A stretch of DNA of 51,582 bases. It comes from Desulfobacterales bacterium. GTDB lineage: Bacteria > Desulfobacterota > Desulfobacteria > Desulfobacterales > JALSRD01. The translations under genes were made by a program, and so were the position numbers. The notes beneath the pieces were generated by a model that saw nothing but the letters and a program-made list of their open reading frames with translations, ran no database searches and had not been told where the DNA came from. Within the stretch, counting starts at the first letter, position 1. Every line of letters starts with the position of its first letter. Below, piece after piece: positions 1-51,582 of the stretch. The stretch is from contig JALSRD010000065.1 in assembly GCA_026984935.1 (NCBI GenBank), forward strand, positions 1 through 51,582, written 5' to 3'.

Positions 1-267
1 CACGGGAAAAAGCGGACCATCAACGGCATGGTGGGGACCGAGGTGAACAAGGGCCTTTTTTCCTGGAAGATCGGCCCCAACATCCAGCCCGGTTCCATGT
101 ATACCATTTACCTCGTCACAACCGATGGCAAGATAAAGAGCACGCCCAGCGGCGGATTTAACATCAGGATGCAGGTAAACCCGTCCGCGGCGAAAAAGGC
201 TTTGGAGAAGAAAACAAAACCCAAACTCAAGGCGCCGCCCGCGGGCGTGCACCGCAATCTGCAATAA
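1..267 (+). CDS. C-terminal end of a secreted or lipoprotein-like protein (5' truncated by window)
   Basis: The reading frame is open from base 1, so only the last 88 residues are visible. They align without gaps to the last 88 residues of the next gene (359-2635), with about two thirds of positions identical (both end in NLQ). Shared landmarks are HGKKRTINGM near the start, FSWKIG and GGFNIRM. The piece covers the end of a beta-sandwich domain resembling the Ser-Thr-rich/Kre9-KNH type repeat, followed by a Lys/Pro-rich tail. The function is unknown. The two genes are tandem paralogues about 90 bases apart, so this gene was probably also an exported, envelope-associated protein. Its N-terminus cannot be judged here. 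Confidence 0.7.
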   Translation, partial: HGKKRTINGMVGTEVNKGLFSWKIGPNIQPGSMYTIYLVTTDGKIKSTPSGGFNIRMQVNPSAAKKALEKKTKPKLKAPPAGVHRNLQ

Positions 268-358
268 ACGCGGGTTACGGCAGTGCGATGCGTATCGAGC
301 CAAAATACTTGACATGTTCTCTTCTTTCAACACGGAGGGAACAGGGGAGGTAGGAGTT

Positions 359-2635
359 ATGGCTTTTCGAGGCAAAACGAAACCATTATTTTGGGGAATT
401 ATTATTTCTACCATGTTGATATTGTCAGGATGCACATTAGATGATTTGGGAAGAGGAGCGCCTCTTATTTACTGTGTCGGTTCTTTGAAAAACCATAAAT
501 TTGACTATAAAAAACATCAATATGAGCTATATCTCGTCGCTGGCGTCTTAGATTATGGTGGTGATATTCAGTGCTATGCACGCGGCGTATATGACCGGGA
601 TACCCATGAAGGATCTGAAAATATCAAATGTAAATATAATAAAAACCCAAGCGTGCCATTTATGAATCTTCCCGATGCATTTACAGGATGGGTAAAATTT
701 TCATGTCCAGTCGATCCCTGGCTTTATCCTGACATTCCCTTGTCCCCCGGTCCCGTGTGGACATCGGATAACATTCCGAATATGGTTGATCTGCTGAATT
801 TGGCAATGATGAAGCATGACTACACACTGGAAACCCTTTTTCCTTTGAGTCGATGGTACTTTGATTTAGGCCTCTCAGATTCTCAGTTGGAGGCATTGCG
901 AGAAGAGGCAAATAAAAAGGAAATCACCAGCGCCGTGGCGGAAACAGTGACCAATGCATGCTCTGATACGGACAAGTTAAAACCACCGAAAATTGTTTTC
1001 CCCGACAATCGATTCATCTTCAGAACAGACCAGAAATATTTCTCTAGCAAGGTCTGGGTTATCCTTGAAATGCCTTGCTATCTCAACTTTCCCAACCGGT
1101 CATTCTCTTTGGAAGTTGAAGGCAAGAATTTTTTTGGGAGCTGGCACAAGCTTGCCGAGCATCCTGGTCACTACGAGCCTAAAACAAGGATGGTTGGGGG
1201 TGTGCCACGCAGATATATGCAGGGCATGGTATTTTTTGATCCACCCTTGGAGGGGCGCCACGGCTATTACCGTTTCAGGGTGCATAACAGGAACTCATCA
1301 GAGTTCACGGACTGGCGTTATTATTGGTGGGGTCAACCGGAAATCGATACAAGCAAATTGCCGGCTTTTATAAAAAATTCCCCAGATTTAACTATAGACA
1401 GTTTCAAGGGGAAAGTGCTTGATCCCGGCCAAGAGGACTACTCGGGACTTGCCACGGATTACAGAAGGATCCAACTCCACTGGACGGTGAAGAATAAAGG
1501 GGAAAAAGCCTCCCCGGCCACGGTGCTGAGGGTACGGGGTGTGGCCGACGGGACCGTTCCCCTGCCGGATGACTGGATGCCTGACGTAAATATGAAACGT
1601 AAGGATTTTCCCGTGCCCATACTGGACCCGGCCATACATCAGGCGACTCATGACGTGTACGAGGTCTTTGCCGCACCCGACGGCAGTATCAAGTTCCGCT
1701 TCAACGCCCAGGTCAATTCTAACAGACTTTTCACCGAGTCCAACTACGCCAACAACGGCCGCCTTAGTACCTTTGGCCTCAAACTCACTGGCATCCCACC
1801 TGCCTATCTGAGCCCCAAAATCCATGTCCACAGGCCCAGCCAGCCGGGCCCCTGGTACCCGGGGGAAAACCACTCGGTGCGCTGGCAGAGCACTGGCATC
1901 GAGGGCAAGGTGAGGATCTTTCTCGGCAGGGGCCAGGGAGAGGCCGTCATGGACGAAGCGTATCGCTATGAATGGTCGCCGCCCGGCGGCGTTGCCAACA
2001 CCGGTTACTGGCGGCATAACCTGCCGAAGAATATGAAGCCGGATGAACAGTACAGGATCTGTATCCAGTCGGTGGAAAACAGCAAGATTATGGGATGCAG
2101 CGAGGCCTTCCCCATCCGGATGCGCCTGCACGCCGGGGCGGTAAAAACTCGGATGAAAAGGCACCTGGATCGACATCCCGCGGGCTCTACCATCCAGCTT
2201 GGGCACAAGCCCGCCCTAAAGCCGGGCAAGAAACCGCCGGCCGTGATGCAGAAACTGTGGCTGCAATCACCGCACGGCATGGAGACCTGGTATATCGGCA
2301 AGACCTATCCCGTCACCTGGCAGGCCACCGGCGTCACCGGCCGGGTGCGGGTGGTGCTCGTTGACCGCCACGGAAAGAAGCGGACCATCAACGGCATGGC
2401 GGGAACGGACGCGCACAAGGGACGCTTTTCCTGGAAGATCGGCTCCAACATCCAGCCCGGCGCCATGTACCGGATCTATGTCACGACCGTGGACGGCAAG
2501 GTCAGGAGCAAGTCCTGCGGCGGGTTCAATATCAGGATGAAAGTGGATGCTTCCACGGCCGGGAAGGCCCTGGAAAAGAAAAAAAAGCCGCAGATCAAGT
2601 CACCGCCCAAGGGAGGCCACATCAATTTGCAATGA
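359..2635 (+). CDS. Large predicted lipoprotein with CARDB-like and two Kre9/KNH-like beta domains
   Basis: 758 residues from the ATG at 359, chosen because GGGGAGGTAGGAG lies just before it and it gives a clean lipoprotein signal: a positive start, a hydrophobic run and the lipobox LSGC near residue 25. An upstream in-frame start at 314 would place 15 residues before the signal. Residues about 380-475 look like a CARDB-type adhesion domain (DLTIDSF, then WTVKNKGE, ending SNYANN). Two later segments (about 490-600 and 655-740) each carry the W-Y-G...V-W-TG-G-V pattern of Kre9/KNH-type Ser-Thr-rich repeats. The last 88 residues match the upstream partial gene. The first kilobase is clearly richer in A+T than the rest. 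The role is not known; an envelope or adhesion function is an inference. Confidence 0.72.
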   Translation: MAFRGKTKPLFWGIIISTMLILSGCTLDDLGRGAPLIYCVGSLKNHKFDYKKHQYELYLVAGVLDYGGDIQCYARGVYDRDTHEGSENIKCKYNKNPSVPFMNLPDAFTGWVKFSCPVDPWLYPDIPLSPGPVWTSDNIPNMVDLLNLAMMKHDYTLETLFPLSRWYFDLGLSDSQLEALREEANKKEITSAVAETVTNACSDTDKLKPPKIVFPDNRFIFRTDQKYFSSKVWVILEMPCYLNFPNRSFSLEVEGKNFFGSWHKLAEHPGHYEPKTRMVGGVPRRYMQGMVFFDPPLEGRHGYYRFRVHNRNSSEFTDWRYYWWGQPEIDTSKLPAFIKNSPDLTIDSFKGKVLDPGQEDYSGLATDYRRIQLHWTVKNKGEKASPATVLRVRGVADGTVPLPDDWMPDVNMKRKDFPVPILDPAIHQATHDVYEVFAAPDGSIKFRFNAQVNSNRLFTESNYANNGRLSTFGLKLTGIPPAYLSPKIHVHRPSQPGPWYPGENHSVRWQSTGIEGKVRIFLGRGQGEAVMDEAYRYEWSPPGGVANTGYWRHNLPKNMKPDEQYRICIQSVENSKIMGCSEAFPIRMRLHAGAVKTRMKRHLDRHPAGSTIQLGHKPALKPGKKPPAVMQKLWLQSPHGMETWYIGKTYPVTWQATGVTGRVRVVLVDRHGKKRTINGMAGTDAHKGRFSWKIGSNIQPGAMYRIYVTTVDGKVRSKSCGGFNIRMKVDASTAGKALEKKKKPQIKSPPKGGHINLQ

Positions 2636-2731
2636 CCACAGATAAATTACCCTGCACTGGAACCATTGAGAGAGGCAGCCACGCGCGCCCGTTCCTGCGA
2701 GTCGTCGCATGCAACTCTATTTGCCGTAAAA

Positions 2732-3001
2732 TCAGCGCTTCTTGCGCTGGGCTTCCAGCTGTTCGATCATTGCCAGTTTTTCGAGCGCTTTTTCATCGGA
2801 AAGCGGCCGTGTGGCAAAGTCCGCGCACCACTGGCCGTCTCCCGTGGTCGGCCAGACGGCGAATTTCATGAGGGCCACGGGGGCCGTGTCGGACAGGCCC
2901 GGCAGGGGGGCGTTGCGACGGCATTCCCCCACAAAACCGTCGTCGGTTGCGCCGGTCTGTTCCCAGTACTTGCAGTTTTTACAGATGCCTTTTGTACTCA
3001 T
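2732..3001 (-). CDS. Small four-cysteine protein
   Basis: 89 residues from the ATG at 3001. A TTG at 3010 is possible, but the ATG has AAAGG about nine bases upstream. The visible pattern is C7-x2-C10-K-Y-W, C27-R-R-N-A-P and a late W-C59-A-D-F. Four spaced cysteines suggest a small metal-binding (zinc or Fe-S) fold, though no enzyme motif is seen. The stop of the gene before it (3003-3260) is one base away (TAA-A-ATG), so the two are almost certainly co-transcribed and translationally coupled. Both proteins begin with the same C-x2-C-(K/R)-Y pattern and may be distant paralogues. Function unknown. Confidence 0.65.
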   Translation of the reverse strand: MSTKGICKNCKYWEQTGATDDGFVGECRRNAPLPGLSDTAPVALMKFAVWPTTGDGQWCADFATRPLSDEKALEKLAMIEQLEAQRKKR

Positions 3002-3002
3002 T

Positions 3003-3260
3003 TTATCCAACCTTTGTTTTCCATGCTGTCTTCAAGCAAGACCGGCGGCCCTTTTCCTGGCCGCCGGACACGGTCTCTGGGGCCGGACACGGCGCGTACA
3101 GCCGACACGCGCTTGCCGACGCTGCATGCACCGCCATTGCGGGCAGCGTCCTGCAGCGAAAGCCCATGGCCCGGCAGCCGTGGGGAAAGCCGGCATTCCA
3201 GGTCACGAAATAATACCGGCAGCGGTGACAGTCGATACGTGAACGCGCTGTGCTTTTCAT
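3003..3260 (-). CDS. Small cysteine-rich protein (CxxC, seven Cys)
   Basis: 85 residues from the ATG at 3260. Cysteines lie at about 11, 14, 29, 36, 52, 58 and 75. The core reads DCHRCRYYFVTW, then FPHGC, then a segment rich in Ala/Ser before C52. I recall this as a conserved small family in sulfate-reducing Deltaproteobacteria, sometimes misnamed after uracil-DNA glycosylase; I see no glycosylase catalytic motif in it. It precedes the four-cysteine gene with a one-base gap and diverges from the CheD-HDOD fusion gene across a 124-base AT-rich spacer. A metal-binding or redox-sensing role is an inference only. Confidence 0.68.
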   Translation of the reverse strand: MKSTARSRIDCHRCRYYFVTWNAGFPHGCRAMGFRCRTLPAMAVHAASASACRLYAPCPAPETVSGGQEKGRRSCLKTAWKTKVG

Positions 3261-3384
3261 TGACTTTGTTTTAAAGTAGAGCTACAAATTTGTAAACAGC
3301 TGCTTCCCGGCGCGGAGCATCAGGGCCAAAACCACCTTCGGGTCAAATACAAAATTTTATAGCGCCACCCTTTGAGGCACAGGC
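3261..3384. promoter_or_regulatory. Divergent promoter region with perfect 12-bp palindrome
   Basis: An AT-rich spacer between two divergent starts. TACAAATTTGTA at 3283-3294 is a perfect palindrome and could be an operator. On the minus strand TTTACA overlaps the palindrome and lies about 17 bases before TAAAAC, a weak sigma-70-like pair for the cysteine-rich genes. GAGG, about nine bases before 3385, is a plausible ribosome site for the plus-strand gene. No sigma-54 or sigma-28 site is seen. Confidence 0.3.
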
Positions 3385-4713
3385 ATGTTTCGACTGCAGC
3401 GCCACCACGTTTCCGCCGGCACTTTCATCATCAGCGAGCACCAGCCCATGATCCTGGAGGCCTACCTCTCCAGTTGCGTCGGCATCGCGCTTTACGACCC
3501 GCAGCAGGAAGTCGGCGGACTCTTGCACGTGCTGCTGCCCGAGCCGCCCTCCAAAGAACGGGTGGAGGATGAACTGAAATACGCATCCACCGCGCTGCCG
3601 GTCTTTCTGCGCGCACTGGCCCAGGCCGGCGCCTCGCGCCAGGACCTGCAGGCCTGTGTCGCCGGTGGCGCCCTGGTACGGCCGTTGGCGGAAATGGACC
3701 TTTCCCTCAACATCGGCGGCCGCACGGAAGCCGCCGTCAGGCAGTTTCTCAGCGACGAGGGGATCCCCGTCAATAAGGCCGAAACCAGCGGCTACTTCAC
3801 CTGCCGCCTGAGCCTGGATACCCAGCAATGGGAGACGACCATCGACCCCACCGGGTTCGACGATCCGCCCGCCGAGACCCTGGCCCAACAGCCGACAGCC
3901 AGGGATATCCAGGCGGCCATCGACGCGCTGCAGCCCATCCCCCAAATGGCGCTGGAAATCCTGAACATCATGGAATCGGAGACCTACGATATCCAGGAGA
4001 TTGCCGACCGTGTGCGCCAGGACCAGGTGATCGCCGCCAGGACCCTGCAGCTCTGCAATTCAAGCCTCTACAACCGCGGCCGGCGCATCGAATCCGTGGA
4101 CCACGCGCTGGTCATGCTGGGGCGCAACCTCTTTGCCAAGCTGGTCATCTCCGCCCTGATCGAGGATTTTTTCAGCCACTGCATCATGGGTTACTCACTG
4201 TGCAAGGGCGGCCTGTTTTCGCACTCGCTGGGAACGGCGCTGGCCGCCGAGCGCATTGCCCAGCTGACCGGCCATGTGGCACCGTCCGTGGCGTACTCGG
4301 CCGGCTTGCTGCACGACATCGGCAAGGTCGTGCTCGATCAGTTCGTGGCCTCTGCGCTGCCGCTCTTCTACCGGCGGCTGCAGCAGCAAAACGACTTTCT
4401 TGCGCTCGAGCAGGAGATTTTCGGCACCGATCATGCCCAGGTCGGCCTGGAACTGGCCCGCCGCTGGTCTTTTCCCGCCTCCCTGACCGATGTCATTGCG
4501 TTCCACCACCAGCTGGAAGCACCTACGGACAGCGCTTTGCTGGTGATTCTCATCCACCTGGCCGACAACCTGATGTCCAGTTTTCACGCCGGCCTTAAAC
4601 TCGGCGGCCAGCACTCCACACGCCTCGGCTGGTGCCTCGGCAAACTGGGCATTGCGCTGTCGGATTTTCCGCGCATCGTCGACCTGGTACCCACCCAGTT
4701 CTGGGGGGTGTGA
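3385..4713 (+). CDS. CheD-HDOD fusion protein
   Basis: 442 residues. Residues 1-160 resemble CheD, the chemoreceptor glutamine deamidase: the pattern SSC31VG...LYDP...GGLLH48 matches stand-alone CheD, with the Cys and His at the same 17-residue spacing. The Thr six residues before the Cys (T21 of the CheD at 10387-10860) is replaced by Glu25, so activity is uncertain. Residues about 170-390 form an HDOD domain (LQPIPQMALEIL, QDQVIAARTLQLCNSS, then LLHDIGK and FHH), a signalling fold related to HD phosphohydrolases. The domain order is the same as the overlapping cheD and HDOD genes in the che operon. It is the only plus-strand gene next to the flagellar block. A role in receptor adaptation or signal integration is inferred. 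Confidence 0.85.
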   Translation: MFRLQRHHVSAGTFIISEHQPMILEAYLSSCVGIALYDPQQEVGGLLHVLLPEPPSKERVEDELKYASTALPVFLRALAQAGASRQDLQACVAGGALVRPLAEMDLSLNIGGRTEAAVRQFLSDEGIPVNKAETSGYFTCRLSLDTQQWETTIDPTGFDDPPAETLAQQPTARDIQAAIDALQPIPQMALEILNIMESETYDIQEIADRVRQDQVIAARTLQLCNSSLYNRGRRIESVDHALVMLGRNLFAKLVISALIEDFFSHCIMGYSLCKGGLFSHSLGTALAAERIAQLTGHVAPSVAYSAGLLHDIGKVVLDQFVASALPLFYRRLQQQNDFLALEQEIFGTDHAQVGLELARRWSFPASLTDVIAFHHQLEAPTDSALLVILIHLADNLMSSFHAGLKLGGQHSTRLGWCLGKLGIALSDFPRIVDLVPTQFWGV

Positions 4714-4758
4714 GCCGCCGCCGGCCCCCTGGAGGCGCCTGGCAGTTCGGCCGTGCCG

Positions 4759-5205
4759 TCAGCGGATCCAGAGATGCAAATTGTCGAGCATGCGCCAGGC
4801 GTGCCGACGCTGATCTTCACCGGCGTTGCGGATGCTGGCGATGATCAGGTCGCGGATAATCTCATCACTGACCCCCTGGGCCTTGAGACGTTCAATATCC
4901 CGTATTGTCAGCGCTTTCACGCTTCTCAAATCCTCGCCGTAGTGAGTCGCCGGCCGGTTGCGCAGAAACGATTTTTCAATGACCAGGGCCTGCAACTGAT
5001 CATCACTGAGGCCGCTCTTTTTCAAAGCGACCAGCTCGTCAACGGTCAGGGACTGGGTCTCGACGGTCTTTTCACGGATGATCGTCTGCAGCAGCGCGCC
5101 GCCGATGCCGGCACGGTGAAGTTTCTGCATCTCTTTTGCGCTCAGACACCAGGCATTGGCGGCGAAAGTGAAAATCAACAGGCTGATCAGTGCCGATCGT
5201 CGCAT
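4759..5205 (-). CDS. Small exported helical-repeat protein downstream of flgL
   Basis: 148 residues with an N-terminal signal sequence (RR, then a hydrophobic stretch ending near ANAWC-LS). The mature part holds three related helical segments: LSAKEMQKLHRAGIG, then LTVDELVALKKSGLSDDQL, then LTIRDIERLKAQGVSDEII. Each has the form L-T-x-(D/E)-(E/I)-(L)-x-x-(L)-K-x-x-G-(L/V)-S-D followed by a hydrophobic helix, similar to SHOCT-like short helical hairpins. It is the last gene of the leftward che-flgKL run, 58 bases after flgL, and converges with the CheD-HDOD gene. A signal Cys near residue 20 exists but the lipobox is poor. I do not recognise the protein; an envelope or periplasmic location is likely. 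Confidence 0.6.
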   Translation of the reverse strand: MRRSALISLLIFTFAANAWCLSAKEMQKLHRAGIGGALLQTIIREKTVETQSLTVDELVALKKSGLSDDQLQALVIEKSFLRNRPATHYGEDLRSVKALTIRDIERLKAQGVSDEIIRDLIIASIRNAGEDQRRHAWRMLDNLHLWIR

Positions 5206-5263
5206 TGGATACCGGAGTTGTTTGGGTTAAAGGTTCCCGTAAACGGGGGTTACAGGCGACAGA

Positions 5264-6157
5264 TCATTTCAGAAAGTCGAGCAGGCTCTGGCCGACGACC
5301 CGGGATGTGGCTGTAAGGGCGGCTTCATAGGCCGTCTGCCGCGTCATCAGATCGACGGCCGCCTGGTTCATGTCGGCATTTTCGGTGTCTGCCAGCAGGC
5401 TCTCATAGTGATTCTGCAAGTGCTGCCACTGGGTGTCGGTGGCGGCCAGCCGCTCGGCCACGATCGCATCGGCTCCCTGGACGGCTTTTATCCGCTCCAC
5501 CGCCTGGTCCAGCGTCCCGACCTGGGCCGCGACCAAGGCGGCATCCCCGCCCGCAAGACCGTCGATGACGTTTTTCAGGGTATCGAAAACCAGCGTGCCG
5601 TCGGCGTTTCGGAAAGGATTCCGGCCGCCGCTGTTCAAGCTGACGCTGGTGTTGGCGCCGATGGCGATGCGCACATCCCCTTCGTCTCCCGACCAGGTGG
5701 CATTGTAGGCATCATCCCGGCTGGCCGGCGGCCCATCGCTGCGGTGCCCGCCGAAAAGATACTGATCGCCGTATCGGCTGTTGGCCATGTCCATGACCTG
5801 GTCATAGATGTGCCGGGCGGCTTCAAGCGCCGCTGCACGGGTCTGATCGTCAAAAGTGCCGCCGCTTTGTTCCTGGGCCAGATTGCGGGCATCCTGCAAC
5901 AGCCCACGCACGCTTTCCAGACTCGCGTCGGTGACCGCCATGCGGGCGCTTCCCTTCTGGATATTGCGGCGGTACTGGGCCAGCGAGGCGATCTGCCCCC
6001 TGAACCCGAGGATCTGCTCGGCGGCCGCCGGATCGTCCGACGGCCGGTTCAGGCGTTTGCCGGAAGCCAGGGTGTTCTGGGCATCGACCAACTGTTCACG
6101 GTTCGCGGCCAGGCTGCCGCGCATGCTGTCGATCAGCATGTTCTCACTGATGCGCAT
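5264..6157 (-). CDS. flgL: Flagellar hook-filament junction protein FlgL (HAP3)
   Basis: 297 residues. FlgL forms the second of the two adaptor rings between hook and flagellin filament. The N-terminus (MRISENMLIDSMRGSL, then LNRPSDDPAAAEQILGFR) is the flagellin-like D0/D1 segment. The C-terminus (MNQAAVDLMTRQTAYEAALT and a final hydrophobic helix) supplies the partner coiled coil. The length is close to the usual 300. AGAGGGG lies just before the ATG. It follows flgK by 18 bases in the same transcript. In many relatives csrA and fliW come next; here a small exported protein does. Confidence 0.95.
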   Translation of the reverse strand: MRISENMLIDSMRGSLAANREQLVDAQNTLASGKRLNRPSDDPAAAEQILGFRGQIASLAQYRRNIQKGSARMAVTDASLESVRGLLQDARNLAQEQSGGTFDDQTRAAALEAARHIYDQVMDMANSRYGDQYLFGGHRSDGPPASRDDAYNATWSGDEGDVRIAIGANTSVSLNSGGRNPFRNADGTLVFDTLKNVIDGLAGGDAALVAAQVGTLDQAVERIKAVQGADAIVAERLAATDTQWQHLQNHYESLLADTENADMNQAAVDLMTRQTAYEAALTATSRVVGQSLLDFLK

Positions 6158-6175
6158 GATTTCCCCTCTTTGCGA

Positions 6176-7546
6176 TTATCCCATATTCATCAGCACGTCG
6201 AGCATTTCATCCGTTGCGCTGATCAGCTTGGCCGCCGCCGCATAGGCATGCTGGAACTGCACCAGGTTGACCATCTCCTCGTCGATGGACACTCCGGATA
6301 CCTCGTCCCGGTAGCTTTCGAGCTGGTTCATCACCGACGTGTTCTGGTCGAACTGGTCCGCGGCCGTTTTGGCGCTGCCGGCCACGTCGCCCACCAGCGA
6401 TGCGTAGTAAGCGCCGAAAGTGGCCGTGTTGCCGTTCATCAGGTCCTGGAATTCCAGGTTGCCGATGGCCATGGCATTGGCCGCACCGCCGGGCACGTCC
6501 TCCGCCGCGCCGGCCGCCGCGATCTTGGAGGGATCACTGACAATGGCCGGGTTGACGGCGATGTTCGCGGCCGAAGTGGAGCCGGCGGCAAAGAAATCAA
6601 GGCCCGTGGAGTGATCGAGCCCCTGCCCGCCGGCATGCAGCGTGTTCACGTTATCGATGATTCCGGCGGCCAGATCGTTCAGGCGTGCGAGATAGTCCTG
6701 GCCATCGGTCTTGGCGGCCAGATAGCCGCCCACCTTTCCCGAGGTGATGGCCGAAGCGGCAATGACCGCCGGCCCGCCGGAGGTCTGGATGCTGAAATCG
6801 GGGTTCGTGTACGAAAGCGCGTAGGCCGTTTCATCGTCGACCAGGGCATGGCCGTCGATGCTGATGTTGACCACCGGGCCGCTTTCACTGGCACTCACAT
6901 TGGCCAGCGATGAAAGCTCCTTCACCAGCTGATCGCGCCGGTCTTTCAGGTCATTGGGCGCCTGACCCATGTTCTCCGCCTGGCGGATACGGCGGTTGAG
7001 CGCGGCGATCTGGCCGGCCTTGTCGTTGATGTCGCTGACCGCCTGGCCGATCTGCGTGTCCAGGTCGCTCTGCACGTCTGTCACAGCAGCGGACATCTGC
7101 TGAAAGCGGTCGCTCAGCGCCTGGCTCTTGGAGACCAGCTGCGACCTTTCCACGGACCCGCCGGGATTGTTGGCCAGATCCTGCCAGGCGTGCCAGAATT
7201 CCTGCAGATTGTGGTTCAGCCCGGTTTCGCCGGTCTCGTCAAAGATAATCTGCAGGCGTTCGAGGCCGCTTTTCTCGGCCTCCCACTTGCCCAGCTCCTG
7301 GCTCTGCCCATCGATCTGGGCGCCCAGAAAGCGGTCGTGCATGCGCTGGACGGAAACGGCCTGCACGCCGCCGCCCATCTGGCCCGGCGTTGCCGCGACC
7401 GGTTCACCGCTGGTCAAATCGACCCGCTGGCGCGAGTATCCGGGCGTGTTGACGTTGGCGATATTGTGGCCCGTTACCGAAATCCCGGTCTGCTGGACCT
7501 GAAGCGCGCTCCTGCCAATACCCAAAATATTAAACAGGCTGGACAT
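6176..7546 (-). CDS. flgK: Flagellar hook-associated protein FlgK (HAP1)
   Basis: 456 residues from the ATG at 7546, preceded by GAAAGGA; a longer in-frame extension overlaps cheB and lacks FlgK similarity. FlgK is the first junction ring on the hook. The N-terminal rod/hook signature is visible (TGHNIANVNTPGYSRQ), and so is the C-terminal helix (EEMVNLVQFQHAYAAAAKLI) typical of hook/rod family proteins. The length is short of the enteric protein (about 550), so the variable middle domain is reduced. It sits directly after cheB (21-base gap), so hook-junction genes are read from the end of the chemotaxis operon. Confidence 0.95.
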   Translation of the reverse strand: MSSLFNILGIGRSALQVQQTGISVTGHNIANVNTPGYSRQRVDLTSGEPVAATPGQMGGGVQAVSVQRMHDRFLGAQIDGQSQELGKWEAEKSGLERLQIIFDETGETGLNHNLQEFWHAWQDLANNPGGSVERSQLVSKSQALSDRFQQMSAAVTDVQSDLDTQIGQAVSDINDKAGQIAALNRRIRQAENMGQAPNDLKDRRDQLVKELSSLANVSASESGPVVNISIDGHALVDDETAYALSYTNPDFSIQTSGGPAVIAASAITSGKVGGYLAAKTDGQDYLARLNDLAAGIIDNVNTLHAGGQGLDHSTGLDFFAAGSTSAANIAVNPAIVSDPSKIAAAGAAEDVPGGAANAMAIGNLEFQDLMNGNTATFGAYYASLVGDVAGSAKTAADQFDQNTSVMNQLESYRDEVSGVSIDEEMVNLVQFQHAYAAAAKLISATDEMLDVLMNMG

Positions 7547-7566
7547 GACATTCCTTTCTGCAGCCT

Positions 7567-8634
7567 TCAGGCCGCAGCAGCTTCCTCTTGCAGGTGATGC
7601 ACCACGGCCGACGGAACCTGGTCCAGCGGCACCACGCGGTCTACGGCGCCCAGCGCAAGCGCGGCCCTGGGCATGCCGAAGACCACGCACGACTGTTCAT
7701 CCTGGGCCAGGGTGTGTGCTCCTTGGCGGTGCATGGCCAGCAGCCCGTCGGCACCGTCAGAGCCCATACCCGTCAGAAGCACGCCCACGGCGTTTTTGCC
7801 GGCGTGCCGGGCCACCGATTTGAAGAGCACGTCCACACTGGGACGCTGGTAGTGCACCCTGGGCCCGTCTTTCAGCTTCACGACATAATCACCGCCCTCG
7901 CGGGCCAGCAGCATGTGCCGGTTTCCCGGTGCCAGCAGAACCCGGCCGGGAACCACACGATCATTGTGGGCCGCTTCGCGCACCTGCAGGCTGCAGACGC
8001 CATTCAGCCGCCCGGCAAAGGCAGCGGTGAATTTTGCCGGCATGTGCTGCACAACCACCACGCCGTCCATAGACGCCGGGAACCGCTTCAACACGCATTC
8101 CAGGGCACGCGTCCCGCCGGTGGAAGCGCCTATGGCGACGACCTTGCGGGTAGTATGGACTAGCCGGATGTCCAGTGGTTCGCTCCGGCCCTGCCCCGGC
8201 ACAGGGGCCGGGCAGGCATGCACGGCGGCCCCGGCCGCCGCCCGCACCGCACGTACGATATCCCGGGCGACGTCTTCGACCGAAAAGGAGGAACCCGGTT
8301 TGCACAGCACCTCGACCGCTCCCATGTCCAGGGCCTTCAGCGCGGTTTCACTGTTTTCCGGCGTCAGCGAGCTCAACACCACCACCGGCATGGGATAGTG
8401 CCTCATCAGCTTGGCCAGAAAGGAAAGCCCGTCCATGCGCGGCATCTCGATGTCCAGGGTCAGGACATCGGGCTGCAGTTTGACGATCTTGTCGCGTGCC
8501 ACATAGGGATCCACGGCCGTACCTACGATATTGATGTCGGCATAACGCGAAAGCTCTTCGGACAGCACTTTGCGCACCACCGCCGAATCGTCCACGATCA
8601 AAAGATTGATGGTCCTATGCGCTTTTCCGGACAT
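7567..8634 (-). CDS. cheB: Chemotaxis response regulator protein-glutamate methylesterase CheB
   Basis: 355 residues. An N-terminal receiver domain (VDDSAVV; phospho-acceptor D61 in LTLDIEMPRMDG) is joined to a C-terminal methylesterase domain. The catalytic triad residues are visible: S171 in GASTGG, H197 in VVQHMP and D293 in TGMGSDGADG. CheB removes methyl groups from chemoreceptor glutamates when phosphorylated by CheA, opposing CheR. It lies six bases after cheX and upstream of flgK. The lengths of both domains are typical. Confidence 0.97.
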   Translation of the reverse strand: MSGKAHRTINLLIVDDSAVVRKVLSEELSRYADINIVGTAVDPYVARDKIVKLQPDVLTLDIEMPRMDGLSFLAKLMRHYPMPVVVLSSLTPENSETALKALDMGAVEVLCKPGSSFSVEDVARDIVRAVRAAAGAAVHACPAPVPGQGRSEPLDIRLVHTTRKVVAIGASTGGTRALECVLKRFPASMDGVVVVQHMPAKFTAAFAGRLNGVCSLQVREAAHNDRVVPGRVLLAPGNRHMLLAREGGDYVVKLKDGPRVHYQRPSVDVLFKSVARHAGKNAVGVLLTGMGSDGADGLLAMHRQGAHTLAQDEQSCVVFGMPRAALALGAVDRVVPLDQVPSAVVHHLQEEAAAA

Positions 8635-8640
8635 GCCGGC

Positions 8641-9129
8641 CTACCCTTTCCCGCCATTTTCGGCCAACGGCCCGTCAACGAACAGCAGAACGTCACAACA
8701 GGTGTCTTCGACACTGAGCCGTGCCGTTGACAGGGCAACGGGAAATTCGGCTGCCTTGTCGGGTTCCCCCTCAGCCAGCATGCGGGGGGCGTCAATTTCG
8801 AATATCGCCTGGCTGCCGCCGATTTTCGGCAACAGATTGCCGCAGATCACATTCGCCGTCTCTTTCAGGGCATCGCACTGCTGCTCTAAAGTCACCTGCG
8901 ACGTTTCGTCGCTTCCCAGCATGTTGGCGGCCAGCTCCGGCAGCAGCTCCTGCGCGAGCTTGATCAGCAACCGGCCCGCAAAGGGGCCCCTGAACGTCAC
9001 CGCCACGCGGCTGACCGCTTGGGGCGGCACTTCCCCCTGTTCCGTATCGACCATGGCAAACAGGAAGGCCAGTTTTTCGAATGTTTCCGTGGCCACCTGT
9101 GCGAGCAGGTTATGGATCCTGGTCTTCAT
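8641..9129 (-). CDS. cheX: CheX/CheC-family CheY-P phosphatase
   Basis: 162 residues from the ATG at 9129, which has GAAGGGG before it; a TTG six codons upstream is less likely. It overlaps the end of cheY by 20 bases. The active-site helix of the CheC/CheX/FliY family is seen once: DALKE90TAN93VICGN, with the E-x2-N pair that attacks CheY-P. One such helix per chain is typical of CheX-like proteins. Position next to cheY makes dephosphorylation of CheY-P, in place of CheZ, the likely job. The call to CheX rather than a single-site CheC is by length and context. Confidence 0.75.
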   Translation of the reverse strand: MKTRIHNLLAQVATETFEKLAFLFAMVDTEQGEVPPQAVSRVAVTFRGPFAGRLLIKLAQELLPELAANMLGSDETSQVTLEQQCDALKETANVICGNLLPKIGGSQAIFEIDAPRMLAEGEPDKAAEFPVALSTARLSVEDTCCDVLLFVDGPLAENGGKG

Positions 9130-9511
9130 TGATAACCCCTTCTCCAATCAGCGTCTTTACCGTGTCCCGAAAAAGCTCCGGTGAAAAGGGCTTGTGGATA
9201 AACTTGACCCCCTGTCCCAGCAAATTGTCGATACGCTGGCTGCTGCCTTCGGTGGACACCACGATGATGGGCGTATCTCTCAATGCCGGGTCCTGCTTCA
9301 TTTGCCGGATCATCTCTTCACCGTTCATGACCGGCATGTTGATGTCCACCAGGACAAGGTCGATCCAGTGGTTGCCGAGTTGTTCGAGCCCTTCCTGTCC
9401 GTTGGCGGCCTGATGGATCTCACCAACCTTAAGGCCGCTCATTGCAACGGTCTTTGCAATCATGGAACGCATGACGCTGCTGTCGTCTACGATCAAAAGA
9501 TTGACTGCCAT
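9110..9511 (-). CDS. cheY: Chemotaxis response regulator CheY
   Basis: 133 residues, a single receiver domain. The acid pair D9-D10, phospho-acceptor D56 (LVLVDINMPVMNG) and the conserved Lys in IHKPFSP are all present. CheY-P binds FliM at the switch to change rotation. GGAGTCTTTT before the ATG is a good ribosome site. It lies between the HDOD gene and cheX in the che operon. A generic single-domain regulator is possible, but the context favours CheY. Confidence 0.88.
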   Translation of the reverse strand: MAVNLLIVDDSSVMRSMIAKTVAMSGLKVGEIHQAANGQEGLEQLGNHWIDLVLVDINMPVMNGEEMIRQMKQDPALRDTPIIVVSTEGSSQRIDNLLGQGVKFIHKPFSPELFRDTVKTLIGEGVINEDQDP

Positions 9512-9532
9512 AAAAGACTCCGCGAAAAGGTC

Positions 9533-10390
9533 CTATTCAAATTGGGTCGCAAAGCTCAGCAGGATTTCCTCAACCCAGCTCACCGCATTGGCGGCCACCC
9601 ATTCCAGTTGTCCTTCCTTCAAGCCGATCCGCTGCACCGCGCCATCAGAGAGATGATACTGCAGCCCTTCACGCCCGACACCCATGCCGATCATCAGGCA
9701 CAGCACGTTGGCGACATGTACAATATCAATCAGGGGGTTGCTCACCGGCGCCCCGTCCGGTTCGTGGTGCCAGCGCACAGCGGAAATGATCTGTTCGGGG
9801 AAGGACCAGTTCTGCAGGATCCGGGCGCCGATCTCGGCATGGTCGGTGCCGAAGACTTCGCGTTCGACTTTTTCGAAGGAGATCCCCCGGTCGGCCGTCG
9901 CATCCACACTGTCCGTCTCCGCCTTGATAAAGGCACCCAGCACCAGCTTACCCACATCGTGCAGCAGGGCGGCGGTAAAGATCTCGTCCACGCCCGTCAT
10001 TTCCAGTTCCTTTGCCAGGCCTTCGGCAACCACGGAAACGGCAATCGAATGCCGCCACAGTTCTCCCATGGGCAGGCCGTAGCCCGGGACCGCTTTGTCC
10101 ATAACGGCCGATACGCAGGCCGTCATGATCAGGTGGGCCAGTTTTTTCCAGCCTAAAAGGACCAGGGCCTGTCTGACCGACGCAACTTTGCTCGGCAGGC
10201 CGAAGTAGGACGAGTTGGTCAGTTTCAAGATATTGGCGGTCAGGCCGGCATCGTATCGTAAAACCGCACCGATCTCTTCGGCAGACGTGTTGGGGTTATC
10301 CAGCATGGCCAGGATCTTGGCGGCTGCCTGCGGAATGCTGGGAAACGATGCGATTTCGCGCGCAATCTTTTTCTTTGGGGAACGTGTCAC
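9533..10390 (-). CDS. HDOD-domain signalling protein
   Basis: 285 residues, almost entirely an HDOD domain: FPSIPQAAAKIL, then YDAGLTANILKLTNSSYFG, VASVRQALVLLGWKKL, LLHDVGK and a WHHEP near the end. HDOD proteins are regulators related to HD hydrolases and usually lack full catalytic sets. The start is a GTG whose first bases overlap the cheD stop (GTGA), so translation is coupled to cheD. The same CheD-then-HDOD order is found fused in one protein at 3385-4713. Its target is unknown; the position implies a role in chemotaxis or motility control. Confidence 0.85.
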   Translation of the reverse strand: MTRSPKKKIAREIASFPSIPQAAAKILAMLDNPNTSAEEIGAVLRYDAGLTANILKLTNSSYFGLPSKVASVRQALVLLGWKKLAHLIMTACVSAVMDKAVPGYGLPMGELWRHSIAVSVVAEGLAKELEMTGVDEIFTAALLHDVGKLVLGAFIKAETDSVDATADRGISFEKVEREVFGTDHAEIGARILQNWSFPEQIISAVRWHHEPDGAPVSNPLIDIVHVANVLCLMIGMGVGREGLQYHLSDGAVQRIGLKEGQLEWVAANAVSWVEEILLSFATQFE

Positions 10391-10860
10391 AGTACCTTGC
10401 TCTCTTCCCTGATTTTAACGAGCGTCTGGCCGGTGGAAAGGTCCAGACTGACCGTCCGGCTGGCCGTTCCTCCGATATCCTCGGCTTCGAGGATAATGCT
10501 GTTTTTCCAGAGCAGTTTCTTCAAAACCGTGTAGTTCCGTTCACCAATTTTGAACATGGCATTTTTCCCCAGCGGGCTTCCGCAGCCAGCGGCCTTGACC
10601 ACCATGCGCTGTTTCTGGCCGCCGAGCCCGTAAACTGCTTTAAACAGCAGCGGAACCCCTTTGTCGACGAACATATAGGGGTTGGCCTCGGCTTTCTGAG
10701 GGTTGATCTTGGACAGCGGAAGCATGGCGTGCAGCATCCCACCCACCTTTGCTTCAGGATCATAGATGATCAGGCCCAGGCAGCTTCCCAGCGCATGGGT
10801 AACGAGAATATCCCCGTTTGTACCGACCTTCATGTCTCCCACTGCCACGATTTGTTTCAT
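10387..10860 (-). CDS. cheD: Chemoreceptor glutamine deamidase CheD
   Basis: 157 residues, the family's usual size. The residues used by CheD for deamidation are present at the expected spacing: T21 and C27 in VTHALGSCLG, H44 in GGMLHAMLP. CheD converts specific receptor glutamines to glutamate and, in systems with CheC/CheX, couples adaptation to CheY-P levels. It is located between cheR and the HDOD gene and overlaps the latter by four bases. The ribosome site is weak. Compare the fused copy at 3385-4713, which has lost the Thr. Confidence 0.95.
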   Translation of the reverse strand: MKQIVAVGDMKVGTNGDILVTHALGSCLGLIIYDPEAKVGGMLHAMLPLSKINPQKAEANPYMFVDKGVPLLFKAVYGLGGQKQRMVVKAAGCGSPLGKNAMFKIGERNYTVLKKLLWKNSIILEAEDIGGTASRTVSLDLSTGQTLVKIREESKVL

Positions 10861-10914
10861 AAAGGCAAACTTTCATGCCGGATACCTGCGGCCATCTTTG
10901 CCGTCAGGCCCGGA

Positions 10915-11763
10915 TCACTTGCGATAGGTCGCCGGGCAAATGTACCGGAACTGATGCGAAATGCCGGACAGCCCTTCCGAATGGCCGACGAAAAGGTAGC
11001 CGCCGGGCACCAGGTAGTCCCAAAAACGATCGATCAGTTGCTGCTGGGTTTCACGCTTGAAATAGATCATCACGTTACGGCAGAAAATGACATCGAATGG
11101 CCCCTGCATGGGCCACGGATGCATCAAATTCAGCTGTGCATAGTGGATCATCGCACGGATTTCAGGCCTGACGGAAAATATCTGCTGAGCATCCTCCTGT
11201 CCGGCCACCGGTCTGAAATACCGGCGCCGTATCGCCGGCGGCAGCCCGTCCATTTCACAGGCCGGATAGCGCCCCTGGCGGGCTTTTGCGAGCATCTGCA
11301 CTGAAATATCGGTCGCCAGGATACGGACGTCCCGGTTGTTTATGCCGGGCAGGTGTTCCCGCGTGGCAATGGCCATCGACACCGGCTCCTGGCCCGATGA
11401 GCAGGCCGCGCTCCAGAAGCGGATACGGGTCTTTTCCAGGGCCGGCAGAATCTTTTCAGTTAAAAAGTCGAAATGCGCCGCTTCCCGGAAAAAACTGGTC
11501 TTGTTGGTGGTCAGCGCATCCACCATGCAGCCCAGCTCCCGGGCCCCCTGACGGCTGTGGATCAGATCGAAGTATTCATCGAACCCGGCAATGCCAAGTT
11601 TTCGGATACGCTTTGCCAGCCGGGCCTGCACGAGGGCTTTTTTTTTGCGGCTGAGGTGGATGCCGCACAGGCGGTGCACCGTGCGACTGACATCCTGGAA
11701 CTGCTGTTCGCTGAGTTCAGCCGGCTGGAAAGAGCAGCGAAACACCGCCCGGCCCCGCGACAT
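10915..11763 (-). CDS. cheR: Chemotaxis protein methyltransferase CheR
   Basis: 282 residues from the ATG at 11763; a TTG seven codons earlier would overlap the end of cheA. The N-terminal helical domain (LSEQQFQDVSRTVHRLCGIHL) and the SAM-binding Rossmann domain are visible: IRFWSAACSSGQEPVSMA, then ILATDISVQMLAKAR and DVIFCRNVMIYF. CheR methylates receptor glutamates using S-adenosylmethionine. It follows cheA with a nine-base separation. The length is typical, and no C-terminal pentapeptide-binding or TPR extension is present. Confidence 0.96.
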   Translation of the reverse strand: MSRGRAVFRCSFQPAELSEQQFQDVSRTVHRLCGIHLSRKKKALVQARLAKRIRKLGIAGFDEYFDLIHSRQGARELGCMVDALTTNKTSFFREAAHFDFLTEKILPALEKTRIRFWSAACSSGQEPVSMAIATREHLPGINNRDVRILATDISVQMLAKARQGRYPACEMDGLPPAIRRRYFRPVAGQEDAQQIFSVRPEIRAMIHYAQLNLMHPWPMQGPFDVIFCRNVMIYFKRETQQQLIDRFWDYLVPGGYLFVGHSEGLSGISHQFRYICPATYRK

Positions 11764-11771
11764 GCCCTGTT

Positions 11772-14369
11772 CTACCCGTAACAAACCGCATCCTCGCCGG
11801 TTCCGCCGGCACTGCGGACTTCCCCGGCAGCGGTGGCCAGCCGGATGACGCCGCCCACATCCACGATCAATCCCACCCGCCCGTTGGGCAGAATGGCGCC
11901 GCCGGATATGCCGGGTACATGCTGCATGGTTTCGCCCAGGGTCTTGATGACCACCTGCTGCCGTCCGAAAAGCTCCTCGATCACCAGTCCGGCCTGCTGG
12001 CCGTCATCCTCGATCACCACGACCAGCGAAGATTCGGCCACGTCCATGTCACGTTCGATGCCGTAAAGCTCGGCCAGGCTGAACAGCGGGATCAGGCGGC
12101 CGTTTTGCATCAGCATTTTTTCCTGTTTAAAAACGCTGGATAGATTCTGCGCCTCCGGCTTGATCAGGCGCACGATGGAGACCGTGGGAATGATGTACTT
12201 CTGCAGCCCCACACCCACCACCATGCCGTCGATGATGGCCAGCGTCAGCGGTAGCCGCATCTTGAAAATGCTGCCGCTGCCGGCCTCGGATTGAATCTCG
12301 ACCTGCCCCCTGAGCGATTCGATATTTTTCTTGACCACATCCATGCCCACGCCGCGCCCGGAAACGTCGGTCACGGTTTCGGCCGTGGAAAATCCCGGCT
12401 CAAAGATCAGATTGAAAATGTCACGGTCGCCCATTGCACAGCTGTCTTCCACCAGACCGCGCTGGCGCGCTTTTTCGAGAATCCTGTCGCGGTCAAGGCC
12501 CTTGCCGTCGTCCCGGATTTCAACCACCACGCTGCCGGCAGAATGATAGGCCAAAAGACGGACGGTGCCGGCCGGAGGTTTGCCACAGGCGGTGCGCACT
12601 TCGGGCGGCTCAATGCCGTGGTCCACGGCGTTGCGCACCATGTGAACCAGGGGATCGTTGACGATATCCACCAGGTTGCGGTCGATCTCGGTATCTTCAC
12701 CCTCGGTGACCAGATTGACCTGTTTGCCCTGTTTGTGCGACAGATCCCTGACCAGACGGGCCATCTTGTTGAACGTCGCCTTGAGCGGCACCATGCGCAT
12801 GGACATGCTCAGATCCTGCAGTTCACGCACGATCTTGCTGGTATGCACCACTTTTTTCTGCAGCTCGTGGTTCTCCGCGCGCACGACCAGTTCGTCCTGG
12901 GCCACCATGGAATGTGCGATGACCATCTCGCCGACCATGTCGATGAGCTTGTCCAGCCGACTGGTGGAAACGCGCACCGAAGACTCGGTGAACTTTTTGG
13001 GGCCGTTGATGCGCTTCTGCATGCGCAGGGCCTGACCCACGTCCCTGGCGTTGGCGGTGCCGGACTTGACCAGGGCCGTCCCAGCCTTTTCGCCGCGATG
13101 CTCGGCGACCGCCGCCTCCACGGCTTCCCGTTCGGCCTTGCCCTGGGCCACGAGCAGATCACCGACCCGCGGGGCCTCCACATCGGCCGCACTTTCAGAT
13201 ATGCCGGCGGCCTCGGGATTTGCCAGCACCTGCAGCAGGCGATCGTATCCTTCCGGTTTGGCCAGCGGGCTGCCCTCCAGCGCCGCCTGCACGGAGGTGA
13301 TCAGCTCTTTGAGCATATCCAGCGCATTCAGCGAAAGGTCGGCGTATCCCCCGCTGTATCGAATCTCGCCGTCGCGCACACGGCTGAGCAGGGACTCTGC
13401 GTGGTGGGCCATCTCGGAAACCAGGTCGAGCTCCATGAAAGCGGCCGTGCCCTTGATGGTGTGAAAGGCCCGAAACACCGTACCCACGGCATCGGAGTCT
13501 TCGGGGTCCACCTCCAGCTGCAGCAGCGCGTCCTCGGCATTGGCGATCAGTTCACTGCCTTCGGTGATAAACTCGCCCACCAGTTCGGGATCGGCGTCGG
13601 CGGGCATGAAATCTTCGGCGGTGGCCGTGCCCGTTTCCACTGCTGGCGGGGCCGGGTCGCCGTCAACACCCTGCTCCGCATCCGGCGCCGCAGCCGGCAC
13701 GGATGAAGATCCGCCGGCCGCCGGCCCCTCCTTGTGCATACCGGCCGGCTCCATCCCGCGCTGGAGGTCCTCCATGGCATCCAGGGCATTTTGCACGATT
13801 TCACCCAGGTCGTCGAAAAGTGCATCGTCTTCTTCGCCGTCGTACAGGAAACGGCCAATCCGTGCATGCGCCTTTTCAAGGTGGGCATGCGCCGGCGGCG
13901 GCAACATGCCGCAGCATGTCACGGCCCCGATATCACCGAACAGGCACTTTAAGCCCTGCCGATCCCCGGCCTCGAGCTGGATGAGGTCGGCGGCGATTCC
14001 GTTGACGACGGCACCGGCATCCACGCTTTCACCCAGGGTCTGCGAAAGCGCCGCGACAGATTTCTGCAAAGCGGCCACATCGGCGGCATCGGCCTGCAAG
14101 AACATCTCGCAGGCATTCAGGGCGCTGTATATGCCGTCCACCAGAGAAACCCGGTCTGCGGATGTTTCCCGGCAAAGGCAGATAATCCCGAGCCGGCACA
14201 GCGCCGTCAACGCGCTTGCCTCGCGTTGCGGCCCCTCGAATCGTTCTTCAAGCGCAGCCAGCGTTTCGGCCAGTTCCTGCCAGCCCTGCACGTCGCTGAC
14301 ACTCAGCGAGTCAAGGCTCTCTTGTGCATTTCTTACGGTTTCAAGGACATCGTCGCTGCTCGCCGTCAT
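11772..14369 (-). CDS. cheA: Chemotaxis histidine kinase CheA with long N-terminal extension
   Basis: 865 residues. Order: an N-terminal helical region of about 250 residues without a recognisable phospho-His; an Hpt (P1) domain at about 258-360 with phospho-acceptor H303 in AFHTIKGTAAF; a linker at about 400-455 with two G-x-L-(L/V)-(V)-x-x-G-type units; the P3 dimer helices near 462-510; the ATPase domain (HMVRNAVDHG at 576, DDGKGLD at 620, GRGVGMDVV at 671); and a CheW-like P5 domain at about 710-850. CheA phosphorylates CheY and CheB. No obvious P2 domain lies between P1 and P3. AAGGACGCTAAG precedes the ATG. No separate cheW is in the window. Confidence 0.96.
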   Translation of the reverse strand: MTASSDDVLETVRNAQESLDSLSVSDVQGWQELAETLAALEERFEGPQREASALTALCRLGIICLCRETSADRVSLVDGIYSALNACEMFLQADAADVAALQKSVAALSQTLGESVDAGAVVNGIAADLIQLEAGDRQGLKCLFGDIGAVTCCGMLPPPAHAHLEKAHARIGRFLYDGEEDDALFDDLGEIVQNALDAMEDLQRGMEPAGMHKEGPAAGGSSSVPAAAPDAEQGVDGDPAPPAVETGTATAEDFMPADADPELVGEFITEGSELIANAEDALLQLEVDPEDSDAVGTVFRAFHTIKGTAAFMELDLVSEMAHHAESLLSRVRDGEIRYSGGYADLSLNALDMLKELITSVQAALEGSPLAKPEGYDRLLQVLANPEAAGISESAADVEAPRVGDLLVAQGKAEREAVEAAVAEHRGEKAGTALVKSGTANARDVGQALRMQKRINGPKKFTESSVRVSTSRLDKLIDMVGEMVIAHSMVAQDELVVRAENHELQKKVVHTSKIVRELQDLSMSMRMVPLKATFNKMARLVRDLSHKQGKQVNLVTEGEDTEIDRNLVDIVNDPLVHMVRNAVDHGIEPPEVRTACGKPPAGTVRLLAYHSAGSVVVEIRDDGKGLDRDRILEKARQRGLVEDSCAMGDRDIFNLIFEPGFSTAETVTDVSGRGVGMDVVKKNIESLRGQVEIQSEAGSGSIFKMRLPLTLAIIDGMVVGVGLQKYIIPTVSIVRLIKPEAQNLSSVFKQEKMLMQNGRLIPLFSLAELYGIERDMDVAESSLVVVIEDDGQQAGLVIEELFGRQQVVIKTLGETMQHVPGISGGAILPNGRVGLIVDVGGVIRLATAAGEVRSAGGTGEDAVCYG

Positions 14370-14408
14370 CTTAGCGTCCTTATGGGTTCTGGGGATTAAA
14401 GCGCCTGC

Positions 14409-14909
14409 TCAAATGCTGTTGCGAAGCAGCCGGCCGCCGTGCGTACCGTAATGCAATCTGCCGCTGGCACGGTAGACACAGCAGGCAGAAGGCCCCCGAC
14501 TGAAGAAATCAAGCGAATTGCTGACCAGCTTGAGGCCGTGTTTGACCAGCAGCCGGTTGTGCTGCTGCAGATGCCGGACACGCGGCACCACTTCCTCCAT
14601 GGCGCAGCGGATCGTTTGCAGCTGCCCTTGCAGCGCCCCCCCGACACCGTCCAGCAGGCGGCCGAAAGAAAGTTCGTCAACCGGACAGTCCAGCATCGCA
14701 GCCAGCCGCCGTTGCAGCGAAAGGCGTTTTTTTTCGGTCCCGTCGATTTCGTTCAGCAGTTCTTTTTTGGTTGCCACCACCGCCTGGATGCCGGCCAGAT
14801 CGGAAGCCGCCAGGGCATGGCGCTCACGGACCAGTTCCGCCAGCAAAGCCCGGTACAAATCCGCCTCGTGGCCCATTGTTTTGGTAAACTGGCGCAGTAA
14901 ATGCTGCAT
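14409..14909 (-). CDS. flgN: FlgN-type export chaperone
   Basis: 166 residues from the ATG at 14909, preceded by a near-perfect AAAGGAGGGCT; a longer frame to 14969 lacks a ribosome site. The protein is all helical, with KKELLNEIDGTEKKR in the middle as in FlgN proteins. FlgN is the cytoplasmic chaperone for FlgK and FlgL, both encoded further down this run. It lies 210 bases after flgM and 39 before cheA. Sequence similarity in this family is weak, so the call rests on size, helical content and context. Confidence 0.8.
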   Translation of the reverse strand: MQHLLRQFTKTMGHEADLYRALLAELVRERHALAASDLAGIQAVVATKKELLNEIDGTEKKRLSLQRRLAAMLDCPVDELSFGRLLDGVGGALQGQLQTIRCAMEEVVPRVRHLQQHNRLLVKHGLKLVSNSLDFFSRGPSACCVYRASGRLHYGTHGGRLLRNSI

Positions 14910-15119
14910 AGCCCTCCTTTGCGGCGGCGATTCTAAACCGTCGCATGTCTTCCCCCGCCCGCAGTTCAATTCGCCCTGTTTCCCTAAGGCATCATCTGCA
15001 ATTTACGACAGCTGCCGCAACGCTTCCCCGGTTCCGCCCCTTGAAATCCGGTTGACGGGGAGAATCATCCGATATGCCCACCGGCTCGCGCCGCTGAAAC
15101 CGGAAGTTGTGTCTAAAAA
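14910..15119. other. Spacer between flgM and flgN
   Basis: No gene is seen in these 210 bases. The flgN ribosome site is at the left end. A GC-N10-CC arrangement exists near 15014 but its flanks do not match the sigma-54 consensus, so I do not call a promoter. TTTTT directly follows the flgM stop on the minus strand, without a convincing stem before it. Confidence 0.4.
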
Positions 15120-15443
15120 TCAAAGCAGTTCGTTGAGCAGGGCCTCCTCGATCATTTTGGAGGCCACCTTCTGGCCATCCACCTGATAGGTGCCGTTGGC
15201 AACCTGCAGCCGCAGCCGGGACACCTTCTGAGTATTTTCGCCGGGCGCCGGTGCCGAAACTTTACTGGCACCCGCCATCTGTTTCGACTTGGATGAAAGC
15301 ACCACTTTATCCTCACCAAGGACCTGTCCCGCGGGTTTGCCTGTCGCAGATTCCGCTTGTTTTTGCCCTCCGGCCTGGCTCCCCCTGATCTGTTTCAGGT
15401 AGTTTTCCAGGCTGACGGATGGATCTTTACCGCTGATTTTCAT
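15120..15443 (-). CDS. flgM: Anti-sigma-28 factor FlgM
   Basis: 107 residues from the ATG at 15443, with CGAGGAGG upstream. The N-terminal half is polar and probably disordered (rich in Gly, Lys, Gln, Ser). The C-terminal half carries the FliA-binding helices: KVSRLRLQVANGTYQVDG, then VASKMIEEALLNEL. FlgM holds FliA until the hook-basal body is complete and is then exported. It has its own sigma-28-like promoter at 15606-15633, giving the usual feedback loop. The length is typical (about 90-110). Confidence 0.93.
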   Translation of the reverse strand: MKISGKDPSVSLENYLKQIRGSQAGGQKQAESATGKPAGQVLGEDKVVLSSKSKQMAGASKVSAPAPGENTQKVSRLRLQVANGTYQVDGQKVASKMIEEALLNELL

Positions 15444-15605
15444 TTCCCGATCCTCCTCGAAATTGACCGATATCCGACCGGCAGCAAGGCTGAAAAACCC
15501 GCGAGCGTGTCGTAAACCGCCCGGTGCACCGTGCGTGACGCTGCCCGCCTCTTCGGACAGACCGGTTTTCCACTGTGTGCCGACCTTTTTTTGCCTCCAA
15601 AAGGT

Positions 15606-15633
15606 GTATCGGTCAACTCCCGCCGGATCTTTA
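15606..15633 (-). promoter_or_regulatory. Sigma-28 (FliA) promoter for flgM
   Basis: Read on the minus strand: TAAAG at the -35 and ACCGATAC at the -10, 16 bases between TAAA and the -10 octamer. The enterobacterial consensus is TAAA-N15-GCCGATAA. The site lies in the gap between the flgJ stop and the flgM start, about 160 bases upstream of the ATG. The -10 matches six of eight bases and the spacer is one longer than ideal. Confidence 0.55.
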
Positions 15634-15642
15634 GACAAAACC

Positions 15643-16014
15643 TCATTTGTGCGGATTCTGCGGGATATCGTAAGCCCGCAGACCTTCAAGGTGTTTATAA
15701 ATCATGTCAGACAGGCCGATGCCGCCGTGCTGCGCCAGTTCCACCGAGAGCCGCATATCGAACAGGGAGGTGTAAATGCCCTTTCCGAGACCGGCATCCT
15801 GGGTTCCACTGCCGGGAATGGTGGCGCGCATCTGTTTTAAGAGCATCTGGATAAAAAGCGCTTCCATTTCCTGTGCGGCCTTGCGCAGCTCACCTTTGCG
15901 CTGCGCTCCGGAGGTTTGGCGGGCATTTTCAATGCGCTGCGCTGCTTGCCGCAGGCGATCCTGCGCCGTGGGCGAGGGTGGGGTCGGCACCGGGAGGGAA
16001 ACGGCAGCGTGCAT
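15643..16014 (-). CDS. flgJ: FlgJ-type rod-binding protein, rod domain only
   Basis: 123 residues. The rod-binding FlgJ N-domain is seen: LRKAAQEMEALFIQMLLKQM, then a Gly-rich loop and YTSLFDMRLSVELAQHGGIGLSDMI split over residues about 80-105. It helps cap and assemble the rod in the periplasm. The C-terminal muramidase domain found in enteric FlgJ is absent, as in many Desulfobacterota, so a separate peptidoglycan hydrolase must act elsewhere. Its ATG overlaps the flgI stop by one base (TGATG), giving tight coupling. Confidence 0.9.
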   Translation of the reverse strand: MHAAVSLPVPTPPSPTAQDRLRQAAQRIENARQTSGAQRKGELRKAAQEMEALFIQMLLKQMRATIPGSGTQDAGLGKGIYTSLFDMRLSVELAQHGGIGLSDMIYKHLEGLRAYDIPQNPHK

Positions 16015-17156
16015 CAGATAATCTCCAGTTCGGCCTGCAGTGCACCGGCCGCCTTAAGGGCCTGGAAAATGGAGATCAGATCCCGCGGCGACACGCCCAG
16101 CGCATTCAACCCGCGGACCAGGTCACCGATGCTCACAGTGTGTTTGACCAGAAACAGCGGCGATTTCTCTTCGGTGGCCGATACGTCGGTGCGCGGCAGC
16201 ACCGCGGTCCGGCCTCCCCGCGAAAACGGCAGCGGTTGGCTGACCTCGGGTCGTTCGTTGACCTGCAGGCTCAGGTTGCCGTGGGAAATGGCCACCGTCG
16301 AAATCCGGACATTTTCCCCAATCACCACGGTGCCGGTCCTCTCGTTGATCACGATCTTGGCCTGGTAGTCCGGCACGACGTTGAGGCCTTCGATGAGCGT
16401 GACAAACCCCACCGGATTGCCCAGGTAGCGCTCGGGAATGGCGACCTTTACGGTACCGGCATCCAGTGTGCTGGCAAGCCCGCCGCCGGAAAGCGACGTG
16501 TTGATCGCCTGCGCCACACGGTTGGCGGTTGTAAAATCGGGATTGTGCAGGGTCAGTGTCAGGCTGGTGCGGTCTTTAAAATCAGTGCGCAGTTCTTTTT
16601 CCACCAGCGCACCCTCGATGACCCGGCCCACCGTCGGAAAGTTTTTCTGCACGCCGGCCGACGTTCCCGCCAGGCGGAACCCGCCGGTGCTCACCGGGCC
16701 CTGCGCCACGGCGTAAATTTTGCCGTCGGTGGCCCGCATGGGGGTGAAGAGCAGCGTACCGCCCTGCAGGTTGACCGCATCCCCGATGGAACTGACCAAC
16801 ACGTCCAGGTGCGAACCGACACGTGCAAAGGGAGGCAGATTGGCGGTGACCATCACCGCCGCCACGTTTTTCACCTGGATGTCCTTGGGGTTGACGGTCA
16901 GGCCCATCTTCTCGAGCATGCTGGCCAGCGACTGGAAAGTAAAGCGTGTTTTGTCCTTGTCACCCGTACCGTCCAGACCGACCACCAGGCCGTAGCCGAT
17001 GAGCTGATTCTGGCGGACCCCCTTGATCTCGGTGATATCCTTGATCCGTGCGGCCTGCACCTGTGAAATACACAGGCTCAGCATCAGGGCCGGCAGGAGG
17101 ATAAACCCCACAGATCCGGCCAACGTCTGTAAACGTATTTTAAAACCGCCTTTCAT
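16014..17156 (-). CDS. flgI: Flagellar P-ring protein FlgI
   Basis: 380 residues with a Sec signal peptide (hydrophobic to about residue 35, cleavage near VQA-ARIKD). It then has the very conserved FlgI start IKDITEIKGVRQNQLIGYG and GLDGTGDKD. It assembles the ring around the rod in the peptidoglycan layer. The length is typical (about 365-380). It lies downstream of flgH and overlaps flgJ by one base. GGGGGATG lies before the ATG. Confidence 0.97.
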   Translation of the reverse strand: MKGGFKIRLQTLAGSVGFILLPALMLSLCISQVQAARIKDITEIKGVRQNQLIGYGLVVGLDGTGDKDKTRFTFQSLASMLEKMGLTVNPKDIQVKNVAAVMVTANLPPFARVGSHLDVLVSSIGDAVNLQGGTLLFTPMRATDGKIYAVAQGPVSTGGFRLAGTSAGVQKNFPTVGRVIEGALVEKELRTDFKDRTSLTLTLHNPDFTTANRVAQAINTSLSGGGLASTLDAGTVKVAIPERYLGNPVGFVTLIEGLNVVPDYQAKIVINERTGTVVIGENVRISTVAISHGNLSLQVNERPEVSQPLPFSRGGRTAVLPRTDVSATEEKSPLFLVKHTVSIGDLVRGLNALGVSPRDLISIFQALKAAGALQAELEII

Positions 17157-17288
17157 TTTTCATCCCCCGTGGGTGAATGCCACTGTCTTTTCCCGGTATC
17201 GGCAGTGCCTGCAATTGGCCCCAAAGCAGCCCCCGGTATGCCCGCATGCCTTTCAGGCACGCTTTATGAAACACTGGGTTCACGCCCG

Positions 17289-18044
17289 TCAAAAAGGCCA
17301 GATCACGTCGAAAAAGCGCGCCAGCCATCCCGGCCGCTGGCGGTCGGCGACGATACCCACACCGTTGTAGGTAATCCGGGCATCGGCAATGGCGCTGGAA
17401 AGCACCACATTGTCCGGTGAAATGTCCCGCGGGCGGATGATGCCCGTCAGGGTGATCAGCTGGGCTTCGTTGTTGATCAGCACTTCACGATATCCCCGGA
17501 TGCGCAGGTTGCCGCTGGGCAGCACCTCCGTCACGCGGGCCGTGATCTGGGCGGTCAAGTTGCCGCTGCGGGTGGTGTCCCCTTCCCCCTTGAAATCGCT
17601 GGTCAGCCCTCCTTTGATCTCCCCGAAGGGATTCCAGTGGGGATGGTTGGCTGTGGGGTACTTCGTCTCCAGCCCCAGAAATTTTTCCACCTGTGCGGAC
17701 ACGGAAGAGGCGCGTTTGGTGTTTGTCGTCGCCTTGTTGGTGGCCTTCGAGGACTCGACGATCTTGACGGTCACGATATCACCGATTCGGCTGGCCTTGG
17801 GATTGACGAAAAGCAGGTTCATAGAGCCATTTTCATCCCACAGGGAGCCTTCCTGCCGGACACTGGGTGCCTGGACCTCCTTGACGGCACCGTCGTCCAT
17901 CAGCATCCGCTGGGCCTGGGAATCCCGGCTGGCGGTGGGCAGGGCGCATCCGCTGGCCGCCGCCAGGAAAACGGCGGCCAGCAGCACATTTTTCATCCTG
18001 TCGGCTATCGTTCGATGTCCATCCGGCGTCCTGTCTTTCTGCAT
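17289..18044 (-). CDS. flgH: Flagellar L-ring lipoprotein FlgH
   Basis: 251 residues from the ATG at 18044, which has AAAGGAG upstream; an internal ATG at 17996 would shorten the signal region. The lipobox is ASGC, after a hydrophobic helix. The FlgH core is seen: GSLWDENGSMNLLFVNPKA, then RIGDIVTVKIVESS, later RIRGYREVLINNEAQLITL and a final DVIWPF. FlgH forms the outer-membrane bushing. Together with flgI it shows the organism has an outer membrane. It sits between flgA and flgI. Confidence 0.96.
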   Translation of the reverse strand: MQKDRTPDGHRTIADRMKNVLLAAVFLAAASGCALPTASRDSQAQRMLMDDGAVKEVQAPSVRQEGSLWDENGSMNLLFVNPKASRIGDIVTVKIVESSKATNKATTNTKRASSVSAQVEKFLGLETKYPTANHPHWNPFGEIKGGLTSDFKGEGDTTRSGNLTAQITARVTEVLPSGNLRIRGYREVLINNEAQLITLTGIIRPRDISPDNVVLSSAIADARITYNGVGIVADRQRPGWLARFFDVIWPF

Positions 18045-18121
18045 GCTGACGGTCTCCTTTGAAACGCACCCGCGGCGCACCACGCATGGTGGATCAGCCC
18101 CTGTGTCCGGTGCGATGTGCT

Positions 18122-19108
18122 TCAGAAATCCACTTCGACCGTGTTCTTGTCCATCACACGGCCATAGACATTCTTCTTCGAATCCAGATTGACGACCCGG
18201 ATACGGTCGCCCAGTCTTCCCCGCTGCCGGGCCTCCCCCAACGTGCTGATTTCCAGGCCGTCCGCACGGGCAATAATGGTCACCACGTCCCGACGGCGGA
18301 TCAGGCAGGGCAGGTCGACCAGATCCGGCCGCAGCACCGTATCGGCGGGGATGCGGCGTTTGGTTCTCTTCCCCAGCACTTCCTGCGGGTCGCTCACGAA
18401 ATTGCGCGGCAGACGGCTGCGATCAAGCGGCTTCAGCATCACGTCGGCTTCAGTAATCAGGCGGCTCCTCTTCAGCATGTGCCGGGCCACCACGGCATCG
18501 ACAATGCTCTCGACAACCACCGAAGCAAACACCTTTTTCTGCAAACGCCCGTTGACGTAGACTTCAACGGCCAGCGGCACATTGCCGATAAGTTTTCGGG
18601 GACGAAGGGGAATTACGTGCAGGGCCAGAAGACCGCCGGGGACCGTTACTTTATCCCCGGCATTCACTTTGCGAAGCCGGGCGCGGCCGATACGCGGCGC
18701 GATCCGGCGCCTGAAAAAATCGCGCACCGCTTCCCGGATACGCTCGGCCGTCACGGTCTGCGCGGCCCTCACAACGGTTATTTTGAACGGCATTTCCAGC
18801 TGTATCCGCGCCAGGTCCACACCGTGCTGCCTGAGACGCATGCGCACCAGTCCGCGGTCCAGCACCCGCGAGCTTCCCGCCAGAGGCGCCCTGCCGATCA
18901 CCACGCCCTTCAGCACCGAACAGCGCCGGGCATCGGGGTGCGAGATTGCCGCAATATCGCCCAGCCGGATCATGTCCCCTGTCACCGTCGCCTGCCGGGC
19001 GACTTTCACCTGCACCGGCATTTCGGCGCGTACCGCCGTTGCCGGCACCTGCAGCAAGAAAATACCGGCCAGTACCATCCAACTCTTGAGCATTCGCCTG
19101 TATGCCAT
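18122..19108 (-). CDS. flgA: P-ring assembly chaperone FlgA
   Basis: 328 residues from the ATG at 19108 (AAAGGTG upstream; a further in-frame ATG lies at 19144). A signal peptide (MAYRRMLKSW, then hydrophobic to about AVRA) leads into a long periplasmic part. The C-terminal SAF-like FlgA domain is visible: KRSRLITEADVMLKPLDRS, then LGKRTKRRIPADTVLRPDLV and VNLDSKKNVYGRVMDKNTVE. FlgA helps P-ring subunits assemble. It is longer than the enteric protein (about 219), with an extra N-terminal domain as in many non-enterics. It lies between flgG and flgH. Confidence 0.93.
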   Translation of the reverse strand: MAYRRMLKSWMVLAGIFLLQVPATAVRAEMPVQVKVARQATVTGDMIRLGDIAAISHPDARRCSVLKGVVIGRAPLAGSSRVLDRGLVRMRLRQHGVDLARIQLEMPFKITVVRAAQTVTAERIREAVRDFFRRRIAPRIGRARLRKVNAGDKVTVPGGLLALHVIPLRPRKLIGNVPLAVEVYVNGRLQKKVFASVVVESIVDAVVARHMLKRSRLITEADVMLKPLDRSRLPRNFVSDPQEVLGKRTKRRIPADTVLRPDLVDLPCLIRRRDVVTIIARADGLEISTLGEARQRGRLGDRIRVVNLDSKKNVYGRVMDKNTVEVDF

Positions 19109-19216
19109 CGCCTGCACCTTTATTTCCACTTCCACCACCTGCATCTTCGTGCCCGCTGTGGGTCTTGTTGCTATCGGTTGCCCGCAGGCATGACCGAAGG
19201 CCCGTGCCGACAGGGC

Positions 19217-20005
19217 CTACCGTTTCAGGTTATTGGCGATCTCCAGCATTTCGTCCGCCGTTTTAACCGCCTTGCTGTTGATTTCGTAAGCCCGTTGGGC
19301 GGCGATCATTTTGACCATTTCCTCGACCACGCTGACGTTGGACATTTCCAGGTAGCCCTGCGCGATCGTTCCCAGGCCCTCTTCGCCGGGAGCCGCGGTG
19401 GTGGGGCTGCCGGAGGCCGCGGTCTCCTTGAACAGGTTACGGCCCGTGGAGCTGAGTCCCGCCGGGTTGACGAATTTGGCCAGTTCGATGCTGCCCACTT
19501 CCGCCGGTTCCACCGATCCCTCCTGCACCACCGAAATCGTTCCGTCGGTGCCGATGGACACCGAAAGGGCGTCGGACGGGATAACGATTTCCGGCTCCAG
19601 GGGATAACCGTCGGCGTTGACCACCTTGCCCTCGCTGTCGAGCTTGAAGGCCCCGTCGCGGGTATAGGCCTTGTCACCGTTGGGCAGCAGCACCTGGAAG
19701 AAGCCTTCCCCCTCGATGGCCATATCGAGATTGTTCTGGGTCTGCTGAAAGCTTCCCTGCAGGAAGATTTTCTGCGTGGAAACCGGACGGGTCCCCTGAC
19801 CCAGCTGGATGCCGGTGGGCACCTGTGTTCCCTCGGCGGACGACACACCCGCCGGCCGCAGGGTCTGATAGATGAGATCCTGGAAATCGGCCCGGCTGCG
19901 TTTGAAGCCATTGGTGTTCAGATTGGCCAGGTTGTTGGAGATCACATCCACGTTCAACGCCTGGGACTGCATGCCGGATGCGGCAATGGATAACGTCCTG
20001 TTCAT
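19217..20005 (-). CDS. flgG: Flagellar distal rod protein FlgG
   Basis: 262 residues from the ATG at 20005, with GAAGGAG upstream. Typical Flg[31 protein letters not shown], then [11 protein letters not shown] in the middle and [19 protein letters not shown] at the C-terminus. It builds the distal rod that crosses the P and L rings. The length equals the family norm (about 260). It lies 46 bases after flgF, in an operon running flgF-flgG-flgA-flgH-flgI-flgJ. Confidence 0.97.
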
Positions 20006-20051
20006 CTCTGCCTCTCCTTCGTAAAGCCGGCGCAAATCCGCCGGGGTGAAA

Positions 20052-20804
20052 TCATCTCAGCCGGCCGACATCGTTTACGGCCTTGGATTCAACGGCATCC
20101 AGCGTCCGGATGACCTTCTGGTAGCTTTCATAACCCCGCAGCACCTCGATCATCTCGGTCATCATGCGCACCGGCGCGATGTTGGCGCCTTCGTAGGCGC
20201 CCTGCTGGATATGTATTTCTTCCGGCGTGCCCGCAGCGGCACCGCCATCGGCGGCAAAGAGCGAACCGCCGGATTTGATCAATTTGCCCGGGTCCTGAAA
20301 AGCGGCGATTTTGAGCGTTCCCACCTGGGCACCGTCGACGATGACATTGCCGTCCGAATCCACGTCCACCCGGCTGCCGGATACCGTAATTTCGCCGCCG
20401 TCCCCCATCACCGGGTACCCCTGCTGGGTCACCAGCACCTCGTCACCGTTGATTGCAAACTTGCCGTTACGGGTATAGCGCGTCCCGGCAGGGGTCTTGA
20501 CGGTGAAAAAACCCTTGCCGTCGATGTACAGGTCCAGCGGATTGCCCGTGGTGGTAACCGGTCCCGGCGAAAAATCGGTGTAAGTGCCGGCCGGCAGCGT
20601 GGCGGTCGCCTGGTTCGACAGGCGGGCCGCCGTGACCTGCTGCGTATAGCCGGCCGGATCCGACTCCGGCAAAGATGTCAGCTGGAAAACGCCCGATCCC
20701 TTGTAACCGGCCGTTCCGGCATTGGCCAGGTTGTTGGCCAGTGTCGCCAGCTTCATTTCATAGATCATGGCGCCGGGCACCAGACTGTTGAGTGTATCGC
20801 TCAT
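20052..20804 (-). CDS. flgF: Flagellar proximal rod protein FlgF
   Basis: 250 residues. Hook/rod family N-terminus ([20 protein letters not shown]) with the less canonical start [11 protein letters not shown] typical of FlgF. The middle motif is [20 protein letters not shown] and the C-terminus is [30 protein letters not shown] precedes the ATG. It is the first gene of its operon, 35 bases from the predicted start of a sigma-54 promoter at 20850-20865. Confidence 0.95.
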
Positions 20805-20849
20805 CTATTTTCTCCGATCCGCTGTTACCGCCATCCGCTCCAAAGTCTT

Positions 20850-20865
20850 AGCAATAACCATACCA
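20850..20865 (-). promoter_or_regulatory. Sigma-54 promoter upstream of flgF
   Basis: Minus strand reads TGGTAT-GGTTA-TTGCT, against the consensus TGGCAC-N5-TTGCW; the essential GG-N10-GC spacing is exact. The predicted transcription start is about 35 bases before the flgF ATG. It lies in the 201-base gap after fliA. Confidence 0.7.
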
Positions 20866-20946
20866 GTTAGATCCAGGTGAGTGCCACTTTATCTTACCGT
20901 ATTTGCAGACCAAAACAGCCCCTGCCTTTCTCGGGCAAAACCCCCG

Positions 20947-20978
20947 CCGGGAAAAATTTTCCGGAAAAGGCGCCTTTT
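20947..20978 (-). terminator. Possible terminator between fliA and flgF
   Basis: Two adjacent inverted repeats: an imperfect CCGG-flanked A/T repeat at 20947-20964 and the perfect palindrome AAAAGGCGCCTTTT at 20965-20978. They follow the fliA stop on the minus strand and come before the flgF promoter. The second ends in TTTT, but its loop is minimal, so it may instead be a protein-binding site. Confidence 0.35.
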
Positions 20979-21005
20979 ACCTAGCCGCCGTCCCGCGAAA
21001 AGGAC

Positions 21006-21767
21006 TCAATCCCCATCGAGTAAACCGCTTTTGCGCAGTTTCTTGCGGATATTGATGACCGCCTCGCTGTGAATCTGGGAAATCCGGGATTCGGTCAACC
21101 CCATCACATCCCCGACTTCCTTCATGGTCAGCTCATCCTGATAGTAAAGGGACATCACCAGTTTCTGCTTTTCCGGGAGGCTTTCCACGGCCTTGGCCAC
21201 AAAGGATTTCAGCTCTTTGAGCTTGGTCATGTTCAAGGCGTCGTTGCGGTCGTTGTTGGCCAGGTAGGTCATCAGTTTGCGTCGGTCCTTTTTTGAAGAG
21301 CACCCGATTTCATCCAGACTGACAAATGAAATGCTGGCGATCTTCTTGGTCTGACGGACCTGTGCCAGGCTCATGCCCAATTCCTGGGCAACCTCGGCAT
21401 CCTTGGCTTCGCGTCCCAGCCGACGCTCCAGGCGGATATAGGCCTGCTCCAGTTCACGAACCTTCTTGCGGCTCGAACGCGAAAGGATGTCACGGGATCG
21501 CAGTTCGCTCAAAATCGCGCCCCGGATGCGGAAAGTGGCAAAAGTCATCAGCTTGACATCACGTTCGGGATCGTAGCGCTCGACGGCCTGAATCAGGCCG
21601 ATCACCCCGGCATGAATCAGGTCCTCGGGCTCTACACTGGCGGGCAGATGCGCCGAAAAGCGATGCGCGATGCGGTGGACCAGCGGCAGATATTCGGTGA
21701 CAATCCGGTTGCGCTCGTCCAGGTCGTCCCTGTATGGATTTTTCTGGGGCATGGCTGAATAACTCAT
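21006..21767 (-). CDS. fliA: Flagellar sigma factor FliA (sigma-28)
   Basis: 253 residues from the ATG at 21767; an earlier in-frame start would overlap flhG. Sigma region 2 is seen (IVTEYLPLVHRIAHRF, then DLIHAGVIGLIQAVERYD, FATFRIRGAILSELR), region 3 (RDILSRSSRKKVRELEQAY) and region 4 with the helix-turn-helix (LTMKEVGDVMGLTESRISQI). FliA directs RNA polymerase to late flagellar promoters and is held by FlgM. It is the last gene of the motA-to-fliA run, 11 bases after flhG. Sigma-28 sites in this window at flgM and the TPR gene are its likely targets. Confidence 0.97.
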   Translation of the reverse strand: MSYSAMPQKNPYRDDLDERNRIVTEYLPLVHRIAHRFSAHLPASVEPEDLIHAGVIGLIQAVERYDPERDVKLMTFATFRIRGAILSELRSRDILSRSSRKKVRELEQAYIRLERRLGREAKDAEVAQELGMSLAQVRQTKKIASISFVSLDEIGCSSKKDRRKLMTYLANNDRNDALNMTKLKELKSFVAKAVESLPEKQKLVMSLYYQDELTMKEVGDVMGLTESRISQIHSEAVINIRKKLRKSGLLDGD

Positions 21768-21778
21768 GGTATAAGCTC

Positions 21779-22687
21779 TCACTTGTCGGTTTTGTCGCGG
21801 GAAATTTTCTCCCAAAAAGAGAATACGCGCCCGTCTGGCGGTACGGGCATTGTCTCCCGGGACAGTTTTTTGGCCAGAGAAACCAGACAGCGGCTGGCAT
21901 CCGTATCGGGATGCAGCTGCCGGACTGCTTTCTGTTTTTTTACACCGGAAATGACATTCCGATCGTACTTCACAAAGCCGATATACTCGATTGCAACGTC
22001 CAGAAACCTGTCGGTGACCATGGTCAGCTGGCGGAAAACATCCGTGGATTCCCGGCTGTCGGCAGCCATGTTCACCAGCAGCTTGAATCGCCGCGCAGCG
22101 TGTTTCACCGAGAGAATCTTGATCAGGGCGTAGGCATCGGTGATGGATGTGGGCTCCGGGGAAACCACCACCACGATCTCGTGGGCAGCGGCGGCAAAAT
22201 AGGTGACATTGGAGGAAATTCCCGCCGCCGTGTCGATAAGCAGGAAATCAAGCGGCGCGATCAAACTGTCCAGCGCCCGGAATATGCGGCTTTTCTGCTC
22301 CGTATTCAGCGCCGTCAACTCGTCGATACCCGATGCCGCCGGCAGAATCTGGATATTCTCCGGGCCACTGACGAGCACTTCTGCCAGCGGCCTGGCGCCA
22401 CTCAAAAAATGTGAGAAATTGTACTTGGGCGCCAGCCCCAGCAGAATATCGAGGTTGCCGAGCCCCAGATCCGCATCCAGGATCATGACTTTCTGCCCGA
22501 GCTGGCTTAAGCTGATCCCCAGATTGGCCACGATGTTGGTTTTCCCCACACCGCCCTTGCCGCTGGTAATGGTGATGATGCGTGTTTTCGGCACCGGGAC
22601 GGCACCGTTGACGGGCTGCGTCCGTCCGGATCTGCCGACTGCTTTGTCGTGCAGGTGAATGACTTGACCGCGTTTTTGTTTTTTCAT
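21779..22687 (-). CDS. flhG: Flagellum number regulator FlhG (MinD-like ATPase)
   Basis: 302 residues from the ATG at 22687, which has AAGGAGCGTA before it. A deviant Walker A of the MinD family is present at 43-50 (SGKGGVGKT), followed by VMILDADLGLGNLDILLG and the DTAAGIS motif. A basic N-terminal tail (KKQKRG...) precedes the ATPase domain, as in FlhG/FleN, where it activates FlhF. It limits flagellar number and placement together with FlhF, and in some species restrains the FlrA/FleQ master activator. It lies between flhF and fliA. Confidence 0.93.
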   Translation of the reverse strand: MKKQKRGQVIHLHDKAVGRSGRTQPVNGAVPVPKTRIITITSGKGGVGKTNIVANLGISLSQLGQKVMILDADLGLGNLDILLGLAPKYNFSHFLSGARPLAEVLVSGPENIQILPAASGIDELTALNTEQKSRIFRALDSLIAPLDFLLIDTAAGISSNVTYFAAAAHEIVVVVSPEPTSITDAYALIKILSVKHAARRFKLLVNMAADSRESTDVFRQLTMVTDRFLDVAIEYIGFVKYDRNVISGVKKQKAVRQLHPDTDASRCLVSLAKKLSRETMPVPPDGRVFSFWEKISRDKTDK

Positions 22688-22792
22688 TACGCTCCTTGTC
22701 GATGTTCTCTCCCGCTGCATCCGCGCAACCGGGGAAAAATGGCTGCGTCCACTATGCCGGCAGCGGCCCTGCGGATGCATGGTGCACCCGGT

Positions 22793-22820
22793 CCGGCCGT
22801 AACAGCTGTGGTGCGGCCGG
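22793..22820 (-). repeat. GC-rich inverted repeat in the flhF-flhG gap
   Basis: CCGGCCG at 22793-22799 and CGGCCGG at 22814-22820 form a perfect 7-bp inverted repeat with a 14-base loop. They lie in the 165-base gap between flhF and flhG, an unusually large gap for this otherwise packed run. No T tract follows on the minus strand. It might attenuate or stabilise the transcript. Confidence 0.3.
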
Positions 22821-22852
22821 CTGCCGTTCCGGGCCCTGCCGCCTGAGCGCCA

Positions 22853-24076
22853 TTACCGTCTCCTCCGCACCGCCCGCATGCTCCCGGGGCCGGCGGCAGG
22901 CGGCGGCTCCGCCGCGTGGTACCCAGATGGGGGGGCGTGTTTCAGTATCCGCCCCACCAGGATCTCGTGGGAGGCGATGTGCAGGTCCTCGGGTATCCGC
23001 TGGCCGTCCGCCAGATAGGAAACCGGCGTGCGCGTGCGGATCATGACGTTCAACAGGTTGCCCAGGGTTACGGTTTCATCCAATTTGGTGAACAAAAGGC
23101 GGCTGTATGCCAGCGGTTCGAATCCGGCGGCCATTTTCAGCATGTCGCCTTCTTTGCAGCCGGCCGACAACAGCAGATGAACTTCCGGGCTTCGCCGACC
23201 GCTCTCAAAAAATTTCCGCAGGTGCGCCACCTGCTCCTGCTTGGCCGGATTGACGCCGGCTGTATCCACCAGCACCAGAGGCATCTTTCTGTAATCCGAC
23301 AGCGCCGCGGCAAAGGCGCGCGGCGTGCTGACGACACGGGCATCGATTCCTGCAAGCGCGGTGTACGGCAGAATCTGGCGCCCGGCACCATTGGTAGAGT
23401 TGTCGATGGCGATCACACCCACCTGCGCCACACCCAGGCGGCGGCCGGCCAGCGCCGCCAGTTTGGCTGTGGTGGTGGTCTTGCCGACACCGGCCGGCCC
23501 AATCAGGGCCACCACGCTGGAGGCCTGGCTTTTGATTTTGATTTTCTCGCAGCAAAGCCCCATCAAAGCCAACTGCGCACATATCCGCTTCTGCAGGCCG
23601 GGATCGTTTGTTTCCACTTCAAACAAGTCGATTTCCCTTGCGAACTCAGATGCATAGCGGCTGTCGACGCCCTGCCGCAGAAGGTGCTCTTTTAATGGCG
23701 AATCCTGCGCCGGAGCATCTGACGGTGTAAAAGTGCTTTTTCGGTCGGCCCCGCCCGTTGCCGGTTCGGGCGCGCGCTCATAGCGGCTGTAGTACGACTG
23801 CCCCCCGCTGTTGCGGTGGCATCCGGCAGTGCCGGCTTTCAAATAGACGGAATCTTTTTCCAGGGTGTTTTCCTGGGGCAAAAAGAATCCCATACGCGCG
23901 TCTTCGGCCACATGATCGGTTGCCGCGGTGACTTCCACGCGGGCCCTTTTGAGGCTTCCCAAAAGCCCCTTTTTGATGCTGCGGGCCGAGAGGATAACCG
24001 CATCGGGACCGAACTCCCGCTTGATCTGCAGCAGGGCCTGGTTCATCGTGTCGGCTTCAAATCTTTTAATATGCAT
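22853..24076 (-). CDS. flhF: Flagellar placement GTPase FlhF (SRP-type)
   Basis: 407 residues. N-terminal B domain (MHIKRFEADTMNQALLQIK, GPDAVILSARSIKKG), a variable linker at about 60-125, then the helical N and GTPase G domains. The P-loop is GPAGVGKT at 193-200, the G3-like motif is VDTAGVNP and LFTKLDET is the G4 equivalent. FlhF marks the flagellar pole and recruits early parts such as FliF; its GTPase is switched by FlhG. It overlaps flhA by 11 bases. The C-terminus ends in a run of arginines. Confidence 0.95.
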   Translation of the reverse strand: MHIKRFEADTMNQALLQIKREFGPDAVILSARSIKKGLLGSLKRARVEVTAATDHVAEDARMGFFLPQENTLEKDSVYLKAGTAGCHRNSGGQSYYSRYERAPEPATGGADRKSTFTPSDAPAQDSPLKEHLLRQGVDSRYASEFAREIDLFEVETNDPGLQKRICAQLALMGLCCEKIKIKSQASSVVALIGPAGVGKTTTTAKLAALAGRRLGVAQVGVIAIDNSTNGAGRQILPYTALAGIDARVVSTPRAFAAALSDYRKMPLVLVDTAGVNPAKQEQVAHLRKFFESGRRSPEVHLLLSAGCKEGDMLKMAAGFEPLAYSRLLFTKLDETVTLGNLLNVMIRTRTPVSYLADGQRIPEDLHIASHEILVGRILKHAPPSGYHAAEPPPAAGPGSMRAVRRRR

Positions 24077-26165
24077 CGGGCAGTCCTAAAACACCTATGG
24101 ATTGTACCGTTGTATCACCAGCGATCTCATTGTAGGAAAGCACCACCAGGTTGGGGATAAAGCGATCGGCCAGTTTCTTGAAATGGGGACGGATGCGCGC
24201 GGCGCACAGAATTACCGGCTGCAGGCTCAGGGCCTGAAACTTTTCCAGTTGACCGGCCAGGCTACTCATTACTTTCTGGGCGAAATCCGGCTCGATGCTC
24301 AGGTACTGCCCGTGATCCGACTGCTGCACGGCGTCGGCAATGCGGCTTTCCAGGTCCGGACCGACGGTCAGTGCCGTAATTTTCCCCTCAGGGGACTGGT
24401 ACATCCGGCTGATCGTTCTGGACATCGCCTGGCGGACATACTCGGTAAGCAAATCTGTATCCTTGGTCAACGGGCTCCAGTCCGCCAGCGTTTCTAAAAT
24501 TGTCAGCAGATCGCGAATGGGGACCTGTTCCCTGAGCAGGTTCTGCAGCACTTTGACGACCGCGCCCAGCGAAAGCAGATTGGGCACCAGTTCCTCGACA
24601 ACCTTGGGGTGGGACTCCGTCAGGTTGTCCAGGAGCTGCTGCACGTCCTGCCGTCCGATGAGTTCATGGGCATGCCGTTTGATGACATCCGTGAGGTGTG
24701 TGATCAGGACCGTCGAATTGTCGACAACCGTGAAGCCCTTTTCGATGGCGGCATCCTTTTCCTTCTCACGGATCCAGACCGCCGGCAGGCCGTAGGTCGG
24801 CTCCCGGGTTTTCAAGCCGTCGATGTCATTCTCGCCGGTCGCATCCGGGTTCATGGCCAGATAGTAATTGGCCATCAGTTCACCGCGGGCGACCTCGTTG
24901 CCTTTGAGCAAAATGGTGTATTCCCCCGGTTTGAGCTGCATATTGTCCTGAATATGCACCGCCGGCACGATGATCCCCATATCCTGCACGAGCTGACGCC
25001 GTATGGACTTTATGCGCTCCAGCAGCTCGCCGTTCTGGTCAACGTCCACCAACGGCACCAGTCCGTAACCCACTTCCAGCGCCAGCATATCCAGGGGCGG
25101 CAGGGGCCTTACAGCCGGTGCCGGCAGCTCTTTTTCGGCGGCGGCTTCCTGCCGCGTGCTTTCCTGCCGGCGCTTTTTCTCATTTTGAAACAGAAAATAC
25201 GCGATAATGCCGGCCGTGGCGGCCAGCACAAAAAACGGGATAGTGGGCAGGCCGGGGATAATCCCGAAAACAAAGAGCACCGCCCCGGCGATGGCAATGG
25301 CGCGCGGCTGAGTGGTCAGCTGGCCGCTGATCTCACTGCCGAGACTGGCCTGGGAGCCGGCCCTGCTGACGATGATGCCGGCGGATGTCGAAATCACCAA
25401 TGCCGGAATCTGGGAAACCAGGCCGTCGCCCACAGTCAGCAGCGTGTAGGTCTGGGCGGCATCTGCGAAGCTCATGTTCATCTGGAACACACCGATCAGC
25501 AGCCCGGCGATAATATTGACCATGGTGATCAGGATGCCGGCGATGGCGTCTCCGCGCACGAACTTATTGGCGCCGTCCATGGCGCCGTAATATTCCGCCT
25601 CTCTGGCGATCTCCAACCGCCGCGCCTTGGCTTCCTGGTCATTGATCAGGCCGGCGTTCAAATCCGCATCGATGCTCATCTGCTTGCCCGGCATGGCATC
25701 CAGCGTAAAGCGGGCCGCGACCTCGGCGATGCGGCCCGCACCTTTGGTGATCACGACAAAGTTGATGACCACCAGGATCACGAACACGATCAGGCCGACC
25801 AGATAGTTGCCGCCGACGACAAAGCTGCCGAAAGCGTGAATGACCTTGCCCGCCGCCATGGGGCCTTCGCTGCCGTGCAGCAGAATAATGCGCGTGGAGG
25901 CAATATTCAGCGACAGCCGGAACAAGGTGGCCAGCAGCAGAATGGAGGGAAATGACGACAGGTCCAGGGGCTTTTGGATATACATGCCGACCAGCAGGAT
26001 CACCAGTGAGCAAGTGATGTTAAAGGACAAAAGCAGATCCAGCAGTATGGACGGCAGCGGTATCACCATCACGACCAGAATACCGACGACACCTGCCGCC
26101 ATCATGATGTCGGTGTTGCGTGACAGCATCATCATTTTCCCGGGAATCGCGCTTTCTGCTTCCAT
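24066..26165 (-). CDS. flhA: Flagellar type III export gate protein FlhA
   Basis: 699 residues, the family's usual size. The N-terminal half has about eight membrane segments; the loop contains RVRE-like FVRGDAIAGILITMVNI and the conserved EAKARRLEIAREAEYYGAMD, the FHIPEP signature region. The C-terminal half (from about 360) is the cytosolic ring domain that binds export chaperones (LLERIKSIRRQLVQDMGIIV, then LVPNLLSLGAVVKVLQNLL). FlhA forms the nonameric proton-driven export gate. It lies between flhB and flhF. Confidence 0.97.
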   Translation of the reverse strand: MEAESAIPGKMMMLSRNTDIMMAAGVVGILVVMVIPLPSILLDLLLSFNITCSLVILLVGMYIQKPLDLSSFPSILLLATLFRLSLNIASTRIILLHGSEGPMAAGKVIHAFGSFVVGGNYLVGLIVFVILVVINFVVITKGAGRIAEVAARFTLDAMPGKQMSIDADLNAGLINDQEAKARRLEIAREAEYYGAMDGANKFVRGDAIAGILITMVNIIAGLLIGVFQMNMSFADAAQTYTLLTVGDGLVSQIPALVISTSAGIIVSRAGSQASLGSEISGQLTTQPRAIAIAGAVLFVFGIIPGLPTIPFFVLAATAGIIAYFLFQNEKKRRQESTRQEAAAEKELPAPAVRPLPPLDMLALEVGYGLVPLVDVDQNGELLERIKSIRRQLVQDMGIIVPAVHIQDNMQLKPGEYTILLKGNEVARGELMANYYLAMNPDATGENDIDGLKTREPTYGLPAVWIREKEKDAAIEKGFTVVDNSTVLITHLTDVIKRHAHELIGRQDVQQLLDNLTESHPKVVEELVPNLLSLGAVVKVLQNLLREQVPIRDLLTILETLADWSPLTKDTDLLTEYVRQAMSRTISRMYQSPEGKITALTVGPDLESRIADAVQQSDHGQYLSIEPDFAQKVMSSLAGQLEKFQALSLQPVILCAARIRPHFKKLADRFIPNLVVLSYNEIAGDTTVQSIGVLGLPDAY

Positions 26166-26268
26166 GACTACACGTCCTTACTGCTTCGTTTACAATGCCT
26201 GTTTGAATCCTGCGGGACCGGCGGGCGGATTGAGCCCGTTGAAAAATTCGGATGCCGGATGCCCCTTG

Positions 26269-27342
26269 TCACGCCCGTCCCCCGATCTCTCTGAGGCGGT
26301 ATACATAAGCCAGGACTTCCGCCACGGCCTGGTAGAGTTCAGCCGGGATGAAAGCATCGATCTCGACCGCCTTGAACAGTGTGCGGGCCAGGGGCTTTTG
26401 TTCGACCACCGGCACATGGTGCGCGGCAGCGATGTCTTTGATCCGCTCCGCCAGGTGCCCGGCACCCTTGGCGACGACTTTGGGTGCCGCCATGCTGTCG
26501 GCATCGAACTTCAGTGCCACGGCCAGATGCGTGGGGTTGGTAATCACCACCGAAGCCTCGGGAACCTTGTCCATCATGCGCCGACGGGCCATCTCGCGTT
26601 GGATGGAGCGGATGCGTGCCTTGATCTTGGGGTCGCCCTCGCTCTGTTTGAACTCTTCCTTGATCTCCTGCTTGGTCATGCGCAGGTCCTTTTCGTGCTG
26701 CCAGCGCTGAAAAGCATAGTCGAGCACCGACAGGGCCACCATGGCCAGGCAGCTGTAAACGCAGAGACGCAGCGCGACTTTACCGAAGAAAGACAGCACC
26801 TGCATCACACCGGCCTGCATCAGCGAGGGCATATTCTGCGTCTGGCCCTTGACCATGACAAAGGCCACCGTTGCCACAAAAGCCATTTTCAGCAGCGATT
26901 TGACCAGTTCGGCAAAGGAACGGATCGAAAACAGGCGTTTGAATCCGGATATGGGGTCGAGTTTGGAAAACTTGAAGCTGAAGGGTTCTTCAATGATCAA
27001 AAAACCCACCTGGGCAATATTGGAGACGACACCGGCCAGCATAATGGCGGCCAGTAACGGCAGCAGCAGCCAAAAAGTGCTCTCGGTCAGCTGCCAAAAC
27101 AAGACGCCGAGGGCCTTCGGCTGGACATCGAATTCGCCGATATGCTGATAGAAAGTGCGCATGAAAAAGGTAAATTGATGCACCATCCGGGCACCCCAGA
27201 AGTAAAACACCGCCGTTGAGCTGATCAGGATGGCTGCCGAAGGAATCTCCCGGCTCTGGGCCACCTGGCCCTTTTTCCTGGCTTCCGACCGCCGCTTGGG
27301 GGTTGCCTTTTCAGTTTTTTCCTGATCGTTTTTTTCCGGCAT
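26269..27342 (-). CDS. flhB: Flagellar export switch protein FlhB
   Basis: 357 residues from the ATG at 27342. A charged N-terminus (EKTEKATPKRRSEARKKGQV) leads into four membrane helices. The self-cleavage site NPTH is at 269-272, right after the cytosolic linker, at the same position as in Salmonella. Cleavage switches export from rod/hook to filament substrates once FliK has measured the hook. It starts 12 bases after fliR and is followed by a 103-base gap before flhA. All key residues are present. Confidence 0.97.
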   Translation of the reverse strand: MPEKNDQEKTEKATPKRRSEARKKGQVAQSREIPSAAILISSTAVFYFWGARMVHQFTFFMRTFYQHIGEFDVQPKALGVLFWQLTESTFWLLLPLLAAIMLAGVVSNIAQVGFLIIEEPFSFKFSKLDPISGFKRLFSIRSFAELVKSLLKMAFVATVAFVMVKGQTQNMPSLMQAGVMQVLSFFGKVALRLCVYSCLAMVALSVLDYAFQRWQHEKDLRMTKQEIKEEFKQSEGDPKIKARIRSIQREMARRRMMDKVPEASVVITNPTHLAVALKFDADSMAAPKVVAKGAGHLAERIKDIAAAHHVPVVEQKPLARTLFKAVEIDAFIPAELYQAVAEVLAYVYRLREIGGRA

Positions 27343-27354
27343 GGTCAAAGGACC

Positions 27355-28134
27355 CTATTGCATGGTTCTGAAAGCCAGCATCAGGCTGTTCCCCAGAACG
27401 ACGAAAGCATGCTCCAGAAAAACCGCCATGTAAGGCAGTGAAACGCCGATAAAGAACAGCCCGATGATAATCTTCAGCGGCATGGCGACGATAAAGACAT
27501 TCATCTGCGGCACCACGCGCGCCACCAGGCCCAGCGTCAGGCTGGTCAGCAGCAGCGCCACCATCACGGGTGCTGCGATTTTTACGGCCGTAACGAACAT
27601 CCCTCCCGTTAAATTGGAGAGCAGCGCCATCGTCGACTTGGTGAAATGGAAACCCAGCAGCGGGACGATACGGAAACTCTCCACCATCGCCCTGAGCACC
27701 AGATGGTGCGCATTGGTCACCAGGAAAATCAGCATGGCAATGATGTTTTCCAGCTGTGCCACCGTGGGGACCTGTGAACTGGTCAGCGGGTCGAATACAT
27801 TGGCAATGGCCAGCCCCATCTGGTAGCCGGCCAACTGCCCGGCCAGCTCAACGGCGGTAAACAGCAATCGGATGGTGAACCCGATGGCCAGCCCCATCAG
27901 GACTTCACCGACAATTCCGATAACCAGGTGAGAAACGCTGTCAAAATAGGAATAGGGGCTGATTTTCAGGACGGGAAGCAGAAAGAAACTCGCCGCCAGG
28001 GCCAGACCGACCTTGAAGAGGAAGGGAATACTGCGGCTGTCGAACAGCGGGGCCGAGAACACGATGGCCGTGACGCGCAGAAAGATCAGCAGGAAAAGCT
28101 GAATCTGTATCAGTGAAAGGCCCAGACGGATCAT
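27355..28134 (-). CDS. fliR: Flagellar export protein FliR
   Basis: 259 residues, strongly hydrophobic with about six membrane helices. Family motifs include FLRVTAIVFSAPLFDSRSIP, the conserved MGLAIGFTIRLLF and PQMNVFIVAMPLKIIIGLFF. FliR sits with FliP and FliQ in the export-gate core inside the MS ring. The length is typical (about 260). It is 16 bases after fliQ. Confidence 0.96.
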   Translation of the reverse strand: MIRLGLSLIQIQLFLLIFLRVTAIVFSAPLFDSRSIPFLFKVGLALAASFFLLPVLKISPYSYFDSVSHLVIGIVGEVLMGLAIGFTIRLLFTAVELAGQLAGYQMGLAIANVFDPLTSSQVPTVAQLENIIAMLIFLVTNAHHLVLRAMVESFRIVPLLGFHFTKSTMALLSNLTGGMFVTAVKIAAPVMVALLLTSLTLGLVARVVPQMNVFIVAMPLKIIIGLFFIGVSLPYMAVFLEHAFVVLGNSLMLAFRTMQ

Positions 28135-28150
28135 ATTTGCTCTGCCATTA

Positions 28151-28420
28151 TCAACGGATGTAGTATGGTATATTGTTAATCAGGTGCCGGGTGAAACCGA
28201 CGATGAGCTGCATCATCCACGGGAAGAAGATCAGCATGGCAACCACCACGGCCGCCATCTTGGGGATGAAGACCAGCGTCATCTCGTTGATCTGCGTAGC
28301 AGCCTGAAACATGCTCACCAGCACGCCGGCCACCAGGCCGAAGAGCAGCACCGGGGCTGAAAGCAGAATGGCCAGTTTAATGGCCGAAAACAGAAAGCTG
28401 TTGACAAATTCAGGTGTCAC
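28151..28420 (-). CDS. fliQ: Flagellar export protein FliQ
   Basis: 89 residues, two membrane helices, the usual size. Recognised by TPEFVNSFLFSAIKLAILLS, then LFGLVAGVLVSMFQAATQIN and IPKMAAVV. It starts with GTG, preceded by GAGGAGAAATC. FliQ is part of the FliP-FliQ-FliR export channel. Tight spacing to fliP and fliR shows a single transcript. Confidence 0.96.
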   Translation of the reverse strand: MTPEFVNSFLFSAIKLAILLSAPVLLFGLVAGVLVSMFQAATQINEMTLVFIPKMAAVVVAMLIFFPWMMQLIVGFTRHLINNIPYYIR

Positions 28421-28436
28421 GATTTCTCCTCCGCGG

Positions 28437-29252
28437 TCATGTGAAACTCTTGACCAGCGAACCGACGATCAGATACCAGCCATCCGCCAGCACAAAGAGC
28501 ATGAGCTTAAAGGGCAGCGAGATCATCACCGGCGGCAGCATCATCATCCCCATGGAGAGCAGTACGGAAGCGACCACCATGTCGAGTATCAGAAATGGGA
28601 TATAGAGCAGAAAGCCGATCTCGAAGGCGGTTTTCAGCTCGCTGATCACGAAAGACGGAATCAGCACCGTGGTGGGCACGTCCGCGATGGTCTTGGGTTT
28701 TGCCAGTTTAGCCAGGTTTATGAAAAGCGCCAGGTCCTTCTGCCGGGTCTGCTTGTACATGAAGCGCCGGATGGGCTTTAAAGCGTGATCCAGTGCCTGC
28801 CGCTGGCTGATTTTCTTGTTTAAAAAAGGCTGTACAGCCTGGCTGTTGACCTGTTGCCAGACCGGGGCCATGATGAAAAAGGTCAGAAAAAGCGCCAACC
28901 CGAGCACGATCTGGTTGGGCGGCATCTGGTTGGTCCCCAGGGCCTGGCGCAGCAGGGAAAGCACAATGGCGATGCGGGTGAAAGATGTCAGCATGATCAG
29001 AATCGCCGGCGCCAGTGAAAGCACGGTCAGCAGCACGAAGATCTGCAGCACAACCGCCATGTCCCCGGGGCTGCCGGCAGATTTGTAGCCCACGCTGACC
29101 AGCGGGAAAGTGGCTGCAGGTCCCTGGGCGCCGGCACTGGCCGGCAGTCCGGTCAGCAGCACTGCCATGGCCATAAACCCCATCAGCCACCGTCCGGCGG
29201 AGTGGAACTGTTTTTTGCCTTCGGCTGTGGCCCGCCTGCAAGACATCATCAT
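28437..29252 (-). CDS. fliP: Flagellar export protein FliP
   Basis: 271 residues with a cleavable signal peptide (hydrophobic to about ASAGAQ), then the FliP core: [57 protein letters not shown] and [20 protein letters not shown]. It is the main channel subunit of the export gate. Three ATGs in a row begin the frame and the first overlaps the fliO stop (ATGA); AGGGG six bases before the third makes 29246 an equally good start. Confidence 0.96.
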
Positions 29253-29620
29253 CCCCTGGCCTGCATATGTTTTTTGACGCGGCTGAGCTGCGCCATGAAC
29301 CCTGGAGAGGGATTTTCTCCGCCTTTTGCCGTCATGCGCTCCAACAGCTGACGGTCGACGATCTTATCCAGCAGCCGGATGCCGTCACCGGCCACACCCA
29401 GCACGAGAACCGCACCGGGGACTTCGAGCAGCAGCACGCTTTTTTTGGGGCCGAGGTACTGGCTGGCCACAATCTGCATCAGGCCGCCCTGTCCGCTGGT
29501 GCCCCTTGGCCGGAGAAAACGCCGCGCCAGCCAGGCCGCCAGGATCACGGCCGCCAGAACGACCAGCAGGGCTGCCAGCATCTGCAGACTGCCGGCCATC
29601 ATGTCGGGAGCCTGGTTCAT
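29249..29620 (-). CDS. fliO: Flagellar biosynthesis protein FliO
   Basis: 123 residues. One membrane helix at about 12-33, then the short FliO cytosolic domain: [20 protein letters not shown], then [18 protein letters not shown]. FliO helps assemble the FliP ring. The start overlaps the fliN stop by four bases and its stop overlaps fliP. FliO is poorly conserved, so context adds to the call. Confidence 0.92.
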
Positions 29621-30000
29621 TTCAGCTTCGCCACCCTTTCCATGGGACTGACAATCTCCGTTAAACGGATGCCGTACTTTTCCTTGCTGACGACGACTTC
29701 ACCCTTGGCGATCAAGCGGTCGTTGGCCAGCACCTCCAGGTTTTCACCGGCATTTTTGGCCAGCTCGATGACCGACCCCTGGCCGAGTTTGAGCAGTTCA
29801 TCGATCACCATGCGGGTGCGGCCCAACTCGACCCGGATCTCTAAGGGAATGTCCAGGATAAAATCGATGGGCGTCGACGCTGCAGCGGCATTTCCGGCCT
29901 CCCCGGCGGACTGAACCGGCGGCTGGTCCGGCGCTTCGGTCAGCGGTGTGGGTTCCGGTGCGGCATCCATCTCGTTTTCTTTTTTCTCAACTTCCGGCAT
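29617..30000 (-). CDS. fliN: Flagellar motor switch protein FliN
   Basis: 127 residues. An acidic, Pro/Ala-rich N-terminal 45 residues precede the SpoA domain: LDIPLEIRVELGRTRMVIDE, then LLKLGQGSVIELAKNAGENL, VLANDRLIAKGEVV and YGIRLTEIVSP. It builds the base of the C ring with FliM and docks FliH. The ATG overlaps the fliM stop (TGATG). There is no extra phosphatase domain, so this is FliN and not FliY. Confidence 0.96.
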   Translation of the reverse strand: MPEVEKKENEMDAAPEPTPLTEAPDQPPVQSAGEAGNAAAASTPIDFILDIPLEIRVELGRTRMVIDELLKLGQGSVIELAKNAGENLEVLANDRLIAKGEVVVSKEKYGIRLTEIVSPMERVAKLK

Positions 30001-30983
30001 CAGCTCGCAAACTCCCTGTTGTCATCAAGCCTGTCGGCGATTTCAACGGCCCGGCTGCCCTTGCGGATGCCCGGAAATCCCCTGAATTTCGGCACGCTGT
30101 TGACTTTCAAAGTGACGAAATCCTGGGGCCCGCTGTGCAGCCTGATAATATCGCCCTGCTTGTAATTCAAAACGTCGCGCACGCGCTGCGTTGTGCTGCC
30201 GAGTTCGGCCACGACGTCCAGTTGCGCATCCTGGATCAGACGCTCGATCTCGGCACTCCACTTATGTTCGATGTCCTTTTCTCGGATGTAGTTCGCCGAA
30301 AGTTTTTCCTTCAAGGGCTCGAGCATCAGGTAGGATACGCAAAAGTAAATGATCCCTTCGAATTCTTCCGCTTTGACCGTAAAACTGGCGATCAGAACCA
30401 TTTCGGCATCACCGAAGATGTGCACGAATTCGGGTTTGGTTTCGACTTTTTTGAGCACCACCTTGGAGGGGCTGATGACTTCCCAGGCTTTTTCGAGCTC
30501 CTGCAAAATGGCGCTGCTGATCTTTTTCATCACCTTCAGCTCGATGAGTGTAAACTCCCGCAAGCGCCCGAAAGGTTTTCCGCTTCCGCCGAACATGCAG
30601 TCGATAAAGGAAAAAACCAATTCCGGCTCGATGACCACCAGAGCAGCGTTGAGCAACGGATCCATGGACAGCAGGTTGAACAGGGTCGGGTTGCTGCATC
30701 CTTTTATCAGGCTGGCGAAATTCTTCACCTCCTTGGCGGCGAACTCGACAGTGACTTCCTTTTGTAAAATGGCCGACAGGGACTTCTGCAGACGCCGGTT
30801 GAATTTATCGAACACTTCCTCCAGTGCGCTGAACTCATCCTCCAGCTGCACACTTTTGGATGTCAGGTCGTAGGGTTCGGCCTCCTGCGCCGCCTCATCC
30901 TCGGTATTCAAGTCCACTTCACCGGTGGCCATGGCCCCCAGCAGGGCGTCGATTTCTTCCTGGGATAGGATCTGGTCAGCCAT
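30000..30983 (-). CDS. fliM: Flagellar motor switch protein FliM
   Basis: 327 residues from the ATG at 30983 with AGAGG upstream; a GTG just before it is less likely. The N-terminal CheY-P-binding peptide LSQEEIDALLGAM is intact. The middle domain contains the conserved GG in CMFGGSGKPF, and the C-terminal SpoA domain ends LHSGPQDFVTLKVNSVPKF. It is the middle ring of the rotor switch. It follows fliL by 12 bases. Confidence 0.97.
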   Translation of the reverse strand: MADQILSQEEIDALLGAMATGEVDLNTEDEAAQEAEPYDLTSKSVQLEDEFSALEEVFDKFNRRLQKSLSAILQKEVTVEFAAKEVKNFASLIKGCSNPTLFNLLSMDPLLNAALVVIEPELVFSFIDCMFGGSGKPFGRLREFTLIELKVMKKISSAILQELEKAWEVISPSKVVLKKVETKPEFVHIFGDAEMVLIASFTVKAEEFEGIIYFCVSYLMLEPLKEKLSANYIREKDIEHKWSAEIERLIQDAQLDVVAELGSTTQRVRDVLNYKQGDIIRLHSGPQDFVTLKVNSVPKFRGFPGIRKGSRAVEIADRLDDNREFAS

Positions 30984-30995
30984 CACACGCCTCTG

Positions 30996-31460
30996 CTACT
31001 GAATGACAAACTCGGTGAAGTACACATGCGTGACGGGTTTCCCGGGCAAAAAGGCGTTGAGCTTTTTCATGATTTCCTGGCGCAACGCCGTCTTTCCCTG
31101 AGTCGTGTGCAGGTCCGCGTATTTTTTCGACGGCAGGATGGTCAAAATCGCATCCTGTACACGGGGCAGGCTTTTTTCGAGCTCTTTCTGCATGTCGGCG
31201 TTCTTGACTTCGAGTTCCATGGTCACCCGCAAAAAACGCTTTCCGCCGGCATCCGCCAGGTTGACGATGAAGGGGTCCAGATGAAAGGTAGGTCCGATAC
31301 CCTGGGCCTTCTTTTTCTGGACAGCCGCCTTGGCCGAGGCCTGCGCGTTCTGAGTTCCCATGGCCGCCATTTTCTGCCACATGATGAAAAATCCGGCGCC
31401 AAACATGCCCAGCATGAGCACCACCCCGACGATAATCATGATCACGACTTTTTTTGACAT
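30996..31460 (-). CDS. fliL: Flagellar basal-body-associated protein FliL
   Basis: 154 residues from the ATG at 31460, with GGAGGGAAAG upstream; the frame extends further into motB without FliL features. One membrane helix (VVIMIIVGVVLMLGMFGAGF), then the periplasmic stomatin-like domain: TFHLDPFIVNLADAGGKRFL and KTALRQEIMKKLNAFL. FliL surrounds the stator and supports torque. The ATG is one base after the motB stop, which fits a stator-related role. Confidence 0.94.
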   Translation of the reverse strand: MSKKVVIMIIVGVVLMLGMFGAGFFIMWQKMAAMGTQNAQASAKAAVQKKKAQGIGPTFHLDPFIVNLADAGGKRFLRVTMELEVKNADMQKELEKSLPRVQDAILTILPSKKYADLHTTQGKTALRQEIMKKLNAFLPGKPVTHVYFTEFVIQ

Positions 31461-31461
31461 G

Positions 31462-32229
31462 TCACTTTCCCTCCGCAACCAGTACGATTTCCACACGGCG
31501 GTTTTGGGCCCGGTGCCGGGGGCTGTCGTTGGGCACCAGGGGCCGTGAGTTGCCATAGCCCACCGCCGACATCCGGGACGGTGCAATACCGCCTGCTTTG
31601 ACAAGGTATTTTAAAACGTTGACTGCACGTGCGACGGAAAGCTCCCAGTTCGAAGGGTAGAGTTCCGTTTTGATGGGCACATTGTCGGTATGACCTTCGA
31701 TACGAATGCGGTTCGGCAGCTTGGCCAGTTTTACCGCCATGCGGTCGAGCAGCGGGAAGGCGCGCGGGTTAATCTCGGCCCGGCCGGTGTCAAAGAGGAT
31801 ATTGTCCTTCAGGGTGATGTGCAGCCCCTCCCCGGAAAACCGTGCCTGCATGGAGGGATCCAGCTGCAGGCTTTTCAAAAACTGCTGCAGCCTGGCTGTC
31901 CCGGCCGCGCTTCCGCTGACAGCCGCCGGATTTTGCTGCGTGGCCGACGATCGGGAGGCATCGGTATCTGTTGTGTTGTCAGGAGGGTAACTCTTGTCCG
32001 CCACGGCAACCGGCACCCTTTTGCCCGCCATAAGCACACCCAGCGCGCTCTGCAGGTTGTCGATGAGACCGGATGTGCGGTTCAGGTCCAGACTCCCCAT
32101 GGAAAATATGAGCACGAAAAAGACCATCAGCAGCGTCATCATATCATTGAATGTCGTCAGCCAGGAGGCGTTGCCGCCCTCTTCCGTCTCGTGTATGTGT
32201 CTGCGTTTGCGCCGCATTGAAGCGTCCAT
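31462..32229 (-). CDS. motB: Stator protein MotB (OmpA-type peptidoglycan binding)
   Basis: 255 residues. Short basic N-terminus, then one membrane helix WLTTFNDMMTLLMVFFVLIF whose D29 is at the position of the proton-binding aspartate of MotB. A linker rich in Ser/Thr/Asp follows, then an OmpA/MotB peptidoglycan-binding domain (NILFDTGRAEINPRAFPLLD, RIRIEGHTDNVPI, NRRVEIVLV). With MotA it forms the ion-driven stator. It lies after a MotB-like paralogue and before fliL. Confidence 0.93.
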   Translation of the reverse strand: MDASMRRKRRHIHETEEGGNASWLTTFNDMMTLLMVFFVLIFSMGSLDLNRTSGLIDNLQSALGVLMAGKRVPVAVADKSYPPDNTTDTDASRSSATQQNPAAVSGSAAGTARLQQFLKSLQLDPSMQARFSGEGLHITLKDNILFDTGRAEINPRAFPLLDRMAVKLAKLPNRIRIEGHTDNVPIKTELYPSNWELSVARAVNVLKYLVKAGGIAPSRMSAVGYGNSRPLVPNDSPRHRAQNRRVEIVLVAEGK

Positions 32230-32238
32230 GTTCCGGGT

Positions 32239-32955
32239 TTACGATTTCAGCCCCTGAAAAACGATCTCCACACGCCGGTTTTTCGCCCGGCCGGCCGCCG
32301 TGCCGTTGGATGCCAGCGGCTGGAAGGCGCCGAAACCGGCTGCCGACAGCCTGTCGGCCGGCACGCCCGCGCGGTCGACCAGAAACCGCAGCACGTTGAC
32401 CGCGCGGGCCGTCGAAAGTTCCCAGTTGGAGGGATACCGCCGGGTATGGATGGGACGATCGTCGGTGTGTCCCTCGATGCGCACCGCATACGGCGTGGAT
32501 GCGATCACAGCGCCGACTTTTTTTAACAACGGGATCGATCCCGGCAGGATCAGGGCCGATCCGGTCTGAAACAAGATGGCGTTGGCCAGGCGCATGACCA
32601 GCGTCCTGCCCCGCATTTCAAGGTCGACACTGCTGTCGATGCCCAGCGAACGGGCCTTGTGCAAAACATCTTTAAAGATACCTGCCAGGCGGCTCTTTTC
32701 GTCGACGATATCTTCCGAAGCCGGCAGCATAATATCGCCGGACTCGAGTTTCAGCCCGCCGGTTAAGATGTTCACCGCCAGGTTGAAAGAACGCACGAAC
32801 CGCGTCACCTTGGATTTTTCCATGGTGGAGAAAGAACACAGCATGATGAAGAAGCAGAGCAGGATCAGGACGAAGCCGGTGTAGATAATCTCCCAGCCGC
32901 CGCCAATGGAACCACCGCTGTGCACGCTGCGCCGCTTGTTGCGTTTTTGGCCCAT
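32239..32955 (-). CDS. MotB-like OmpA-family paralogue lacking the ion-binding Asp
   Basis: 238 residues with the same layout as the next gene: basic start, one membrane helix, OmpA-type peptidoglycan-binding domain (ILFQTGSALILPGSIPLL, RIEGHTDDRPIHTRRYPSNW, NRRVEIVF). In the helix WEIIYTGFVLILLCFFIM, the residue six after the conserved Trp is G27, where true MotB has Asp. E22, next to the Trp, is the only acidic residue near the helix. It lies between motA and motB with gaps of 5 and 9 bases. It may pair with MotB in mixed stators or act as an anchor or plug; that is inference. Confidence 0.85.
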   Translation of the reverse strand: MGQKRNKRRSVHSGGSIGGGWEIIYTGFVLILLCFFIMLCSFSTMEKSKVTRFVRSFNLAVNILTGGLKLESGDIMLPASEDIVDEKSRLAGIFKDVLHKARSLGIDSSVDLEMRGRTLVMRLANAILFQTGSALILPGSIPLLKKVGAVIASTPYAVRIEGHTDDRPIHTRRYPSNWELSTARAVNVLRFLVDRAGVPADRLSAAGFGAFQPLASNGTAAGRAKNRRVEIVFQGLKS

Positions 32956-32960
32956 CCGCT

Positions 32961-33740
32961 CTAGGTTCCCTCCTGGACTTCCAGTTTCCCGGACAGTTCT
33001 TTGGGCGCAATGAAGGCCTTGAGTTTCTGTTCGATGATGCGGTGATTTTCGCCGGCCTGAATGGCCAGCACACCCTCCAGCACCATCTCTTTGAGCAGAA
33101 TTTCCTTTTTGCTGCGGGTCTTGAGTTTGCCGGCAATGGGCAAAAACAACAGATTGGACAAGATGGTGCCGTAAAAGGTGGTCAGCAGCGCCACCGCCAT
33201 GGGTGCGCCGATGGAGCTGGGGTCCTTCATCTGCATCAGCATCTGCACCAGACCGATAATGGTGCCCAACATGCCCACTGCCGGCGCAAAGGCCCCCATG
33301 GTGGAGAAAATCTCGGATCCCAGCTTGTGGCGCTCACTCACGTAGGCGATTTCTGTGGTCAGGACATCTTCGATGGCACCGGCCTCCATGCCGTCGATGG
33401 CCATCTGGATGCCCTTGCTTAGAAAGGGGTCCTCGATATCCTGCAGCTGCGATTCAAAGGAGAGGATACCTTCCTGGCGGGCTTTTTTGGCAAAATCGAC
33501 GATCACCGGGATCAGGTCGCCGGCCGGATGCGCACGGTACCGGAAAGCGTTTTTGGCCACGCCGAAAACACTCATGACTTCTGAAATCGGATAGGCGATA
33601 AACGTCGCGCCCATGGTACCGCCCACGACGATCATCAGGGAAGGATAGTTGATAAACCAGGCACCGGAGCCTCCCATCAGAATGGAGATTCCGACCAGGC
33701 CGCCGGCCACCAGCAGCCCGATGAAAGTGGCAATATCCAC
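32961..33740 (-). CDS. motA: Flagellar stator protein MotA
   Basis: 259 residues. Four membrane helices in the MotA pattern: MDIATFIGLLVAGGLVGIS, WFINYPSLMIVVGGTMGATF, then a cytosolic loop and MGAFAPAVGMLGTIIGLVQM with the final VALLTTFYGTILSNLLFLPI. The charged cytosolic part contacts FliG. It starts with GTG, preceded by AAGGAGCAAATTGC. It is the first gene after a 408-base gap that holds a sigma-54 promoter, so it opens the long motA-to-fliA transcript. Confidence 0.96.
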   Translation of the reverse strand: MDIATFIGLLVAGGLVGISILMGGSGAWFINYPSLMIVVGGTMGATFIAYPISEVMSVFGVAKNAFRYRAHPAGDLIPVIVDFAKKARQEGILSFESQLQDIEDPFLSKGIQMAIDGMEAGAIEDVLTTEIAYVSERHKLGSEIFSTMGAFAPAVGMLGTIIGLVQMLMQMKDPSSIGAPMAVALLTTFYGTILSNLLFLPIAGKLKTRSKKEILLKEMVLEGVLAIQAGENHRIIEQKLKAFIAPKELSGKLEVQEGT

Positions 33741-33839
33741 GCAATTTGCTCCTTGGTTGAAATTTTCACAAAACCTGACCCGCCGGTATCACCCGGCAGC
33801 CGCCGTCGTGGCGCACTGTTTTGCGGCAACTTTCGAATG

Positions 33840-33855
33840 AGCAATTTATGTGCCG
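33840..33855 (-). promoter_or_regulatory. Sigma-54 promoter upstream of motA
   Basis: Minus strand reads CGGCAC-ATAAA-TTGCT, against TGGCAC-N5-TTGCW; GG-N10-GC spacing is exact. The predicted start lies about 90 bases before the motA GTG. Confidence 0.72.
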
Positions 33856-34069
33856 GATTCTGTCCGCAGAGCCAACGGGATTCAAAAAAAAGCAGTCAAT
33901 GTCAATTTACCGAAATCAAAAGATAAAATACTTAAAATTCCTGGGAAAGTGGAAGTTTATGGCCGGCTATCGGTGTTGCGGAGGGATGTAGGCGCTTAGA
34001 CCCCGTCAAAATGATGTACCGTTGTCAAAGCCTTGACGTGGGCAAAGCGGCAAACCGTGCGGTACAGGT

Positions 34070-34110
34070 GCCTCCGCCATCCCGGCGGAACCGGGCGGAA
34101 TGGCGGAGGC
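34070..34110 (-). terminator. Strong hairpin after flgE
   Basis: GCCTCCGCCAT at 34070-34080 pairs perfectly with ATGGCGGAGGC at 34100-34110, and CCCGG/CCGGG extends the stem inside. It starts about 39 bases after the flgE stop on the minus strand. No T tract follows, so it may be Rho-linked or protect the 3' end. Confidence 0.5.
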
Positions 34111-34148
34111 CGTCTGCTTCGAGAGACGATATGGATGGCGGCGGAGCG

Positions 34149-35012
34149 CTAACGCTTGATATTGACCAGTTCGTTTAGCATTTCGTCACTGGTGGTGATC
34201 ACCCGCGAGTTGGCCTGGAAGGCCCGCTGGGCTGTGATCATGTTGACGAATTCGGTGGCCAGATCCACGTTGGAGATTTCCAGCGAATTGGAGATCACGC
34301 TGCCATAATCGCCGGTGGCGGGGACGCCCACCGTGGCCGTACCGGAGTCAGCGGTTTCCTGCCACAGGTTACCGCTGAGCTTGGCCAGCCCGTTGATGTT
34401 TTTGAACTTGTACAGTGCCGTCTGGTACAGCGGCTGGGGCACGCCAAAATTTGCGTCGCCGGCGGAGAGGTTGCCGTCCACGCCGTAGAGCGTGCCGTTG
34501 TCCTGCACGGTGATGCTCTCCCAGCGGTCCAAGTCGATGGTGATGTCCACCGGAGTCGGCGGCGGATCGGGCAGTGGCAGGGCTGTACCGCCCAGGCCTT
34601 CGAGCATAAAGCCCTGCACTTTCTTGCCCGTGCGGCTCAACAGGTTGCCGTCCTTGTCGAAACTGAAATCACCGGCCCGCGTGTAGTATGTTTTTACATC
34701 ATCCTTGACCGAAAAGAACCCGTTGCCGTTAATGGCCATGTCCGTGGCGTTGCCGGTGGACTGCAACGGGCCCTGGGCCCAGTCGAACTTGACGCCCAGC
34801 ACCTGGACCCCGTTGCCGATTTCATTGCCCGAAAAGCCGCTGTTGACCGCACTGGAGACCACGTCGGTGGTCTGGTTCAAAATGTTGGCGAACGAAAGGC
34901 TCGAACTCTTAAAGCCCGGCGTGTTGACATTGGCGATGTTGTCGCCGATGGCTTCCATGGATTCCTTGTTGGCGTTCAGACCGGTAACCCCGGAGTAAAG
35001 TGATCGCATCAT
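34149..35012 (-). CDS. flgE: Short flagellar hook protein FlgE
   Basis: 287 residues from the ATG at 35012, with AAAGGAGG upstream (a second ATG follows directly). Hook family ends are intact: MMRSLYSGVTGLNANKESM, DNIANVNTPGFKSSS, then MAINGNGFFSVKDD, and at the C-terminus LEISNVDLATEFVNMITAQR. It follows flgD, as flgE normally does. Enteric FlgE is about 400 residues, so the outer variable hook domain is largely missing; the size is close to FlgG. A second, longer hook protein elsewhere in the genome is possible. Confidence 0.85.
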   Translation of the reverse strand: MMRSLYSGVTGLNANKESMEAIGDNIANVNTPGFKSSSLSFANILNQTTDVVSSAVNSGFSGNEIGNGVQVLGVKFDWAQGPLQSTGNATDMAINGNGFFSVKDDVKTYYTRAGDFSFDKDGNLLSRTGKKVQGFMLEGLGGTALPLPDPPPTPVDITIDLDRWESITVQDNGTLYGVDGNLSAGDANFGVPQPLYQTALYKFKNINGLAKLSGNLWQETADSGTATVGVPATGDYGSVISNSLEISNVDLATEFVNMITAQRAFQANSRVITTSDEMLNELVNIKR

Positions 35013-35105
35013 GGCTGAATTTCCTCCTTTATGGTTTGACGCACAGCGCGCCACTGGATTTGCAGGATCCACACACGGCGCTCGTGCCGTGAACCCTGTT
35101 TTCCG

Positions 35106-35849
35106 CTACTCCCCGCTTTCTTCGGGCGGCGGTTCTTCGGATTCGCCGGCTGCAGCCTCGGCATCGGTGACTTTCTGCACCGCCGCCAACGGAATGAGGT
35201 CCTCGCCGGTCATCAGATAGGGGCTGCCGTTGTCGAAGCGCACCCCGGTGACCACGCCCTCACTGAAGTTGCCCGTATCGATGGGTGTGCCGTTTTCATC
35301 CTCCGCCTGGACCTTGAAGGTGTAGATGCCCGGCGGCATCCGCGTACCCTTGGCGTCTTTGCCGTTCCAGCTGGCCGTCTGCTCACCGGCGGGCAGTGCT
35401 CCGGAAGTCAGCGTATTGACAAAATTCCCGGCGGCATCATAGATGTCGATGCTGACCGCGCTGGCGGCTTTGGGCAACGCAAAGGTAATCTGGCTGTCGG
35501 CGCCGGCCTGCAGACGTGTGGTGTTGCCGTTGGACAGAACATTTTTGCCGATCAAGCCCACCGCCTCGGAGTTGTTGATGGAATTCTGGTACAGCTGGAG
35601 CAGCTTCAGGTTTTCGTTGATGTTGGTCAGCTGCTCCAGGGAACTGAACTGTGCCAACTGGCTGACAAACTCGGTGTTGTCCATGGGGCTCAAGGGATCC
35701 TGGTTTTTCAGCTGGGTCACCAGCAGTTTCAGAAAATCCTCCTTGCCCATCACATTGGAGTTCGCGGAATACAGCTGCGTCGTCTGGCTCGTGACAGGGG
35801 AAACCTGGGAATTTGTGTCCACGGCAGATCCCTCCTTAAATCCCGGCAT
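35106..35849 (-). CDS. flgD: Flagellar hook cap protein FlgD
   Basis: 247 residues. The N-terminal FlgD signature is clear: MGKEDFLKLLVTQLKNQDPL, then SPMDNTEFVSQLAQFSSLEQ. The C-terminal part has the FlgD Ig-like/Tudor fold region (AGEQTASWNGKDAKGTRMPP) and an acidic tail rich in Glu and Pro. FlgD caps the growing hook and is lost on completion. Two starts are possible: ATG at 35849 with GGAGG five bases upstream, or GTG at 35822 with AAGGAGG nine bases upstream. Confidence 0.94.
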   Translation of the reverse strand: MPGFKEGSAVDTNSQVSPVTSQTTQLYSANSNVMGKEDFLKLLVTQLKNQDPLSPMDNTEFVSQLAQFSSLEQLTNINENLKLLQLYQNSINNSEAVGLIGKNVLSNGNTTRLQAGADSQITFALPKAASAVSIDIYDAAGNFVNTLTSGALPAGEQTASWNGKDAKGTRMPPGIYTFKVQAEDENGTPIDTGNFSEGVVTGVRFDNGSPYLMTGEDLIPLAAVQKVTDAEAAAGESEEPPPEESGE

Positions 35850-35887
35850 CTGTGCCTCCGGCCGGGCGAAATCAATAGGTTATCGTT

Positions 35888-37519
35888 TCAAACAAAGTAG
35901 TCGATCAGTCCGACCCGTTCCCGGCTGCCGGCAGTTTGCGCCGGCCGCGGAACGGTTTCCGAGTGCACGGCCTCAGACGCCACCGATTGCACTCCTGTGC
36001 CCAGGGCTTCCCGGCCCGAGCTCCCGGCCTGGGGATTCCCGCCGGCCGCCGGCTGAAAATCTCCGGCCACCGAAACATCCAGGTGGTCAATGTGCAGGTT
36101 GTGGTTCTGCAGTTCGGCCCGCAACTGGCCGATGTGGTGTTCAACCATCGTCTTGACCCAGGTGCTCTCGGTGACAATTTTCAAGGTGATCTGTTGCTGA
36201 TCGCTGGCGATGTGCAACCGCAGATGGCCCAGCACCTCGGGTTTCAGGTTAATGCGCAGCTCGGTCTTGCCCGCTTTCAGGTGCAGCACGGCTTTGTCCA
36301 CGATCTGCTGCAAAAGATCCTGTTGAAAAGGCCGCGGCACGTTTTCAGCGGCATCGGCGCCGCCGCTTGCCTGGGCCGTTGCCGACGCTGAATGGCCGCC
36401 GCCGAACAGGTCGGCATGGCCGCCCTGCTTCTCCGTACCGCTTTGTCCGGCCGGCTCAAGTCGTTGTGTCGCCACACTCGCACCTGTTTTGGCGCCCGCC
36501 TGCACGTCCGCAGCCGTCGGCGGGACAGCTCTGGCCGCCGGTACCGGCTGGCTTGGCGCGTTCTTGGCGATAGCAGAAGACGCCGCTTCAACGCCCGGGG
36601 CACCATTTTTGGCCATGCCCACAGCAGCGGCATTGGCGTCATCCGGCACAACCCGTGTGTTGCCGCTGGCCTGCGTCTTTGACGGCGCGACAGTCTTCAC
36701 GGCGCCTTGCGAAACCGCCCTTGGTTTTGGGGCTTTATTTTTGTCGGCCTGCTGATCCTGGACGCCGCCTTCCTTTGATTTCTCTGCCGTCACCTGCCGG
36801 CCTGCGTCCGACGGCGACGATTTCTCCGCCTGCACATTTTTGGCTTCGGCCGGCGCCACCGGAGCCGGTTTTCCGTTCTCCGGCGGTTTTGCTTCGGCAG
36901 TTTCCTCTCCCGGCAATGCCGTCTGTCCGGTCAAGGCCGCCGTCTGACCGCCCCCGGGCTGTGCCTGGCCGTCGGTATTGCTCTTGACATCCTCCCGGCC
37001 CGTTTGTACCTGCCGGCCATCATCAGGGGAGGACGTCTTGGCGGCGTCATGCTCTGTTCCGGAAGCCGGCCGGCCGTCATCGCGCCTTTTGGAATCGGCA
37101 ACCGCTCCATCCCGCCGGCTTTCATCGGGCTGCGAGACCGCGTTTTTATGCTGTTCCGCCGACCGTTCACTTTCATGCGCACGAAACTCATGGTGCGTAT
37201 CTGCGATCCTGTCTTCACGGGATTCCCGCCGGCGGTCCTCGCGCAGCTCGGACAAAGTGTTTTTCTGTCGGCGCTGCAAGGCGTTTTTGGCCCTCTGTAC
37301 AGATTCCCGCCGGGCCTCCTGCAGCTGCTTTTCACGGCGCACTTCATCCAGCGAGCGCCGAAAGCTCGGCAGCCGCGGCCGGGCCTTGTCCGCGTCGTTT
37401 GCAGAGCGCCCAAAGCCCGGCAGCTCCGGCGGCCGCACATCTCCGGCGGCCGCTTTAGCCTCGGTCCTTTTCAAAAGAACAGTTTCCTTTAAACTGGCAT
37501 ACACTCCCAGACTATTCAT
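35888..37519 (-). CDS. fliK: Flagellar hook-length control protein FliK
   Basis: 543 residues from the ATG at 37519, with GGCGGAGGTGCA upstream, overlapping the fliJ end by eight bases. Residues up to about 400 are low complexity, rich in Ala, Lys, Asp, Glu, Gln and Arg, as expected for the ruler part. The C-terminal FliK domain is conserved: LHLKAGKTELRINLKPEVLG, then LRLHIASDQQQITLKIVTES and LRAELQNHNLHIDHLDVSVA. It measures the hook and triggers the FlhB switch. A long and strongly charged ruler contrasts with the short hook protein encoded two genes later. Confidence 0.92.
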   Translation of the reverse strand: MNSLGVYASLKETVLLKRTEAKAAAGDVRPPELPGFGRSANDADKARPRLPSFRRSLDEVRREKQLQEARRESVQRAKNALQRRQKNTLSELREDRRRESREDRIADTHHEFRAHESERSAEQHKNAVSQPDESRRDGAVADSKRRDDGRPASGTEHDAAKTSSPDDGRQVQTGREDVKSNTDGQAQPGGGQTAALTGQTALPGEETAEAKPPENGKPAPVAPAEAKNVQAEKSSPSDAGRQVTAEKSKEGGVQDQQADKNKAPKPRAVSQGAVKTVAPSKTQASGNTRVVPDDANAAAVGMAKNGAPGVEAASSAIAKNAPSQPVPAARAVPPTAADVQAGAKTGASVATQRLEPAGQSGTEKQGGHADLFGGGHSASATAQASGGADAAENVPRPFQQDLLQQIVDKAVLHLKAGKTELRINLKPEVLGHLRLHIASDQQQITLKIVTESTWVKTMVEHHIGQLRAELQNHNLHIDHLDVSVAGDFQPAAGGNPQAGSSGREALGTGVQSVASEAVHSETVPRPAQTAGSRERVGLIDYFV

Positions 37520-37961
37520 TGCACCTCCGCCTGCGGTTAAACGTAGTGGTTGCCACTTCATCCAGGAAGTTTCGCTCTGCCAGGCGCAAGCGCTCAGCTT
37601 CTCGATACGCCTGCCCCTCTTTGAGTTTGTCCAGCATTTTCCTCTTTTTTACGGCTTCCAGAAGCTCTGCAAGCTTTTCTTTGTACTGCCGCCGGATGTC
37701 CTCGATGCGGCGCTGCTGGCGCCGGATATCATTATCGACGGCACTCAGGTAGCAGTCATACTGCTTAAGTTCCGGTGCACTCAGGCCTTCCCTCTGCCGC
37801 TGCTGGAACCTGGCGAAGGTCTTCGCCCTGGATGTCTGCAGGTCGGCCAGCACAGCCTGCGCGCTTTCTCTCTGGGTGTAAATCCCCGCCAGCTCGCGCT
37901 GCAGCCGGTCTTCTTCCAGCTGGCGGTAATTCAGCAGTGGTTGCAGCCTGAATTGAAACAT
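37512..37961 (-). CDS. fliJ: Flagellar export chaperone FliJ
   Basis: 149 residues, nearly all coiled coil, starting MFQFRLQPLLNYRQLEEDRL as FliJ proteins do, and ending in an Arg-rich tail. FliJ is the central stalk of the FliI ATPase ring and links it to FlhA. AAGAGGGTTTA precedes the ATG. It lies between fliI and fliK, the usual place. Confidence 0.92.
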   Translation of the reverse strand: MFQFRLQPLLNYRQLEEDRLQRELAGIYTQRESAQAVLADLQTSRAKTFARFQQRQREGLSAPELKQYDCYLSAVDNDIRRQQRRIEDIRRQYKEKLAELLEAVKKRKMLDKLKEGQAYREAERLRLAERNFLDEVATTTFNRRRRCNE

Positions 37962-38038
37962 TAAACCCTCTTTTTGGGCACCGATCCCGGCCGGCTACGG
38001 CGGCGGCCGCAACCGATCCGCAATTTTTCACGACATTC

Positions 38039-39367
38039 TCAGCCGGACTCGGCAAACAGCGCCTCCAGCATCCGGCGGCTCTGCGCCAGATCGAAATGCT
38101 CATGCGTATCCTGCGTCAGGAAATCGTTGATTCGGTCGATCATCTCGATGGCAAAGTCGATTTTCGGATTGCTCCCCTGAACGTAGGCCCCGATATTGAT
38201 CAGATCTTCGGCTTTCCTGTAGGTCGCCAGCACGGATTTCAGCCGCCGCGCCGTCTCTTTGTGCCGCTGATCCACAATTTCATCCATTACCCGGCTGATG
38301 CTGGCCAGCACATCAATGGCCGGATAATGATTCTGCACGGCCAGGTCCCTTTTTAAGACAATGTGCCCGTCTAAAATGGAGCGTACGGCATCGGCAACGG
38401 GCTCGTTCATGTCGTCGCCCTCCACCAGCACCGTGTAGAGGCCGGTGATGCTGCCCTTGTGGGATGCATTCCCGGCGCGCTCGAGCAGCCGCGGAAGCAG
38501 GGTGAAAACCGACGGTGTGTACCCCTTGGAGGTCGGCGGCTCGCCCAGTGCCAATCCAATTTCACGCTGGGCCATGGCAAACCGTGTGACCGAATCCATC
38601 ATCAGATTGACGGTTTTCCTGCAATCCCTGAAGTACTCGGCGATGGCCGTGGCAATGAAGGCGCCCCGCACCCGGATCAACGGCAGATGGTCGGAAGTCG
38701 CCACGACCACCACCGAGCGTTTCAGTCCGGCTTCACCCAATGCATTTTCGATGAAATCGTTGACTTCCCTGCCGCGCTCGCCGATGAGTGCAATCACATT
38801 CACATCCGCACTGCTGCTGCGGGCGATCATGCCCATCAGCATACTCTTGCCCACACCGGAGCCGGCAAATATCCCCATGCGCTGTCCGCATCCCACGGTC
38901 AGTAAGCCATCGATGGATTTTATGGAAGTGCTCAGCGGCTGGTGGATGGTCCGCCTCTGCAGCGGATTGATCGGGTTTGCATAAATCGGATAGCGGGCGC
39001 TGCAGCGGACCGGACCCTTGCCGTCGATGGGGTTGCCCAGCCCGTCGATCACACGCCCCAGAAGCGCGTCGCCGACCGGAAAAACAGCCTGGCTGCGGCG
39101 GGTTTCGATACGGCATCCCGGTCCCAGTCCGCGGTATTCGCCAAGCGGCATCAGCAGCACCCGGCCGTCTTTAAATCCCAGCACTTCCGCTGGAATTTCC
39201 AGGTCGCTGTCCGACGCGAAAATCGTGCCGATACTGCCGATGCTGGCCTGGATGCCTTCGGCCTCGATCACCAGGCCCACCACCTGGGTCACCCTTCCCG
39301 TATTCCGGAAAGTGTCCAGTGTTTCCAGACCCTGAAAATACCCGGAGAAATCAGGATCGGCTCTCAT
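38039..39367 (-). CDS. fliI: Flagellum-specific export ATPase FliI
   Basis: 442 residues. Related to F1 ATPase beta subunits. Walker A is GSGVGKS at 169-175, Walker B lies in VNLMMDSVTRFA, and the type III ATPase signature is GEPPTSKGYTPSVFTLLPRL. It forms a hexamer that uncouples export substrates from chaperones. GGAGAAGGACC precedes the ATG, which overlaps the fliH stop (ATGA). The length is typical. Confidence 0.97.
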   Translation of the reverse strand: MRADPDFSGYFQGLETLDTFRNTGRVTQVVGLVIEAEGIQASIGSIGTIFASDSDLEIPAEVLGFKDGRVLLMPLGEYRGLGPGCRIETRRSQAVFPVGDALLGRVIDGLGNPIDGKGPVRCSARYPIYANPINPLQRRTIHQPLSTSIKSIDGLLTVGCGQRMGIFAGSGVGKSMLMGMIARSSSADVNVIALIGERGREVNDFIENALGEAGLKRSVVVVATSDHLPLIRVRGAFIATAIAEYFRDCRKTVNLMMDSVTRFAMAQREIGLALGEPPTSKGYTPSVFTLLPRLLERAGNASHKGSITGLYTVLVEGDDMNEPVADAVRSILDGHIVLKRDLAVQNHYPAIDVLASISRVMDEIVDQRHKETARRLKSVLATYRKAEDLINIGAYVQGSNPKIDFAIEMIDRINDFLTQDTHEHFDLAQSRRMLEALFAESG

Positions 39368-40092
39368 GGTCCTTCTCCGGATTGATGCGGATCGGCTATG
39401 GCGCCACCCGGCAGCAGGGCTTTAAAAGCGGATTCGATCACCTGCAGGCGGCTCTCGACGGTGGCATCCAGTTCGGCGGACCCGCTGTAAATACGACATC
39501 CGCCCCGTGAAATACCGTCATTGGCTTCGATACGAATCTTTTCGCCGCCCGCCGACAGCGTCAGTGTGCCTTCCTCTTCCAGGGATCTTACCAACGCGGC
39601 ATCTTCGGGATGCATATGAACAGCCAGCCTGTGCGCATCATCCGCGGCTTCTATGGCCTTGCGCATCACCTTGACGACGATTTCAGGATCGATCTTCAGT
39701 TCCTGGAAAACGATCTTGCGTGCCACGGCCAGTGCCAACCGGACGCTTTCTCCCTCCACCCGCCGGTACAGCTCCGCCTGCCGCCGGTCAATCTCACCCA
39801 GCGCCCGCTGCAGGTTTTCCATGAGGGTGGACAATTCCCTGTCGGTGGCCGCCCTTGCGGCGGCATGCCCCTGCTGGTAGCCGGCTTCAAAGGCACGCTT
39901 CTCGGCCTGGGCGGCATCGTCCCCGGCAGCCTGCTGCAGGTTGTCATCCACATCCGCGCCTTCGGCCGGCATCCGGGTAAAGCGTCCGGTATTTTCGGAT
40001 TCGACTGCCTGGCGCATCTCCGCAATATCGGGGAAGCAGTACGGCCTGCAGGCCAGGCGCTCTTCTGCAATCGTATGCTGATCTGCGCCCAT
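39364..40092 (-). CDS. fliH: Flagellar assembly protein FliH
   Basis: 242 residues. Acidic N-terminus, a central helical stretch (KRAFEAGYQQGHAAARAATD) and the C-terminal FliH domain similar to the V-ATPase E subunit: LALAVARKIVFQELKIDPEI, VRLAVHMHPEDAAL-like and GCRIYSGSAELDATVESRLQ. FliH is the stator-like regulator of FliI and anchors it to FliN. Two bases separate it from the fliG stop (TGATATG). Confidence 0.92.
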   Translation of the reverse strand: MGADQHTIAEERLACRPYCFPDIAEMRQAVESENTGRFTRMPAEGADVDDNLQQAAGDDAAQAEKRAFEAGYQQGHAAARAATDRELSTLMENLQRALGEIDRRQAELYRRVEGESVRLALAVARKIVFQELKIDPEIVVKVMRKAIEAADDAHRLAVHMHPEDAALVRSLEEEGTLTLSAGGEKIRIEANDGISRGGCRIYSGSAELDATVESRLQVIESAFKALLPGGAIADPHQSGEGP

Positions 40093-40093
40093 A

Positions 40094-41080
40094 TCAGGTC
40101 ACCAGGTCCCCACCGCCGCGTCCGCTGATGATGATCTCGCCCTTGGTTTCCATTTCCTGCACGATGCCGGTAATTTTCTGCTGTGCGGCATCGACTTCCG
40201 CCATGCGCACCGGACCCAGGGACTCGATCTCCTCCTGCAGGATTTCCGCCGCACGCTGGGACATATTGTTAAAGATTTTCGCTTTGACCTCTTCGGAAGC
40301 CGCCTTGAGCGCCACCGCCAGTTCACGGGTTTCCACCTGCCGCAGGACTTTTTGCATGCCGCGGTCATCGACCAGCACCAGATCGTCGAAGATAAACATG
40401 CGTTCTTTGATCTGTGCGGCCAGTTCAGGATCGATCTCCTCAATATCAGCCATGATCTGGCCGCCCACAATCTCGCTGGACTGGTTCAGGATATCGGCGA
40501 GATGATCGATGCCGCCGGCCTTGCTGGCGGATGCCGTGCTGATGCTTTCCAGGATCTCCTGGAATGCCCTGTCCACTTCGGCCACCGTGTCGGACATGAC
40601 CTTGCTCAACCGGGCGATGCGGATGGCCACTTCCCCCCGCAGCTCGTCGGGCAGTTGCGCCAGGACCTGGCTGGCATTGTCGGGCTTCAAATGCGAAATC
40701 ACCAACGCGATGGTCTGGGGGTGTTCGCTTTTGATGGTTTCGGCGAGCTGGTCGGGATCGATGGCCTGGAGAATCCCCAGGGTTTCATCCCCCTCCGGAT
40801 TTTCCTGCTCTGCCGCCGGCTTCCCGGTTGATGCCGGCTTTTCGGGCGATGGGCTTGGAACCGCCGGTCGGTCGCGATACTGCGGCGCCGTCATGATAAA
40901 CTCCTGGGCCACTTTCTCGATGACTTCCGGTGCAATCGGCCCCAGGGCAACCACGTGGTTCATCACTTTTTCCCTTTCGGAATCGGTCATCTGGGTCAAC
41001 ACTTCCTCAACGGCCTCTTTCCCCAAAGCCTTTACCAGGACGGCCACTTTCAACGAACCGGATAACTGTTTAGGATCCAT
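40094..41080 (-). CDS. fliG: Flagellar motor switch protein FliG
   Basis: 328 residues. The N domain binds FliF; the middle domain has the EHPQTIALVISHL signature and LAQLPDELRGEVAIRIARL; the C-terminal torque domain contains FDDLVLVDDRGMQKVLRQVE with charged residues that meet MotA. The linker between N and M domains is longer than usual and rich in Pro, Lys and Glu. It sits between fliF and fliH. Confidence 0.97.
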   Translation of the reverse strand: MDPKQLSGSLKVAVLVKALGKEAVEEVLTQMTDSEREKVMNHVVALGPIAPEVIEKVAQEFIMTAPQYRDRPAVPSPSPEKPASTGKPAAEQENPEGDETLGILQAIDPDQLAETIKSEHPQTIALVISHLKPDNASQVLAQLPDELRGEVAIRIARLSKVMSDTVAEVDRAFQEILESISTASASKAGGIDHLADILNQSSEIVGGQIMADIEEIDPELAAQIKERMFIFDDLVLVDDRGMQKVLRQVETRELAVALKAASEEVKAKIFNNMSQRAAEILQEEIESLGPVRMAEVDAAQQKITGIVQEMETKGEIIISGRGGGDLVT

Positions 41081-41120
41081 TCTTCAGCGTATGCGCACTT
41101 TCATATAGATTAACTCGTCT

Positions 41121-42716
41121 CTACTCCTGTTTCATCCAATCCCGGATCAACTGCATCGAAGCCGTGTTGTCACGCATGACCAGTTTGGTGGCCTGGTCCG
41201 TGTACGGCAGGTCTTTCGCCCGGGCGTCGTACTCGCTTTCAATCTCGCCGACAGTCTTGGGAAGCTGCTGCAGCAGCTGGACGTCAGATCCCGCCGCGCC
41301 GGTCAGCCAGCGCACCATGGGGCGGATGATGAACAGAAAGGTAAAGAACAAAATGAACCCGGCGATGCCGTACTTGACCATCAGTTTGTGGGCCGCCAGT
41401 TTGGCCATCCAGCCGGATTGCTTTTCTTGCGCGGCGGGCTGTGTCTCTTTCTGCATGGCAAAGGGCATGTTCTCGACAACGACCTGATCGCCGCGTGCGG
41501 CGTCAAAATTCATGGCCCGCTTGACGATGTTTTCGACTTTCTGCAGCTCCGCCGGGCTGCGGGGCACGTACTGCATCTGCGTCTTGCCGCCTTTGGCCTT
41601 CACCGGCCGGTAACTGCCGTCCACCATCACGGCCACCGAGGTTTTCACCAGTTTGGCCGCCGGCTCGATCACGTGGCTGGTCACGCGTCCGATTTCGTAG
41701 TTGACCGTCTGATCCTGTTTCTGATAGGCAGGCGGATTTGCCGAGGTGGCTGAACTCTGACTGACGTTGGCGCTGTATCCGGTTTTCCCCGGGATTCCCA
41801 TGGCAATATTGGCGCTGTTGGCGGAAAATTCCTTGCTCTTTTTTTCACTGCGCACCACTTTGTTGGCCGGCAGGTATTTTTCTTCTGTCGTCTCCTGTTT
41901 TTTGAAGTCAAACTTGCAGGCCGCTCGCACGATCACCTTGGAAGAGCCAAAAACATTTTCCAGCATGGATTTGATCCGGCTCTCCAGATTTCTCTCCACT
42001 TTCTGCTGGTAATCCAGAAATTCAACGCTGCCGCCGCCAACGCCCATTTCACTGTCGAACCCCGACAGAATCTTTCCGAAATTATCCACCACCGTTACGT
42101 TTTCGGGTTTTAGGCCCGAAACAGCCGCGGATACCAAGTGCACGATTCCCAGCACCTGGGGACGGGTCAGGTATTTTCCCGGCTTGAGCTTCAACACTAC
42201 CGAGGCAGTCGCCGGCTGCTGGTCCTCGATAAACAGCGATTTCCCCTCCATGACAATGTGCACGCGCGAACTCTCCACTTCATCCAGGTTGTTGATGGTG
42301 CGCGACAGTTCGCCCTGCAGTGCGCGCTGGTAGTTGATGTTCTGGACAAACTCGGTTTCACCGAGTTTGTTGCTGTCGAAGATCTCAAACCCCACCCCGC
42401 CGCCGTGCGGCAACCCCTGGGAAGCCATCTGCATACGCACATCGTAGATCTTTTCCCGGGGTATCAGGATTGAAGTGCCATTGGCGCCGATTTGGTAGTC
42501 GATGCGCTGCTGCTTGAGCCAGTTTACAATTTCACCAGCCTCCGCCGCCGGAAGCTTGGCATATAAAAGCTGGTAATCCGGCCGTCCGGCCCATGTGATG
42601 ATGAAAAAGAAGAGTACGCTGGCCAGCACAATCAGGAGGAAAAAAGTGATTCTCTTGCCCGCTGAAAGATTCTGAAACAGTGTTTTGATCTGTGAAAAGA
42701 CGCCGCCGGCATCCAT
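41121..42716 (-). CDS. fliF: Flagellar MS-ring protein FliF
   Basis: 531 residues. Two membrane helices, at about 23-43 and near 440-460, flank a large periplasmic part with the ring-building motifs DYQLLYAKLPAAEAGEIVNW and GVGFEIFDSNKLGETEFVQN. The C-terminal tail (LPKTVGEIESEYDARAKDLP) binds FliG. It forms the base ring in the inner membrane and the housing of the export gate. GGGAGAGGAAAAC precedes the ATG. Confidence 0.97.
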   Translation of the reverse strand: MDAGGVFSQIKTLFQNLSAGKRITFFLLIVLASVLFFFIITWAGRPDYQLLYAKLPAAEAGEIVNWLKQQRIDYQIGANGTSILIPREKIYDVRMQMASQGLPHGGGVGFEIFDSNKLGETEFVQNINYQRALQGELSRTINNLDEVESSRVHIVMEGKSLFIEDQQPATASVVLKLKPGKYLTRPQVLGIVHLVSAAVSGLKPENVTVVDNFGKILSGFDSEMGVGGGSVEFLDYQQKVERNLESRIKSMLENVFGSSKVIVRAACKFDFKKQETTEEKYLPANKVVRSEKKSKEFSANSANIAMGIPGKTGYSANVSQSSATSANPPAYQKQDQTVNYEIGRVTSHVIEPAAKLVKTSVAVMVDGSYRPVKAKGGKTQMQYVPRSPAELQKVENIVKRAMNFDAARGDQVVVENMPFAMQKETQPAAQEKQSGWMAKLAAHKLMVKYGIAGFILFFTFLFIIRPMVRWLTGAAGSDVQLLQQLPKTVGEIESEYDARAKDLPYTDQATKLVMRDNTASMQLIRDWMKQE

Positions 42717-42779
42717 GTTTTCCTCTCCCTGCCTAAAGCATTTGCTCCGGGAAAAAGCGGGTCACCGCCTTCCCTGCGG

Positions 42780-43088
42780 TTATATCTGCATGCGCATGAT
42801 CTGATTGTAGGCTTCGAGCACCTTGTTTCTGACTTTCATGACCAGCTGCAGGGAGATGTTGGCTTCCTCCAGCTTGATCATGGTGTCGGGGATACTGGCA
42901 TCCCGTCCGGTGGCCAGTTTAGCGGCGGCCTCGTCAGCGGCGACAATCTTGTGGTTGACTTCGGACAGCGAGCGGCTCAGGAAGTCACCAAATCCCGCCT
43001 TCTCCTGTCCGTCGCCGGCCCGGGACCGGCTGTGCGTCAGAATCGTCTGCAGCGCATTTTCATGAATCCGCATGTCGCTCATCTTCAT
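42780..43088 (-). CDS. fliE: Flagellar rod-MS ring adaptor FliE
   Basis: 102 residues, the usual size. The conserved C-terminal half reads EEANISLQLVMKVRNKVLEA, then YNQIMRMQI at the end. FliE links rod to MS ring and is the first exported subunit. The first ATG overlaps the flgC stop (ATGA); the third codon (43082) is also an ATG with better spacing from GGGAG and could be the true start. Confidence 0.94.
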   Translation of the reverse strand: MKMSDMRIHENALQTILTHSRSRAGDGQEKAGFGDFLSRSLSEVNHKIVAADEAAAKLATGRDASIPDTMIKLEEANISLQLVMKVRNKVLEAYNQIMRMQI

Positions 43089-43522
43089 CTCCCGATCTCA
43101 AGGGCTTTCATGGCCATGGATTTGGCCGCATTGACGGCGGTAACGTTGGCTTCATAGCTTCGCGAAGCCGAGATCATATTGACCATCTCCTCGAAGATAT
43201 TGATGTTGGGCATCCGCACATAACCGTTTTTGTCGGCTTCGGGGTGGCCCGGACTGTACTTTAGAACCGGCGGCCGCTGGTCTTCCACCACGTCGACGAC
43301 GGTAACTTCGGATGGCTCGGGGGAAAAGCGGGCCTTTAAAATGTCGCCGAAGGACTGGTTTTGATTCACGGCGGCAAAAACCGGCTCTTTGCGAATGTAG
43401 GGTCCGCCGCGGTAGGTATGGGTGGTGTTGATATTGGCAATATTTTCCGAAATCAGATTCAGTCGCAGCCGTTGCGCACTGAGTCCCGAAGAGCTGGTCC
43501 GCAATGCATCAATCAGGTTCAT
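43085..43522 (-). CDS. flgC: Flagellar proximal rod protein FlgC
   Basis: 145 residues. N-terminus LSAQRLRLNLISENIANINT, then RGGPYIRKEPVF; the C-terminus GYVRMPNINIFEEMVNMISA is diagnostic of FlgC. It is a proximal rod subunit. The stop of flgB is two bases before the ATG. GGGAGGATCG lies upstream inside flgB. Confidence 0.97.
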   Translation of the reverse strand: MNLIDALRTSSSGLSAQRLRLNLISENIANINTTHTYRGGPYIRKEPVFAAVNQNQSFGDILKARFSPEPSEVTVVDVVEDQRPPVLKYSPGHPEADKNGYVRMPNINIFEEMVNMISASRSYEANVTAVNAAKSMAMKALEIGR

Positions 43523-43524
43523 GG

Positions 43525-43944
43525 CTATTTCGATCCTCCCTGGATGACGTCTTTCAGCCGTTTGAATTCGTTTGAAATCATCCGGACTGAAACATTAAAC
43601 ATCAACTGGTTCTGGGCCAGGCTGCCCATCTCGCGGTCAACATCAACGGTATTGCCGTCGGTTCTGAAAGCATAGGGTTTCGGCGGCAAAAATGCCACGG
43701 CCGGCCGGGCGTCGTCGTCCGTATCGGCTGAAAGGTGATTGTCGTGGGTCGTCACAAGCTTCAATCCATCCGTCGGCTGCTGCGCGCGCTCTAAAGATTG
43801 TTTGACCATCACGTCAAAGGCCTTGAAATTGGGTGTATCGGCATTGGCAATGTCTGCGGACAGCACCTTGTGCCGCTGGATTCTAAAATCCATGCTCTTT
43901 GCCAGCAGCGCAAACGGTCCCGAGAACAATCCTGGTGGACTCAT
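43525..43944 (-). CDS. flgB: Flagellar proximal rod protein FlgB
   Basis: 139 residues from the ATG at 43944, with AGGAGACGATGAC upstream; the earlier in-frame start at 44004 lies upstream of the predicted transcription start. Motifs: MDFRIQRHKVLSADIANADT with PNFKAFDV, and ending LMFNVSVRMISNEFKRLKDV. It is the first gene of the flgBC-fliEFGHIJK-flgDE run. A sigma-54 promoter lies 30 bases upstream. Confidence 0.95.
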   Translation of the reverse strand: MSPPGLFSGPFALLAKSMDFRIQRHKVLSADIANADTPNFKAFDVMVKQSLERAQQPTDGLKLVTTHDNHLSADTDDDARPAVAFLPPKPYAFRTDGNTVDVDREMGSLAQNQLMFNVSVRMISNEFKRLKDVIQGGSK

Positions 43945-43973
43945 GTCATCGTCTCCTCTCCCCGGCTGTTTTA

Positions 43974-43989
43974 TGCAAGCTGCGTACCA
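43974..43989 (-). promoter_or_regulatory. Sigma-54 promoter upstream of flgB
   Basis: Minus strand reads TGGTAC-GCAGC-TTGCA, against TGGCAC-N5-TTGCW, one mismatch in the -24 hexamer and exact GG-N10-GC spacing. The predicted start is about 19 bases before the flgB ATG, just upstream of its ribosome site. CCGTCAAA at 44023-44030, about 35 bases farther upstream, recurs upstream of the motA promoter. Confidence 0.75.
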
Positions 43990-44154
43990 TTTGTCCGGCG
44001 GCAATGGGACACAAAATTTTCTCCGTCAAATGTGCCAGTTACGGCAATAGTGCGCACATTCTCGAAACCCCGGCAGCCTGCAGGCGGCAATTTCTGCCGC
44101 CGCACAGGGGCTGCCCGGCGGAAAAATTGACCCTCTGCCGCAATCAGTTTATTT

Positions 44155-45513
44155 TTATTGTTCATTCTCGGCTTTGTACTGGTTCAGCTTGTTTCTCAAC
44201 GTACGGATGCTGATTCCCAGCAGTTGGGCGGCATGGGTGCGATTGTCATTGACTTCATCCAAGGCCTTAAAGATCAACTTTTTTTCCATTTCACGCAGCG
44301 AAAGCCCCCCGGCCTGGAAAACCGCCGTCGGCAACGCTGTTGCAGGCGTATCCTCGAGCAAAAGATGCTCGGGTTGCAACACATCGCCGCTGCTCAGCAG
44401 CACCGCACGTTCCAGTACATTTTCGAGTTCGCGCACGTTTCCCGGCCAGTTTGCCTTCTTCATCATCCGTCGGGCGGCATCCGAAACCGTCATGATATTT
44501 TTCTGGTACCGCCGGCAGAAACGCTCCAGAAAAAAAGTGCTCAGCAGTGGGATATCCCCCCTGCGCTGGCGCAGAGGGGGTATCTTCAACGGCACCACGT
44601 TAATGCGGTAGTATAGATCCTGACGGAATCTGCCCTCGGCGACCGCCGTTTTCAGCTCCCTGTTGGTGATGGCGATCACACGCGCATCGACAGCCACGGG
44701 CTGCTTGCCGCCGACGCGGTCGATTTCCCTCTCCTGCAGCACCCGCAGCAGTTTGGCCTGCAGGGCAAGCGGCATTTCACCGATTTCATCCAGCACCAGC
44801 GTCCCGCTGCCGGCCAGTTCGAATTTCCCGATTTTGCGGTTGAAGGCCCCGGTAAAAGCCCCCTTTTCATGACCGAAAAGTTCGCTTTCGGCGAGATTTT
44901 CGGGCAAAGCGGCGCAGTTTACGGCCACATAAGGGCCCGTACGCTGTGCTCCGTTGGCATGGATGTAGGCGGCCAGAAGCTCTTTACCGGTGCCACTCTC
45001 ACCCTCGATGAGAATGGTGGCCTTGCTGGCCGCCACATTCTTGGCTGTCTGGAGCAGAGCCAGCATGACGGGATCACTGGTAACAATCGGTTTTGCACCG
45101 GTCGGCTTATCCTTCCGGCTCGCGGCCGCACCGTTCCCATTCCCGTTGGCGTTCTGCAGCGCTTTTTCAACGGACAATACCAAGGCATCCATGGGAAATG
45201 GCTTGAGCAGGTAATCGGCTGCACCCTCCTGCATGGCCTCTACGGCACCGCCGACACTCCCATACCCGGTAATCAGCAGAACCGGCGTACCAGGAGACTT
45301 CTCTTTCAGGCCCCTGAGCAGATCGATACCACCCATCTGCGGCATCTTGACGTCACTGATGACCAGTTGAAACATTTCGGCGGCAAAACACGCCAGCGCT
45401 TCCCGGCCGTCGGCTGCAGCCACGGCCGCATAGCCATTGCGCCGCAAAGTGCCGACCAGCACTTTTCGAATTTCAGGATCATCGTCGACGACCAGTATTC
45501 TGGCACGCTCCAT
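44155..45513 (-). CDS. Sigma-54 response regulator, FlrC/FleR-like
   Basis: 452 residues from the second ATG (45513), which has AGGA at better spacing than the first (45519). Order: receiver domain (phospho-acceptor D54 in VISDVKMPQMGG), AAA+ sigma-54 activator domain (Walker A GESGTGKE, sigma-54 contact loop GAFTGA, Walker B LVLDEIGEM), and a Fis-type helix-turn-helix at the end (NRTHAAQLLGISIRTLRNKL). Placed directly upstream of flgB, it is the likely activator of the three sigma-54 operons of rod, hook and motor genes. No partner sensor kinase gene (FlrB/FleS) is adjacent. Its own promoter is also a sigma-54 type. Confidence 0.88.
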   Translation of the reverse strand: MERARILVVDDDPEIRKVLVGTLRRNGYAAVAAADGREALACFAAEMFQLVISDVKMPQMGGIDLLRGLKEKSPGTPVLLITGYGSVGGAVEAMQEGAADYLLKPFPMDALVLSVEKALQNANGNGNGAAASRKDKPTGAKPIVTSDPVMLALLQTAKNVAASKATILIEGESGTGKELLAAYIHANGAQRTGPYVAVNCAALPENLAESELFGHEKGAFTGAFNRKIGKFELAGSGTLVLDEIGEMPLALQAKLLRVLQEREIDRVGGKQPVAVDARVIAITNRELKTAVAEGRFRQDLYYRINVVPLKIPPLRQRRGDIPLLSTFFLERFCRRYQKNIMTVSDAARRMMKKANWPGNVRELENVLERAVLLSSGDVLQPEHLLLEDTPATALPTAVFQAGGLSLREMEKKLIFKALDEVNDNRTHAAQLLGISIRTLRNKLNQYKAENEQ

Positions 45514-45628
45514 GAACATCGGTCCTGTCAGCTCTCCCCGGAACCCTGCACGGCGCGGATATTTTTACCGGGTCTTTTCCGGGGTCAAAAATCAATCTTG
45601 GGAACCTGAGACTTCCAGGACAGGTAAT

Positions 45629-45644
45629 TGCAAGAAATCTGCCA
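45629..45644 (-). promoter_or_regulatory. Sigma-54 promoter upstream of the FlrC-like gene
   Basis: Minus strand reads TGGCAG-ATTTC-TTGCA, with only one mismatch to TGGCAC-N5-TTGCA and exact spacing. The predicted start is about 105 bases before the ATG at 45513. The neighbouring FlrA-like protein is the obvious candidate activator. Confidence 0.75.
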
Positions 45645-45822
45645 CAATCCGATTTTTTTAAGCGGTATGCCAAAGATGTTCGGGTGGATCGTTAACTTAT
45701 TTGATATATTGTTGATATTCGGAGTATCGGAGGGTTTTGGTGAGGGTGCCGGCAGACGTTCGGCCGGATGCCGGCGGATGATGTCAACTGCACAAAAGCC
45801 CGGCTGTCAGTTCTTTGACGCA

Positions 45823-45853
45823 CCTGGCGGATATGCGTGTTTTGCGCGCCAGG
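45823..45853 (-). terminator. Hairpin directly after the FlrA-like gene
   Basis: CCTGGCG at 45823-45829 and CGCCAGG at 45847-45853 form a perfect 7-bp stem with a 17-base loop, four bases after the stop on the minus strand. No T run follows, so it may not terminate on its own. Confidence 0.35.
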
Positions 45854-45856
45854 ATG

Positions 45857-46912
45857 TCAGAAGGCCGGTTCCAGCTGGTGGCGTTTGATTTTTTCAACCA
45901 GGGTGGTCCGTTTGACGTGCAGCAATTCGGCGGCCTTTTTCTTGACCCATTTGCTCTTTTCAAGCGACTGGGTAATCAGGGCTTTTTCGTATTCACTGAC
46001 CGCGCTGCTCAAACAGATGCCTTCATCGGAGATCTGCGGCATGGGGACACTGCCGGGGGTTTTGATACCTCTGATCTTTTCGGGCAGATCCCCTGGTTCG
46101 ACGGACGGTCCATCCTTTAATACTGCCAATCTTTCCACCAGGTTCTTCAATTCACGGACATTGCCCGGCCAGTCGTATTGTGCAAGCCGGCTGAGCGCTT
46201 TATCCGAGATCCCCTGCAAACTGCTGTTTTTCTCTCTTTTGAAACGCTCCACGAAATGCTGCGCAAGCAGCGCAATGTCGCTGCTGCGGTCACGCAGGGG
46301 GGGCAAAACCACCGGAATGACAAACAGGCGATAATAGAGATCTTCACGGAAGCGGCCTTCGGCGACCGCCTTTTCAAGGTCACGGTGAGTGGCCACGATA
46401 ATCCGCACGTCCACGTGAATCGTGCTGCAGCTGCCCACACGTTCGAACTGGCACTCTTCAAGCACGCGCAACAGCTTGACCTGCAGATCCAGATTCATGT
46501 CCCCGATTTCATCGAGAAAAACGGTTCCGCCATCGGCGCTTTCAAACTTTCCTTTCTTGGCAGCCGCCGCACCGGTAAAGGCGCCTTTTTCATGGCCGAA
46601 CAGTTCACTTTCCAGCAGGTTGTCCGGAATGGCGCCGCAGTTAATCTGAATAAAAGGCTTGTTTTTGCGCTGGGAACGGTTGTGAATCGCACGCGCTACC
46701 ATCCCCTTGCCGGTGCCGGTTTCTCCGCTGATGACGATGGTGCTGTCGCTATCGGCGACTTTTTCGATGATTCTGTACAGCGCCTGCATCTCAGGGCTCT
46801 GGCCGACGATTCCCTCGAAGCACTGATACCCCTGAAAACCATCTGTCTCACTTTCACTGACCAGCCGAATTCCCGAAAATGCCGGTTGCCGCTCGAGTGC
46901 TGCAGAATACAT
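45857..46912 (-). CDS. Sigma-54 activator without receiver domain, FlrA/FleQ-like
   Basis: 351 residues. Only about 30 residues precede the AAA+ domain: Walker [15 protein letters not shown] loop intact, Walker [11 protein letters not shown], then a Fis-type helix-turn-helix ([20 protein letters not shown]). FleQ and FlrA normally carry an N-terminal degenerate receiver of about 120 residues; it is missing here. GGGGAGGATGCG precedes the ATG. It lies upstream of the FlrC-like gene, whose sigma-54 promoter it likely activates. With no receiver, control may come from FlhG, a nucleotide ligand or its own expression level. Naming by context; another sigma-54 activator role is possible. Confidence 0.8.
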
Positions 46913-47021
46913 CGCATCCTCCCCTTTTGGTCGAAAAATCCTTGTATCACCGTTTCGGTCAACAACCCCCCGCAGCAGGCGCGGGCGGCCGGGTCGTTAT
47001 TCATATGCCGCCCTGAAAAGC

Positions 47022-47049
47022 AAAAAAAATGCCACCTGTATGGTGGCAT
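47022..47049 (-). terminator. Intrinsic terminator before the FlrA-like gene
   Basis: On the minus strand ATGCCACC, a 5-base loop and GGTGGCAT form a perfect 8-bp stem, followed by a run of eight T. It is the best intrinsic terminator in the window. It lies about 510 bases after the response-regulator gene and 110 bases before the FlrA-like ATG, so it either ends the upstream transcript or acts as an attenuator in the leader. Confidence 0.8.
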
Positions 47050-47257
47050 GCGTAATATGTTTAAATTTCAATGCTTGGCCCGCAAACGACATGCTGCAAA
47101 GGCAAGCCGGCAAGCCCAAGATAAAGGGGCGTCTAACATTTAAAATACATCATCGTGTATCCTCGTGTGTGAGCAGACAATATCCCCGGCCGCATTTCGC
47201 CGCATGTTTTTTCTGCCATCGATGTAAAAGCAGCAGACCGGGTCAACACCCTCCGAT

Positions 47258-47274
47258 TTTTGCATTTTGCAAAA
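47258..47274. repeat. Inverted repeat TTTTGCA-TTT-TGCAAAA
   Basis: A perfect 7-bp inverted repeat with a 3-base centre in the A+T-rich gap upstream of the FlrA-like gene. The half-site TTGCAAA is shared with the repeats at 47525-47545. A regulator-binding site is possible. Confidence 0.45.
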
Positions 47275-47447
47275 CAAGTCCGGACTCAGAAACACCCCGT
47301 TTTGTAGTATTATGTTTTTATTTCGAAATATTATACGTTTTATATCAGGATATTCTCTGTCTTTCCATAGAACATATCGGAAATTCAGCAAAATCCATGT
47401 TTTCACTCATCTGCCGAGCGGCATTCGCAGCTACTTTTTATGAAGGT

Positions 47448-47467
47448 TATTGAATGTTTATTCAATA
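47448..47467. repeat. Inverted repeat TATTGAAT-GTTT-ATTCAATA
   Basis: A perfect 8-bp inverted repeat with a 4-base loop in the same A+T-rich gap. It could be an operator or a small hairpin. Confidence 0.4.
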
Positions 47468-47524
47468 TGTTACCCGTTTTCTTGCTGTCGTTTCCTTCGC
47501 TTGTTGTTCAGGGCGCAGCAGGTT

Positions 47525-47545
47525 TTTGCAATTTGCAATTTGCAG
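47525..47545. repeat. Three tandem copies of TTTGCAA
   Basis: Two exact heptamers and a third with one changed base, ending ten bases before the stop of the response-regulator gene on its downstream side. The same core occurs in the inverted repeat at 47258-47274. Confidence 0.5.
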
Positions 47546-47554
47546 CATCCCCTT

Positions 47555-48301
47555 TCACGCCAGGGCGGCCTTGGCCGCTTCAATGGAGGCGTCGAAGGGG
47601 ATAGCGCTGGTTTCCTGAAATCCCTTCAGCTCTTCCCCCAGGCTCTGCTGGCCGGCCAGGCGGAAGGCGACCCCGGCTTTCTGACAGTTCTGGGCCACCA
47701 AGACGATGAGTTTGATCAACGACATATTCGTCTGGCTGCATTTTTCCATATTGACGACGAGTTTCTTGATGCCGGCGCCCACCATTTCCCTGGTTTTCGC
47801 CGCCAGCGCACTTTCGAGCTCGACGATCAGCGGGCGGCCCACCTTTTCGGGCAGATTGAGCAGTTCCACGTCCTGATCCAGGGCAAAGTATTTGCCGGCA
47901 CTGCCGGCACCGGCGGCATCCGCCGATTTGGGGCTGAGCTTGACGATTTTTTCCACGCGTTCGATGAGCTGGTCGCCTTTGAACGGTTTGACCATATAAT
48001 CGTTGACGCCCATTTTGACAATTTTCATGACGTTGTCTTTGCCTGATTCGGCCGTCAGCATGATCACCGGAATATCTTTCAGGCTGGGTTCGGCCTTGAG
48101 TTTTTCCAGCATCTCGATACCGTTCATCACCGGCATGGTGATATCCAGTACGATCAGGTCCGGCTTGACTTTGCTCGCCAGCGACAGGCCCTCGACACCG
48201 TTTTCGGCCTCGTGAAGTTCACAGTCGAACCCTTTGAATGCACGCTTCACGACCATGCGAATTGTCTTGCTGTCATCCACGGTAAGAACTTTTAGCGCCA
48301 T
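47555..48301 (-). CDS. Response regulator with STAS-like C-terminal domain
   Basis: 248 residues. Residues 1-125 are a CheY-type receiver: D9-D10, phospho-acceptor D53 in LIVLDITMPVMNG and the Lys in YMVKPFKG. After a short Ala/Gly linker, residues about 136-240 look like a STAS (anti-anti-sigma) fold: VELLNLPEKVGRPLIVELES, KKLVVNMEKCSQTNMSLIKL and a final helix. It follows the second CheX-type gene by 21 bases, so a phosphatase and its target regulator are probably encoded together. It may regulate motility or a partner-switching pathway; the output is unknown. Confidence 0.82.
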   Translation of the reverse strand: MALKVLTVDDSKTIRMVVKRAFKGFDCELHEAENGVEGLSLASKVKPDLIVLDITMPVMNGIEMLEKLKAEPSLKDIPVIMLTAESGKDNVMKIVKMGVNDYMVKPFKGDQLIERVEKIVKLSPKSADAAGAGSAGKYFALDQDVELLNLPEKVGRPLIVELESALAAKTREMVGAGIKKLVVNMEKCSQTNMSLIKLIVLVAQNCQKAGVAFRLAGQQSLGEELKGFQETSAIPFDASIEAAKAALA

Positions 48302-48322
48302 TGTGCTCCTCCAGGCTGTCGA

Positions 48323-48802
48323 TTATTTGGGTTTGATAAATATCTCCACCATTGCAATGTAGTCCAGATAGCGGAAGCAGCAACGTTCATGCCAGCTCCA
48401 TTCCCTGGTTTCAATCTTGAAGTTTCCGCCGCTGGTGATGTTGGGAATGGAAAGTTCACAGGGGAAACCCATATCACACAAATGCGACTTCACGCCCCCG
48501 CCGATCATGTTGCTGACTTCCCCGATGACATCGTATACTTCCTCATCACCTTCGATTTCTTCAGGCTCCATCCCCAGCATGGCGCAGGTCATCTCGCGCG
48601 CAAAATCACCGTTGACGCAGATCCGGCTGCACCCCATGGCTTCGCCGGTGAAGCTGACGGACCCGACAATCTTATCCCCATTGAAAAAACCCTCGGGGAC
48701 ATCATCAACCAGCTCCACAGGCATCGACAGCATGGTATCGAAGACTTCCCGCGCCGTTTCAGAAGCGACATTCTTCAGCCTTTGCGCATCCATTATGCTC
48801 AT
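48323..48802 (-). CDS. Second CheX-type chemotaxis phosphatase
   Basis: 159 residues. Single CheC/CheX active-site helix with IGE95VSN98MIGGG, the E-x2-N pair. The preceding segment (GSVSFTGEAMGCSRICVNGD) is the beta sheet typical of this fold. It differs clearly from the che operon copy (8641-9129). It is paired with the receiver-STAS gene downstream. GGAG lies 12 bases before the ATG, a little far. A CheX-like phosphatase for the neighbouring regulator is the simplest reading. Confidence 0.78.
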   Translation of the reverse strand: MSIMDAQRLKNVASETAREVFDTMLSMPVELVDDVPEGFFNGDKIVGSVSFTGEAMGCSRICVNGDFAREMTCAMLGMEPEEIEGDEEVYDVIGEVSNMIGGGVKSHLCDMGFPCELSIPNITSGGNFKIETREWSWHERCCFRYLDYIAMVEIFIKPK

Positions 48803-48903
48803 TTTTGAATTTCACTCCATTTTTTTGATGGACTCAGTGGTTCTGCATCTGGTCCGGCGTTACCGGAGCACCCCGGATTCCCCACGAATGAAGATGCAAA
48901 GAA

Positions 48904-48927
48904 GGCCGCGGCGAAATGCCCGAGGCC
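48904..48927 (-). terminator. Possible terminator after the TPR gene
   Basis: On the minus strand GGCC-T-CGG pairs with CCG-C-GGCC around an 8-base loop, followed by TTCTTT. It lies about 205 bases after the TPR stop and 100 bases before the CheX-type start. The T tract is interrupted. Confidence 0.35.
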
Positions 48928-49006
48928 GCATTCTCTTTGGCCTTCATGCCCTGTGTCGGTCTCCTCCCCCTGACTTTCCGGGTTTCAAACACCGGGTATG
49001 TACTTC

Positions 49007-49034
49007 TTATCCGCAGCCAGACGCCTCGACTTTA
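49007..49034 (-). promoter_or_regulatory. Sigma-28-like site upstream of the CheX-type gene
   Basis: Minus strand reads TAAAG, then GCGGATAA with 16 bases between TAAA and the -10; the consensus is TAAA-N15-GCCGATAA. The -10 has one mismatch. The predicted leader would be about 200 bases and contains the hairpin at 48904-48927, which weakens the case. Confidence 0.35.
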
Positions 49035-49131
49035 ATGTTTTTAGCGCCCAGGTTGCCGCCTAAAGATCCCGATCAAGCAGGTCGTCTTCCACGGGAAACA
49101 GCGCCGGCCTGTTTGTCTTTGACGGTAGCGC

Positions 49132-50322
49132 TCAGGCAACCCCTGAAAATCCGCTGAACTGGTCGCCGCCTGGGTCCATCACCTTGCCGTAAACGTCCTT
49201 GCCGCTGAATTTGAATTCGATGTGGGACGGGTCGATGGTGCCGTCACCGGCGGTATTCTGGGAAATGTCGAAATAAACCGTAGCCGTTGTAGATTCGGCG
49301 TCGTAAATCACCATTTTGGGAAACAGTGGTACCCGTATCTCGGTGTCGGCAACCGGAAATCCGAAATTATAGGCCGTTCCTGGCCCCGTGGCGGCAGAGC
49401 GCCGGATCTGCCAGTTCAGCGGGTTTTCGACCGACTCGCGGTCCATGGGCTTGTTGAAGGCAAACTTCATCGTAAAGGTCTTGCTGGCATCGGGCGTCTG
49501 CAGGTAGGCATCCAGAACCGCCACCGAGGTTTTCATGGGCATGCTGTAGCCAAAATCGGTGGAATACACAAAACTGAACTTGGGTGCCTCGACCTTGTAC
49601 ATGTAGCTGCTCAAACTGTCGGCCAGATCCGGATTCAGCTGCTGGAGAAGGTCGACCTGGCGCTGGGCATCATCCATCTGGCCCATGTCGGCATAGGCAT
49701 AGCCGATCTCGGCGTAGGCATCATAAAACTTTCCGTCTTTGCTCAAGGCCTGTTCAAATTGCAAAATGGCCTCGTCATAGCGTCCCTGCTTGGCCAGGTT
49801 CAGGCCCAGGCCGTAACTTCCGTCGGGCTTTTGTGGCTGCATGCGTTTGACTGCGTTGAACTGCGTTTCGGCGTCACCATAACGCCCAGTATGCATGTAG
49901 GCTTCTCCCAACGAAAAGCGGTTGGCGGCACTGGGGTTGAGGTTGACGGCCTTTTCGTATTCGGCCGCTGCTTCGGCATAGCGTTCATTGGAATAGTAGA
50001 GGTTACCTAAATTAATGTGGCTGTCATCACGGCTGGAATCCAGGCGAATACCGGTTTTGTAAGCCTTGATGGCGCCTTCAGTATCGTCCATGGCCAGATA
50101 GGCCTGGGCCATGTAGTTGGCGGCGTCCACGGCGTAACCGGAGCCCTGGGATAGTCCCAGCGACCGCTGGAACGCGCTTACGGCCCCTTTGTAATCTTTG
50201 CGCATGTACAGGTCGATACCGCTTTTCAGCGCATCGTTGGCCAGCTGCTCCAGCTGCTGCGGCTGCTGCATGGCGGCTGCAAAAAAACTGTCCGGACTGC
50301 TGATGCCGATTGTGTTCATCAT
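49132..50322 (-). CDS. TPR protein with C-terminal Ig-like domain, FliA-controlled
   Basis: 396 residues. No signal peptide: the start (MMNTIGISSPDSFFAAAMQQ) is short, polar and Gln-rich. About residues 30-245 hold six or so tetratricopeptide repeats (for example DYKGAVSAFQRSLGLSQGS, DDSHINLGNLYYSNERYAEA, GRYDEAILQFEQALSKD). Residues about 255-396 look like a beta-sandwich similar to SbsA-type Ig domains (FTMKFAFNKPMDRESVENPL, then NWQIRR). GACGGGAAATTT precedes the ATG. A consensus sigma-28 promoter lies about 31 bases upstream, so it belongs to the late flagellar class. Its function is unknown; an assembly factor, chaperone or exported late protein are options. Confidence 0.8.
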   Translation of the reverse strand: MMNTIGISSPDSFFAAAMQQPQQLEQLANDALKSGIDLYMRKDYKGAVSAFQRSLGLSQGSGYAVDAANYMAQAYLAMDDTEGAIKAYKTGIRLDSSRDDSHINLGNLYYSNERYAEAAAEYEKAVNLNPSAANRFSLGEAYMHTGRYGDAETQFNAVKRMQPQKPDGSYGLGLNLAKQGRYDEAILQFEQALSKDGKFYDAYAEIGYAYADMGQMDDAQRQVDLLQQLNPDLADSLSSYMYKVEAPKFSFVYSTDFGYSMPMKTSVAVLDAYLQTPDASKTFTMKFAFNKPMDRESVENPLNWQIRRSAATGPGTAYNFGFPVADTEIRVPLFPKMVIYDAESTTATVYFDISQNTAGDGTIDPSHIEFKFSGKDVYGKVMDPGGDQFSGFSGVA

Positions 50323-50352
50323 AAATTTCCCGTCGAATTCCGTCCGAACACT

Positions 50353-50379
50353 TTATCGGCAGATATGGAAATAGCTTTA
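50353..50379 (-). promoter_or_regulatory. Consensus sigma-28 (FliA) promoter of the TPR gene
   Basis: Minus strand reads TAAAG at the -35 and GCCGATAA at the -10, with exactly 15 bases between TAAA and the octamer. All twelve consensus bases match. The predicted transcription start lies about 23 bases before the ATG at 50322. Confidence 0.85.
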
Positions 50380-50533
50380 GGCCCGATTCAGCACCTGCGA
50401 ACTCTTTACGCGCTGCACCCAATGCTGAACGGGCGGACGGCGGTGGGAATGACGTAAGGGGTCTACCCGCAACTTCTCTATGAATCGGCGAGAACGTGGA
50501 CTTCAACTTTTCTTTTTAGCTAGTGCCCATCCG

Positions 50534-50549
50534 CGATAAGAACTTATCG
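50534..50549. repeat. Palindrome upstream of the transposase
   Basis: A perfect 7-bp inverted repeat (CGATAAG / CTTATCG) with a 2-base centre. It may lie near the left end of the insertion element, but no matching right end is inside the window. Confidence 0.35.
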
Positions 50550-50687
50550 AAATTAAAGAGGGATCATCTCCCATTGAGTTGTAGGAAAGATAGGGGACAG
50601 CTTTGGTGACAAATAGAATGGACATCCGGTACCTCCAGGGATATGAGTTTGTTTGCGAAGACAATCCATATCAAAAGGAGGCCTGCG

Positions 50688-51508
50688 ATGTCCGGACTCA
50701 GTGTAGCATCATTTTTCCCCTTTCGTCGACTTAAAGTTTTCTACCAGGATGTAAACGCCGAGGTCACCGAAGCGCATATCATGACCAGAGCGGACTTGCG
50801 GTTCACGCCAGTGTGCCAGGCCTGCGGGAGCAAAGTTTCCGGTGTTCACAGCTGGACCAGGCACAAGATCCGGGATCTGAACATGGCTACCGCTACCGTG
50901 TGGGTAAGTTGCTATATCGCAAGGTATATTGTCCTCATTGCCAGCGCATTCATGTCGAGGATCTCGGTCTTTTCCATCCCTATCTGCGGGTCACCAGGCG
51001 GTTGGCCCGATACGTATATCAATTGTGCCGGGTAATGACCGTAACCGAAGCCGCAGAGCATCTGGGCCTGAACTGGAAAACGGCGAAGGCCATCGACAAA
51101 CAGTATTTGGAACGCGATTTCGGCCAGCCCGATTACGAAGGCCTGCTTATTTTGGCAGTGGACGAAATCTCGTTACGCAAAGGCCACCGGTACCTGACCA
51201 TCGTACTGGACTACGAAACCGGCCATGTCGTACATGTCGGCAAAGGCCGGAAGACAAAAACGCTGGTTCGTTTTTTCAACCAATTGAAGCTCCGGCAGCG
51301 CAAGGCCATCGATGCTGTGGTCATGGACATGTGGAATCCATTTATCAAGGCCGTCAAAAAGAAGCTGCCCAACGCCAAAATCGTTTTCGATCTGTTTCAC
51401 GTCGTGGCCGCATACAACCGGCTGATCGATAAGATTCGAAACTGCGAGCACCGAAACCCTGCATTCCCGACTTATTGTAACGAGGCAGGAGGCGTGACAC
51501 CCATTTGA
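50688..51508 (+). pseudogene. ISL3-family transposase, frameshifted and 3'-truncated
   Basis: The first frame starts at 50688 (AAAGGAGGCCTGCG upstream) and carries the N-terminal zinc-finger half (VCQACGSKVSGVHSWTRHKI). Similarity then continues in a different frame from about 50907: LLYRKVYCPHCQRIHVEDLG, the helix-turn-helix MTVTEAAEHLGLNWKTAKAI and the DDE core (LILAVDEISLRKG, AVVMDMWNPFIKAVKKKLPN, IVFDLFHVV). Restoring one A in GTAAG (to GTAAAG) would join both frames. The usual C-terminal third is missing: similarity fades after RLIDKIRN at about 51450 and the frame ends at 51508. It is not likely to be active. Confidence 0.82.
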
Positions 51509-51525
51509 CGATAGAGCGCCTCCTG
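51486..51525 (+). repeat. Inverted repeat just past the transposase break
   Basis: CAGGAGGCG at 51486-51494 and CGCCTCCTG at 51517-51525 form a perfect 9-bp inverted repeat with a 22-base loop. It lies in the sequence that replaces the transposase C-terminus and may belong to a second element that continues beyond the window. Confidence 0.4.
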
Positions 51526-51582
51526 TCGTTTGGTTATTTCCGCGACCTGCAGGCGTTTGCCGGGAAATTTAAAACATTCAAT

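Follow-up and report, generated by a model that had tools for sequence, protein, structure and literature searches.

The window, i.e., the whole stretch of 51,582 nucleotides that was analyzed, carries on its forward strand a gene for a protein in which a CheD domain is followed by an HDOD domain. The features of this gene are the following.

3385-4713, + strand: CheD-HDOD fusion gene (clade B, see below), an open reading frame of 442 amino acids with an ATG start, assigned by Pfam, homologues, and AlphaFold.
3409-3843, + strand: CheD domain of the fusion, delimited by the HMM match and the fold of T. maritima CheD (2f9z_C).
3457-3459, + strand: codon of Glu25, six residues ahead of the Cys, at the place of the catalytic Thr21.
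3475-3477, + strand: codon of Cys31, aligned with the catalytic Cys27 of T. maritima CheD.
3526-3528, + strand: codon of His48, aligned with His44 of T. maritima CheD.
3907-4656, + strand: HDOD domain of the fusion, delimited by the HMM match and matches to HDOD structures.
4312-4317, + strand: codons of His310-Asp311, the HD motif of the fused HDOD domain, invariant in 49 fusions.

The domain order, CheD first and HDOD second, had already been read by the earlier note and is the order of the Pfam matches: CheD at residues 50-153 (PF03975; E 9.5e-19; 68.0 bits against a cut-off of 25) and HDOD at residues 183-376 (PF08668; E 4.5e-48; 163.8 bits against a cut-off of 22.9). The NCBIfam equivalog cut-off for CheD is not reached (80 vs. 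251 bits). The fused CheD domain superimposes on chain C of 2F9Z with a Z-score of 22.8 and an rmsd of 1.8 across 148 residues, and the fused HDOD domain matches the folds 3p3q, 1vqr, 3hc1, and 9qzk (MmoQ, Cj0248, a Geobacter HDOD protein, and SadB). The AlphaFold model of the two-domain protein, for which the 49 fusions served as the input alignment (pLDDT 85.6; pTM 0.86), suggests that the domains form one ordered unit with a fixed packing.

On the opposite strand, the window contains a flagellar-type che operon with the order cheA-cheR-cheD-HDOD-cheY-cheX-cheB, followed by flgK and flgL.

11772-14369, - strand: cheA (Pfam Hpt, H-kinase_dim, HATPase_c, and CheW).
10915-11784, - strand: cheR, assigned by homology and its place in the conserved operon order.
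10387-10860, - strand: operon cheD, 157 amino acids (CheD E 8.6e-25).
10387-10390, - strand: overlap GTGA between the stop codon of cheD and the start codon of the HDOD gene, read from the sequence.
9533-10390, - strand: operon HDOD gene, 285 amino acids, GTG start (HDOD E 3e-58; 197 bits against 22.9).
9110-9511, - strand: cheY (Pfam Response_reg).
8641-9147, - strand: cheX (Pfam CheX).
7567-8634, - strand: cheB, assigned by its translation and a gene order that is kept in relatives.

The minus strand reads ...GTACTGTGACACG... at the overlap, where GTGA contains both the stop codon of cheD (TGA) and the start codon of the HDOD gene (GTG); the arrangement in the operon had thus been described correctly before. 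The distance of 5.7 kb given for the two loci holds from the end of the fusion gene to cheD, but the operon HDOD gene lies at 4.8 kb. Within cheA, two similar motifs (GDLLVAQG... and GTALVKSG...) are located ahead of the dimerization domain at 12950-13190 (- strand), in a stretch covered by no Pfam model. A second CheX gene (48323-48802, - strand) is found at the far end of the flagellar cluster, beside a receiver-domain protein (47555-48301) and in the neighborhood of sigma-54 regulators. Near the contig end, a short open reading frame (50643-51035, + strand) with a sub-threshold match to an ISL3-type zinc ribbon is perhaps the remnant of an insertion sequence.

The window genome (3.9 Mb) encodes two CheD and ten HDOD domains, and with these numbers the chance that a cheD gene has an HDOD neighbor at random is well under 1%. 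With four MCPs and two CheAs, both substrate and kinase are present. No match to CheC (PF04509) was obtained in this genome, and CheC was likewise not found in 10 of 19 other genomes tested.

When the fusion protein was used as a query against 395 genomes of the phylum, about 50 unbroken, full-length CheD-HDOD fusions were found in about 49 of them, belonging to 20 families; this count is a lower bound, four candidates having been scored per genome. Many other families have such fusions, with identities of up to 47%. The same search gave many HDOD matches adjoining a CheD match, which agrees with the view of the earlier note that the two genes form a coupled pair. Loci were then fetched, selected partly for having such pairs, and among them are 51 CheDs fused to HDOD and 79 cheD genes directly followed by an HDOD gene. 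CheD precedes HDOD in 51/51 fused and 79/79 adjacent cases, the reverse order never being found, and stop and start codons overlap by exactly four nucleotides in 57 of the 79 pairs, which points to translational coupling. The usual setting of the pair is CheA-CheR-CheD-HDOD-CheY-CheX-CheB; a second type is CheR-CheB-CheD-HDOD-CheY-CheX. In a sample of 20 genomes drawn without regard to HDOD, 12 of 31 CheD loci are linked to HDOD: ten are followed by it and two are fused, with one of the others located after cheC and 18 having neither neighbor.

The link thus occurs in many bacteria of the sulfate-reducing type, and carriers include named Thermodesulfobacteriota, e.g., Desulfatitalea alkaliphila. 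HDOD was found beside CheD in none of 29 sampled loci of Nitrospirota; thus, the link is mainly a trait of the phylum of the window genome, outside which single cases were seen in one Nitrospiria MAG and one Phycisphaerae MAG, along with a cheD-HDOD pair with overlapping frames in a Thermosulfurimonas MAG. A scan of contigs with the HD motif alone as the pattern yielded mostly unrelated HD proteins. In several genomes CheC coexists with the pair, and at two loci (L127 and L128) a cheC-like gene is located near the pair. No description of a CheD-HDOD link was found among openly licensed papers, and an earlier account may exist elsewhere; the partnership is apparently undescribed so far.

What such a partnership may do is best considered against the module of CheC, CheD, and CheYp known from B. 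subtilis and T. maritima (2F9Z). There, too, cheD lies beside the gene of its partner in a che cluster, and the CheD fold and the Cys/His site are common to both systems. In Bacillus, CheC binds CheD under the control of CheY-P and thereby removes it from the receptors; residues M101 and F102 of B. subtilis CheD touch CheC, and species that have CheC conserve them (PMC3513319). However, the known order is cheC-cheD, whereas in the window cheD comes first and the partner is HDOD; furthermore, the window CheDs lack the M101/F102 contact and the genome has no CheC match. The contact lies in a motif, GGAxMF, 67-68 residues past the Cys, which is present in 8/8 CheDs encoded beside cheC. At this site, MF is found in 0/79 paired and 0/51 fused CheDs, i.e., in none of 130 HDOD-linked ones; the window proteins have PL (operon CheD) and VR (fusion). 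These and the other sequence contrasts are raw counts that ignore kinship, and the class of CheC neighbors comprises eight sequences. The stretch AMFKIG of the operon CheD was considered as the contact site and ruled out, the true motif being GGAxMF. Since MF is mostly absent also from CheDs with neither neighbor (CheR-CheD-CheB), its loss alone does not imply an HDOD partner.

Given that the CheC contact is missing, that CheC itself is often absent, and that HDOD is a coupled neighbor, we propose that HDOD binds CheD. The reading we favor, and which we regard as fairly probable, is that in this phylum CheD and HDOD function as one conserved unit, in which HDOD binds and controls CheD from a position like that of CheC. 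The coupled gene pair of the che operon and the separately inherited fusion protein would be two forms of this unit. From its gene arrangement, HDOD is probably a dedicated partner of CheD, and perhaps it stands in the place of CheC. The HDOD protein would contact CheD directly and control how CheD binds or deamidates chemoreceptors, and it would set the amount of CheD that is free or active at the receptors. As its signal, HDOD might perceive CheY-P or a small ligand, c-di-GMP being one example.

That HDOD could act in this way is plausible from what has been reported of other HDOD proteins. Such proteins act on motility, SadB binds c-di-GMP, and a Pseudomonas HDOD protein requires an arginine pair at a predicted protein-contact site for the inhibition of motility (PMC6543031; PMC11813219; PMC11004494); together, these properties make a ligand-controlled protein-binding domain conceivable. 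The HDOD protein of the window has its fold and an association with flagellar motility in common with SadB (9QZK), GsmR, Cj0248 (1VQR), and PSPTO_4229, but CheD is not mentioned in the accessible parts of the papers on these proteins, and SadB has a YbaK-like domain where the window fusion has CheD. In a related lineage, an HD-superfamily gene was reported in 2008 inside the group alpha che clusters of Geobacter (PMC2577667). The accessible part of that paper names its product as an HD domain protein and mentions neither a CheD link nor a fusion.

The coupling of the two genes may reflect no more than stoichiometry or co-expression. The HDOD protein could be a flagellar regulator in its own right, acting for example in flagellar gene expression or c-di-GMP sensing without contacting CheD, and the fusion would merely save a gene boundary; we consider this unlikely, albeit worth weighing. 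HDOD proteins do affect swimming and flagellar gene expression in organisms for which no CheD link is reported, and in families f46, f76, and f92 (loci L196, L197, L204, L205, L223, L224, L228, L229, and L232) the operon CheD has no HDOD neighbor and an HDOD of the CheD-linked clade is located elsewhere in the genome. However, where the genes are linked, the neighbor is specifically CheD, in a fixed order and with the four-nucleotide overlap, even in CheR-CheB-CheD-HDOD clusters, and the fusion has been kept in all those 20 families. Moreover, the partners co-vary. Distances between CheDs and between HDODs correlate with a coefficient of 0.78 across 128 linked pairs, and in 18 genomes that have both a fusion and a pair the coefficients are 0.89 (fusion) and 0.65 (pair) for linked partners, but 0.30 and 0.08 for the crossed combinations of CheD and HDOD. 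A genome history in common is not enough as an explanation, and a unit of CheD and HDOD remains our preferred reading.

The fused loci fall into two clades. Clade A (15 loci) is found beside cheR and a hybrid histidine kinase, and clade B (36 loci, that of the window among them) mostly stands alone, with no conserved neighborhood but generic receiver/kinase genes at 20/36 loci. The clade A fusions are part of a conserved group of signaling genes, with CheR encoded directly downstream in 15/15 loci. The two of these that were annotated (L114, 5303-13198, and L118, 972-7224) encode after CheR a PAS/GAF hybrid histidine kinase that has two receivers, and next a receiver-HisKA protein; in one of them an HTH-receiver protein is encoded upstream of the fusion. 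These stretches contain neither CheA nor an MCP, so their CheR and CheD may have a target that is not an MCP.

The catalytic triad of T. maritima CheD consists of Cys27, His44, and Thr21 (PMC7022378), and it is intact in the operon CheD of the window. Cys and His are invariant in 51/51 fused CheD domains and in the alignment of the 49 fusions. A Thr or Ser six residues ahead of the Cys is present in 73/79 paired CheDs and in 8/8 beside cheC, and in 0/51 fused ones; in clade A a Thr occurs one residue later than usual, in clade B almost never. Clade B has, in addition, C or F instead of an Arg with 100% conservation in all other classes, and T instead of a nearly invariant CheD Asn. The third residue of the triad varies across the wider superfamily (PMC7022378), so a fusion without the Thr could still be active. 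The replacement of the Thr in clade B suggests an altered activity, and the fusion of this clade probably has a changed target or is mainly a receptor binder. Its HDOD domain is permanently attached to CheD, the site of which retains Cys and His and is devoid of the Thr and other conserved residues. A precedent for a C-terminal addition is NTAN1, the human N-terminal Asn amidohydrolase, which has a CheD-like fold (Z 13.5) and in which a C-terminal added region covers the active site (PMC7022378), but that region is not an HDOD domain, and NTAN1 has no role in chemotaxis. In the fused HDOD domain, H280, H310-D311, H350, and H374 are 100% conserved in the fusions, and the last D of the HD-type ligands is kept in 81% of those of clade B; these residues, the predicted metal ligands, are also kept by most HDODs in the set.

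The direction of control could also be the reverse, with CheD, via a bound receptor or its amidase chemistry, as the input that switches an HDOD output toward nucleotides or gene expression. The location of clade B outside che operons, its substitutions at the Thr and at near-invariant residues (R to C/F, N to T), and the persistence of all HD-type ligands would fit such a direction. However, a mere docking domain would need neither the Cys nor the His that all fused CheDs have kept, and most operon pairs (73/79) have the full triad; we judge control of HDOD by CheD to be improbable and retain that of CheD by HDOD.

For the origin of the fusion, the earlier note had offered two readings: either a coupled gene pair was duplicated and then fused, or a fusion of old date exists beside split genes. 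The trees favor the latter: the halves of the window fusion group with the halves of other fusions and not with unrelated lineages. A single branch separates all fused CheDs from the rest (93/79 in the careful tree; 95% of bootstraps); for the fused HDODs, such a branch (97/92) also takes in L255 and a few HDODs that stand alone, all from one family. The operon CheD and the operon HDOD both belong to the same small clade as the pairs of G232, G275, G389, and G273 (99% SH-aLRT), and each window copy has closer relatives in other families than its counterpart in the window. The gene pair, too, is old, and both the fusion and the operon copies belong to old lineages that other families have as well. 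A recent duplication with fusion in the window lineage would fit the common domain order and the proximity of the loci, but it has practically no standing left, since AU tests reject the window copies as sisters (p 8e-7 for CheD, p 2e-41 for HDOD), the copies are 22% (CheD) and 29% (HDOD) identical and rank 152nd of 167 and 127th of 166 in each other's lists of relatives, and similar fusions exist in so many other families. Most simply, the fusions derive from one old fusion event and have since formed two clades; in the CheD tree, the position of the fusion clade is poorly resolved. As 11 of the 79 cheD-HDOD pairs are already in one frame, the loss of a stop codon would suffice to fuse an adjacent pair. 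At L255 (5752-7320, the Nitrospiria MAG), fusion-like CheD and HDOD sequences lie in one frame with a single stop codon between them; they may represent a fusion that has been split, a state before fusion, or a sequencing error. In G387 (L082, about 4600-7300, - strand), a split cheD-HDOD pair comes directly after a CheD-HDOD fusion on the same strand, and by the tree the two are not recent duplicates.

A more far-reaching possibility, which we put forward tentatively, is a third type of module for chemotaxis adaptation, in which HDOD replaces CheC as the regulator of CheD and feeds a second messenger (e.g., c-di-GMP) or the metal or redox state into receptor adaptation. The clade B fusion would then be a protein amidase that works on its own, is gated by a second messenger, and has receptors or other proteins as targets. 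The HDOD domain is widespread but has no established mechanism, and its coupling and fusion to CheD give it a concrete biochemical handle. If the proposed unit exists, lineages without CheC would control CheD differently, and second messengers could have a connection to chemotaxis adaptation.

Follow-up and report, generated by a model that had tools for sequence, protein, structure and literature searches.

According to the sections of PMC5072837 that are available, no flagella are formed without FliD, which chaperones flagellin at the tip. For Caulobacter, the accessible part of a 2020 flagellin study (PMC7591256) describes FlaF as the flagellin export chaperone and FlmG as a protein whose TPR part binds flagellin, and its model shows an 'X' for an unknown assembly factor that may take part. 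FliD is absent from Phaeobacter, where a CP1 mutant exports flagellin and shows no flagella by electron microscopy, and CP1 is encoded with fliC-flaF-flbT in the Rhodobacterales (PMC12363192, available excerpts). The available portions of PMC5072837, PMC12445082, PMC8306008 and PMC9812332 contain no statement on a replacement of FliD.

Here, we analyzed a gene for a protein that combines a TPR solenoid with one Ig-like domain (TPR/Ig-like protein) and for which no describing paper was recognized in the open-access literature. It is located in a window of 51,582 bases, the whole stretch of DNA that was analyzed, together with genes for the sigma-28 factor FliA (21033-21704, minus strand; TIGR02479 match, E-value 3e-75) and the anti-sigma-28 protein FlgM (15120-15443, minus strand; FlgM match, E-value 2e-15).

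Sigma-28 type promoter of the TPR/Ig-like gene

When the window was searched with the pattern TAAA-N14-16-GCCGATAA, one exact match was observed, whereas 100 dinucleotide shuffles of the window gave none. The match is the 27-mer TAAAGCTATTTCCATATCTGCCGATAA on the minus strand (TAAA-N15-GCCGATAA, from 50379 to 50353). The end of its -10 element is 30 nt from the first ATG (50322) of the gene, which occupies 49132-50322 on the minus strand (396 aa, stop codon included), and 33 nt from a second in-frame ATG (50319) as the alternative start. The first-pass annotation had claimed an exact consensus sigma-28 site at a correct distance from the start and better than that of flgM. All of this was confirmed. 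The flgM site TAAAGATCCGGCGGGAGTTGACCGATAC (15606-15633, minus strand) matches 10/12 bases with a 16-base spacer and is thus the weaker of the two.

Downstream, the TPR/Ig-like gene is followed on the same strand by cheX (48323-48802, minus strand). Between the two genes, about 204 nt before cheX, lies another sigma-28-like site, TAAAGTCGAGGCGTCTGGCTGCGGATAA (49007-49034, minus strand; 11/12 bases, 16-base spacer), and cheX may be transcribed with the TPR/Ig-like gene or from its own site. Relatives of cheX in three other loci (L096, L097 and L112) also have 11/12 sites near their starts. Upstream of the TPR/Ig-like promoter, an ISL3-family transposase fragment (50813-51505) lies on the opposite strand near the contig end.

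Over the entire genome (3.89 Mb), the pattern with the loose spacer gave seven matches versus two for its reversed form, and one exact match alone is thus weak evidence for a promoter. With TAAAG-N14-15-NCCGATAW, which comes closer to the actual motif, there were 20 matches versus none reversed. One exact consensus on another contig (C23, 79670-79696) is about 170 nt from the contig end with no long ORF downstream, and its target gene may have been cut off by the break in the assembly. Nine ORFs downstream of sites from both genome lists were scanned (two without a match), and HDOD, STAS, solute-binding and response-regulator ORFs were observed behind some of them. Because FliA-type sites precede HDOD, STAS and solute-binding genes, the FliA regulon is wide. 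This favors an explanation in which the TPR/Ig-like protein has an accessory function in motility or at the surface (for adhesion, signalling or recognition of filament glycans) and merely belongs to this regulon, and in which its separation from FliD (see below) reflects lineage gene sets.

Conservation of the promoter

Orthologues were collected from an order sample (194 genomes) and a phylum sample (390 genomes), and a genome was considered a carrier if it encoded the protein including the C-terminal part. The promoter set consisted of 28 order-sample carriers and one close Desulfobacterales relative (n = 29); one fragment (G075) and one gene at a contig edge (G090) were left out of this count. 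Starts were chosen by hand as the nearest fitting ATG in the order set and were assigned automatically in the phylum set.

In the 120 nt upstream of the start, 26 of the 29 orthologues have a site that matches the consensus at 10/12 bases or more, compared with a mean of 0.66 and a maximum of 3 in shuffled upstream sequences. At least 11/12 bases were matched in 18 and all 12 in seven. The remaining three, all counted in, have no site (L018), a run of N upstream (L024) and a 9/12 site (L031). Among the other ORFs of the same regions used as controls, 32/553 reached 10/12 and 10/553 reached 11/12, the latter including several flagellins, cheX genes and, by eye, a FlgM-like gene. In the phylum sample, 14/26 copies reached 10/12 within 150 nt versus 7/328 control ORFs, and copies of the more distant family f98 often have no clear sigma-28 site. 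The flagellins of such genomes were preceded by the same kind of site within 200 nt in 16/19 cases.

The search upstream of orthologues had been set beforehand as a test that could refute the proposal, and the conserved site (26/29 vs 32/553) makes control by FliA very likely as judged from sequence. The proposal that the gene belongs to the late flagellar regulon is supported in both samples, and we regard it as a late flagellar gene with high confidence. Although the reversed loose-spacer pattern also occurs in the genome, a match by chance or for another sigma factor is hardly credible given the number of orthologues with the site and the same motif before flagellins. The chance match was therefore rejected.

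Three genomes of the phylum sample (G541, G389 and G342) encode two copies of the protein each. One of the two copies has a site of at least 10/12 within 150 nt in G389 and in G342, and neither copy has one in G541. In locus L184 (G235; 7367-7870), a 12/12 site is followed by the Ig-like domain with no TPR part before it, which might reflect either a true deletion or a faulty assembly.

Domains, fold and composition of the protein

The TPR solenoid with its leading helix covers residues 10-243 (49594-50295, minus strand), residues 1-19 being modelled below pLDDT 50. The presence of several TPR repeats is certain, as the TPR_2 match of 100 bits is far above the Pfam cut-off of 27. Residues 244-396 (49135-49593, minus strand) form the C-terminal Ig-like beta domain, for which searches in Pfam (no match), PHROGs and PDB sequences gave nothing useful. 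The AlphaFold model of the whole protein (mean pLDDT 90.3, pTM 0.76) has a confidently predicted solenoid and, behind it, a beta domain; modelled alone, the C-terminal domain had an Ig-like fold (pLDDT 87.2, pTM 0.83). A structure search with the full-length model listed generic TPR proteins. Among the Foldseek-ranked matches used in the second-look comparison of the C-terminal domain, the best solved structure was SbsC (Z 9.1, rmsd 2.9, 97 aligned residues, 26% identity). Its Ig-like domain is the nearest solved fold, and since SbsC is an S-layer protein, this common fold does not show a common function. Conservation of the C-terminal domain equals or exceeds that of the TPR part (31/152 vs 27/214 columns at 96% conservation or more).

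Neither FliD_N (PF02465) nor FliS (PF02561) was matched in the protein or elsewhere in its own genome, and no glycosyltransferase domain match or FliD-like helical leg was seen in the protein. Cysteine is very rare in 28 orthologues (9 in 11,104 residues, 0.81 per 1000), compared with 1.51 per 1000 in flagellins and 11.3 in all ORFs longer than 150 aa. No signal-peptide-like hydrophobic stretch was present at the N-terminus of these orthologues by a hydropathy check (no trained predictor). As sequence features, both properties would fit export through the flagellar channel. However, low cysteine is not decisive for export, because the cytoplasmic FliG has no cysteine in six sequences.

Filament type and gene linkage

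The flagellin gene of the same genome is on another contig (C19), where it is followed by a cysteine-free gene and by genes for FlbT (E-value 4e-44) and FlaF (E-value 2e-30), and TPR-glycosyltransferase genes are beside it. The genome thus has a FlaF/FlbT-type system with a short flagellin, without FliD and without FliS. The cysteine-free gene between flagellin and FlbT (gene 4 of L092; 227 aa) has no Pfam match. Such a gene of about 225 aa recurs in seven loci, and it is a possible second filament factor. In total, 19 clustered flagellin ORFs of 267-300 aa were found, one of them from a non-carrier (G025); the flagellins of G013 and G087 are longer. Control searches in Caulobacter vibrioides found flagellin and FlaF and did not find FliD or FliS, so the filament system corresponds to the Caulobacter arrangement.

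Genes for FliC, FlaF or FlbT were located within 10 kb of the TPR/Ig-like gene in 11 of 52 loci (6/26 in the order and 5/26 in the phylum sample), while the remaining 41 copies are not near flagellin genes. By our own arithmetic, 20 kb taken from a 4-Mb genome would include the flagellin locus by chance in about 1/200 cases. One of the three genes directly adjoins the TPR/Ig-like gene in G050, G098, G087 and G013. In G431 and G289, FlaF is directly 3' of it on the same strand at a distance of 75 nt or less, and may be a dedicated chaperone. The FlaF gene at this position in G289 is a second FlaF copy.

Co-occurrence with FliD, FliS and FlaF

In the order sample, 30/194 genomes were carriers, and FliD_N was found in 49, FliS in 51, FlaF in 35 and Flagellin_N, which can represent FlgL as well as flagellin, in 105. 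Flagellin_N was matched in each of the 30 carriers and FlaF in 24, and no carrier is among the 49 genomes with FliD or the 51 with FliS. Among the 105 flagellin-positive genomes, 79 have FliD or the TPR/Ig-like protein and none has both (Fisher's exact P = 5e-11, relatedness not corrected). The phylum sample gave 24/390 carriers, 198/390 genomes with FliD above the cut-off and no genome with both. A marginal FliD_N match in G389 (E-value 7e-4) was taken as one of the two among 200 that fell below the cut-off.

Matches to the TPR part only were dropped from the carriers. These were 4/34 in the order sample (G026, G041, G124 and G187; 28-31% identity), of which G041 has FliD, and 5/29 in the phylum sample (G004, G199, G260, G461 and G545), of which G461 has FliD. 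Carriers were sought among the best nine (order) or best four (phylum) candidates per genome, and some absences may therefore be misses. The FliD of carriers may also be present and too divergent for the model. However, the carriers of the order sample do not have FliS either, and in the listed carriers every first-look candidate for FliD was scored.

A link to FlaF alone was rejected: three genomes (G018, G037 and G080) have FlaF and FliD without the protein, which accordingly tracks the absence of FliD rather than FlaF. Neither FliD nor the TPR/Ig-like protein was found in 26 of the 105 flagellin-positive order genomes, eight of them with FlaF. Four of these eight (G124, G140, G166 and G189) belong to the same genus as carriers, and the absence may be due to assembly gaps. 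In G025, G100 and G183 (96-99% complete) the absences look real, so some FliD-less filaments do without the protein.

No family of the order sample includes both carriers and FliD-positive genomes, and lineage alone could give the pattern in this sample, as the accessory explanation would have it. In the phylum sample, however, four families (f82, f121, f155 and f137) hold both alternatives, always in different genomes, which argues against pure lineage sorting. The accessory role is also opposed by the conservation of both domains and by the position of the gene directly next to flagellin or FlaF in several genomes, and we consider it unlikely. The gene is probably tied to the FliD-less filament. 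This agrees with the earlier suggestion that the product is needed with or after the filament, as the gene is confined to genomes that yielded no FliD match and, in the order sample, no FliS match either.

The main rival to a FliD-like role is a flagellin chaperone or checkpoint that acts in the cytoplasm before export, in place of FliS and together with FlaF and FlbT. In its favor, the carriers of the order sample lack FliS as strictly as they lack FliD, and in G431 and G289 the gene directly behind encodes FlaF, which serves as flagellin chaperone in Caulobacter. The flagellin binding by the TPR domain of FlmG (PMC7591256, available sections) points in the same direction. Against this, the role of export chaperone is already filled by FlaF, the Ig-like domain resembles cell-surface proteins, and the near-zero cysteine content differs from that of CheX (27.7 per 1000) and of TPR glycosyltransferases (16-25 per 1000). 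We find such a cytoplasmic role rather doubtful.

Proposed role in filament assembly

We propose that the TPR/Ig-like protein is a FliD-like filament-assembly factor, with a probability of about 0.45. This role is favored from the function of FliD at the tip, the binding of flagellin by the TPR part of FlmG, the possible factor 'X' and the phenotype of the CP1 mutant, and the evidence behind a replacement of FliD is of three types (gene content, linkage and fold). The site at 50353-50379 would work as a FliA promoter, so that the gene would be expressed late, at the filament stage, in a flagellum without FliD and FliS whose mostly short flagellins go together with FlbT and FlaF. The protein, which has no signal peptide, would then leave the cell by way of the flagellar channel. 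It may bind flagellin through its TPR solenoid and assist the incorporation of flagellin into the filament outside the cell, perhaps in the form of a cap. However, TPR proteins are often cytoplasmic, no FliD-like helical leg was seen, and most copies are not near flagellin genes, all of which speak against a FliD-like role.

That the protein is the filament cap proper is a tentative suggestion. The same caution applies to the more general idea of a missing cap or assembly factor of the FliD-less FlaF/FlbT flagella in the phylum, whose TPR groove would hold flagellin and whose Ig-like domain would shape the tip, perhaps by recognizing glycosylated flagellin.

Comparison with known flagellar systems

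FliS is a small helical bundle and differs from this 396-aa protein with TPR and Ig-like parts. The protein resembles FlmG of Caulobacter, which consists of a TPR part and a glycosyltransferase, in having a TPR domain within a FlaF/FlbT-type system without FliD. It differs in having an Ig-like domain instead of the glycosyltransferase, and its own genome has separate TPR-glycosyltransferase genes beside flagellin. Like CP1 of Phaeobacter, it is specific to certain lineages and is associated with a flagellum without FliD. We infer that a gene annotated as DUF1217 at the position of CP1 on a Salipiger plasmid is CP1. When plasmid records were searched for the same protein in Alphaproteobacteria, no full-length relative of the TPR/Ig-like protein was found among 72,556 plasmids, 67 of them with FlbT and some with fliC-flaF-flbT.

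The FliD (HAP2) cap is likewise encoded by a late gene of the filament stage and exported without a signal peptide, which for the TPR/Ig-like protein is our expectation. In structure the two are different, since sequence and model give a TPR solenoid with one Ig-like domain and no FliD_N. With its late promoter kept and its presence only where FliD was not found, the TPR/Ig-like family is a candidate for explaining how FliD-less flagella assemble their filament. If the protein is indeed a cap, filament capping would have evolved more than once, and this family would represent a second solution unrelated to FliD.
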